Origin: Candidatus Levybacteria bacterium RIFCSPHIGHO2_01_FULL_38_26
GTDB taxonomy: Bacteria; Patescibacteriota; Microgenomatia; Levybacterales; UBA12049
Length of the DNA stretch: 39,397 nt
Direction of reading: 5' to 3'
Assembly (NCBI GenBank): GCA_001782075.1
Contig: MFNO01000036.1
Coordinates: 1-39,397 of the forward strand
Shown: positions 1 to 39,397 of the stretch, piece after piece
Position numbering within the stretch: the stretch's first letter is position 1
Layout of the letters: each line of letters opens with the position of its first letter
Translations under genes and position numbers: made by a program
Notes under the pieces: model-generated
What the model was told of the DNA's origin: nothing
Seen by the model: only the letters and a program-made list of their open reading frames with translations
Database searches by the model: none

Positions 1-699
1 GAACTTTACTCCTATTAAAAATAGTGCAATCAGAACAAATCTTCTGAAATGTTTTTGAGGTATTTTATTTACAATCCCTTTCCCTGTAAAAGAACCAGCA
101 AATGCCACAACAAAAAGAATTGGCAAATACCAATAATATTCACTTTTCAAAAAACCTTCACTGATGTAAATAGGTATTCTTGTTAAATCTACAGCAAGTG
201 CTATTGCTGCTGCTGTTGCAATGTACTTTTCTTTTGGAAGTTTGAAGCCTGTAAGGAACGCGCCTCTTAATGCCCCTCCTGTACCTATTAGTCCTGCAAG
301 AAAGCCAGACAATGAACCACCTATAACAGAATTTAAAGTTGATGCAGGTATTGAAAAGTTCTCTTTCCAGAATGAATAGGAGGCATACCCAATTAGAAAA
401 ACTCCTAATAGTCCTTTCAAGACATCCTGTGAAATATGAGAAACCAGTAACGCTCCTATAATGGTTAAGATAACACTGGGTATACCGAACTTTATTATCA
501 GGTCGCGATCAAGCCCATGTCTGAAAAAACCTATCCTTCCAAGATTTCCAAAAATGTGAAGGAAAGCTACTAAGACAAGAGCTGTTTGAAAGTCAACAAA
601 TAAAAGAGCAAGAGGGAGGAAAATAGTGGAAGAGCCGAATCCTGCCATTGTTCCAATAACTTCGGAAGCAAAGGCAGCAAAAAAGAACAATATGTTCAT
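1..699 (-). CDS. TauE/SafE-family membrane permease (3'-truncated by window edge)
   Basis: Reading leftward from an ATG at 699, 233 codons stay open to the window edge, so the C-terminus is missing. The product is very hydrophobic, with about six or more predicted membrane segments. It shows the glycine-rich half-repeats of the TauE/SafE (DUF81) family: an N-terminal helix with a GTMAGFGSS motif and a second half with GLIGTGGALRG. Family members export or import sulfite, sulfoacetate or other organosulfur anions through the cytoplasmic membrane; the substrate here cannot be told. A TTACAA / TAAACT promoter ends exactly 7 nt before the ATG and no Shine-Dalgarno is seen, so the mRNA may be leaderless. 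The neighbour at 826 reads the same way but has its own promoter. I am confident of the family and not of the transported compound. Confidence 0.85.
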   Translation of the reverse strand, partial: MNILFFFAAFASEVIGTMAGFGSSTIFLPLALLFVDFQTALVLVAFLHIFGNLGRIGFFRHGLDRDLIIKFGIPSVILTIIGALLVSHISQDVLKGLLGVFLIGYASYSFWKENFSIPASTLNSVIGGSLSGFLAGLIGTGGALRGAFLTGFKLPKEKYIATAAAIALAVDLTRIPIYISEGFLKSEYYWYLPILFVVAFAGSFTGKGIVNKIPQKHFRRFVLIALFLIGVKF

Positions 700-705
700 A
701 GAAAA

Positions 706-735
706 AGTTTATCACAAAAATCCTAAGTCTTGTAA
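706..735 (-). promoter_or_regulatory. Promoter of the TauE/SafE gene
   Basis: On the minus strand TTACAA (735-730) is followed by an 18-nt spacer and TAAACT (711-706). A start 7 nt after the -10 falls on the A of the ATG at 699, which predicts a leaderless transcript. Predicted by eye only. Confidence 0.45.
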
Positions 736-825
736 GGGTTAAGATGAGTTCTGAACCTGTGTGGTCACCTATATACAAGCACTTCAAAAAATGCCACTAT
801 CCGAATTAGGTTAATAAATTTAATT

Positions 826-1815
826 TTACCTTAGAGCTTCTTTCATCCCTTCTCTGCCTAATTTGAGCCAATATTTTGTTTCTTCACTTGTGTCGTCTAA
901 GAATTCTTGCCTCCAACGACTGCCAAGAAACTCCATTGCCGTATTGCTTAAAGCAATGTCATACAAGTATTTTTTCTCTTGATTTGTCAGGGAGTTGTGT
1001 TTTAAATATAGTTTCGTTGCGATTTCAACTCTTTTCTCCAATTTTGTTTTCTTTCTTGAATCATACATTAAATTACTAATGATCAATCCTAATTCAATTA
1101 TTCTTGCAGTCCAGTTTGATACTGAAAAATCAATAATATAGGGTTTGCCAGATGAGGTTTTAATAACGTTTCCTTTTGTAAAATCTCCATGCACTAAAGA
1201 CTTAGGCAGCTGATCAAGGGGTATATTATCAAACCTCAAGAGTATTTTTTGAACAAGATCACTGTCTTCTTGTGAGAGAAAGGATTGAACTTTGTTATAT
1301 AAAGCATGGATATGGGTTACAGCCCATATGTCGTGATAATAAACAGGTTGAATATTTATCTTATTTATTTTAGCGGCTTGTTCAATAATTATTTCTAGTT
1401 CAGATAATGTTGGCGCAGTATCAAGATCGTAAAATGTAATACCATCGATCCAATTGTATACAATGCCTACCATTTCATAATTTCTATATATTATTTCATG
1501 GTTTTTATCTTTTCTAATTCTTGGGGTATTTAAGTTATATTTTTCAGCTGCTAATAATATTTCTACTAATCGCTCAACAACGTCTGAACCGCGTCGAGTT
1601 TTTGTGTAGTCGCCCAGTTGGTTATTGGCAAAGAGCTTGAGGACAAAATTTCCTTCAGTTGCGTTGATTTTGATATTGTAATCTTCATATCCTTCGTTAA
1701 GGTATTTTGTTTGCTGTATATCTCCTAATTTATACTTAATTGCAACATCTTCGATAATTTTATTGAGGTTTCCTTCAAATCCTAATTTTTTTACCTGATC
1801 CGTTGTGCTTTTCAC
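826..1815 (-). CDS. APH-like small-molecule kinase (phosphotransferase family)
   Basis: This 329-residue protein has the protein-kinase-like fold signature of the aminoglycoside phosphotransferase (APH) superfamily. An N-lobe lysine lies in FVLKLF (about residues 76-81). The catalytic loop VHGDFTKGN (about 208-216) carries the catalytic Asp and metal-binding Asn, followed by the metal-binding Asp in YIIDFS. Such enzymes transfer phosphate from ATP to hydroxyls of small molecules (homoserine, choline, sugars, aminoglycosides). Nothing here indicates resistance, so a metabolic substrate is at least as likely. The start is GTG at 1815: the only upstream ATGs are out of frame, and a TATACT -10 box (1827-1822) ends exactly 7 nt before this GTG. 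Single gene, no obvious partner. Confidence 0.8.
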   Translation of the reverse strand: MKSTTDQVKKLGFEGNLNKIIEDVAIKYKLGDIQQTKYLNEGYEDYNIKINATEGNFVLKLFANNQLGDYTKTRRGSDVVERLVEILLAAEKYNLNTPRIRKDKNHEIIYRNYEMVGIVYNWIDGITFYDLDTAPTLSELEIIIEQAAKINKINIQPVYYHDIWAVTHIHALYNKVQSFLSQEDSDLVQKILLRFDNIPLDQLPKSLVHGDFTKGNVIKTSSGKPYIIDFSVSNWTARIIELGLIISNLMYDSRKKTKLEKRVEIATKLYLKHNSLTNQEKKYLYDIALSNTAMEFLGSRWRQEFLDDTSEETKYWLKLGREGMKEALR

Positions 1816-2014
1816 ATCATGAGTATATCAAACCCTGAAGATAAATAAAGCTTTCTATGTTTAACTAATAGCAATCATCATGGGGGCAATCTATTAGGCC
1901 GGCATTTCAAGAAGTGCCATTATCTTCAAGCTAGTTAATCAATTAGTCAAATGATAATACTTAAATTATTGGGTTTGGTATAATAAACTATCGAGTTTTT
2001 GGTTTTGCAATAAC

Positions 2015-2043
2015 TTGTAAGTTCAGGCAATCTTTTGTATTAT
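2015..2043 (+). promoter_or_regulatory. Promoter of the DUF218 gene
   Basis: TTGTAA (2015-2020), a 17-nt spacer and TATTAT (2038-2043). The expected start near 2050 leaves a leader of about 28 nt before the ATG at 2078. Confidence 0.45.
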
Positions 2044-2077
2044 AAAAGAGTTATAAGCGCCAACTATACGAATTTTC

Positions 2078-3085
2078 ATGAATGAAGATACTGGTCGTCA
2101 ATTGGCTCAGAAAGAAGCCACGCCAAACAAAGAAGTAAACTTGTCCAAGCCTGAGGTGTTATTAATTTTTGGACAGGGTCCAGTAATTGACAATATAACA
2201 AAAGCGAACGCATCAGAATCTAATACTCAAAGGGGACAAGAAGATATAAATTTTTGGTCTCGTGACCTCGCACTCGCTGCATGTATTCTATTTGAAAAAG
2301 GAGCAGTGAAAAATTTTGCTGTAATGGGAGGACCGACCGGCGGACAGAGTTTTGCTTCGGAAGCGGAATTAATTAAACGGGAGATGACCAGAAATGGAGT
2401 ACCCGAAGAGAGTGTAGAGGTAGAGGTTGAATCAACAGACACAATTAGGAATATTGTTAATTACCTAGGTCTTCATGAAAGTCCAGGGGAAGCAATAGAT
2501 GCTCAAGCATATAACATACTTACTACAAGTTATCATTCTAGAAGGGTAAATGTATTAATGAAACTTTTTGCCCTTAATGTTACTAATTCTTTTACGAGTA
2601 GTGGAGTCTTTAGATTTAATGGGAGAACATATAAAGGAGAATTGACAGAAGATAGTTCTAAATGGGACAGTTCATTGTTGAATGAGCTGGATGCAAGAGA
2701 GAATATGGATGATAATCGATATTATTCTGATAAAAAAGGAACAGAACGTAGGCCTTTTTCGGATCGTTTTATCAAGGAAGCAGTATGGACTCGTGAAATA
2801 ATGGAGCGTCCAGAAATATTTCTTCAATATATCAATAGAATAAATAATAATGAAAGAATAGAGGCGATATTAGATATAACGGAAAAACTGTGGCCAGGTT
2901 TACTCAAGAGTAAATATAATATTGACAGAAACAATCAAGGTATAAAAACAATAAAGAGCATGCTTCCTGAGCTGATAGGAGAATATCATGGTATATCTGA
3001 GGACGTCATCAGTAGATGGGAAAATGATGAGCGTTCAGGTAATATACCCGTTGAGGTTGAGAACCGTTTGAAATTTTTGGGATAA
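2078..3085 (+). CDS. DUF218 / YdcF-SanA-ElyC-like domain protein
   Basis: The first ~190 residues match the DUF218 layout: a beta strand LLIFGQGP (about 28-35), a second strand NFAVMGGPTGG, an acidic stretch with an SEAELIKREM helix, then the family hallmark ES-x-DT-x-x-N (VESTDTIRN, about 120-128), and a strand ending in TTSYHSRR. DUF218 proteins such as ElyC and SanA are linked to envelope integrity and peptidoglycan or lipid-carrier metabolism. Unlike those, this one shows no N-terminal membrane anchor and looks cytosolic. The last ~130 residues are a charged, helical extension I do not recognise, ending in GISEDVISRWENDERSGNIP, which has the look of a helix-turn-helix end. It is flanked by a convergent glycosyltransferase. 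Family call firm, function open. Confidence 0.7.
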   Translation: MNEDTGRQLAQKEATPNKEVNLSKPEVLLIFGQGPVIDNITKANASESNTQRGQEDINFWSRDLALAACILFEKGAVKNFAVMGGPTGGQSFASEAELIKREMTRNGVPEESVEVEVESTDTIRNIVNYLGLHESPGEAIDAQAYNILTTSYHSRRVNVLMKLFALNVTNSFTSSGVFRFNGRTYKGELTEDSSKWDSSLLNELDARENMDDNRYYSDKKGTERRPFSDRFIKEAVWTREIMERPEIFLQYINRINNNERIEAILDITEKLWPGLLKSKYNIDRNNQGIKTIKSMLPELIGEYHGISEDVISRWENDERSGNIPVEVENRLKFLG

Positions 3086-3146
3086 GTCTTCTTAAGCTAT
3101 CAATTCACTTTACCTCATTATCAAAAGCTAAAATTTATTGCTTTAT

Positions 3147-4304
3147 TTAGGGCTTCAGTAATGAAAGTACGCTGTTGGCGTAAGTCGTCCAAGAGTACTG
3201 GGTGGATTTTTCTATACACGATAATGCAAGTCTTTCTCTAGATTCATTGTTTTTGTTCAAAGTCTTCATCACGACATCTATTAGAGAACTTGGTTGAGAT
3301 ATTGAGGCAAGAAATTCTGTGGGGATCAGCTCTTTGTTGGCTCCAATATCATAAGCAGCTACAGGAGTCCCTAGGCAAAAGGATTCTAATGTAGTTAATC
3401 CGAAGGTTTCAAGTTTTTTTGATGGCATAAGAGTTAAATCAGCGGCTCTGTACAAAAGCGCAAGCGTATCTCTCGGTGGAAGATGTAGATAGAAAACAGG
3501 TAGTCTAGATATAGTTGTTACAGCATCTGTAAGTCCAGTGAGATTTGTTGCCATAACGATAAATGTATTCGGAAGCTTATCCCTTTCCTCCAATAAAAGA
3601 TTAAGACATTCAATAATTCCTTTACGTGGTTCTATACGAGATGCCAAGAATATCATTTTTTTTGTTAACGGTAACCCAAGCTCTTCTCTGGCTTGTTGTT
3701 TTGTATACTTAGAACGAATATCATCAAATAATTTTTCTCTTCCAGGATGGATAAGAACAGTTTTCTTGTGGTAATGAATCGTTTGTTCTAAAACAGATCT
3801 AGAATAACTACTAAAACATATTATTTTGTCTGCTTGAGATATACAGAATTTCTCTAATACATAATTAACAGCATAATATAGTTGTTTTAATTTTTTCTTT
3901 CCATACACATTTTGCGAATGCTGCTCAAGTGTGATGGAACCATGAAATTGATAAAACATCTTTATTTTTTTCCATTTTTGCAAGATTAATCTACACAAAA
4001 AGTACGCAATTGCAGGAAGATAATAATCGCTGATAACAAGATCGTATTGCGTCGGTTTTTGTTTTCTTAGATAAGAAAAGAGTTTAATGAATCTTGAAAA
4101 CAAACTAATTTTATAAAATCTCCGTTTAATCAGAAATTGTTTTTGAGTAATTTTATGATTATGAGGAAAAAAATCATATTTCTCTTCTGCAAATGAAACA
4201 ATCGTAACAGAATGATTTAGTAACGAAAGTTCTGACACAAAGTTAGTTAAGTATGTGATAGTGCCTCCTACTGGTTGCAGATCACAAAGAATAAGTATAT
4301 TCAT
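3147..4304 (-). CDS. Glycosyltransferase family 4 (GT-B fold)
   Basis: A 385-residue GT-B enzyme. The N-terminal Rossmann domain starts at MNILILCDLQPVGGTITYL, where a GG loop binds the acceptor or donor. The C-terminal domain holds IFLASRIEPRKG (about 218-229) and the E-x7-E nucleotide-sugar motif ETFGLTTLE (about 301-309). GT4 enzymes move a sugar from a nucleotide donor to a lipid-linked or polysaccharide acceptor at the inner face of the membrane. Donor and acceptor are unknown; it is 14 kb from the nucleotide-sugar genes of this window. A weak AAGGAA lies about 12 nt before the ATG, and a TTACTT-N17-TATAAA promoter candidate sits just upstream. It converges with the DUF218 gene, and I see no clear terminator in the 61-bp gap between them. 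Confidence 0.85.
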   Translation of the reverse strand: MNILILCDLQPVGGTITYLTNFVSELSLLNHSVTIVSFAEEKYDFFPHNHKITQKQFLIKRRFYKISLFSRFIKLFSYLRKQKPTQYDLVISDYYLPAIAYFLCRLILQKWKKIKMFYQFHGSITLEQHSQNVYGKKKLKQLYYAVNYVLEKFCISQADKIICFSSYSRSVLEQTIHYHKKTVLIHPGREKLFDDIRSKYTKQQAREELGLPLTKKMIFLASRIEPRKGIIECLNLLLEERDKLPNTFIVMATNLTGLTDAVTTISRLPVFYLHLPPRDTLALLYRAADLTLMPSKKLETFGLTTLESFCLGTPVAAYDIGANKELIPTEFLASISQPSSLIDVVMKTLNKNNESRERLALSCIEKSTQYSWTTYANSVLSLLKP

Positions 4305-4429
4305 ATAAATAAAAAGTTCCTTTATAGTTTATCAAGTTAGGATAAGTAAGTCCAAGCTTTAGTTTAATGTAAATACCAACAAGTTACCTTTTGGTTCGCG
4401 TGGAAGAAAGGGAGAATGCAATTTCTCGT

Positions 4430-4452
4430 CCGTCCAGCTTCGGCTTGGACGG
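4430..4452. repeat. UUCG-loop hairpin in an intergenic region
   Basis: CCGTCCAGC, a TTCG tetraloop and GCTTGGACGG form a 9-bp stem with one bulged T. No T-run follows on either strand, so it is a poor intrinsic terminator. It resembles dispersed hairpin repeats in CPR genomes, or an RNA processing or stability element. It lies between two divergent genes (4304 minus, 4536 plus). Confidence 0.5.
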
Positions 4453-4498
4453 AGCTATTCATAATAGACAATTATAGCATATGTATGAAAAATTGAAT

Positions 4499-4526
4499 TT
4501 GCAAGTATACGGAAAAGTGATATTAT
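4499..4526 (+). promoter_or_regulatory. Promoter of the DnaQ/GIY-YIG gene
   Basis: TTGCAA (4499-4504), a 16-nt spacer and TATTAT (4521-4526). The predicted start is near 4533, only about 3 nt before the ATG at 4536, and no Shine-Dalgarno is visible. Confidence 0.5.
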
Positions 4527-4535
4527 GGTTGTTCG

Positions 4536-5927
4536 ATGGTTAGGGATATTTCTTTTTTGGATATAGAGACAACGGGAATTAATCCTCAGATGGATAGAAT
4601 TATAGAAATTGGAATTGTCAGAGTGCAAAATGACAAGATCGTTGGCAAATTTGATTCACTAATTAATTCTCAAACCGGTATACCTCCATTTATCAAAAAC
4701 CTTACCGGAATTGATGATAAAGATATTGAGAATGCTCCGTCATTTTATGAAGTTGGCGATGAAATTTCGCAAATTTTGTCAGATTCCATACTTGTGGCGC
4801 ACAACGCACGATTTGATTATGGTTTTCTCAAAAGTGAATTTAAAAGACTTGGCAAAACTTTCTCAACCAAACATTTCTGTTCTATAAAATTAGCACGTCA
4901 ATTATTTCCAAATCTTACTTATTACAACTTGGATTCTATCATCAGAAATTTTGGGATTGAATGCAAGAGAAGACATAGGGCATTTGATGACGCAAAAGTG
5001 ATATTTGATTTTTTTAATATTGCCAAAAAGCAAGTGTCGGAAAAAACTTTTGGCAATGCAATTGATATAGCTTTAAAAAAACCATCAATGCCTCTTAATT
5101 TATCGGAAGATTTGCTTGATGGTCTGCCAGAGAGTCCTGGTGCATACATTTTTTACGGGGAGGATAATTACCCAATATATATAGGAAAGAGTGTAAATAT
5201 TAGAGAAAGAGTATTATCTCATTTTGCCAATAGTCATACTTTGGTAAAAGATTTTCAGATTGCTCAGAGAGTTACACATATAGAAGCTATAAAAACTGCG
5301 GGAGAATTGGGGGCATTATTGCTTGAGTCGACTTTGATTAAAAAATTTCAGCCCATTTACAACCGCATGTTGAGATATTCGCGCAAGATGATTATTTTGT
5401 TTAATTCAAAAGACAAAAATGAATTTTCTACAGTTAAAGTAAAAGAAACGGAAAAAATTGATTTGAAGGACACAGAAAATTTAATAGGTGTTTATAAATC
5501 CAAAAAACAGTTGAATAATCATCTGTATCAACTTGCCAAGGAGCATAATTTATGTCCAAAGCTAATGGGACTGGATCATTCTAAAAATTTTTGTTTTTAC
5601 TACCATTTAAATATTTGCAAAGGCGCGTGCGGCAATAAAGAAAAAAATATTAAGTACAATCTGCGTTTTGACATGGCGTTTTATAAATACAAAATTAAAA
5701 GGTGGATTTTTGACTCACCAATTATTATTAAAGAAAAGGGAGATTTAGAGGAGGTTTTTGTAGTAGATAAGTGGTGCCTGATCGGAAGTATTAAAAATGA
5801 AGATGATATTTACAATCTTGACAAAGAATACAGATTTGATTTAGATACATACAAAATTTTGTATAAACACATATTAAAACCTACTAGAAACTTAAGCATA
5901 AGACCGTTTATCCTTGACAGCCTCTGA
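4536..5927 (+). CDS. DEDDh exonuclease fused to a GIY-YIG (UvrC/Cho-like) nuclease
   Basis: This 463-residue protein joins two nucleases. Residues 1-170 are a DnaQ/Pol III epsilon-type 3'-5' exonuclease with all DEDDh residues: D9 and E11 in FLDIETTG, D94 in AHNARFD, H147 and D152 in HRAFDDA. Residues 200-290 are a GIY-YIG domain (GAY 202-204, YIG 215-217, a following NIRERVLSHF Arg helix, and the catalytic Glu in LLESTLIKKFQPIYN). The C-terminal part carries a Cys cluster (CPKLMGL, then CFYYHLNICKGACG) like the one in DnaQ-Cho fusion proteins of other bacteria; it may bind metal, though that is inferred. A role in nucleotide excision or damage processing is likely. The ATG at 4525 is out of frame, so 4536 is the start. 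Followed after 29 bp by the gene at 5957, which appears to have its own promoter. Confidence 0.85.
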   Translation: MVRDISFLDIETTGINPQMDRIIEIGIVRVQNDKIVGKFDSLINSQTGIPPFIKNLTGIDDKDIENAPSFYEVGDEISQILSDSILVAHNARFDYGFLKSEFKRLGKTFSTKHFCSIKLARQLFPNLTYYNLDSIIRNFGIECKRRHRAFDDAKVIFDFFNIAKKQVSEKTFGNAIDIALKKPSMPLNLSEDLLDGLPESPGAYIFYGEDNYPIYIGKSVNIRERVLSHFANSHTLVKDFQIAQRVTHIEAIKTAGELGALLLESTLIKKFQPIYNRMLRYSRKMIILFNSKDKNEFSTVKVKETEKIDLKDTENLIGVYKSKKQLNNHLYQLAKEHNLCPKLMGLDHSKNFCFYYHLNICKGACGNKEKNIKYNLRFDMAFYKYKIKRWIFDSPIIIKEKGDLEEVFVVDKWCLIGSIKNEDDIYNLDKEYRFDLDTYKILYKHILKPTRNLSIRPFILDSL

Positions 5928-5950
5928 TTCTAAAGTCTACTATGTATAAT
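5914..5950 (+). promoter_or_regulatory. Promoter of the gene at 5957
   Basis: A consensus TTGACA (5914-5919), inside the end of the upstream gene, is followed after 18 nt by TACTAT (5938-5943). A perfect TATAAT also lies at 5945-5950. Either -10 places transcription start at or after 5950, downstream of the ATG at 5942 and just before the ATG at 5957. Confidence 0.45.
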
Positions 5951-5956
5951 AGACAG

Positions 5957-6859
5957 ATGATACTCCATCAAAATCAGCATTATAAAAAATTAAGTCAGAA
6001 ATGGACGGCTCGCTCGAGAGACTTGCGAAATAATCTCTGGCATAAACATGGAGAAACGCTTGGATGGCTTACTGAAAATTATAGACAGTTGGCTGCCGGA
6101 TCACTAAGCGGATTGTTGCTTTTGGCTTCTCCTCATAATCCTCAACTTCCGCCGCCGTCTGATCTAGTTAAAAGTGCCCAAGAAGTTAGGGGTATAGACA
6201 AAAAGGCAACTTTGATCTCAGAACTTTCTACTGTTTTGCCAAGCGCAGTAAGAGTTTTGACAGATGATGAGGAGAAAAGAATTGCGGAAATATTATCAAA
6301 TACATTTGGTTTTAGAGTTGCCGCAGAACTTGATAGCAAAAAACTAAACAGAAGTTATGGGCTGATAGGTCTTGAACAGCATTTAGCCCGTTTTCCCGGT
6401 GATAACATGGCTATTCATTTTGACACAACTGATGAGGCAAGAAATTATTATGCGGATGGAATGGCGCCGGGGCTTGGAGCATGGGGATATTTTGCCCGGT
6501 CAAAAGAAGAGTTTAAGGAAAAGGATAAAATGCGTGAGAAATATTATCTGGCGGTACAGACGTTTTTGGTCCCTGATTATAACCAACGAGTTGCAGAATA
6601 TAGGGATTTTTTTAAATACAGGAAAATGCTTGCTGTTAACCCTGAGAATGGAAAAGCAATGGTAGTTGTGATTGGAGACGCCGGTCCAGCTGCCTGGACA
6701 GGAAAACATTTGGGAGGATCGCCCGAGGTGATGAGATACTTGGAACGTGTTGATGGTGCAGCGCGCGGCCCAGTCCTCTATTTTTTTATTGATGATCCAA
6801 ATGATACAATTCCATTGGGGCCGATTGAGACGGGGTCAGTTATAGCTAGTAATAATTAA
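5957..6859 (+). CDS. Conserved-looking protein of unknown function, possibly envelope-associated
   Basis: About 300 residues, not recognised with confidence. A basic N-terminus with a short hydrophobic stretch (about 46-60, LAAGSLSGLLLLA) suggests a membrane anchor or uncleaved signal. The C-terminal third reads KAMVVVIGDAGPAAWTGKH and then GSPEVMRYL. That pattern resembles the V-x-x-x-D-x-GP ... GR-x-(I/L)-DLS ... A-x-x-L core of RlpA/double-psi beta-barrel lytic proteins, but the resemblance is by eye and weak. I placed the start at the ATG at 5957 because the -10 boxes upstream would start transcription after the in-frame ATG at 5942, which would add only five residues. The next gene follows after 11 bp and is probably co-transcribed. 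Confidence 0.6.
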   Translation: MILHQNQHYKKLSQKWTARSRDLRNNLWHKHGETLGWLTENYRQLAAGSLSGLLLLASPHNPQLPPPSDLVKSAQEVRGIDKKATLISELSTVLPSAVRVLTDDEEKRIAEILSNTFGFRVAAELDSKKLNRSYGLIGLEQHLARFPGDNMAIHFDTTDEARNYYADGMAPGLGAWGYFARSKEEFKEKDKMREKYYLAVQTFLVPDYNQRVAEYRDFFKYRKMLAVNPENGKAMVVVIGDAGPAAWTGKHLGGSPEVMRYLERVDGAARGPVLYFFIDDPNDTIPLGPIETGSVIASNN

Positions 6860-6870
6860 TTGCAATATTT

Positions 6871-7200
6871 ATGAAAAAGAATTTTTATAGCCATCTTATA
6901 GAAACATCTTTGATCTCTCTTGAGCTGGCAGATTTGGATTTGTCAAAAGACGAGAGAATACATTTGCTTCAATTAGCCGAGGATAATATCCACCATACTA
7001 TCCTTGACGCGATTTTATCGGAGTTGTCGGAAGAAGACAAGAAAACATTTTTACACCATTTGTCAAAAGACGATCACGACAAAGTCTGGGAGCATTTAAA
7101 ACAAAAGATTGAAAACATCGAGGACAAAATCAAATCCGCCGCAGAATCGATTAAAAAAGAATTACACAAGGATATTAAAGAATTGAAAAGTCGGAAGTAA
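6871..7200 (+). CDS. Small charged helical protein, unknown function
   Basis: A 109-residue, highly charged, all-helical protein with no membrane segment. The middle (ELSEEDKKTFLHHLSKDD, about 51-68) resembles the short helical DUF5663-type modules common in CPR proteins. The C-terminal half, rich in Lys and Glu, is a likely amphipathic coiled coil. It follows the gene at 5957 by 11 bp. Its last 26 bp overlap the end of the convergent alkyltransferase gene, an unusual tail-to-tail overlap that would create complementary mRNA 3' ends. Confidence 0.6.
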   Translation: MKKNFYSHLIETSLISLELADLDLSKDERIHLLQLAEDNIHHTILDAILSELSEEDKKTFLHHLSKDDHDKVWEHLKQKIENIEDKIKSAAESIKKELHKDIKELKSRK

Positions 7201-7489
7201 AAAGACTTTTAGAAAGATCCACTGTTTGGTTATCCAGAAAATAAACACCTTCTTTTTCCAGTATTTCCTTTTTTCTTTGTATCCCTCCGCGCGCATAGCC
7301 TATTAACTTGCCCGTCGATCCTACAACGCGGTGACATGGAACGAGTTTGGTATCTTTGTTTGAGTGCATGGCAAACCCGACTATTCTCGCGTTTTTTGTA
7401 CCGGCAAGTTCTGCTACTTTTTTGTAAGTTAAAACTTTGCCTTTGGGAATATGAGAAACGATTTCGTATATTTTCTGAAACGTTTTCAT
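7175..7489 (-). CDS. MGMT/Ogt-family DNA alkyltransferase (single-domain)
   Basis: A 104-residue protein made only of the C-terminal, DNA-binding and active-site domain of O6-alkylguanine-DNA alkyltransferases. The helix-turn-helix with the Arg finger is at about 23-40 (KKVAELAGTKNARIVGFAM) and the active-site motif PCHR holds C52. The Cys is present, so this is not a Cys-less ATL by sequence, although the length matches ATL-type proteins that flag alkylated bases for excision repair. Full Ogt/Ada have an extra N-terminal domain that is absent here. The gene is divergent from the uracil-DNA glycosylase with only 23 bp between start codons. A TATAAT -10 (7502-7497) puts the mRNA start at about 7490, next to the ATG. 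Confidence 0.85.
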   Translation of the reverse strand: MKTFQKIYEIVSHIPKGKVLTYKKVAELAGTKNARIVGFAMHSNKDTKLVPCHRVVGSTGKLIGYARGGIQRKKEILEKEGVYFLDNQTVDLSKSLFTSDFSIL

Positions 7490-7496
7490 CTGTTAT

Positions 7497-7506
7497 ATTA
7501 TATACT
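7497..7506. promoter_or_regulatory. Overlapping divergent -10 boxes (alkyltransferase / UDG)
   Basis: TATAAT on the minus strand (7502-7497) and TATACT on the plus strand (7501-7506) share two base pairs. Each ends 7-8 nt before the start codon it serves (ATG at 7489 minus, GTG at 7513 plus), so both mRNAs would be leaderless or nearly so. The minus -35 may be TTTTAC (7525-7520, spacer 17). The plus -35 is poor. Confidence 0.45.
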
Positions 7507-7512
7507 TGTTTT

Positions 7513-8061
7513 GTGGATAGTAAAACTGTAAAACTTAATGAAATTGCAAAAGAGATTGAAAGATGTGATGTTTGTAAAAAAGATAAGAGCGGAAAAGCAG
7601 TTCCCGGCGAGGGAAATCCTGACGCGGAAATTGTCTTCGTAGGGGAGGCACCCGGTAGGCAAGAGGCAAAGATAGGCAGACCGTTTGTAGGAAGATCGGG
7701 AAAATTTTTGCGTTCATTAATCCGTGAGATTGGTCTTGTCGAAGAAGAAGTTTTTATTACAAGCCCAGTAAAATACTTGCCGGATCGCGGGACTCCAACG
7801 TCGAAAGATATTGCCCATGGAAAAATTCATTTGGAAAAGCAGTTAGAAATTATAGATCCTAAAATAATTGTTCTTTTGGGAAGCGTTGCCGCGCAGGGAG
7901 TTTTGGAAGAGAAAATTCCAATCAAAAAAAATCACGGAAATAATATTAAAAAAGATCGCAAACTTTATTTTATCACCTTTCATCCTTCAGCCGCGATTCG
8001 ATTCCCGCCGCTTAAAAAACTTATTATGGAAGATTTTGAAAAACTAAAATCAATTCTATGA
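7513..8061 (+). CDS. Family-4-like uracil-DNA glycosylase, lacking two of the usual Fe-S cysteines
   Basis: About 182 residues from a GTG at 7513. The longer open frame back to 7336 runs antisense through the alkyltransferase and adds nothing UDG-like, and a TATACT box ends exactly 7 nt before this GTG. Motif 1 GEAPGRQEAKIGRPFVG (44-60) and motif 2 FHPSA (156-160) are typical of family 4/5 UDGs, which excise uracil from DNA. Of the four [4Fe-4S] cysteines expected, only the N-terminal CDVC pair (C18, C21) is present. The VKC position is Y88, and the later Cys of the A-C-R-P-Y-L region is replaced (around G103). The cluster may therefore be absent or differently ligated. The stop overlaps the start of the AlkA-like gene by 4 bp, implying a repair operon. 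Confidence 0.8.
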   Translation: MDSKTVKLNEIAKEIERCDVCKKDKSGKAVPGEGNPDAEIVFVGEAPGRQEAKIGRPFVGRSGKFLRSLIREIGLVEEEVFITSPVKYLPDRGTPTSKDIAHGKIHLEKQLEIIDPKIIVLLGSVAAQGVLEEKIPIKKNHGNNIKKDRKLYFITFHPSAAIRFPPLKKLIMEDFEKLKSIL

Positions 8062-8660
8062 CCAAAAAAATTTTGAATCATTTTGAAAAAGTCGATATCA
8101 TTTTGTTTAATGCCTCGAAAAAATACGGAAATTTCGAGATTATTACTCCAAAAGAACCCAAAGAGTATTTTGTTTCGCTTTGTGATGAAATAGTCAGCCA
8201 ACAGCTTTCAAGAAAAGTCGCGGATGTAATTTTTGATCGGTTTAAAAAAATATTTACAAATGGAAAAATAACTGCAGAACATGTTTTGAAATTAAAACAT
8301 GAGGATCTAAGAGCAACGGGGATGTCAAACTCAAAGGTAAAATTCATTATGGATTTAGCAAGTAGAGTTTATAACAGAGAGGTTGATTTGGAAAAGTTGG
8401 TTTTGTTGGAAAACGACAAGGTTGTTACAGAGCTTACTAAAATTAAAGGAATAGGTCCGTGGACTGCGGAGATGTTTTTGATGTTTACGCTTGGGCGGGA
8501 GGATGTATTTTCCCATGGTGACCTGGGACTTCGAAATGCTATTAAAAAACTTTATGTTTTAGACAATCCGACAAAAGAATATGTTGGAGAGCTGTCTCTC
8601 AAATGGTCGCCTTACCGCACTTACGCATGCAGGATATTGTGGAATAGTCTGGAGAATTAA
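8058..8660 (+). CDS. AlkA-like DNA-3-methyladenine glycosylase (HhH-GPD)
   Basis: A 200-residue enzyme of the helix-hairpin-helix GPD superfamily. The hairpin is at about 126-142 (LTKIKGIGPWTAEMFLM) and the catalytic aspartate is D155 in FSHGDLGL. There are no C-terminal Cys ligands, so it belongs with AlkA/MAG-type enzymes and not with Fe-S enzymes such as Nth or MutY. It removes alkylated purines from DNA by base excision. The N-terminal beta domain of E. coli AlkA (282 aa) is missing, as in short bacterial MAG proteins. ATGA overlap with the UDG indicates co-translation. It ends 15 bp before the convergent MazG-like gene. Confidence 0.88.
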   Translation: MTKKILNHFEKVDIILFNASKKYGNFEIITPKEPKEYFVSLCDEIVSQQLSRKVADVIFDRFKKIFTNGKITAEHVLKLKHEDLRATGMSNSKVKFIMDLASRVYNREVDLEKLVLLENDKVVTELTKIKGIGPWTAEMFLMFTLGREDVFSHGDLGLRNAIKKLYVLDNPTKEYVGELSLKWSPYRTYACRILWNSLEN

Positions 8661-8675
8661 TTTGGAACGAATGAT

Positions 8676-9023
8676 TTATTTCTGTTTGGGCTGACGCTCC
8701 TTCGATGATCTTTCTTCAATTTTTTTTATTTTGTCGCCAACCGCTCTCTCTACATCAACACCGGCTGTAATTGCCAGCTGCATGGCGGTTATGATAACGT
8801 CTGCGAATTCTTCGTATATATTTCTTTTGTCAAATTTCTCAAGTTTTGCTCTTCTTTGAAGTTTGAGAATAGCAAGAATATCATTGCATAGTTCTCCGAC
8901 CTCCTCGCTTAGTTTTACCGTTTTTGTCAGAATCTCTTTTTCTTTTTGGGAATAAAGTCTGTACTGAGGCGAAGTCCTCTCATTCATCATCCTTATTTTT
9001 TCCTGTAGTGACTTGAGATTCAT
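8676..9023 (-). CDS. MazG-like nucleotide pyrophosphohydrolase
   Basis: A 115-residue all-alpha protein with the MazG/iMazG metal-binding pattern: E40, E41 and E44 in SEEVGEL, then E71/E72 and D75 in YEEFADVI. Such enzymes hydrolyse NTPs or dNTPs, often non-canonical or oxidised ones, to NMP and pyrophosphate, which fits the repair genes beside it. The open frame extends upstream to 9119, but the extra residues are basic, non-homologous and overlap the end of the next gene. I start at the ATG at 9023, which lies exactly 7 nt after a TATCAT box (9035-9030). C-terminal residues are Lys-rich and poorly conserved in appearance. Confidence 0.8.
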   Translation of the reverse strand: MNLKSLQEKIRMMNERTSPQYRLYSQKEKEILTKTVKLSEEVGELCNDILAILKLQRRAKLEKFDKRNIYEEFADVIITAMQLAITAGVDVERAVGDKIKKIEERSSKERQPKQK

Positions 9024-9049
9024 GAATCTATGATAACATATCGGGGAGT

Positions 9050-10255
9050 CTATTTTCTTATGAACAAAACCACATTCGGAAGGTTGCGGCCGGGGCCGAC
9101 TCTGTAACCGCCGGACCAAAGAGCAGTAGAGCCGCCGTCGTCAAGGTTGAGGGCATTTTCAAGTCCAAGCGCTTTTAGAGCGTACGCAGATTCCGCGACT
9201 GTTGCATTGTGGACAACTCCTATATATGCGGTATTTCCTTTGTTTCCTACAAATGATCGTCCGCCTTTGCTTCCTTTCTTCGGATCACCGTCTCCGCCAA
9301 ACATGATATTTCCTCCCAAAAGAAGAAGTCCCTGATTTGCAATTACCATATCTACTCCTGTATCTCTCCCCCATTCCAAAGTTTGACCTCTTATTCCGGC
9401 AGAATTTCCTGAGAAATATATAAGAGGAACTGTACTGAATTTGTTGTTTTCAGAGTTAAAGTAAACTTTATTTTTGTTCATAAGAAGAGTGTCGAAAGTA
9501 TTTACTTTGCCGGCACAGCTTGGATAATCGCTTGGGCAGAAATAAGAGCCATTGACACCTGCAAATGCTCCGTTTCTTGATACGTAATCACCAAGCGGCA
9601 AGACAGGACAGTTGTCTGAGCAGTCTGATTCGGATGCTGTATCTACAATCACACGTGTAGAATTCAGATCGGCGGAGACTATGCTGACAAGAAAATTGCC
9701 GATGTCTGTGCTTACTGTTTGACGGTTGTAGCCCGAAGACGGAGGAGTATTGCTTTGGGGAACATTGGTAGGTACAGCCGCGGCAGCTGCCGCTGCAGTT
9801 TTTGCGTTTTCTTCATCAATTTGCTGGTTTAGCTGCGTAAGCTTTGCGTCGCCTGAGGCATAGTTTTGTTCTGAAAGAAAGTTTAAGGACTCCGCGAAAA
9901 GCTCGTCAAGCGCGGATGTGTTTTTGCTCGCGGATTTTAAGTCCAACAATTTTTCATATGACGCAACCGCCTTTTTGTATGTGGTTTCTATGTTCTTTAT
10001 TCGTTCTTTTTGATCTTGATTAATTACATACTGATCTTCGTTTTTAAGTTTGTTCAGCTCTTTTTCCGTTGTTGAAATAAGATTCTTTGTTTTTGTTTCT
10101 TCTGCGCTTAAAGATGCAATTTTAGATTCGAGCGTCTTGTTTTGAATATAGAAGTTGGTAAAAATACCTAGAGATATTAATGATGAAACTACTGTAAATA
10201 CAATTGCGATCCGAGGACGAAATAGAGAAGAAATTTTTATATGTATCCGTTTCAC
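9050..10255 (-). CDS. Membrane-anchored phosphodiester glycosidase (NAGPA domain)
   Basis: A 401-residue protein. One N-terminal membrane segment (about 15-37) is followed by a long coiled coil (about 38-130), an Ala-rich linker (about 155-165) and a C-terminal phosphodiester glycosidase domain (about 178-400). The signature pieces of that domain are GVNGSYFC, a central NQGLLLL region, and LNLDDGGSTALW near the end, where the DDGGS acidic residues are the hallmark. The family includes lysosomal uncovering enzyme and bacterial exopolysaccharide/teichoic-acid-related proteins, and cleaves sugar-phosphodiester bonds. Here it would act outside the membrane. Two Cys pairs (SDCSDNC; FCPSDYPSC) could form disulfides. 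It is divergent from prfB, sharing a palindromic -35, with an inverted repeat just inside its leader. Confidence 0.85.
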   Translation of the reverse strand: MKRIHIKISSLFRPRIAIVFTVVSSLISLGIFTNFYIQNKTLESKIASLSAEETKTKNLISTTEKELNKLKNEDQYVINQDQKERIKNIETTYKKAVASYEKLLDLKSASKNTSALDELFAESLNFLSEQNYASGDAKLTQLNQQIDEENAKTAAAAAAAVPTNVPQSNTPPSSGYNRQTVSTDIGNFLVSIVSADLNSTRVIVDTASESDCSDNCPVLPLGDYVSRNGAFAGVNGSYFCPSDYPSCAGKVNTFDTLLMNKNKVYFNSENNKFSTVPLIYFSGNSAGIRGQTLEWGRDTGVDMVIANQGLLLLGGNIMFGGDGDPKKGSKGGRSFVGNKGNTAYIGVVHNATVAESAYALKALGLENALNLDDGGSTALWSGGYRVGPGRNLPNVVLFIRK

Positions 10256-10260
10256 ATGTG

Positions 10261-10275
10261 GGAAGTTTGACTTCC
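10261..10275. repeat. Perfect inverted repeat GGAAGT-TTG-ACTTCC
   Basis: Six-base arms around a 3-nt centre, between the glycosidase start codon (10255) and its predicted -10. It begins right at or after the predicted transcript start (about 10276), so it could be a repressor operator or a 5'-leader hairpin. No regulator can be assigned. Confidence 0.4.
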
Positions 10276-10282
10276 TAATAAT

Positions 10283-10334
10283 AGTGTAATATATGTTTTT
10301 TCAATTTGCAAAAGATATGTTTATTACATAAAAT
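10283..10334. promoter_or_regulatory. Divergent promoters sharing one palindromic -35 (glycosidase / prfB)
   Basis: TTGCAA at 10306-10311 reads the same on both strands. Rightward, after 17 nt, it meets TAAAAT (10329-10334) before prfB. Leftward, after 17 nt, it meets TACACT (10288-10283) before the glycosidase gene. Both spacings are ideal for sigma-70, so the two promoters should be mutually exclusive on one DNA molecule. Confidence 0.5.
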
Positions 10335-10347
10335 AGCTTAATACTTT

Positions 10348-11352
10348 ATGGATGATTTAAAAGTGCGAGCAAGCAAGCTTTTGGAAAGATTGGACGTTGA
10401 GGGGAAACGAAAAGAAATTAGAAATCTTGAGGCGGAGAGCATGAAGCCTAGTTTTTGGCAGAGTCACGAAGCGGCTGCGGAAAAAATGAAGGCTATGGCA
10501 GAGCTTCAAAAGGAAATAGACAGCGCAGAAAATCTTCAAGAATTAGTGAGTAGCGCAAATTACGAAGAAGCTGAAAAATTATTGGCAGAGCTTGAAGTTT
10601 TACTTTTTCTATCGGGTCCATATGATGAAGGCGGAGCAATTCTTTCTATTCATTCAGGACAGGGCGGAGTCGAGGCAATGGATTGGGCGGAGATGCTCAA
10701 ACGCATGTACATAAGATTTATAGAGAGAAAAGGTTGGTCGCATGAGGTAATTGAAGAGACATACGGAGAAGAAGCTGGAATTAAAAGCGCGGTTATTTCT
10801 GTTGAAGGAAGATTTTCGTATGGATTTTTAAAAAGTGAGGCAGGCGTACATCGTTTGGTTCGTCAGTCACCGTTTAATGCTGATAAATTGCGCCAGACAT
10901 CATTTGCCCTTGTAGAAGTTTTGCCTCAAATTCAAGACGCAAAAGAATTAGAGTTAAGAGAAGACGATTTGGAATGGGAGTTTTACAGAGCTAGCTCTCA
11001 TGGCGGGCAAAATGTCCAGAAAGTTTCCTCGGCTGTAAGACTCAAACATAAGCCAACAGGAATTGTAGTCACGGCACAAGGAGAGCGCTATCAGGCGCAA
11101 AACCGTGAATATGCCTTGAAGATTTTACGGGGGAAACTTTGGCATCTTGCCGAGGAAGAGAGAAAGAAAGAAGAGCAGAGATTAAAAGGAGGATACAAAA
11201 CTCCTGGCTGGGGAAATCAGATACGCTCATATGTTTTGCATCCTTATCATATGGTAAAGGATTTGCGCACGGATTTTGAAACGTCAAACACAGAGGCGGT
11301 TTTGAATGGAGAAATAGACGGGTTTATAGAAGAAGAATTGAGAAAATTATAG
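10348..11352 (+). CDS. prfB: Peptide chain release factor 2
   Basis: A 334-residue class I release factor that ends translation at UAA and UGA. The N-terminal helical domain is followed by the SPF stop-codon reading motif at 174-176 (RF2 type, not the PxT of RF1). The GGQ peptidyl-hydrolysis loop is at 219-221 (SSHGGQNVQK). The C-terminal end GWGNQIRSYVLHPY is canonical. The reading frame is unbroken from the ATG, so the programmed +1 frameshift of many prfB genes is absent or lies outside the expressed gene. Its presence means UGA is a stop codon in this organism. The promoter at 10306-10334 leaves only about 7 nt of leader, with no Shine-Dalgarno. Confidence 0.95.
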   Translation: MDDLKVRASKLLERLDVEGKRKEIRNLEAESMKPSFWQSHEAAAEKMKAMAELQKEIDSAENLQELVSSANYEEAEKLLAELEVLLFLSGPYDEGGAILSIHSGQGGVEAMDWAEMLKRMYIRFIERKGWSHEVIEETYGEEAGIKSAVISVEGRFSYGFLKSEAGVHRLVRQSPFNADKLRQTSFALVEVLPQIQDAKELELREDDLEWEFYRASSHGGQNVQKVSSAVRLKHKPTGIVVTAQGERYQAQNREYALKILRGKLWHLAEEERKKEEQRLKGGYKTPGWGNQIRSYVLHPYHMVKDLRTDFETSNTEAVLNGEIDGFIEEELRKL

Positions 11353-11417
11353 GGCGTGGTTGGGGTATTGTGTTTTTACAAATGTTTTGATATATATAAG
11401 AAATATTTAAATAAATC

Positions 11418-11870
11418 ATGATAGAACGCAATGCATCAATTTCTTCAAATGGTCATATAGAATATCCACTTGTTGTTGAGCCCCTTCTTTACGCAAAATG
11501 TGAAAGATTATTGGGAGAGGGTAAATTGCCAATTGAACAGGTCAGGCAGGTTGCGGATGTTGTGTGGCATCGTGTTAAAGATCGAAACGAAGAGTATATC
11601 GATCCAAAGGTTGAGCGTGGGATAACAATACTTCAATCCCATTTAGGTATAGTTCTTAACTTGGGAAGAGATGCTACTTTCAGGTCAATACTTGAAAGGA
11701 CTAGGAAGGTACGTTATTTTGATGGTTTAAATCCAGAAGATGTAGAAGCACAAGCTTTTGGTCTGGTTTCGGTATATGATATGAGGGCGAATGGACAAGA
11801 TCGAAGCCAACGTATACATGTGGATTATTCCGGATTAGTGAATCCTAACTGGAGACCTCCTAAAAGTTAA
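11418..11870 (+). CDS. Hypothetical protein, 150 aa
   Basis: Not recognised. It is a soluble, charged protein without signal peptide or membrane segment. The middle (KLPIEQVRQVADVVWHRV, about 36-53) is probably helical, and the end has PNWRPP. A TTGTGT-N17-TATATA promoter candidate lies just upstream of the ATG. The gene stands alone between prfB and the ftsE operon. Composition and codon use do not look foreign next to its neighbours. Confidence 0.55.
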   Translation: MIERNASISSNGHIEYPLVVEPLLYAKCERLLGEGKLPIEQVRQVADVVWHRVKDRNEEYIDPKVERGITILQSHLGIVLNLGRDATFRSILERTRKVRYFDGLNPEDVEAQAFGLVSVYDMRANGQDRSQRIHVDYSGLVNPNWRPPKS

Positions 11871-11931
11871 TTTTGGATTTATCTTCATTTTTAGAAAATT
11901 AAATAATACTTCTTAGAACATATAATTGGTG

Positions 11932-11960
11932 TTGTAAAAAAGAGTGAAATATGGTTTACT
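11932..11960 (+). promoter_or_regulatory. Promoter of the ftsE-ftsX operon
   Basis: TTGTAA (11932-11937), a 17-nt spacer and TTTACT (11955-11960). A start 7 nt on lands exactly at the A of the ATG at 11967, predicting a leaderless first gene. Confidence 0.4.
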
Positions 11961-11966
11961 TAAGGT

Positions 11967-12449
11967 ATGGAAAATCAGGGTAGCAGTATACAAAATAATA
12001 CCCCAACTAGCGATCAATTAGTTCATAATTTCGGATCTTTCAATACTTCAATTTTCACAAAAAAATTAATAATTGTTTTGATTGTCGCGGCAATAGTGGG
12101 TATCGGCAGCGGGTACGCGTTTTCAAGAGGCATCGCAAGCAAGCAAGAAGTAGTTAATGGGGGATCTGTTAGTACTTCTGACATTAAAAAAGGAATGGTT
12201 GTTGGCTCAGATGATACAGAAATATTTAAAGATACGGCAGAAGGAGTGCTTAAGGCTGGTGGAATAGATGGAGAAGGGGCTTATCATTTGGAAAGACCTG
12301 GAGGAAAAAGTCAGAACGTATATCTGACCTCCTCTATAGTCGATCTATCCAAGTTTTTGGATCTAAAAATCAAGGTTTGGGGTGAGACACAGCAAGCCAA
12401 ATTTGCTGGTTGGCTTATGGATGTAGGCCGAATAGAGGTTTTGGAATGA
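11967..12449 (+). CDS. Single-pass membrane protein preceding ftsE, unknown function
   Basis: A 160-residue protein with a cytosolic Asn/Gln/Ser-rich N-terminus, one membrane helix (about 34-55) and an external domain of about 100 residues. That domain reads YHLERPGGKSQNVYLTSSIVDL, then LDLKIKVWGETQQA, a small beta-rich pattern suggesting an OB-like or ligand-binding fold. I recognise no named family. The ATGA overlap with ftsE makes co-translation likely, so a division or envelope role is inferred from context only. Confidence 0.65.
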   Translation: MENQGSSIQNNTPTSDQLVHNFGSFNTSIFTKKLIIVLIVAAIVGIGSGYAFSRGIASKQEVVNGGSVSTSDIKKGMVVGSDDTEIFKDTAEGVLKAGGIDGEGAYHLERPGGKSQNVYLTSSIVDLSKFLDLKIKVWGETQQAKFAGWLMDVGRIEVLE

Positions 12450-13147
12450 CTATGATAAGACTTGATAAAGTTACAAAAAAATTCGGAACAGGAGCATTCG
12501 CGCTTTCAGATATTTCCCTCAAGGTCGAAAAGGGAGAGTTTGTTTTTTTGATTGGTCCAACAGGCAGTGGAAAAACGACTATTTTTAGGCTTTTGATAAG
12601 AGATCTTTTGCCCACAGGCGGCAATATTTTCGTTAGCGACTTTGATATTGTAAAGCTTCCCCACGGAAAAATTCCAATTTTGCGTAAAAAAGTGGGAGTA
12701 GTGTTTCAGGATTTAAAGCTTTTGACGGATAGGACAATTTTTGAAAATATTATTTTGTCTTGTGAGATCGCAAATATCCCAAAAAAAGAGGCGATAGAAA
12801 AAACGCATGAAGCGCTAAAAAGAGTAGGAATAATTGAACACAAGGAAAAATTTCCAGTTCAGTTGTCAGGCGGAGAACTGCAGAGGGCCGCGATCGCACG
12901 GGCGCTTGTATTGTCTCCCGAGGTAGTTTTGGCAGATGAGCCTACCGGTAATTTGGATTTGGCAACGTCCTGGGAGATAGTAAATCTTCTTTCTGAGATC
13001 AACAAAAAAGGCACGACAATTGTGATGGCAACTCATAACACAGAAATTGTAAATAAGATGCCGCTGAGAATCGTCGGATTAGATAAGGGCCGTATCGTTC
13101 GTGACGAGAAAAAAGAAGAAAAAAAGGAGGATAAAAATAAAAAATAA
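12446..13147 (+). CDS. ftsE: Cell division ATP-binding protein FtsE
   Basis: An ABC ATPase of 233 residues. Walker A is GPTGSGKTT (37-45), the Q-loop VFQDLKLL (about 87), the signature LSGGELQ (140-146) and Walker B VVLADEPTG (160-168), with the switch His in MATHN. FtsE powers FtsX to regulate peptidoglycan hydrolases at the division septum. The start ATG at 12446 overlaps the previous stop (ATGA). The longer frame from 12410 has no support. The C-terminal tail is strongly Lys/Glu-rich (about 215-233). ftsX follows with a 1-bp stop/start overlap. Confidence 0.93.
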   Translation: MTMIRLDKVTKKFGTGAFALSDISLKVEKGEFVFLIGPTGSGKTTIFRLLIRDLLPTGGNIFVSDFDIVKLPHGKIPILRKKVGVVFQDLKLLTDRTIFENIILSCEIANIPKKEAIEKTHEALKRVGIIEHKEKFPVQLSGGELQRAAIARALVLSPEVVLADEPTGNLDLATSWEIVNLLSEINKKGTTIVMATHNTEIVNKMPLRIVGLDKGRIVRDEKKEEKKEDKNKK

Positions 13148-14010
13148 TGGTTCTTAGGACAACTTGGCACAACATCAGACGAACTCCTTATCAAGCATTC
13201 ACGGCTATTTTTATAATTCTTCAGACGTTTTTTGTCGTGTCCATTTTTGCTCTTGTGGCATTCGGGTCTTCTAGGATTATCGAATATTTCGAGTCATTGC
13301 CCCAAATTGATGTTTTCTTCCAAAATGAGGCAAAACAGGAAGAGATAGATTCTCTCAAGAAGCAGTTGGAAGAGAGCGGAAAGGTAGATAAGATTCGATT
13401 TGTCTCAAAAGAAGAGGCTCTGAAGATTTATCAGGAACAGAACAAAGATGATCCATTACTTTTGGAGCTGGTAACCTCAGATATTTTGCCGGCTTCTTTC
13501 CATATATCAACATTTGATATCAACGATATATCAAGCGTGGCTGAGAGTCTTGATAAGTCATCTATTGTCGAGAGAGTAGTTTTTCCTCAGCAGGTTATCA
13601 GCAGGCTTATCCAGTGGGCAGAGTCGCTAAGGCAGGTGGGGCTTGCGCTGGTTGTGTTTTTGGCGATTGACTCCGTGCTTATTATGGTAATAATTATAGG
13701 GATTAAAGTGTCATACAAGAGAGAGGACATAGAAATAATGAGGCTTATTGGAGCAAGTAACTGGTATATCCGCTGGCCTTTTATTCTGGAAGGAGTGTTT
13801 TATGGGATCGTGGGAGGAGTATTGGGTTTCGGAATAGCGGTTGGCACCCTATGGTATGCCACGCCTTATTTATCCTCTTTTTTGCAGGATATTCCGGTTT
13901 TTCCAATCCCTATGGTTTTTCTGCTTCAGGCCCTAGGCATTGAAGTACTGCTTGCGATTATTCTTGGCGCTTTATCCAGTTATTTGGCAGTTGTCAGGTA
14001 TCTTAAATAA
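13147..14010 (+). CDS. ftsX: Cell division protein FtsX
   Basis: 287 residues with FtsX topology: a first membrane helix at about 18-40, an extracellular domain (about 45-165) carrying the small alpha/beta lobe that contacts hydrolases, then three further helices at about 170-192, 222-245 and 262-284. The cytoplasmic loop after the second helix has YKREDIEIMRLIGAS (about 193-207), the family's conserved coupling segment with MRLIGA. It pairs with FtsE as a type VII-like mechanotransmission ABC system. The gene starts in the ftsE stop (TAATG) and is followed 17 bp later by a LytM-type protein, the expected partner. Confidence 0.92.
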   Translation: MVLRTTWHNIRRTPYQAFTAIFIILQTFFVVSIFALVAFGSSRIIEYFESLPQIDVFFQNEAKQEEIDSLKKQLEESGKVDKIRFVSKEEALKIYQEQNKDDPLLLELVTSDILPASFHISTFDINDISSVAESLDKSSIVERVVFPQQVISRLIQWAESLRQVGLALVVFLAIDSVLIMVIIIGIKVSYKREDIEIMRLIGASNWYIRWPFILEGVFYGIVGGVLGFGIAVGTLWYATPYLSSFLQDIPVFPIPMVFLLQALGIEVLLAIILGALSSYLAVVRYLK

Positions 14011-14027
14011 AATTAAGTTTATGATGT

Positions 14028-15341
14028 ATGGTTTTTGCGAGACGTTTATCATTTTTACTAATTAACGCCGCTTTTCTAATATGCTTGATTGTTGCTAGTG
14101 GTCAGTTGTCATTTGGTCAAACAGCGACTCCAAGCGCAACGCCGACATCAGAGCCATCGGCTACTCCAACCGTTACTTCTTCTCAGACTCCAACACAGGG
14201 GCCAACTGCTACTTCAACACCCACTCCCACTCCCGATGAATCAGAGAAAAAAGTAGAAGAGCTGAAGAGCAAAGAGCAGGAAATAAAAGAGCTGGAAGCC
14301 AAGGTCGCGGAGCTTAAAGAAAAGGGAAAAACTCTGTCTTCTCAGGTCGACTTGATGGATAGTCAGATTAAATTAACAGAAGTAAGAATTTACGCGGCAA
14401 GGGAGGAGCTAAGCCAGCTTGTTTTGGATATTGATACGGCAACAAAAAAGATAGGCACTCTTGAGGATGCGCTGGAAAATCTCACAGAAATTCTTCTCAA
14501 AAGAATTGTCGCCACATATGAAGCAGGAACTGTCAGACCGTTTGAAGTCTTTCTCTCATCAAATGATGCGTCAACTTATTTCCTAAGGCTTAACTATCTT
14601 GAAATAGCCCAAACTCATGACAAAAGGCTTATCTACGATACCCAGATCGCAAAAAACGACTATGCTAATCAAAAGCAAATCTATGAGGAGAAGAAAAAGA
14701 AAGTAGTGGCACTTCAGGATCAACTTGAGCAATTCAATAACCAGCTTGCTCAGGAAAAAGGCAGCAAACAGGCACTGCTGGATGCTACCAAAAATGACGA
14801 GAAAAGGTATCAGGAACTCTTGGCTGTAGCCAAGGCAGACCTTGCGTCTATTCAGCGTGCACTCGCTTCTATAGGCGCAAAAATCGGCGATGTCAAAAGA
14901 GGAGAAGTTATCGCGTCAGCTGGGAATACGGGGTGCTCAACAGGCGCGCACCTTCATTTCGAAGTTTATGAAAGAGCCAAAGTTGAGGGAGGAAGTGTTG
15001 TTGATAAAGATACAGGAGAGCCTATACAGTTTAAATTGTCTAATCATTTAGCAAATGGTCTAAACTATATTAACAGCGGTCAGTTTCACCATCCTCTGCC
15101 GGGAAGTGTTATAACAAGCGGTTTCTTACACAGGGAAGGCACTCACACGGGGGTTGATTTCGCATATCTTTTTAGCGATCGTGTAACACTAGGCCAGCCG
15201 ATATTCGCTGCTGAGAACGGAGTGGCGTATCTTGCTCAAGACACACAGCTTTGCAAGGAGTATGAAAAAAACGGAGTAGGAAAAGGAATAATAGTTGATC
15301 ATCAGAATGGGCTAGTTACGCTTTACTGGCACCTGCCTTAA
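14028..15341 (+). CDS. Coiled-coil M23/LytM-type protein with a circularly permuted peptidase domain
   Basis: A 437-residue EnvC-like protein: signal peptide (about 1-30), a Thr/Pro/Ser-rich linker (31-70), a long coiled coil (about 72-280) and a LytM domain in unusual order. The usual second half comes first: GDVKRGEVIASAGNTG ... HLHFEVY (287-314), with H308 and H310. After a linker comes the usual first half: ITSGF (362-366), HTGVD (H373, D377), VDHQNGL, and then YWHLP, which is the very C-terminus (H435). All zinc-ligand and catalytic positions exist once each, so a complete site could form. Position behind ftsEX suggests it is the FtsX-regulated peptidoglycan hydrolase or its activator. 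I am confident of family and context; permutation is read from motif order. Confidence 0.85.
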   Translation: MVFARRLSFLLINAAFLICLIVASGQLSFGQTATPSATPTSEPSATPTVTSSQTPTQGPTATSTPTPTPDESEKKVEELKSKEQEIKELEAKVAELKEKGKTLSSQVDLMDSQIKLTEVRIYAAREELSQLVLDIDTATKKIGTLEDALENLTEILLKRIVATYEAGTVRPFEVFLSSNDASTYFLRLNYLEIAQTHDKRLIYDTQIAKNDYANQKQIYEEKKKKVVALQDQLEQFNNQLAQEKGSKQALLDATKNDEKRYQELLAVAKADLASIQRALASIGAKIGDVKRGEVIASAGNTGCSTGAHLHFEVYERAKVEGGSVVDKDTGEPIQFKLSNHLANGLNYINSGQFHHPLPGSVITSGFLHREGTHTGVDFAYLFSDRVTLGQPIFAAENGVAYLAQDTQLCKEYEKNGVGKGIIVDHQNGLVTLYWHLP

Positions 15342-15350
15342 TTTTAACAA

Positions 15351-16217
15351 ATGCAAAGTTCAAAATTTTGGACTGGCTTTTTGATTCTTCTTTTATTTTT
15401 CTTTGTCTTTAAAGCCTCGGTTTTCGCAGTAACTATTGATGTCGGCAATATCCCATCTGGTCTTAATGAAGAGCAAGAGTTTACAGTTTCCGTGAATATT
15501 TCGGGCGCTGCTTCTAACACCAATAATTATTTGCGTGGAGTTTTTTATAGCGATGCTTCACCAACTTCATATTTTGGATATACATTTAACCACTTAGACA
15601 ATTGGTATAACGGTGTACCAAGTCCAATTGATCCGCATCGGTTTTTGCATATCCAAATTGGATCAGATGGTTCATGGGTAGGGGAAGCAAAAATAAGACC
15701 TGATATTTCAAGCAGTTACTTTAAGGGTAGTGGTAATTATTATTTCAAGGTTGGGAGGTATACAGCAAGCGGAAAGAGCGTTAGTAATTGGTCGAATTCT
15801 GCTGTTATAACTATAACAGCATTGCCAACTCCCACAAATACTCCGACCCCAACTAATATCCCAACTCCAACAAAAACCCCAACGCCTCCTAAAACCCCGA
15901 CTCCAACAAAAACACCTACTCCAACAGTAAAGTTAATCTTAACCCCAACGCCTACTATTTTTATTAACAAAGCATCTAATGAGATTTTGCCAACATCGGT
16001 ACTTGGAGAAAGTACTCAAAGTGCGGATTACGATGTTTCCTCAACTGATAATTTGGATTCTGCAGCAACTCATGCGGCAAAAGAGACAAAAGTTCTTGAA
16101 AGTAGCGAAAATAATTTATCAAAAATATTAATAGCTGCTGGAGTTCTTTTTCTTCTCTCCTGTGGTATACTTGCTTTTCGAAGTTATGTCAGAAATAAAA
16201 AAAGCGATGAAACATAA
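15351..16217 (+). CDS. Surface protein with Pro/Thr repeats and C-terminal membrane anchor
   Basis: 288 residues. A signal peptide ends near VFA (about 26). A beta-rich extracellular domain (about 27-155, with FTVSVNISGA and YYFKVGRYT) looks immunoglobulin-like. A Thr-Pro-Thr repeat stalk spans about 159-202. A spacer then leads to a C-terminal membrane helix (about 253-275) followed by a basic tail. The stalk is probably a wall-spanning linker and a possible O-glycosylation target, which would fit the GT39 gene downstream; this is inference. No sortase motif is present. It follows the M23 gene by 9 bp and ends inside tsaE. Confidence 0.75.
   Translation: MQSSKFWTGFLILLLFFFVFKASVFAVTIDVGNIPSGLNEEQEFTVSVNISGAASNTNNYLRGVFYSDASPTSYFGYTFNHLDNWYNGVPSPIDPHRFLHIQIGSDGSWVGEAKIRPDISSSYFKGSGNYYFKVGRYTASGKSVSNWSNSAVITITALPTPTNTPTPTNIPTPTKTPTPPKTPTPTKTPTPTVKLILTPTPTIFINKASNEILPTSVLGESTQSADYDVSSTDNLDSAATHAAKETKVLESSENNLSKILIAAGVLFLLSCGILAFRSYVRNKKSDET
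15825..15956 (+). repeat. In-frame Thr-Pro repeat DNA
   Basis: Imperfect copies of an 18-nt unit (CCAACTCCAACAAAAACC-like) encode the Thr-Pro-Thr stalk of the surface protein. Copy number is likely to vary between strains. The opposite strand gives a misleading Gly-Val open frame. Confidence 0.7.
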
Positions 16218-16650
16218 AGAGAAAATTATCGTAACAAATAGTTTTGAGGAAACGCAAAGGCTTGGAGAGGGATTTGCTAAAAAAAATAGAATAATTGCTC
16301 TGTACGGAGATTTGGGAAGCGGAAAGACTACTTTTGCGCAAGGGTTGGCACGAGGATTTGGGATAAAAAGGAGGATAGTATCGCCGACGTTCGTTATTAT
16401 ACGTTCGTATAATATCAAAAACACAAATAAAAAATTAAAAATGTTTTATCATATTGATCTATATAGGATCGAAAACGAAAAGCACATTGAAGGATTGGGG
16501 TTGGAAGAGATTATAAGCAACCCGGAAAATGTTGTGGTGATTGAGTGGGCGGAGAAGATGGGAAAACTTTTACCAAAAGAAAGGTGGGATATAAGATTTG
16601 AGCATTTGAAAAATGACAAAAGAAAAATAAGTGTTATAAAAAATGAATAA
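16207..16650 (+). CDS. tsaE: tRNA t6A biosynthesis ATPase TsaE
   Basis: About 147 residues. The P-loop ALYGDLGSGKTT (31-42) is followed by the family motifs SPTFVIIRSY and FYHIDLYRIE, and VVVIEWAEKMG near the end. TsaE drives turnover of the TsaBD complex making N6-threonylcarbamoyl-adenosine at tRNA position 37. Three in-frame starts exist (GTG 16162, ATG 16186, ATG 16207). I chose 16207 because it gives the smallest overlap (11 bp) with the surface-protein gene and the usual N-terminus length. tsaC overlaps its 3' end by 8 bp. Confidence 0.9.
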   Translation: MKHKEKIIVTNSFEETQRLGEGFAKKNRIIALYGDLGSGKTTFAQGLARGFGIKRRIVSPTFVIIRSYNIKNTNKKLKMFYHIDLYRIENEKHIEGLGLEEIISNPENVVVIEWAEKMGKLLPKERWDIRFEHLKNDKRKISVIKNE

Positions 16651-17227
16651 AGACATACAAGAAGCAATAAAAATACTAAGTAGCGGCGGGATTGTAATTT
16701 TTCCTACAGATACCGCTTTTGGTATTGGTTGTAGAATTGATGACCAAAAGGCTATAAAGAGATTGTTTGAAATTCGGAAAAGACCACAAAGTCAGGCAAC
16801 GCCGGTTCTTGTTGATAGCTTGGAGATGGCAGAAGAATATGTAAGAAATATACCGCAAGAAGTTATTAGTAAACTGGTAAAACCATATTGGCCGGGAGCG
16901 CTTACAATTGTTTTGCCTTGTTATACTGAAAAAGTTCCAGAGTTTGTGAGGGGCGGCGGAGAAAATATTGGCATTAGGATTCCTAATAATCCGATGGTTT
17001 TGGAAATCATAAAAGGCGTAGGCGTTCCGATTCTTGGTCCTTCGGCAAACTTCCATGGAGAAAAAACGCCGTATAGATTTGAAGATTTGGATAAAAACCT
17101 TGTAAAATTAGTTGATTATGTTTTGGAGGGAAAATGTTTGTTAAAAAAGCCATCAACAGTTATTGACTGTTCAAAAAAGCCGTGGGGGGTTATTCGCCAA
17201 GGGGCGATTCGTATACAGTCATCCTGA
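16643..17227 (+). CDS. tsaC: L-threonylcarbamoyladenylate synthase (TsaC/Sua5, YrdC domain)
   Basis: A 194-residue single YrdC domain; the extra Sua5 domain is absent. Seen motifs: GGIVIFPTDTAFGIGC (about 14-29), the substrate-binding KRPQSQATPVLV (about 47-58), WPGALTIVLP and GPSAN (about 133-137). It makes threonylcarbamoyl-AMP from threonine, bicarbonate and ATP, the first step of t6A synthesis. It starts inside the tsaE stop. Its last codons and TGA lie inside a palindromic repeat unit (17218-17243), so the repeat seems to have set the C-terminus. Confidence 0.92.
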   Translation: MNKDIQEAIKILSSGGIVIFPTDTAFGIGCRIDDQKAIKRLFEIRKRPQSQATPVLVDSLEMAEEYVRNIPQEVISKLVKPYWPGALTIVLPCYTEKVPEFVRGGGENIGIRIPNNPMVLEIIKGVGVPILGPSANFHGEKTPYRFEDLDKNLVKLVDYVLEGKCLLKKPSTVIDCSKKPWGVIRQGAIRIQSS

Positions 17228-17285
17228 ACTCGTTTCAGGATCTAATTCATGAAGAAACGAGATGCCGAAACGAGTTCGGCATGAC
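17218..17285. repeat. Inverted pair of REP-like palindromes
   Basis: Unit 1 has arms ATCCTGAA (17221-17228) and TTCAGGAT (17234-17241) around CTCGT. Unit 2 has arms ATGCCGAA (17262-17269) and TTCGGCAT (17275-17282) around ACGAG. Unit 2 is an approximate reverse complement of unit 1, so the pair is arranged tail to tail like a BIME. This family of TCATCCTGAACTCG-type palindromes is widespread in bacteria. It separates tsaC from tsaB. Confidence 0.75.
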
Positions 17286-17295
17286 ATAAACGAAT

Positions 17296-17577
17296 ATGAA
17301 TACTTTAATTATAGATACTTCTAATAATAAAGAAATAAAAGTCGGAATAAGAATAGAAGGGAAAGAGCGCCTACTCAAACAAAAAATTAATTACCAAAAA
17401 GCTCAAGTGGCACTGCCGATGATTGATGAGCTGTTAAAACAGCAGGATTTAGGTTTAAAAGACCTGACGTCGATAGAAGTAAATACACATCCCGGTTCAT
17501 TTACAGGAATAAGGGTCGGGATGGCAATTGCCAACGCTCTTGGCTTTGCACTCAAAATTCCTATAAAAACTATTTAG
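17296..17577 (+). CDS. tsaB: Half-length TsaB (t6A complex subunit, N-terminal domain only)
   Basis: 93 residues covering only the N-terminal ASKHA lobe of TsaB. It begins TLIIDTSNNKEIKVGI and reaches the family signature HPGSFTGIRVGMAIANALGF (about 64-83), then stops at KIPIKTI. Normal TsaB is about 220-230 residues with a second lobe. No continuation is found in another frame before the next gene, 18 bp on, so this is either a natural minimal form that still dimerises with TsaD or a gene eroded at its 3' end. A conserved core without internal stops argues for function. tsaD is not in the window. Confidence 0.8.
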   Translation: MNTLIIDTSNNKEIKVGIRIEGKERLLKQKINYQKAQVALPMIDELLKQQDLGLKDLTSIEVNTHPGSFTGIRVGMAIANALGFALKIPIKTI

Positions 17578-17595
17578 TGCTATACTAAATTGAAA

Positions 17596-18519
17596 ATGAT
17601 AAATTTTCTGTCCCACATTTTTTTGCCGGCAGAGTCAAATAATTATAGAGCAAAGCTACTGCATCACAATGTTTTGATTTTGTTTATTGCAGTAGTTTTT
17701 ACTTCTTCGCTACTTTTTGATGCACTTAAGGCTACTTTGCCGTCTGTTTTGGGGATTCAGACAAATATAACCGTTGAACAGCTGGTAGCTCTTACCAATC
17801 AGAAAAGAGCAGAGTCCGGACTTTCTCCTTTGACCTTAAACGACCAATTATCAAACGCAGCATCTTTAAAAGCAGCGGATATGCTTGAGAAAGATTATTG
17901 GGCGCACAATTCACCTGATGGGAATACTCCCTGGGTGTTTATAAAACAGGCAGGATATAGTTATACTTACGCAGGAGAAAATTTGGCAAAAGGATTTAAC
18001 AGCGCGGAGGAGGTTGTGAATGCCTGGATGGAAAGTCCGAAACACAGAGACAATATGCTTTTTAAAAATTACTCCGATGTTGGATTTTCTGTTGTGAGCG
18101 GTAAATTGGGCGGCCAGGACACTGTCTTGATAGTTCAAGAGCTTGGAGATCAAGCGGGAAGACCTATTGCCAGTAGCGAAACTTCGCAGCCAACGCCTCT
18201 GCCAGAGCCCCAAATTACACAGACTCTAGTTACTGCCAAATCTGACTCGACTCCTGCTGCGGCAAGTACTCCAGATACAGCTGTGGGAGTTTTTGCTACT
18301 TCAGAAACTAATCAAAGACCGATTCTGAATAGCTTGTCTTTTCCCTTAAATATCGATAAAGCATTGGTGGCTTTTTTTATCTTTGTTTTTATCCTGGACA
18401 TGATAGTTGTAGAGAGAAAAAGAATAGTAAGACTTGTTGGGCATAACACTGACCACATATTTTTTCTTGTTGCAGTATTCTTATTTATAGTGGTTTTAGG
18501 CAGAGGAGTTATTCTTTGA
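17596..18519 (+). CDS. CAP-domain (SCP-like) membrane protein
   Basis: About 307 residues. A first membrane segment (about 25-45) is followed by an external CAP domain (about 58-195) with the conserved His sites in WAHNSPDGNTPW and SPKHRDNML, plus AGENLAKGF and YSDVGFSV. Then come a Pro/Thr/Ala-rich linker and two C-terminal membrane segments (about 258-277 and 287-305). Bacterial CAP proteins (YkwD-like) are secreted or surface proteins of uncertain activity. A TTG codon at 17590 is also in frame. I prefer the ATG at 17596, which lies 10 nt after a TATACT box (17581-17586). It overlaps the next gene by one base. Confidence 0.82.
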   Translation: MINFLSHIFLPAESNNYRAKLLHHNVLILFIAVVFTSSLLFDALKATLPSVLGIQTNITVEQLVALTNQKRAESGLSPLTLNDQLSNAASLKAADMLEKDYWAHNSPDGNTPWVFIKQAGYSYTYAGENLAKGFNSAEEVVNAWMESPKHRDNMLFKNYSDVGFSVVSGKLGGQDTVLIVQELGDQAGRPIASSETSQPTPLPEPQITQTLVTAKSDSTPAAASTPDTAVGVFATSETNQRPILNSLSFPLNIDKALVAFFIFVFILDMIVVERKRIVRLVGHNTDHIFFLVAVFLFIVVLGRGVIL

Positions 18520-18773
18520 TGATTACAAACCTAAAGCTTCATATTTGGTATTACACATCACTTGTTGGGATACTTTCTTTTGGTTTTTTGTTTGTCTATT
18601 TAGCTTCTCCAAATAGGGGGCTTCAAATGCTGTTGGTTATATCAACAACAATAGTTTATATCTCTTGGGGTATAATTCATCATCTGCTAAACCACGACCT
18701 TCATGCTAAAATTGTGGTAGAATATATGCTTATTGGAATTTTGGGGTTAGCATTTGTGTTTTTAGTACTATGA
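18519..18773 (+). CDS. Small three-helix membrane protein, unknown function
   Basis: 84 residues, almost entirely hydrophobic, with three predicted membrane helices and a conserved-looking cluster SWGIIHHLLNHDLHAK between helices 2 and 3 that is rich in histidine. Its ATG overlaps the stop of the CAP gene (TGATG), and its stop overlaps the start of rmlA (ATGA), so it is translationally coupled to both. No family recognised. Confidence 0.7.
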   Translation: MITNLKLHIWYYTSLVGILSFGFLFVYLASPNRGLQMLLVISTTIVYISWGIIHHLLNHDLHAKIVVEYMLIGILGLAFVFLVL

Positions 18774-19507
18774 AAGGTGTAATTTTGGCAGGCGGACTTG
18801 CGACTCGATTGAGGCCATTGACCTTGGTTACAAACAAGCATTTGCTTCCTGTTTACCATAAGCCAATGATTTATTATCCGCTGGAGGCAATGGTAAAGGC
18901 TGGCATAAAAGAAATTTTACTTACAAGTTCTCCCCACCATGCGGGTGATTTTGCCAATCTTTTAAAATCCGGGGAAGACTTTGGCGTACGACTGTACTAC
19001 GCAATTCAGCAAAATCCAACAGGAGGAATCGCTGATGGCATAGCACTTGCAAGGGAATTTGCAAAAGACGAGAAGACTTTGGTTATTTTGGGAGACAATA
19101 TTTTTAGCTTTAATCTAAAGCGTATTGTAGATAAATTCCAGGATAAAAAAAGAGGCGCTGTAATTTTTGGTACTGAAATGGATACTACGTCTGGACAGTA
19201 TGGAGTGGTTGAGATAGGGAAGGACGGCAAAGTGCTCTCTATTGAGGAGAAGCCAAAAAATCCTAAATCAGAGATTGCTCAAACAGGAATTTATATGTAT
19301 GACGAGCGAGTTTTTGAATTTATAAAAAAAATGAAACCGTCAGACCGCGGGCAACTTGAAGTTACTGATTTGAATAATTTTTATCTTAAGGAGGGGACGC
19401 TGGAGTGTGAGACTATAGACTGGTGGATTGACGCTGGTACATCTCCTAACGAACTTCTCAGAGCTGGAAATATGGTTTGTGAAAAAGTAAAAGAAGGAGA
19501 ATTATAG
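18770..19507 (+). CDS. rmlA: Glucose-1-phosphate thymidylyltransferase (RmlA-like)
   Basis: A 245-residue nucleotidyltransferase with the pyrophosphorylase motif ILAGGLATRLRPLT (5-18) and a substrate Lys in HLLPVYHKPM. It also has GDNIFSF (metal-binding Asp, about 109-115), SIEEKPKNPKS and WIDAGTSPN. It should couple dTTP or UTP with glucose-1-phosphate to make the nucleotide sugar used by RmlB. It is about 45 residues shorter than E. coli RmlA, lacking the C-terminal allosteric helix, as in the short archaeal/CPR form. ATGA start overlap with the small membrane protein; a NUDIX gene follows after 1 bp. Confidence 0.9.
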   Translation: MKGVILAGGLATRLRPLTLVTNKHLLPVYHKPMIYYPLEAMVKAGIKEILLTSSPHHAGDFANLLKSGEDFGVRLYYAIQQNPTGGIADGIALAREFAKDEKTLVILGDNIFSFNLKRIVDKFQDKKRGAVIFGTEMDTTSGQYGVVEIGKDGKVLSIEEKPKNPKSEIAQTGIYMYDERVFEFIKKMKPSDRGQLEVTDLNNFYLKEGTLECETIDWWIDAGTSPNELLRAGNMVCEKVKEGEL

Positions 19508-19508
19508 T

Positions 19509-20051
19509 GTGGATAAATGGAAGATCGTTTCTGAAAAATCAATTCTAAAATCCAGATTTTTTGAGGTCAAAGAGCAAGAGGTAGCACTGCCGGATAATAA
19601 AAAGCGCGTTTATCAAACCGTAGAAAGACTCCCAACCGTGAATATTTTTCCCATTCTGAGCAATGACAAAATTTATCTTATTTCTCAGTATAGGCCAATG
19701 TTTGGGAAAAGAATTCTTGAGGCAATTGCCGGACATGTTGAGGAAAATGAGACAACACTTGCGGGGGCAAAAAGAGAATTAAAAGAAGAAGTTGGTATAA
19801 CTGCATTTCAGTGGGAAGAAATAGCAAGGATTCAAAAATCGGCAAGTATTATAAAAGAAACAGCGCATATTTTTTTGGCTCAAGATTTAGAGCTTGGCGA
19901 GGCTCAGCCTGATGAGGGTGAGGATATCGCTTTGATAAAACTTTCTCTTGCTGAAGCGATGGAAAAAGTTGTAAGTGGAGAAATAAATGACGCGGTAACT
20001 ATGATTGGGATTTTTATGTTGGATCGATTGAAGAGAGAGAAAAAATTATGA
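19509..20051 (+). CDS. NUDIX hydrolase, ADP-ribose pyrophosphatase type
   Basis: 180 residues from a GTG at 19509. The Nudix box is complete: G75, E81, then RELKEEVGI (89-97), fitting G-x5-E-x7-REUxEExGU. The region before it (LISQYRPMFGKRILEAIAG) is typical of ADP-ribose and nucleotide-sugar pyrophosphatases. It sits between rmlA and rmlB, where rmlC is often found, and overlaps rmlB by 4 bp. A role in controlling nucleotide-sugar or ADP-ribose pools is inferred from position. Confidence 0.88.
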   Translation: MDKWKIVSEKSILKSRFFEVKEQEVALPDNKKRVYQTVERLPTVNIFPILSNDKIYLISQYRPMFGKRILEAIAGHVEENETTLAGAKRELKEEVGITAFQWEEIARIQKSASIIKETAHIFLAQDLELGEAQPDEGEDIALIKLSLAEAMEKVVSGEINDAVTMIGIFMLDRLKREKKL

Positions 20052-21064
20052 GAATGCTTGTGACAGGAGGCGCTGGATTTATCGGCTCTAATTTCATTCT
20101 TTATTGGATGAAGAATTATCCAAATGATCAAATAGTTAACTTTGACAAACTTACTTATGCTGGGAATTTAGAGAATTTAAAAGAGGTTGAGAACAACCCT
20201 AATTATAAATTTATTAAAGGAGATATTGTTAAGACAGAAGAAGTGGAAAATGCAATGGAAGATGTAGATGTTGTAGTTCATTTTGCCGCGGAAAGCCACG
20301 TAGATAGATCTATAAAAAATCCGTCTGATTTTATACTTACAAATGTATTGGGTACCCAAGTGCTTTTGGAGAGCGCTTTGAGAAGGAATGTAAAAAGATT
20401 TCATCATATCTCAACAGATGAGGTTTTTGGGAGCATTGATCTTGAAGATAAGGATAAATTTAGTGAACGAACACAATATGATCCCAGAAGTCCATACGCG
20501 GCAAGCAAAGCTAGCTCGGATCATTTAGTCCGAGCATATTTTGTAACCTATGGCTTGCCAATAACAATCAGTAACTGCTCAAACAACTTTGGATCCTTTC
20601 AATTTCCTGAAAAAATGATACCTTTGGCTATCACAAATATTTTGGAGGGCAGAAAAGTTCCGGTTTATGGCGATGGACTTTATGTTCGAGATTGGCTTTA
20701 TGTAGAGGATCATTGTAGAGCTATAGAGGCAGTTTTGCAAAAAGGAAAAGTTGGGGAGACTTATTGCGTGGGAGGATTGACTGACGATATCAATAATTTA
20801 GATGTTGTTAGGAAAATTTTGAGACTCTTAGGAAAAGATGAAGGTTTTATAGAATTTGTCAAAGACAGGCCGGGACACGATAGAAAATATGCCATTGATT
20901 GGACAAAAATAAAAAACGAACTCGGCTGGGAACCTCTTCATACCTTTGATGAATGGTTAGAAAAGACGGTTGACTGGTACAAGACACATCAGGATTGGTG
21001 GAAAAAATTAAAAACCCCAGAATTCCAAAAATACTACGACGAGCAGTATGGGGATTTGGATTGA
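20048..21064 (+). CDS. rmlB: dTDP-glucose 4,6-dehydratase (RmlB)
   Basis: A 338-residue extended short-chain dehydrogenase. The NAD-binding motif is TGGAGFIGSNF (6-16). HFAAESHVDRSI, STDEVFG with the catalytic Thr-Asp-Glu, and YAASK (Tyr/Lys pair) are the RmlB-specific features, along with RDWLYVEDHCRAI. It converts dTDP-glucose to dTDP-4-keto-6-deoxyglucose. The start overlaps the NUDIX gene. The next gene is 21 bp away but seems to have its own extended -10 promoter. Confidence 0.93.
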   Translation: MRMLVTGGAGFIGSNFILYWMKNYPNDQIVNFDKLTYAGNLENLKEVENNPNYKFIKGDIVKTEEVENAMEDVDVVVHFAAESHVDRSIKNPSDFILTNVLGTQVLLESALRRNVKRFHHISTDEVFGSIDLEDKDKFSERTQYDPRSPYAASKASSDHLVRAYFVTYGLPITISNCSNNFGSFQFPEKMIPLAITNILEGRKVPVYGDGLYVRDWLYVEDHCRAIEAVLQKGKVGETYCVGGLTDDINNLDVVRKILRLLGKDEGFIEFVKDRPGHDRKYAIDWTKIKNELGWEPLHTFDEWLEKTVDWYKTHQDWWKKLKTPEFQKYYDEQYGDLD

Positions 21065-21068
21065 AAGG

Positions 21069-21077
21069 TGTTATAAT
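21069..21077 (+). promoter_or_regulatory. Extended -10 promoter before the rmlD-like gene
   Basis: TGTTATAAT, a perfect TGnTATAAT extended -10, ends 9 nt before the ATG at 21086. No -35 is recognisable at normal spacing. It gives internal transcription start within the sugar operon, again nearly leaderless. Confidence 0.45.
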
Positions 21078-21085
21078 CGTTCTTA

Positions 21086-22018
21086 ATGAAAATTTTGGGG
21101 ACCGGACTTTTTGGATTAATTGGATCAAGAGTTAGAGAACTTCTAAGTGATAAGTACAGTTTTGGGGATATAAGTATTCAAAATGGAATTGATATCACTG
21201 ATAAGAAAAGGGTCTTTGATGAAATTAAAAATTCAGATGCATCAATAGTTCTTCATTTGGCCGCTAAAACAAGCGTGGATGGGTGCGAGAAAGATAAGAA
21301 AAAAGATATTAAGATATTAAGATATAAAGATATTAAGAGACAGGAAGAGGAGTGGTTTAAAGAAAAAACTGCGTGGGCGGTTAATGTATATGGTACAAAA
21401 AACGTTGTTGATGCTTGTATCCAGAGTAGGAAAAAATTAATTTATACCTCAACAGATTTTGTTTTCGATGGCTCTAAAAATCTTTACAGCGAGGAAGACA
21501 AGCCCAATCCTATCAACTGGTATGGAAGGACAAAATACGAGGGAGAAGAAATTGTAAAGAAATCATCGACACCCTGGATTATTGCTCGTATTGCTTATCC
21601 ATACCGTGCCAATTTTATAAGACAAGACTTTGTCAGGATTCTAATTGAAAAGCTTAGAAAAAAAGAACATCTGCAGATGGTTACTGATCACGTCATGAGT
21701 CCAACTTTTGTTGACGATATTGCTTATGCGCTGGACGGGCTAATAAAAAATAACTCAACAGGAATTTTCCATGTTGTTGGAAGCGAGTTTATAACCCCTT
21801 ATGATGCTGCATGTAAGATTGCAAAGAGTTTTGGTTTAGAAGAGAATAGTATTGCCAAAATTACAAGAGCAGAGTATTTCAGAAACCGAGCACCAAGGCC
21901 TTTCCATTTGGCGCTTAAAAATGATAAAATACAAAGCCTAGGGGTAAAGATGAGAGGGCTTGAAGAGGGACTAGAAGAAGTCAAAATTCAAAGGTCAAAA
22001 TTCAAAATTACAAGTTAA
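21086..22018 (+). CDS. rmlD: dTDP-4-dehydrorhamnose reductase-like SDR (RmlD family) with a repeat-derived insertion
   Basis: 310 residues of RmlD type: LGTGLFGLIGSR at the N-terminus (glycine loop), LHLAAKTSVDGCE, TSTDFVFDG, the catalytic YGRTK and the C-terminal RPFHLAL. It would reduce the 4-keto group of a dTDP-6-deoxyhexose with NAD(P)H. Between VDGCE and AWAVN there are 27 residues where the family has about 10. Much of the excess is encoded by four tandem 8-nt repeats (KDIKILRYKDIK). The last ten residues (VKIQRSKFKI) and the stop lie in a separate low-complexity array. Both look like repeat invasion tolerated by the enzyme. No rmlC is present in the window, so the final sugar is uncertain. 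Confidence 0.82.
   Translation: MKILGTGLFGLIGSRVRELLSDKYSFGDISIQNGIDITDKKRVFDEIKNSDASIVLHLAAKTSVDGCEKDKKKDIKILRYKDIKRQEEEWFKEKTAWAVNVYGTKNVVDACIQSRKKLIYTSTDFVFDGSKNLYSEEDKPNPINWYGRTKYEGEEIVKKSSTPWIIARIAYPYRANFIRQDFVRILIEKLRKKEHLQMVTDHVMSPTFVDDIAYALDGLIKNNSTGIFHVVGSEFITPYDAACKIAKSFGLEENSIAKITRAEYFRNRAPRPFHLALKNDKIQSLGVKMRGLEEGLEEVKIQRSKFKITS
21304..21338 (+). repeat. Tandem 8-nt repeat (AGATATTA x4) inside rmlD
   Basis: Four consecutive near-identical octamers, AGATATTA twice, AGATATAA, then AGATATTA, and a partial fifth. An 8-nt period does not match codons, so only certain copy numbers keep the frame. It encodes a Lys/Ile/Asp-rich surface insertion. Confidence 0.7.
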
Positions 22019-22088
22019 AAGTCAAAAGTTTAGATACTTTTTAATTTTGAGTTATGCTTTTGCCTTTTGCATTTTGACTTTTAAATTT
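21980..22088. repeat. Inverted low-complexity array of TCAAAA-type words
   Basis: The left half (21980-22032) repeats (G)TCAAAAT/TTCAAAA words. The right half (22037-22088) carries their reverse complements (TTTTGA, TTTTGC). The two halves can fold into an irregular long hairpin in the gap before ugd. The left half encodes the end of the RmlD-like protein. Such heptamer-like arrays occur between genes in several bacterial groups. Confidence 0.65.
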
Positions 22089-22096
22089 GTTTTATT

Positions 22097-23392
22097 ATGA
22101 CTATAACATTTATCGGCCACGGGTATGTGGGGCTTGTTTCGGCAGCGATTTTTGCTGATCTTGGTAATAAGGTTTGGGTAATAGGTCATACATATGAAAA
22201 GATCGAAAATCTCAAGAAAGGAATAATTCCTATTTACGAACCAAGACTTGAGGAGCTGGTCAAAAGGAACCTCCAGGCAAAACGTCTTCTCTTTACTCTT
22301 GAGTATAAAAAGGCAATCCCTCAGTCAAGCATTGTTTTTATTGCTGTTGGTACTCCTCCAAAAGCAACTGGAGAAGCGGATCTTTCAGTTGTTTTTGAAG
22401 TTGCGGGAAAAGTCGGACAAAATCTTGGGAACAAATACACTGTGGTCGCGACAAAAAGCACGGTTCCTGTAGGTACCAACAAAAAAGTAAAAGAGATCGT
22501 CTCTTCCAAAAAACCAAAAAAGGCAAAATTTGACATAGCCTCGGTTCCAGAATTTTTGCGAGAGGGACAGGCGATTTCCGATACCCTGACGCCAGACAGA
22601 ATTGTAATTGGCACAGAATCAAAAGAAGCAAGGGATTTAATGGTTCGTCTGCATAAACCTCTTGATGGTCAGATTGTGTCTACAGATGTAAACACCTCGG
22701 AGATGATAAAGTACGTTTCAAACGCATTTCTTGCGACTAAGATTTCTTTCGCCAACGCGATTGCCAAACTTTCAGAAATCACAGGAGCTGATGGCACGAG
22801 GGTGCTTGAGGCAGTGGGATTGGACAAAAGGATTGGAAAAGAGTTTCTTAATGCAGGCGCCGGTTATGGCGGAAGCTGTTTCCCAAAAGACGTAAAAGCT
22901 TTGATCGCAATAGCAAGGGAATACAAGTATGACTTTGACATTCTTAAAGCCGTTGAACAGATAAATTACGACACAATGATGGATATTGCCCAAAAAGCAA
23001 AATCGCTTTTGGGAAATAAAATTACCGGGAAAACGATTGGGGTTCTTGGACTGGCATTCAAACCAAATACAGACGACATGAGAGACGCGCCTTCAATAGT
23101 TGTGATAAACAAACTTCAAGAGGAGGGCGCTAGAATAAAAGCATACGATCCAGTTGCCATGAGAAACGCTAAAAAAATTCTAAAAAATGTAGAGTTTGAC
23201 AGCGATGCATATGGTGCGGCTAAAGACAGCGATATTTTAATCATCTTAACAGAGTGGAATGAATTTAAAGAACTTGATTTGCAGAAGCTAAAAAAACTGA
23301 TGAAAAAGCCGGCTATTATTGATGGAAGAAACATCTATGACCCAACAATTCTAAAGAAAATGGGATTTGCATACAAAGGAGTCGGCAGATGA
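22097..23392 (+). CDS. ugd: UDP-glucose 6-dehydrogenase family
   Basis: 431 residues of the UDP-glucose/GDP-mannose dehydrogenase family. The N-terminal Rossmann domain starts ITFIGHGYVGL (3-13), followed by PIYEPRLEEL, VGTPP, STVPVGT and the catalytic nucleophile C261 in GYGGSCFPKD, then LAFKPNTDDMRDAPS in the C-terminal domain. It oxidises UDP-glucose to UDP-glucuronate using two NAD+. The end of the second beta strand reads VIGHTYEKI where the family usually has an acidic residue (VDID-like) that holds the NAD ribose. The cofactor preference may therefore differ. The next gene overlaps by 4 bp. Confidence 0.9.
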   Translation: MTITFIGHGYVGLVSAAIFADLGNKVWVIGHTYEKIENLKKGIIPIYEPRLEELVKRNLQAKRLLFTLEYKKAIPQSSIVFIAVGTPPKATGEADLSVVFEVAGKVGQNLGNKYTVVATKSTVPVGTNKKVKEIVSSKKPKKAKFDIASVPEFLREGQAISDTLTPDRIVIGTESKEARDLMVRLHKPLDGQIVSTDVNTSEMIKYVSNAFLATKISFANAIAKLSEITGADGTRVLEAVGLDKRIGKEFLNAGAGYGGSCFPKDVKALIAIAREYKYDFDILKAVEQINYDTMMDIAQKAKSLLGNKITGKTIGVLGLAFKPNTDDMRDAPSIVVINKLQEEGARIKAYDPVAMRNAKKILKNVEFDSDAYGAAKDSDILIILTEWNEFKELDLQKLKKLMKKPAIIDGRNIYDPTILKKMGFAYKGVGR

Positions 23393-24348
23393 AGCGAGTT
23401 CTTATTACGGGTGTTACAGGGTTTGCGGGAAGTCATCTTGCTGAATTTTTAATTTCAAAAAATGAATATGATGTTAGCGGTACATATTTATATCAAGACA
23501 GTATTGCAATATTAGGTGAGACAAAAGACAAGATACGACTTGTTAAAAGTGATCTTACTAAAGAAGATGAAGTTAACGATCTTTTAAAATCAGTGAAGCC
23601 TGATTATATTTTTCACTTGGCGGCTTTGGCTTCGCCCGCGGCAAGTTTCAAAAATCCTTTAGAGACGATTGAAAACAATATTGCTGCACAGATAAATTTA
23701 TTTTCCAAAGTGTTGTCAAATAAGTTGCTTGACGCGCGAATTCTGGTAATTTCCTCAGCCGAAGTGTATGGCTTGGTAAGCAAAAAAAGTTTACCTATGG
23801 ATGAGGACACAGAGCTGATGCCATCCTCGCCTTATGCCGTGTCCAAGCTTTCGCAGGATTTTTTGGGACTTCAATATTATCTTTCATATAATCTAAAGGT
23901 GGTTAGAGTAAGGCCATTTAACCATATAGGCCCAAGACAGTCTTCTAATTTTGTCGTCGCGGATTTTGCCCGCAAAATAGCGGAGATAGAAAAAAAAATT
24001 GTTAAGCCGGTTATTCATGTTGGAAATCTGACTGCCAAAAGGGATTTTACAGATGTTAGGGATGTGGTAAGGGCGTATGTTTTGGCAATTGAGAAAGGAA
24101 AACTTGGTGAAGCGTACAATATCGGTTCTGAAAAATCTTACAAAATTTCTGATATTCTAGATAAGCTTCTTGGTATGTCAAGCGTGAAAATTGAAATCAG
24201 TACCGACAAGGAGAAATTTCGACCAGTAGACATACCGGAGCTTTTATGCGACGCAAGTAAGTTTAAGAAACTTACAAATTGGAAACCCAAAATTCCAATA
24301 GAAGTTACTTTGAAAGATACTCTGGATTATTGGAGAAAGATTGTTTAG
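23389..24348 (+). CDS. rmd: GDP-4-keto-6-deoxy-D-mannose reductase-like SDR
   Basis: 319 residues. TGVTGFAGSHL (7-17), FHLAALASPAAS, ISSAEVYG, the catalytic YAVSK and, most tellingly, RPFNHIGPRQ with the following KRDFTDVRDVVRAY, which are typical of Rmd and related GDP-sugar reductases. It would reduce the Gmd product to GDP-D-rhamnose. gmd lies directly downstream, which supports the assignment over a generic epimerase. It overlaps ugd by 4 bp and is 24 bp from gmd. Confidence 0.82.
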   Translation: MKRVLITGVTGFAGSHLAEFLISKNEYDVSGTYLYQDSIAILGETKDKIRLVKSDLTKEDEVNDLLKSVKPDYIFHLAALASPAASFKNPLETIENNIAAQINLFSKVLSNKLLDARILVISSAEVYGLVSKKSLPMDEDTELMPSSPYAVSKLSQDFLGLQYYLSYNLKVVRVRPFNHIGPRQSSNFVVADFARKIAEIEKKIVKPVIHVGNLTAKRDFTDVRDVVRAYVLAIEKGKLGEAYNIGSEKSYKISDILDKLLGMSSVKIEISTDKEKFRPVDIPELLCDASKFKKLTNWKPKIPIEVTLKDTLDYWRKIV

Positions 24349-24360
24349 AATGAATAGTAA

Positions 24361-26501
<2,141 letters not shown>

Positions 26502-28029
26502 ACCGTAAATTTTCAATCGGTACGGTAGCTGTTCTTCTCATTTTACTTAGCGCCGCGTTTTTAAGACTTTATAGAATCCAGGATTACATGACGTTTTTGG
26601 GAGACGAAGGGCGGGATGTTTTGGTAGTCTACAACATGTTGCATGGTGATTTGACTCTGCTTGGCCCTGCAGCTTCGGTCGGGGGATTCTTCTTGGGTCC
26701 TATTTATTACTATTTTATGGCGCCGTTTCTTTTGTTGTTTAACTTCAATCCTGTTGGTCCAGCGGTAATGGTAGCACTTTTTGGAATTGCTACAGTCTGG
26801 CTTGTTTATAGGGTGGGAAGCGAGTTTTTCGGTTCTAGGGCAGGCTTGATCGCCGCGGCTATTTATGGTATTTCACCGCTTGTTATTGCTTACTCACGAT
26901 CTTCCTGGAATCCGAATCCTATGCCGTTTTTCTCGCTTCTTTTTCTCTATATTCTTTACAAAGCGGTAAATAGAAATAAAATAATTTTGTTTGCTTTTTG
27001 CGGCATTTTGCTTGGAATCTTAATGCAGCTCCATTATTTGGCTACTTTTTTGGGAGTTATAGCTGGGGTATATATTTTGATTTCAAGAATATATGCGGGG
27101 AGAGCCTGGAGAACCTTGAAGGATTATTTTTTTGTATTCTTGGGTTTTGTTGTCGGCTGGTTGCCTTTTTTACTGTTTGAAATCCGCCATGGATTTCAAA
27201 ATTTTCAAAGCATAATAAATTTTATTTTCCAATCAGGAGACACGGGTGCCAGCGCTCGTTTTTTTGAAACAATTTATGATGTCTTTTTCCGACTGTTTGG
27301 AAGACTTGTTACAAATTTTCCGCCTCCGGAGCAAGTGGCACTCGGGGCGCATCCCAATATGGCTGCCTGGTACTACGCAACGCTTATTTTAGGCATCGCG
27401 AGTGTTTCTATTTTTTTACTTAAGTTCTATAAAAATTTCAGAGAAAGAAATTCTGAAGTTAGTAAGTATGTTTTAATATTAACATGGTTGGTTTTGGGAA
27501 TAGGGCTATTTGGTTTTTACAACAAGCCTATTTACGATTATTATTTTGGATTCATGTTTCCCCTGCCTTTTTTACTCGTTGGTTTATTTATCTCAAGCAT
27601 GTTGACCAAAAAAATTGGGAAGTTTTTGAGCATTGGAGTTTTGGCGATTCTTTTGTGGGTTAATTTTCAAGGCATTCCCTTTAGGTATACGCCAAACAGA
27701 CAGCTTGCCCAGGTTGAAGAAATTTCCAGATTTGTGGTTGACAAAACGGATGGTAAGCCTTTTAATTTTGCTCTTATTACAGGAAGTAATTCTGACCACG
27801 CATACCGGTATTTCTTCACGGTATGGGACAGGCATCCACTGACAATCGAAAATCCTCAAAAAGATCCACAGCGCAAGACTGTGACAGATCAGCTGATGGT
27901 TGTTTGCGAAACCAATCCTTGTGCCCCATTGGGCAATTCGCTTTGGGAAATTGCCGGGTTTGGCAGAGCGGAAATAGCTGGCGAATGGAATGTGTCAGTA
28001 GTGAAGGTTTATAAGCTGATTCATTACAA

Positions 28030-28785
28030 ATGAAAATAAAATTTGTGACTCTGAATATCTGGGAGGGGGGAAGGCTCATAGACAACATTGTTTCTTTTAT
28101 AAAGAAGGAAAATCCTGATATTATCGCCATGCAGGAAGTTTATGATGGCAAAGATCCCAGTTTTGATAAAAATTTTAGATCAGTAGAGGAATTTGGGAAA
28201 AATCTTGATTACCCATACTATTTTTTTGCCGCGGCTTTACTGGATACCAGATCGATTGGAGATATAGAGAAGGGCAATGCTATTTTTTCGAAATTTCCTA
28301 TTGTAGAGAAGGATGTTGCTTTTTTTGACATACCTTATGGTAAATTTAATGAAGAGAAGGCAACCAGCTGGGAATTTGAACCCAGGAACATGATTCACGC
28401 AGGAGTAAACGTAAAAAGGAGCATGATTGATGTTTTTAATGTTCATGGGATCTGGGGCGAAAACGGGAGAGACAATAAGAGGCGTTTGAAAATGGGAAAT
28501 ATTATTGTTGAAAAAGTAAAAAATAAGGAAAATGTAATTCTTGCTGGCGATTTTAATATTCTGCCCAACACGGAAACGATTCAAAACATAGAAAAGTATT
28601 TAGCAAATGTTTTCAAGAACGATCTGACGTCGTCTTTTAACATGAAGCATAAAGATAAAGCTGGGTACGCGACTTCGGTGGTTGATATGATTTTTGTAAG
28701 CCATAATATAAAAGTTTTGGATTATTATTGTCCAAGGGTAGATTTGTCAGATCATTTGCCTCTTGTATGCATTTTGGACATATAA
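28030..28785 (+). CDS. Endonuclease/exonuclease/phosphatase (EEP) family hydrolase
   Basis: 251 residues with the EEP metal site spread along the chain: TLNIWEGG (Asn, about 7-14), IAMQEV (Glu), NVHGIW (His), LAGDFNILPNT (Asp/Asn, about 173-183), VDMIFVS and the final SDHLPLV (Asp-His, about 239-245). There is no signal peptide. Family members hydrolyse phosphodiesters in DNA, lipids or sugar phosphates; the substrate is not indicated. ATGA overlap with the GT39 gene makes it the last gene of the glycosylation operon, followed by a strong terminator. Confidence 0.85.
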   Translation: MKIKFVTLNIWEGGRLIDNIVSFIKKENPDIIAMQEVYDGKDPSFDKNFRSVEEFGKNLDYPYYFFAAALLDTRSIGDIEKGNAIFSKFPIVEKDVAFFDIPYGKFNEEKATSWEFEPRNMIHAGVNVKRSMIDVFNVHGIWGENGRDNKRRLKMGNIIVEKVKNKENVILAGDFNILPNTETIQNIEKYLANVFKNDLTSSFNMKHKDKAGYATSVVDMIFVSHNIKVLDYYCPRVDLSDHLPLVCILDI

Positions 28786-28788
28786 ATA

Positions 28789-28818
28789 AAAACCCCTGAC
28801 TTTAAAAGCAGGGGTTTT
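28789..28818. terminator. Bidirectional intrinsic terminator
   Basis: Arms AAAACCCCTG (28789-28798) and CAGGGGTTTT (28809-28818) make a perfect 10-bp stem. On the plus strand the stem ends in TTTTATT. On the minus strand it is followed by TTTTTATTTA. It serves both the EEP gene and the convergent DUF5679 gene. Confidence 0.88.
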
Positions 28819-28845
28819 ATTGGAAGCTTCCAAGTGTGGCTTAAA

Positions 28846-28989
28846 TTAAGCCTTTCCAATTTTGTACATTCCCGTACCACAGACTGGACATTTACCTTTC
28901 ATTGCTGGCTTGCCATTTTTCATGGTGACTGCTACAGCATTTGGATCTTCCCTTTTTGCTCGACATTTAACACAATACATCGATGCCAT
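28846..28989 (-). CDS. DUF5679 zinc-ribbon protein, 47 aa
   Basis: A complete 47-residue ORF with two CxxC knuckles (YCVKCR at residues 5-10 and KCPVCG at 33-38) separated by a short beta segment ending KNGKPAMKG. This is the DUF5679 arrangement, a tiny zinc ribbon common in CPR bacteria and archaea, of unknown role. The start is well supported: a purine-rich GAAGGGGGG Shine-Dalgarno-like run lies 8-10 nt upstream. It ends before the shared terminator. Confidence 0.88.
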   Translation of the reverse strand: MASMYCVKCRAKREDPNAVAVTMKNGKPAMKGKCPVCGTGMYKIGKA

Positions 28990-29007
28990 ATTTTTCACCC
29001 CCCTTCA

Positions 29008-29041
29008 CCCTCCGTAGTTTTAAGCGAAGGAGGGCTTCGCT
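29008..29041. repeat. Intergenic palindromic repeat cluster
   Basis: CCCTCC (29008-29013) pairs with GGAGGG (29029-29034) around a loop. An overlapping second hairpin AGCGAAG / CTTCGCT (29023-29029, 29035-29041) competes with it. The CCTCCGTAG...GCGAAGGAGG pattern resembles a dispersed intergenic palindrome seen in many bacteria. Confidence 0.5.
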
Positions 29042-29103
29042 CCTAAATGTATTTTTGAGCCTTATTTAGGATCGGGCTTCGGGAGCAAGGCCCCCTTCAT
29101 ATT

Positions 29104-29391
29104 TTAATAACTAATCCCCGGTATTGATACAATATTGTTTTTTAAAATTAAAAAGAGAATAATTTGTATGGCGATTATGGATGCTGTTAAGATCGAGGTT
29201 TTTTTAATATCGAATAGAACAAAAGTAGACTGGTTTTGATCAAATCTTACTTGGTTTTGAAGGGTAGCGATTGAGGAAGAATTTTTATTTTCAGGCACAA
29301 AGGAATGAGTATTTACGCTTTCAAGACTATAAACCTTGCGTCTAAGATCAGATACAATTTTCTCTTTATAAGTCTTTCGTTTCCTTCCCAT
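29104..29391 (-). CDS. Small basic single-pass membrane protein, unknown function
   Basis: 95 residues. The basic N-terminus (GRKRKTYKEKIVSDLRRK) is followed by a Ser/Asn-rich middle and one C-terminal membrane helix (about 66-85, TASIIAIQIILFLIL), giving a tail-anchored layout with the basic part in the cytosol. No named family is recognised, although similar short MGRK-type proteins seem common in these genomes. The ATG at 29391 is chosen. A GTG at 29400 coincides with the predicted transcript start and would add three residues. Confidence 0.65.
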   Translation of the reverse strand: MGRKRKTYKEKIVSDLRRKVYSLESVNTHSFVPENKNSSSIATLQNQVRFDQNQSTFVLFDIKKTSILTASIIAIQIILFLILKNNIVSIPGISY

Positions 29392-29406
29392 CGTATACAC
29401 TTGCCT

Positions 29407-29446
29407 AGACTACACTATTGACTTCACGCTGTCAAGAGGCTAATAT
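29407..29446. promoter_or_regulatory. Interleaved divergent promoters
   Basis: Plus: TTGACT (29418-29423), 17 nt, TAATAT (29441-29446). Minus: TTGACA (29435-29430), 17 nt, TAGTCT (29412-29407). Each -35 sits in the spacer of the other promoter, so RNA polymerase can occupy only one at a time. They serve the DUF4446 operon and the small membrane protein. Confidence 0.6.
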
Positions 29447-29456
29447 ATGAATATCT

Positions 29457-29924
29457 ATGTTGTCCAATTTTGTCGTCTTGGCAAACGTTGTTATAGCTAT
29501 TTGGCTTGTGACTCTTACATTATTTTTCTGGAAAACACTGTCGCGTTATAATAAAATGGCGGATGGTGGAGCCGACAAAGGCTTTAAGTCTATGGCGGAT
29601 AGTCTCATAAAAGACGTAGCATCATCTAAAAAAGACATAGATCAGCTGAAGACGTACTCTGAAAAGCTCCATAAAGAAGGTCAGCTCCATATTCAAAAAG
29701 TTGGGCTTTTGCGTTTTAATCCATTTAAAGATACAGGCGGAGATCAAAGTTTTATACTCTCTCTAAGTGACGCTAATGATACAGGAGTAATTATATCAGG
29801 TCTATACTCGAGGTCCGGTACCAGATGGTATACAAAAAGAATTGTAAACGGCAAAGGAGTAGAGCATGAGTTGTCCGAGGAGGAAAAAAAAGTTCTAAAA
29901 GAAACGCGTTTAAAATATGAGTAG
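29457..29924 (+). CDS. DUF4446 family membrane protein
   Basis: 155 residues. One N-terminal membrane helix (about 5-27) is followed by a short helical stretch and the DUF4446 core QKVGLLRFNPFKDTGGDQSF (about 81-100), SLSDANDTGVIISGLYSR and EHELSEEE. Function unknown. The ATG is about 4 nt from the predicted transcript start. The next gene overlaps its stop by 8 bp. Confidence 0.85.
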   Translation: MLSNFVVLANVVIAIWLVTLTLFFWKTLSRYNKMADGGADKGFKSMADSLIKDVASSKKDIDQLKTYSEKLHKEGQLHIQKVGLLRFNPFKDTGGDQSFILSLSDANDTGVIISGLYSRSGTRWYTKRIVNGKGVEHELSEEEKKVLKETRLKYE

Positions 29925-31080
29925 AGAAAAGATCATAAGTGTTTTGTTGGTAGTTTTTGTTTATATTGTTGCAACAGGCGCGTCATACATGCTTTTTTCA
30001 CAAAAGGGCTTTACTCAAGGCATGGAAGATCCGCAGACTCAAAACGGCGATGAAGACGCGTTGGCTTTTGATGATAACCTGCCCAAAACAGAACCCTGTC
30101 CTTTAAACGGAGAGAAATATTCCAAAAAGCAGAGGGAATGGTGGGAGAAACATAGACCTTTGGGGGTTATGATCGAAAACCACACGGAATCTCGTCCTCA
30201 GTCCGGGTTGTCTGCGGCAGACGTTGTTTATGAAGCAGTAGCAGAGGGGGGAATTACGAGGTTTTTGGCAATATTTTATTGCAATGACGCTGGGGTCATA
30301 GGTCCTGTTAGAAGCGCAAGAACTTACTTTCTTGATTGGGTTTCTGAATATGGAGATTATCCGCTTTACGCGCACGTTGGCGGTGCGAATACTCCAGGGC
30401 CGGCAAACGCGCTTGGGCAGATAGGAGATTATGGTTGGAATCTATACAATGATTTAAGCCAATTTAACCTTTCCTATCCGACATTCAAAAGAGTTGAGAG
30501 ACCAAACGGCAGGGATGTCGCCACAGAACACACTATGTTTTCGGAAACTTCAGAACTTTGGAAGGTGGCAGAAGTTAGAGAATTGACCAATGTTGACAAG
30601 GATGGCAATTCATGGGATGAGGATTTTGTGGCATATTCATTTAAAGACGACGCAAAGGAATCAGAAAGACCTGCAGCGCAGACAGTTCGTCTTGAACCGT
30701 GGGAAGATTATACGGAGTACGCAGTTGACTGGGTTTATGATAAAACCCTCAATGCATACAAAAGAGACAATGGCGGCAAACCTCATTTGGATAAAAACAC
30801 CGAAAAGCAGTTAACCGCCAGAAATGTCGTGGTTTTATTTATGCGGGAGGGGAGAGCCAATGATGGATACGAAAACAATATTCATCTTTTGTATCGGACA
30901 AAAGGCACTGGTGAAGCCTTGATATTTATGGACGGGAAAGAAATTGAAGGCACCTGGAGCAAGGACAGCAGAACAGATAGAACTCTAATATTTGACGAAA
31001 GCGGTTCGCCAATTGAATTTAACAGAGGAAATATTTGGTTTGAAATACTGCCCGAGTTTGGAGTAGTAAATGTTAGCTGA
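29917..31080 (+). CDS. DUF3048 (YerB-like) secreted/membrane-anchored protein
   Basis: 387 residues. One N-terminal membrane segment (about 6-26) anchors a large external part. The DUF3048 N domain is clear: RPLGVMIENHTESRPQSGLS, DVVYEAVAEGGITRFLAIFY and GPVRSARTYFLDW (about 80-140). The C-terminal half (NVVVLFMREG, RTDRTLIFDESG and WFEILP) is the second DUF3048 domain. Bacillus YerB is an outer-surface lipoprotein; no Cys lipobox is seen here. Function unknown. Overlaps the regulator gene by 11 bp. Confidence 0.88.
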   Translation: MSREKIISVLLVVFVYIVATGASYMLFSQKGFTQGMEDPQTQNGDEDALAFDDNLPKTEPCPLNGEKYSKKQREWWEKHRPLGVMIENHTESRPQSGLSAADVVYEAVAEGGITRFLAIFYCNDAGVIGPVRSARTYFLDWVSEYGDYPLYAHVGGANTPGPANALGQIGDYGWNLYNDLSQFNLSYPTFKRVERPNGRDVATEHTMFSETSELWKVAEVRELTNVDKDGNSWDEDFVAYSFKDDAKESERPAAQTVRLEPWEDYTEYAVDWVYDKTLNAYKRDNGGKPHLDKNTEKQLTARNVVVLFMREGRANDGYENNIHLLYRTKGTGEALIFMDGKEIEGTWSKDSRTDRTLIFDESGSPIEFNRGNIWFEILPEFGVVNVS

Positions 31081-31645
31081 TCTAATTACGTCAAAATCAA
31101 GGGTAAAGTTGCTTAAAGTTTTTCTTGCGTCTCCTTCTGATATGTATCACGTCAGAGAACTTGTAAGGCGTACGGGAGATGAGATAAACGCTGTAAGACG
31201 AGAGTTGCTGTTTTTGGAAAAACGCTCTTTATTGACAAAAGAGCCTCGCGCAAATAGAGTTTATTACCAACTCAACAAAAATTATACTTTTTACTTTGAT
31301 CTTTTGAGGTTGGGGGTCAAGATACTTGGATTGGGAGAGGAAATACTCAAAAACAGGGCTAAAATCGGCAAAATAAAATACGCGATGTTTTCAGGCAGAT
31401 TCTCCAGAAGGCTTCCCAAAGATCCTGAGGAGGTTGATTTTTTGATCGTTGGAACAATTGTGCTGCCTGAGCTTGCGGCTCTGATACGAGAAGAAGAAAA
31501 ACGATTAAATACAGAGATTAATTATACTGTAATGTCGGAAGAAGAATTTTTGTTTAGAAAGAAAAAAAGAGATCCTTTCATTCTTTCCATTCTTTCAGGA
31601 TCTCGGGTAATGCTTTTAGGAGATGAGGAAAGCATGCTTTCATGA
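31070..31645 (+). CDS. Winged-helix regulator with a nucleotidyltransferase-like domain
   Basis: 191 residues. The N-terminal part (about 1-75) is an ArsR-like winged helix: LLKVFLASPSDMYHVRELVRRTGDEINAVRREL read as helix-turn-helix, then wing residues NRVYYQLN. The C-terminal part (about 100-175) resembles MNT/pol-beta nucleotidyltransferases in layout (MFSGRFSRR, then VDFLIVG). The usual Gly-Ser start is altered to S-G-R, and only one acidic residue of the DxD site is evident, so catalysis is doubtful. It may sense a ligand or act with a partner. It overlaps both DUF3048 and secD. Confidence 0.75.
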   Translation: MLADLITSKSRVKLLKVFLASPSDMYHVRELVRRTGDEINAVRRELLFLEKRSLLTKEPRANRVYYQLNKNYTFYFDLLRLGVKILGLGEEILKNRAKIGKIKYAMFSGRFSRRLPKDPEEVDFLIVGTIVLPELAALIREEEKRLNTEINYTVMSEEEFLFRKKKRDPFILSILSGSRVMLLGDEESMLS

Positions 31646-32961
31646 GAAGTCCACGGTTTGTCCTTTTTTTCATAATAATCATAACATTCATTTCGGTTGT
31701 TATCGATCTTCCAAGAATAGGCAATTTTGATCCTCAAAGAATTCTGCGGCCTTTCATTGGACCAAATGATCTTTCATACCGTTTGGGTTTGGATTTGGAA
31801 GGCGGAACAAGCATTACATTTAAGGCAGATATGAAGGATATTGCCCAAGACAAAAGAGACGGGGCAATAGATGCGGCAAAAATTATTATAGAAAGAAGAA
31901 TTAACCTTTTTGGAGTTTCCGAGCCCGTTATTCAGACAGCAAAAAGTCAGGATGATTATAGAATTATCGTTGAGCTTCCGGGAATTACAGATTTAAGTTC
32001 GGCAATTGGGCTTATCGGTACCACTGCAAAACTTGAGTTTTGGGAAGAGGAAGCCAGTGAGTCCGGCAAGACCGCCTCGCCATCCGCGTATCCATTGGGT
32101 ATACTTGAAGTTTTAGGCCCAAATGCCAGAGAGACAGACCTAGGAGGCGCAGATTTGCAGGAATCAAGTGTGACATTCGATCCAAATACAGGCAAGCCTC
32201 AGGTGCAATTAATTTTTACTCAAGAAGGAGGGAGTAAATTTGCCCAGATCTCAACAAGAAATGTGGGTAAACTTGTTGCTATTGTTTTAGATAATCAAAT
32301 TATCGAAGCGGCAGAAGTGCAAACGCCAATATTGGACGGCAACGCGGTAATTAGCGGAAACTTCACTTCTGACTCCGCGAATAGACTCAGTATTCAGCTT
32401 AACGCTGGGGCTTTGCCTGTGCCGCTTTCGGTTTTGGAACAGCATGTTGTGGGTCCAACGCTTGGAAAAATCTCTCTTGCCCAGAGTCTTTTCGCTGGAA
32501 TTTTGGGATTTATTGTTATTGTGATTTTTATGATTGTTTTGTATAAAGGGCTTGGTATTATAGCTAGTCTTGCATTGGTAATTTATGTTTTAATAACCCT
32601 GGCAATTTTTAAACTCAGTTCTTTGACCCCGTATGGTATTACACTTACGCTTTCAGGGATAGCGGGATTTGTTTTGTCTGTTGGCATGGCTGTTGACGCA
32701 AATATTTTGATCTTTGAACGAATGAAAGAAGAAAAACGCTTGGGCAAAAGAAGTGAAGTGGTGCTTGAGCTTGGATTTTTGCGAGCATGGACGTCAATAA
32801 GGGATTCAAATATAGCAACCTTAATAACCTGCTTTATTCTTTATCAGTTCGGCACTGGAATCGTACGGGGATTTGCTCTTGTTCTGGCAATTGGAGTATT
32901 GATTTCGATGTTTTCAGCGATCGTGGTGACAAGAACGCTTTTAAGATTGGTTTATAAATAG
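31642..32961 (+). CDS. secD: Protein translocase subunit SecD
   Basis: 439 residues. The first membrane helix (about 7-23) is followed by YRLGLDLEGGTSITFKAD (the P1 start), RRINLFGVSEPVIQ and LPGI. The C-terminal block has five further helices with FVLSVGMAVDANILIFERMKEE, the family signature. SecD and SecF use the proton-motive force to help preproteins leave the SecY channel. It is shorter than E. coli SecD (615) because the P1 head region is reduced. Overlaps the regulator by 4 bp, with secF following after 4 bp. Confidence 0.93.
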   Translation: MRSPRFVLFFIIIITFISVVIDLPRIGNFDPQRILRPFIGPNDLSYRLGLDLEGGTSITFKADMKDIAQDKRDGAIDAAKIIIERRINLFGVSEPVIQTAKSQDDYRIIVELPGITDLSSAIGLIGTTAKLEFWEEEASESGKTASPSAYPLGILEVLGPNARETDLGGADLQESSVTFDPNTGKPQVQLIFTQEGGSKFAQISTRNVGKLVAIVLDNQIIEAAEVQTPILDGNAVISGNFTSDSANRLSIQLNAGALPVPLSVLEQHVVGPTLGKISLAQSLFAGILGFIVIVIFMIVLYKGLGIIASLALVIYVLITLAIFKLSSLTPYGITLTLSGIAGFVLSVGMAVDANILIFERMKEEKRLGKRSEVVLELGFLRAWTSIRDSNIATLITCFILYQFGTGIVRGFALVLAIGVLISMFSAIVVTRTLLRLVYK

Positions 32962-32965
32962 GATT

Positions 32966-33874
32966 ATGGATATTATAGGAAAGAAATATTTATATCTTGT
33001 CATATCATTTATTGTTATCATTCCTGGCATAGTTTCTTTGTTTTTGTTTGGGCTAAATCTATCCATTGATTTTGCTGGGGGATCTCGCATTTCGCTTGCA
33101 ATTTCTGAGGGGGTTTCAGACACAACGGTAGACACAGTTAGAGAAGTCTTAAATGATAAAAAAATTAAAACAACTACTATAGAAAGATCCGAAGACCATA
33201 TCTTTATACGCACAGAGCCTCTAGATCAAAAACTAAATGCAGAGTTTTTAAGCCAGCTAGAGCAAAAGGTAGAGAATTTTAAACTAGAATCTTTTGAAAC
33301 AATAGGCCCAACCATTGGGAGAGAGACCACAGAGAACGCAGTAAAGGCGGTAATTTTAGCATCTGTACTAATAGTTCTTTATATAAGCTGGTCTTTTCGC
33401 AAAGTTCCAAAACCAGCCAGCGGCTTTCGTTTTGGAGTTTGCACAATTATTGCTTTGATACATGATGTTTTGGTTGTTGTGGGAGTATTTTCTATTTTGG
33501 GACATTTTTTCGGAGTTGAGATAGACAGTCTTTTTTTCACTGCGATTCTTACAATTATAGGATTTTCAGTTCATGATACTATTGTTGTCTTTGACAGAAT
33601 TCGGGAAAATCTAAGAAGGATGCCGGGATTGCCTTTTGACAGAGTAGTAAACGATTCAATTCTTCAAACTATGGTCAGGTCGCTTAATACGTCATTTACT
33701 ACCATACTTGTGCTTTTTTCCCTGCTGTTGCTTGGTGGAGAAAACACGAGATGGTTTATAGTAGCGCTTTTAATTGGTATTGTTAGCGGAACATACTCTT
33801 CTATTTTTAACGCGTCTCCTCTTTTGGTAATTTGGCAGGAGAAATTCACTAAAAAAAGTCAGAAAAATTCTTGA
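32966..33874 (+). CDS. secF: Protein translocase subunit SecF
   Basis: 302 residues with six predicted helices. Key motifs: GLNLSIDFAGGSRISL in the first external loop, IGPTIGRETTENAVKA before helix 2, ALIHDVLVVVG, and TIIGFSVHDTIVVFDRIREN, which holds the conserved Asp residues of the RND-type proton path. Partner of SecD in the accessory Sec complex. No terminator is evident after it. Confidence 0.94.
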   Translation: MDIIGKKYLYLVISFIVIIPGIVSLFLFGLNLSIDFAGGSRISLAISEGVSDTTVDTVREVLNDKKIKTTTIERSEDHIFIRTEPLDQKLNAEFLSQLEQKVENFKLESFETIGPTIGRETTENAVKAVILASVLIVLYISWSFRKVPKPASGFRFGVCTIIALIHDVLVVVGVFSILGHFFGVEIDSLFFTAILTIIGFSVHDTIVVFDRIRENLRRMPGLPFDRVVNDSILQTMVRSLNTSFTTILVLFSLLLLGGENTRWFIVALLIGIVSGTYSSIFNASPLLVIWQEKFTKKSQKNS

Positions 33875-33914
33875 GACTTATATAATTCTGGTATCTTGAC
33901 AAAGAAGAAAAGAT

Positions 33915-34403
33915 ATGCTTATGATAAAGTTGATGAGTAATAGAAATTTAATAATTTTGGGTGGCGGTTTACTTATTATAATATTTTTTATAACGATTAC
34001 AATGTGGAATAATAGGTCAATGGTTAGTCAGCCAGAATCCATGCAGCAGAATGGAGACTATATGATGACAGGAGGATCTGAGGAGATGTCTGTTCTGCTT
34101 TCTGCCCAGAGCGATTCAGAAGAATCCGGAGTAGCTAATCTGAAGGAAACAAATGGCGGAACAATAGTGGATATTTTTGTTGCTGGTTACGAAGCTGGGG
34201 TTTCTCAGCCAGCTCATGTTCATATGGGCGTATGTCCTGGAGTGGGGGAAGTAGTTTATCCTCTAAATCCTGTTTTAGATGGTCGATCAACGACAATGCT
34301 GGATGTTTCCATGGCGCAGCTGATGCAGCAATTGCCTTTGGCAATCAATATTCACAAATCAAGCGATGAGATCTCCGTCTACACCTCCTGCGGCGCCCTC
34401 TAA
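33915..34403 (+). CDS. Membrane-anchored CHRD-like domain protein
   Basis: 162 residues. One membrane segment (about 12-31), a Met/Ser/Gln-rich linker, then a beta-sandwich domain (about 55-162) with QPAHVHMGVCPGVG, VYPLNPVLDGRSTT and LPLAINIHKSSDEI followed by SCGAL. This matches small CHRD-like proteins that resemble Cu/Zn superoxide dismutase in fold. The His residues of AHVH and NIHK could bind metal, and the two Cys (in GVCPG and SCGAL) could form a disulfide. Two Met codons further in (33921, 33930) are also possible starts. A TATAAT box at 33881-33886 supports its own promoter. Confidence 0.72.
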   Translation: MLMIKLMSNRNLIILGGGLLIIIFFITITMWNNRSMVSQPESMQQNGDYMMTGGSEEMSVLLSAQSDSEESGVANLKETNGGTIVDIFVAGYEAGVSQPAHVHMGVCPGVGEVVYPLNPVLDGRSTTMLDVSMAQLMQQLPLAINIHKSSDEISVYTSCGAL

Positions 34404-34447
34404 ATGCTCTCTTTACCATCTTATAACATTCAATTTGAGACCTTTTC

Positions 34448-34476
34448 TTGACTAGTTTTACGATTTGTGTTTATCT
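34448..34476 (+). promoter_or_regulatory. Promoter of the secreted-protein gene
   Basis: TTGACT (34448-34453), 17 nt, TTATCT (34471-34476). The start near 34483 leaves a short leader holding a near-perfect ribosome site. Confidence 0.5.
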
Positions 34477-34500
34477 TAATTATGAAGGGAGGTGAAAGAA

Positions 34501-35043
34501 TTGGCCAAAAATAAAGGATTTTCTATGCATTTTCATACCAAGATAATTTTCGTAATTGTTGCTTTTTCTCTTGTTGTAGCTACGGTAGCAGTTCTTGCGG
34601 GAAACGATAACAGAAGCAATAATCCAACAGGTAGGGGGTTTGATGCGTTAGGTTATAACAGAGATACCCGTATTTTTGAAGGTGCGTCTGACGGGGTTGA
34701 CGGTACCCTTGATGGTGCGACCTACGGTCTTACTGTTTACGCAAACGATCACCTAAAGATGAAATGGAATGCGGAATGGGACAGGGGTAACGCAGAGGGT
34801 TGGAACAACGGGCCTTATGGCGCTTGGATTGATAATAACTGGAACGGAAAAGTGCCGAACGGCTCAGGAGAAGTCTGGCAGTACAGAATCAAGTGGATTG
34901 GTGATTGCGGAGCTACGGGAACGCCTACAGGTGATGGAGGATATTGTATCTGGGGGCAATTTGAAGTATTAATGTCCCACGGAACAGTTGCTAACCAGCA
35001 CTTTTGGGATGCGCACGCGATACCATCCGGTTTCGGGATATAA
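34501..35043 (+). CDS. Secreted Trp/Gly/Asn-rich protein, unknown function
   Basis: About 180 residues. The signal peptide (about 10-33) ends near VLAG. The mature domain has a rich aromatic pattern: GYNRDTRIFEGASDGVDG, YANDHLKMKWNAEWDRG, WIDNNWNGKVPNGSGEVW, GYCIWGQFEVLMSHGTVANQ and HFWDAHAIPSG. It looks like a conserved extracellular family, but I can name no function. The start is decided by the ribosome site: GGGAGGTGA (34487-34495) lies 5 nt before a TTG at 34501. The GTG at 34492 overlaps that site and is unlikely. Two Cys in the mature part (about 135 and 148) may pair. Confidence 0.72.
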   Translation: MAKNKGFSMHFHTKIIFVIVAFSLVVATVAVLAGNDNRSNNPTGRGFDALGYNRDTRIFEGASDGVDGTLDGATYGLTVYANDHLKMKWNAEWDRGNAEGWNNGPYGAWIDNNWNGKVPNGSGEVWQYRIKWIGDCGATGTPTGDGGYCIWGQFEVLMSHGTVANQHFWDAHAIPSGFGI

Positions 35044-35271
35044 AGTCCAGATCTTATTAAAATCTTAGATTACTCTTTTCTATCGTGAGGAACGGTAGTA
35101 TTTAAAGTGTCAAGAGATGTATTAATTGCCACTTGGATATGGGATCTCTTTATAAGATGCTTAGATAGATTGTCGTGAAAAAAGATCAGCTTTCAGCAAC
35201 AAATTCTTAAAATCTTTTGTTTCTATTGTTTGGTTTTTTTAAGTCGTTTTTGTACTGTTTCCCGCTTAATA

Positions 35272-35853
35272 TTAAACCTTGTTTTCTTCGTTTTTAATTT
35301 TATGTGGGTCTGTTTTATCTACCTGTTCTCTTGTATATCCCAACAAAGGTAAGGCAATATCCCTCAAATAGATACTCATTATTATAAAAATTGAGCCTAT
35401 CTCAAGACCTTCTTTATAAACAAAATTTTTAAAGGGAGCGAATCTATCTTCATTTTGAAGACTTTCAACAACTTCCCTTGCGGCAACTTGAACATCATAG
35501 GCAGTTTTTGGAGCTTTATTTTTTATTTTCTTAACAAGTTCATCTTTATTTTCTAATACGAATTTATCAGAACCACTTCTGCTCAATATATCCTCACCTT
35601 TTTCATTAAGGGAAATAGGACTTTTTCTTTTAGTGTAGGTAGCAGCAGCATTTTGAGTTCTTTCATCAATTTTTGTACTACATTCAGTTAATTGTGTAGA
35701 CATTTCTTTGTGTTCTTTTTTGAGAGTTTCAATATCTTTTTCAAGCGTATCTACTTTATGTTTATATTGCCCTATCCAAAAAAACGATACAGCCAAAGCA
35801 GAAACAGCAGCAACAATTACAGTAATAGTAATGTTTACAAGGTCAATAGTCAT
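35272..35853 (-). CDS. Membrane-anchored coiled-coil protein, unknown function
   Basis: 193 residues. An N-terminal membrane helix (about 6-27) is followed by a coiled coil (about 30-65, HKVDTLEKDIETLKKEH), then a soluble domain with a central SLNEKGEDILSRSG (about 80-93) and a conserved-looking end FVYKEGLEIGSIFIIMSIYLRD. No named family can be assigned. The gene stands alone, reading left, with a good promoter. There is no obvious terminator in the 228 bp after it. Confidence 0.7.
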   Translation of the reverse strand: MTIDLVNITITVIVAAVSALAVSFFWIGQYKHKVDTLEKDIETLKKEHKEMSTQLTECSTKIDERTQNAAATYTKRKSPISLNEKGEDILSRSGSDKFVLENKDELVKKIKNKAPKTAYDVQVAAREVVESLQNEDRFAPFKNFVYKEGLEIGSIFIIMSIYLRDIALPLLGYTREQVDKTDPHKIKNEENKV

Positions 35854-35872
35854 AACATTATTCTATCATACA

Positions 35873-35901
35873 ATTTTAAAAATAAAAACAGCATTAGTCA
35901 A
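35873..35901 (-). promoter_or_regulatory. Promoter of the gene at 35853
   Basis: On the minus strand TTGACT (35901-35896), 17 nt, TAAAAT (35878-35873). The leader is about 13 nt. Confidence 0.55.
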
Positions 35902-36038
35902 GTATTTCCTATGGGTTCAAACTAAACAAGTCTCCACTGTTTATCTTCCCTTGTCCTTTCCGTGTCTTGAGGGGAGAACCACCCATTTTGCCATTTGACA
36001 AATCGTTTTAGATTTGTTTAGATAAGGTTAAACTGGTG

Positions 36039-36067
36039 TTGACAAGCAGAAAAATTGAGGTTAAATG
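36039..36067 (+). promoter_or_regulatory. Candidate promoter of a plus-strand RNA
   Basis: Perfect TTGACA (36039-36044) with TTAAAT after 16 nt or TAAATG after 17 nt. Points toward a structured, non-coding stretch ending at a terminator. Confidence 0.4.
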
Positions 36068-36072
36068 GCATT

Positions 36073-36325
36073 CCTGATAAAAGTTCTTTAATAATCGTAG
36101 TCATTTTTAGGTTAACTAGGCTTCCGTGCTAATGGAATTTAAGGGTATTTCCTACTTAACGGAGTTAACGTCTGTAGTATTATTTACCACCTAGTAAACC
36201 TAAAAATAATTGCGATTTTAGATGTAAGAGCTAGTCTCTTTCTCGTTAGTTCAACCTAACGGTCTCTACTTTTTAGACCTAAAAGCTCTGATTGCGTATT
36301 TACACTTTCGGAGCTTTTTTTTGCA
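36073..36325 (+). ncRNA. Candidate structured non-coding RNA
   Basis: About 250 nt without a credible ORF on the plus strand, bounded by a TTGACA promoter and an intrinsic terminator. Arms at 36104-36120 and 36190-36206 pair over 17 positions with one mismatch, extended outward by AATCG/CGATT (36093-36097, 36213-36217). A separate hairpin CGTTAG/CTAACG lies at 36244-36261. AGAGCT (about 36227-36232) can pair with AGCTCT (36284-36289), in competition with the terminator stem. I could not match it to tmRNA, RNase P, SRP or a known riboswitch. It could be a 6S-like or regulatory RNA. Confidence 0.4.
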
Positions 36326-36355
36326 TACTGGGCAACATGGTAAAACATGTGCCAT
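36266..36355 (-). CDS. Possible 29-aa Cys-rich micropeptide
   Basis: ATG at 36355 opens a 29-codon frame with CCPVC followed by a later Cys (C7, C8, C11, C18) and many Lys/Arg, like a half zinc ribbon. AGGAGG (36370-36365) sits 9 nt before the ATG, one of the best ribosome sites in the window. The first codons fold in a hairpin (36331-36353), and the frame crosses the plus-strand terminator. It may be a real micropeptide, a leader peptide, or a chance ORF in structured RNA. Confidence 0.35.
   Translation of the reverse strand: MAHVLPCCPVCKKKLRKCKYAIRAFRSKK
36281..36322 (+). terminator. Intrinsic terminator with T8 run
   Basis: AAAAGCTC (36281-36288) pairs with GAGCTTTT (36311-36318), and T continues to 36322. 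The loop is long (22 nt). The T-run is only on the plus strand, so it ends a rightward transcript for which no protein gene is seen. Confidence 0.6.
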
Positions 36356-36471
36356 AAGCTAATCCCTCCTTTCTCGATCTTTTGACCGTGAAGTTGTCAA
36401 GCGGCTACTTAATCGAGAAGTAGAGTTGGACTAGCTCCCCCGTTTAAAATTACACTTTTAAAGCGCACCAT
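36356..36471 (-). promoter_or_regulatory. Folded 5' leader (riboswitch-like) before the micropeptide
   Basis: Read leftward, nested helices can form. AGCTAGTCC (36436-36428) pairs with GGATTAGCT (36365-36357) just before the ATG, using one G-U pair that would be an A-C mismatch on the other strand. Inside it ATTCTCGAT-type arms (36419-36412 with 36378-36371) form 8 bp, and TTGAC/GTCAA (36400-36396, 36386-36382) form the tip. A competing hairpin CTACTT/AAGTAG (36423-36418, 36410-36405) overlaps the middle helix. The ribosome site lies between the closing strands. Confidence 0.35.
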
Positions 36472-36476
36472 TATAT

Positions 36477-36505
36477 ATATAAATTATAGGTTTATTTTAT
36501 GTCAA
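36477..36505 (-). promoter_or_regulatory. Promoter of the leftward leader RNA
   Basis: On the minus strand TTGACA (36505-36500), 17 nt, TTATAT (36482-36477) within an AT-rich run. Start expected near 36470. Confidence 0.5.
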
Positions 36506-36555
36506 CTATTAATTTCTGTATCACAAATAATCAACTTAATTTTTAGCTTCAATTC

Positions 36556-36588
36556 ACGCATGCGTTTTTTTTCTCTTTACCATGGTAA
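36556..36588. repeat. Two perfect palindromes
   Basis: ACGCATGCGT (36556-36565), followed by T8, and TTACCATGGTAA (36577-36588). Neither has a loop, so they are more likely protein-binding sites than terminators. No gene starts nearby on either strand except the leftward leader RNA about 50-80 bp away. Confidence 0.35.
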
Positions 36589-36787
36589 TTTTGTATCGTT
36601 ACCGAGTAGATTAGCTTTGTCTCCGTTAAGTATAATGTATACAATAAATGCTCTTTATCTTGAACAAACCTAGCTTTTTGCACACCTTGTTTTATCAATT
36701 CCAATTATTCAGTTTCAGAATAAATGGTTGAGATACGGAAAGTCTTTACATGTCGTTCTAGAAACAACTTGGCCAATTTCGCCCATT

Positions 36788-36816
36788 TTGGCCATTCTTT
36801 CCAAACGTGCTACAAT
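36788..36816 (+). promoter_or_regulatory. Promoter of a 14-codon ORF
   Basis: TTGGCC (36788-36793), 17 nt, TACAAT (36811-36816). The -35 is the right arm of an inverted repeat GGCCAA/TTGGCC (36771-36776, 36788-36793). The start 7 nt on falls exactly on the ATG at 36823. Confidence 0.4.
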
Positions 36817-36822
36817 TAGTTT

Positions 36823-36867
36823 ATGGCAGACGAACCAATCCAACAACCGCAGGATCAATCTACATAG
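36823..36867 (+). pseudogene. 14-codon ORF, probable remnant of a gene start
   Basis: Encodes MADEPIQQPQDQST then TAG. The composition (Asp/Glu then Gln/Pro-rich) is typical of cytosolic N-termini of CPR membrane proteins, like the protein at 11967. Beyond the TAG the frame stays open for another 13 codons (PSRLVRYTRYKEK) to a TAA. It is best explained as the surviving promoter and 5' end of a decayed gene. A genuine small leaderless peptide, or an amber readthrough, is possible but unsupported. Confidence 0.3.
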
Positions 36868-37030
36868 CCATCTAGACTAGTGAGATACACCCGATATAAA
36901 GAAAAATAATCCAAAGATTAGAAGTAAAAGAGCTAGCGGACTTCGAGTAAGAATTCGGGAAATAAGAATTTAATTCTTAATATATTTCATTAGTAAGCTT
37001 TATTTTAAAAGTCTATTTATATAACGAAGA

Positions 37031-37540
37031 TTAGCGGGTAACTTCAATAATGGCTGGAGTACTATCATTAAGTTCAGTGCCAGGAGCTATTACTGTTATA
37101 CGATTATCAGTAGCGCTTCTGTACATCGTGTATCCTGTGTCCCAAGTGTCTGCGCCTACACAATCAGCTTCTAAAACCGGAGTTCCAGTGTTGGTAAGCG
37201 GATCTGAAGGTAATGCAGCTATGTATTCTGTCACAAGAGTTGTGCAAAACGCATTACCTATACTCGTAGCTGGAGCTACAACAGTAGTATTACTTATTTG
37301 AGTTGGGTCAAGTGGATCTGAGGATATAGTTCCTAATGCAGTTATGTCGCCTCTATTGTCTGCGGAATATTGGCCGATCGAATTTAGAATTTGATTTACA
37401 TCACTTCTACGTTGTGTGTTATTCGCATTTGCAAATTGTCTTGCTGGGTTGATGGCGATAAGGGTGATTGCTAAGAGGACTGCCAGGATTCCGATGACGA
37501 CTAGAAGCTCGATGAGTGTGAACCCCTTTTGTTTAGACAT
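37031..37540 (-). CDS. Type IV pilin-like protein (major pilin/pseudopilin)
   Basis: About 169 residues. The prepilin leader MSKQKG is followed by the cleavage/methylation motif FTLIELLVVIGILAVLLAIT, with the conserved Glu at mature position 5, then the long alpha-1 helix. The C-terminal domain has two Cys (in AFCTTL and EADCVGAD) that probably form the disulfide loop of pilins. The ATG at 37540 gives a normal 6-residue leader. The upstream ATG at 37564 would give 14. A TTGACA-N18-TAAACT promoter candidate (37604-37575, minus) suggests extra, stronger expression than the operon upstream, fitting a major pilin. Confidence 0.88.
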   Translation of the reverse strand: MSKQKGFTLIELLVVIGILAVLLAITLIAINPARQFANANNTQRRSDVNQILNSIGQYSADNRGDITALGTISSDPLDPTQISNTTVVAPATSIGNAFCTTLVTEYIAALPSDPLTNTGTPVLEADCVGADTWDTGYTMYRSATDNRITVIAPGTELNDSTPAIIEVTR

Positions 37541-37615
37541 TTTCTTGGGCAGATAACTTTTCATTTACTATATTAGTTTATGCATACAAAAAAAGATTTG
37601 TCAAGTGGAATTTTA

Positions 37616-38320
37616 CTATGAGTTTATTATATTAAGTATTACAAATACAACTGCTGCCAAAGTCAGCAAGAAAACAATAAAAATTCCAATCACGATCAGA
37701 TTCTTCCTCTTGTTACCATTGTCATTACTAACTTCTTCCTGTTTTTCTCCTCCTTCTTTTTCTGGTTCTTTTTGAGCCGGAGGTGGATTTATTATAGGTT
37801 CTAATTTTAGGAGGTTGTATTGTTTCAGAGGAGCATATTTCCCAAGTATTATTTTTATTGTTGTCTCATTTAACTCTTCGCCAATATTTCCAAAAACGAT
37901 TGATGGAAGCGCTATATTTATGCTAAATCCCAATGCTTGAAATGCTTTCCTCACCTCTTCTATAAAATGACCGTTTCCCGCGATGATTCTAAAGCCCTTT
38001 TCAGAGATAATAACCTTTGAGACTATGACTTCAAAAGGAATATTGTCCAGGAATCTCTGAGTTTCAGCTGCTTGCTGTTCTTTGGTAAGGGCGGGGAAGT
38101 CTCTCTCGAAAAACATATCATGGGAAACGACCATAATCAGGGGAATTGGAGCAATTTTGTTGGATTCCACAAACGATTTAATATCCAGATTTAATTGATC
38201 AGAATTAATTATTTCAAAATCTCTTGCTATTTCGGGTCTAAAACCCAATTGAAATATTCTTTTTGTTTTGTCATCGTACAAAAAAAATCCGTTTTTATGA
38301 AGATAAATGGTTCCTGTCAT
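37616..38320 (-). CDS. Pilus-operon protein with C-terminal membrane anchor, unknown function
   Basis: About 234 residues. A soluble N-terminal part (about 1-175) contains PALTKEQQAAETQRFLDNIPFE, which resembles the helix-strand layout of PilM-like actin-fold subdomains, but no nucleotide-binding motif is evident. A Pro/Glu/Lys linker follows (about 180-205), then one membrane helix (about 208-232) at the very C-terminus. The start is decided by AAGGAG, 8 nt before the ATG at 38320, which also overlaps the upstream stop (ATGA). The GTG at 38338 precedes that site. Probably an assembly component that replaces PilM/PilN-type functions; inferred from position. Confidence 0.65.
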   Translation of the reverse strand: MTGTIYLHKNGFFLYDDKTKRIFQLGFRPEIARDFEIINSDQLNLDIKSFVESNKIAPIPLIMVVSHDMFFERDFPALTKEQQAAETQRFLDNIPFEVIVSKVIISEKGFRIIAGNGHFIEEVRKAFQALGFSINIALPSIVFGNIGEELNETTIKIILGKYAPLKQYNLLKLEPIINPPPAQKEPEKEGGEKQEEVSNDNGNKRKNLIVIGIFIVFLLTLAAVVFVILNIINS

Positions 38321-38730
38321 AAGTAAATCTCCTTCCACGACGTGACAGTAAGAACGTTACTTACATATGTTGCCACAACTTGAATTTTTCGCTGGAAGTC
38401 TCCAGATGTTCCCGTTGATGTAACAGTGATAGGGCTTATCCCATTGCACCCGCCTGCGCCATCCACCACCGTTATAGCCGCGGTGCCTGTGTCGATAGGC
38501 AGTGTTTCACCGCAGTAGTTGGGATTACGAAGCAGGCGAAGTATAGCATTTTCAGCGCCGCTTTGGGCGATGTAATATGTAAGCGTTCCTTCCTCGAGTT
38601 TTTGCGCCGAGACTGAATTGTTAAAAATAATTACCACAGCCGCCGAGGTTACGGTGATCGCAATTATCATGAAAAACAATAAAGTGACCAAGGCTTGCCC
38701 TCTTTGCAATTTAAATTTTTTTTGTCTCAT
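38317..38730 (-). CDS. PilX-like minor pseudopilin
   Basis: 137 residues. The N-terminus RGQALVTLLFFMIIAITVTSAAVVII has the Q-x-L-V/hydrophobic-helix pattern of PilX/GspK-type minor pilins, which lack the FTLIE consensus and the Glu5. The C-terminal domain is beta-rich, with two Cys (NYCGET, GGCNG). It overlaps both neighbours by 4 bp (ATGA), so it is co-translated in the pilus operon. Confidence 0.75.
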   Translation of the reverse strand: MRQKKFKLQRGQALVTLLFFMIIAITVTSAAVVIIFNNSVSAQKLEEGTLTYYIAQSGAENAILRLLRNPNYCGETLPIDTGTAAITVVDGAGGCNGISPITVTSTGTSGDFQRKIQVVATYVSNVLTVTSWKEIYL

Positions 38731-39245
38731 CTTATTCCAATCGTTGTCTGGAAATCTTTCGTTTCCAGCCCTTTTGGCTGTATTATTTTGCTTGTTACAG
38801 TATATTCAATCTGTACTGTATTTTTGCCCCCAGAATTGCCAAGTCTTGTAAAGCTGAGATTGGAAACTGTTGTCTCTGAGCTATTGAGCGCATTTGTTAC
38901 AGCTCCTTCTGCCAGCTCAAGATTTCCACCATTAAGACTATATGTATAGCTTACACCATCTATATTTAGTTGCAAAGCGGTTGATGTAGCTCCTAAAGAC
39001 GCTGGTTGTATTATACCTGCGCTGTCTTGAGCCCTGTTAATATCATACGCAAGTCTTGAGAATATAAAGCGGCCATCCTGCTGTACCGAAGACGTGGCTT
39101 CGGATTCGAGCTGAGCATCTATGATTGATCCAAAGATTTGCGACAAAGCAGCAAGGAGTATGGAAAGTATGCCCATGTAGATTAGGAGCTCTATAAGAGT
39201 GAAACCCGTCCGTCCCTGGGCGGGAATTTCGAATTTTTTCTTCAT
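38727..39245 (-). CDS. Prepilin-type pseudopilin (PilW/GspJ-like)
   Basis: 172 residues. A 14-residue leader ending in RTG precedes FTLIELLIYMGILSILLAAL, with Glu at mature position 5. The following region, with RFIFSRLAYDINRAQ (about 63-77), is typical of PilW/GspJ minor pseudopilins, and the C-terminal domain is beta-rich. Overlaps both neighbours by 4 bp. Confidence 0.85.
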   Translation of the reverse strand: MKKKFEIPAQGRTGFTLIELLIYMGILSILLAALSQIFGSIIDAQLESEATSSVQQDGRFIFSRLAYDINRAQDSAGIIQPASLGATSTALQLNIDGVSYTYSLNGGNLELAEGAVTNALNSSETTVSNLSFTRLGNSGGKNTVQIEYTVTSKIIQPKGLETKDFQTTIGIR

Positions 39246-39397
39246 GGTGCGTAATTAATAGTTATATCATAAAAAGTAGGAGTCTGGGTTGAGTCTAATG
39301 TTGATAGAAATATTTTGTACCGAAAACATTGTCCCGGATTTATTGCTGTGGGGATAGCATAGTCAAAGCTTTCTGTCCCAGTTGTTACAGCCGTGTC
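39242..39397 (-). CDS. C-terminal fragment of the preceding pilus-operon gene
   Basis: A 51-residue open frame from the window edge to a TGA that overlaps the next start codon. The sequence (FRYKIFLSTLDSTQTPTFYD then ITINYAP) looks like a beta-sandwich end of a larger secreted or pseudopilin-type protein. The N-terminus is outside the window, so the family cannot be fixed. Confidence 0.65.
   Translation of the reverse strand, partial: DTAVTTGTESFDYAIPTAINPGQCFRYKIFLSTLDSTQTPTFYDITINYAP

Follow-up and report, generated by a model that had tools for sequence, protein, structure and literature searches.

Long, structured noncoding RNAs of bacterial and phage intergenic regions, such as ROOL, GOLLD and raiA, are conserved, display covariation and are represented by Rfam models. 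To our knowledge little is known about regulatory RNAs in CPR bacteria, and a narrow literature search on the subject gave nothing directly on point. The locus described here would share with the ROOL, GOLLD and raiA type a long RNA with extensive structure in a gap devoid of genes, but it has no detectable relative and no match in Rfam. It resembles attenuation riboswitches in its predicted closing stem, antiterminator and terminator, which are mutually exclusive, while lacking a regulated gene downstream on the plus strand and a known aptamer. The par locus of pAD1 features convergent RNAs overlapping at a terminator and a Shine-Dalgarno sequence (SD) hidden by leader pairing (PMC7472228). 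The present locus has a similar predicted layout, with short convergent transcripts that overlap at an intrinsic terminator and a small ORF whose ribosome-binding site is hidden. It differs from par pAD1/Fst in that it has no hydrophobic toxin and, according to a repeat search of the gap, no direct repeats DRa/DRb; its antisense RNA would be much longer and more structured, and its terminator looks good on one strand only.

The locus occupies positions 36039-36505 of the window, the whole 39,397-nucleotide stretch analysed, which is a complete contig (C36); the genome measures 1.13 Mb and is estimated as 98.5% complete. A CPR origin had been read correctly in the first-pass annotation: SecD places the nearest relatives in Levybacteria, the closest named ones being Candidatus Levyibacteriota with at most 65% identity. 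The gene-poor surroundings that it described correspond to the gap 35854-37030, the longest stretch of the window without genes. The gap is flanked by a minus-strand gene coding for a membrane-anchored coiled-coil protein of unknown function (35272-35853) and by a type IV pilin-like cluster, also on the minus strand (37031-39245). The former gene has a promoter-like site of its own in the promoter scan (35901-35873, ahead of 35853) and a few distant relatives in the family, found without synteny; its product matches Rz-like spanins (PHROG 739, E 6.6e-9), possibly through coiled-coil bias. No Pfam family matched those stop-to-stop frames of the gap that were tested, and the gap thus bears no sign of a decayed gene. 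The hexamer TTGACA occurs in it four times, against 0.56 expected.

The reading that we favour, tentatively and with a little less than even confidence, is that two short transcription units face each other in an intergenic stretch specific to the lineage of this Levybacteria-like CPR genome. On the plus strand the unit would be a small, structured RNA that stands alone and is some 250 nt long, starting near 36074 and ending at the T8 tract near 36322. The minus unit would start near 36470 with a leader hairpin that hides the ribosome-binding site, and may encode a basic, Cys-rich peptide of 29 residues. We infer transcription, the RNA ends, translation and the action of a duplex from the sequence; if transcribed, the locus provides a concrete CPR regulatory RNA candidate with predicted ends. 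The elements named on both strands in the first-pass annotation were all present at the positions it gave, and the features are as follows.

36039-36067, plus: candidate promoter of the plus RNA (TTGACA at 36039-36044, weak -10)
36074-36323, plus: candidate stand-alone structured RNA of about 250 nt (from the fold; predicted ends)
36082-36232, plus: main domain, 151 nt (fold z score, inverted repeat)
36244-36280, plus: pair of small hairpins separating the main domain from the terminator (folds)
36281-36322, plus: intrinsic-terminator-like hairpin with T8 (sequence, folds)
36228-36236, minus: GACTAGCTC, possible alternative partner of the leader in a longer minus transcript (folds, shuffles)
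36266-36355, minus: 29-codon ORF MAHVLPCCPVCKKKLRKCKYAIRAFRSKK (ORF scan); the plus RNA overlaps it with its 3' part
36357-36436, minus: long leader hairpin burying most of AGGAGG (z score, folds)
36365-36370, minus: AGGAGG, Shine-Dalgarno sequence 9 nt upstream of the ATG
36477-36505, minus: candidate promoter of the minus unit, TTGACA (36505-36500)-N17-TTATAT

On the plus strand TTGACA is found about 40 nt upstream of the first helix and the T8 tract (36315-36322) directly 3' of the last stem, so these signals bracket the structure. The rest of the gap has no plus-strand ORF preceded by a Shine-Dalgarno sequence and the genes beyond are on the minus strand. Since the structure is bracketed and no gene follows, a stand-alone small RNA is its simplest reading. 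The main domain is closed by a 7-bp stem (36082-36088/36226-36232), continues in a long helix and has a three-way junction at its apex. The helix is built from an inverted repeat (36093-36120/36190-36217); long-range arms had been correctly noticed there, their length being 28 nt with 86% complementarity rather than 17 positions. The terminator hairpin (36281-36318) has a long loop of about 16 nt and is unlisted by the terminator scan; its T-run is T8 on the plus strand and only T4 on the minus strand. The promoter is poor in its -10, with TTAAAT at N16 or TAAATG at N17 as candidates and no site there that passes the promoter scan. This weak -10 counts against a small RNA, and neither conservation nor covariation, for which there is a single sequence, lends support to a function.

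Folding speaks for a small RNA, the main domain being more stable than its shuffles and more so on the plus strand. Its z scores are -6.74 (plus) and -4.31 (minus), with 0/500 and 1/500 shuffled sequences, respectively, reaching its stability. The segment 36060-36325 folds on the plus strand at -78.7 kcal/mol (z -6.52), and 36233-36325 has z about -4.2 on both strands. When 982 windows of the contig were scanned for folding, 36081-36240 took the second and third ranks, the first being held by a dispersed palindrome at 17.2 kb. The latter is an imperfect palindrome of about 70 bp (17205-17290, GTCATCCTGAACTCGTTTCAGGATC...GATGCCGAAACGAGTTCGGCATGAC), a dispersed repeat with nine matches in the source genome, one of them its own reverse, and with matches in 33 of the 82 genomes of the order.

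That 36081-36240 folds significantly on both strands is also what would be expected from an inverted repeat or decayed mobile element at the DNA level, which folds because it is palindromic and is no functional RNA. We consider such a plain DNA palindrome possible, if clearly less probable than the convergent units. It stays the main rival because the G-U pairs of the arms are nearly strand-neutral: across the long arms and closing stem three pairs favour plus and two favour minus. The absence of detected conservation agrees with it, and so does the neighbourhood, as gene order diverges past SecF in the SecD synteny of 22 named loci wherever the flank suffices, the segment thus not being ancestral there. 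The palindrome at 17.2 kb is dispersed, whereas this locus is single copy: beyond short pieces, the genome matches only the locus itself. A dispersed palindromic repeat of the MITE or REP type was rejected on this single copy, and neither a target-site duplication nor a transposase is seen. Against a mere palindrome there are also the adjoining terminator-like hairpin and another structured part, whose strand preference is its own.

The first-pass annotation proposed mutually exclusive pairings on the plus strand, and these do exist. An antiterminator formed by 36227-36232 with 36284-36289 excludes both the closing stem and the terminator. It is preferred by 0.7 kcal/mol in nascent RNA ending at 36300-36308 (-62.1 versus -61.4), while in the complete RNA the closing stem together with the terminator is more stable by 8.3 kcal/mol (-76.3 versus -68.0). 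Such competition is nothing special: the closing stem is contested by 59 of 300 shuffled downstream sequences, and because one in five shuffles competes in this way little weight is placed on it. The order of preferences would suit an attenuator in which a ligand sets read-through and the read-through RNA is antisense to the leader of the minus unit, SD included. With these shuffles, no plus gene downstream and no Rfam match, we regard this as very unlikely. A riboswitch-like leader, one of the proposals made for the locus, is improbable in its classical form on the plus strand, where no gene lies past the terminator; on the minus strand there may be one, though the sole clear target is the 29-codon ORF and the next gene (35853) would use the promoter-like site of its own.

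The leader of the minus unit has a strand preference of its own. Over 36357-36440 it folds at -31.6 kcal/mol (z -4.63) on minus and at -24.2 kcal/mol (z -2.46) on plus, bearing out the view that a leftward RNA is favoured there. Four G-U pairs occur in the minus fold and two in the plus fold; among the former is the closing-helix pair 36431 with 36362, to which attention had been drawn. An AGGAGG with a start codon and at least 29 open codons is found in 0.8% of gap shuffles, a rarity (0.008) calculated for a feature chosen after the fact. The predicted peptide is basic (pI 10.3, net charge about +9.5), Cys-rich with a CPVC motif, hydrophilic (GRAVY -0.3) and without a membrane helix. It matches no protein family and has no relatives in 82 genomes, where the weak matches have stops or lack the cysteines. 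The ORF crosses the antisense of the terminator, its KKK codons being the antisense of the T8 tract.

The minus leader may also pair elsewhere. All nine bases at 36236-36228 are complementary to 36437-36429 (GAGCTAGTC), the 5' strand of its hairpin. In a minus transcript reaching 36200 the alternative and the leader pairing differ little in energy (-80.3 and -79.8 kcal/mol), and among 500 shuffled distal segments only one captures the leader strand, in a test picked once the repeat had been noticed. This alternative pairing of the modelled minus leader is recorded as a lead. It could serve a regulated micropeptide made from the minus strand, in which a signal loosens the leader that hides the SD, for instance through the 36236-36228 pairing, and the plus RNA is the antisense regulator. 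Such an arrangement would draw on the well-spaced AGGAGG and rare SD-ORF combination, the minus preference of the hairpin, the CPVC motif and the near-isoenergetic partner. However, the GGAG of the SD is still paired in the alternative fold, the leader hairpin reforms once the transcript reaches 36150 or further, the peptide has neither relatives nor a family match and its lysines read the T8 antisense. We judge it improbable, somewhat more so than the plain DNA palindrome.

Under the favoured reading of two convergent units, the units overlap over terminator and ORF, as had been proposed, and some 55 nt (36266-36323) of the two RNAs would be complementary. The plus RNA would therefore most likely have a cis effect, either because the two transcriptions collide or because it pairs with the minus RNA in the latter's 3' part, in which case the duplex would block the minus RNA or target it for cleavage. 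Either kind of cis action would follow from the layout. An antisense-regulated micropeptide, a further proposal of the first-pass annotation, is conceivable but lacks conservation, and the antisense overlap falls on the 3' part of the ORF and not on the ribosome-binding site. A bolder scheme combines the plus RNA with a switchable minus leader in the control of the Cys-rich micropeptide by convergent antisense transcription, terminator read-through providing antisense over the SD; we give a new kind of CPR locus of this sort very little credence.

Promoter-like sites that face each other, transcripts that overlap at the terminator and an SD hidden in leader pairing would also fit the layout of a par/Fst type I toxin-antitoxin locus, with convergent RNAs and a common terminator. 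TTGACA is present on both sides, the plus -10 being weak. The highly charged, hydrophilic peptide is not the expected membrane toxin, the ORF start is not accompanied by direct repeats and the long T-run is on one side only. Identity with par/Fst was rejected on the peptide and the direct repeats, and a type I locus of this layout is to us the least probable of the readings considered.

The search of Rfam that had been suggested as a check matched no known RNA family, with no hit in the window at the gathering threshold (Rfam 15) and only chance-level matches in a permissive search of the gap (best E 0.96). The Rfam scan found neither SRP RNA nor 6S RNA at the locus, while tmRNA and RNase P RNA were discarded as identities, the genome having its tmRNA on contig C33 and its RNase P RNA on contig C22. 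An uncharacterised CPR noncoding RNA, also put forward at first pass, is supported as far as the sequence allows by the fold, the flanking signals, this lack of an Rfam match and the Levybacteria affinity of SecD.

Covariance models were built from single sequences for the main domain (R1) and the minus unit (R2). In 82 genomes of the order neither found anything besides the window (0/81 others), and R1 found nothing else in 374 genomes of the class (0/373 others). A control model of equal length, likewise built from one sequence (163 nt of the source RNase P RNA), matched 77 of the 82 genomes and all 47 good ones; this RNA is unusually conserved, so that the control excludes only conservation like that of a housekeeping RNA and a fast-evolving relative could escape. 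Similarity searches at the DNA level in 73 genomes of the family gave chance pieces only. The best of them, 23 bp in genome L015, is inside an inositol-phosphate-synthase-like gene, and another, in L017, is at an unrelated place; both were taken as chance. Phages and plasmids gave nothing useful and viral contigs, searched with exact patterns, gave nothing. Absence of the arms and of the ORF from relatives, which was to count against the first-pass reading, holds for 82 to 374 relatives, the source itself being the only member of its genus among the genomes searched. The locus is best read as a single-copy, lineage-specific orphan, a genus-specific family being possible; without relatives it is a candidate and not a new family.

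Other repeats and a further short ORF were noticed in the gap. A perfect 12-bp inverted repeat (36153-36164/36621-36632, TACTTAACGGAG/CTCCGTTAAGTA) is present beside a 29-nt inverted repeat with 72% match (36208-36236/36429-36457). Origin of the minus unit as an inverted duplication of the plus unit was considered and rejected: its alignments disagree with each other, and p values of 0.002-0.03 with lax gap costs become 0.07-0.12 with stricter ones. At 36823-36867 a fourteen-codon ORF (MADEPIQQPQDQST) lies directly 3' of TTGGCC-N17-TACAAT, which has a TG ahead of the -10, and resembles the start of a leaderless gene ended early by a stop codon.
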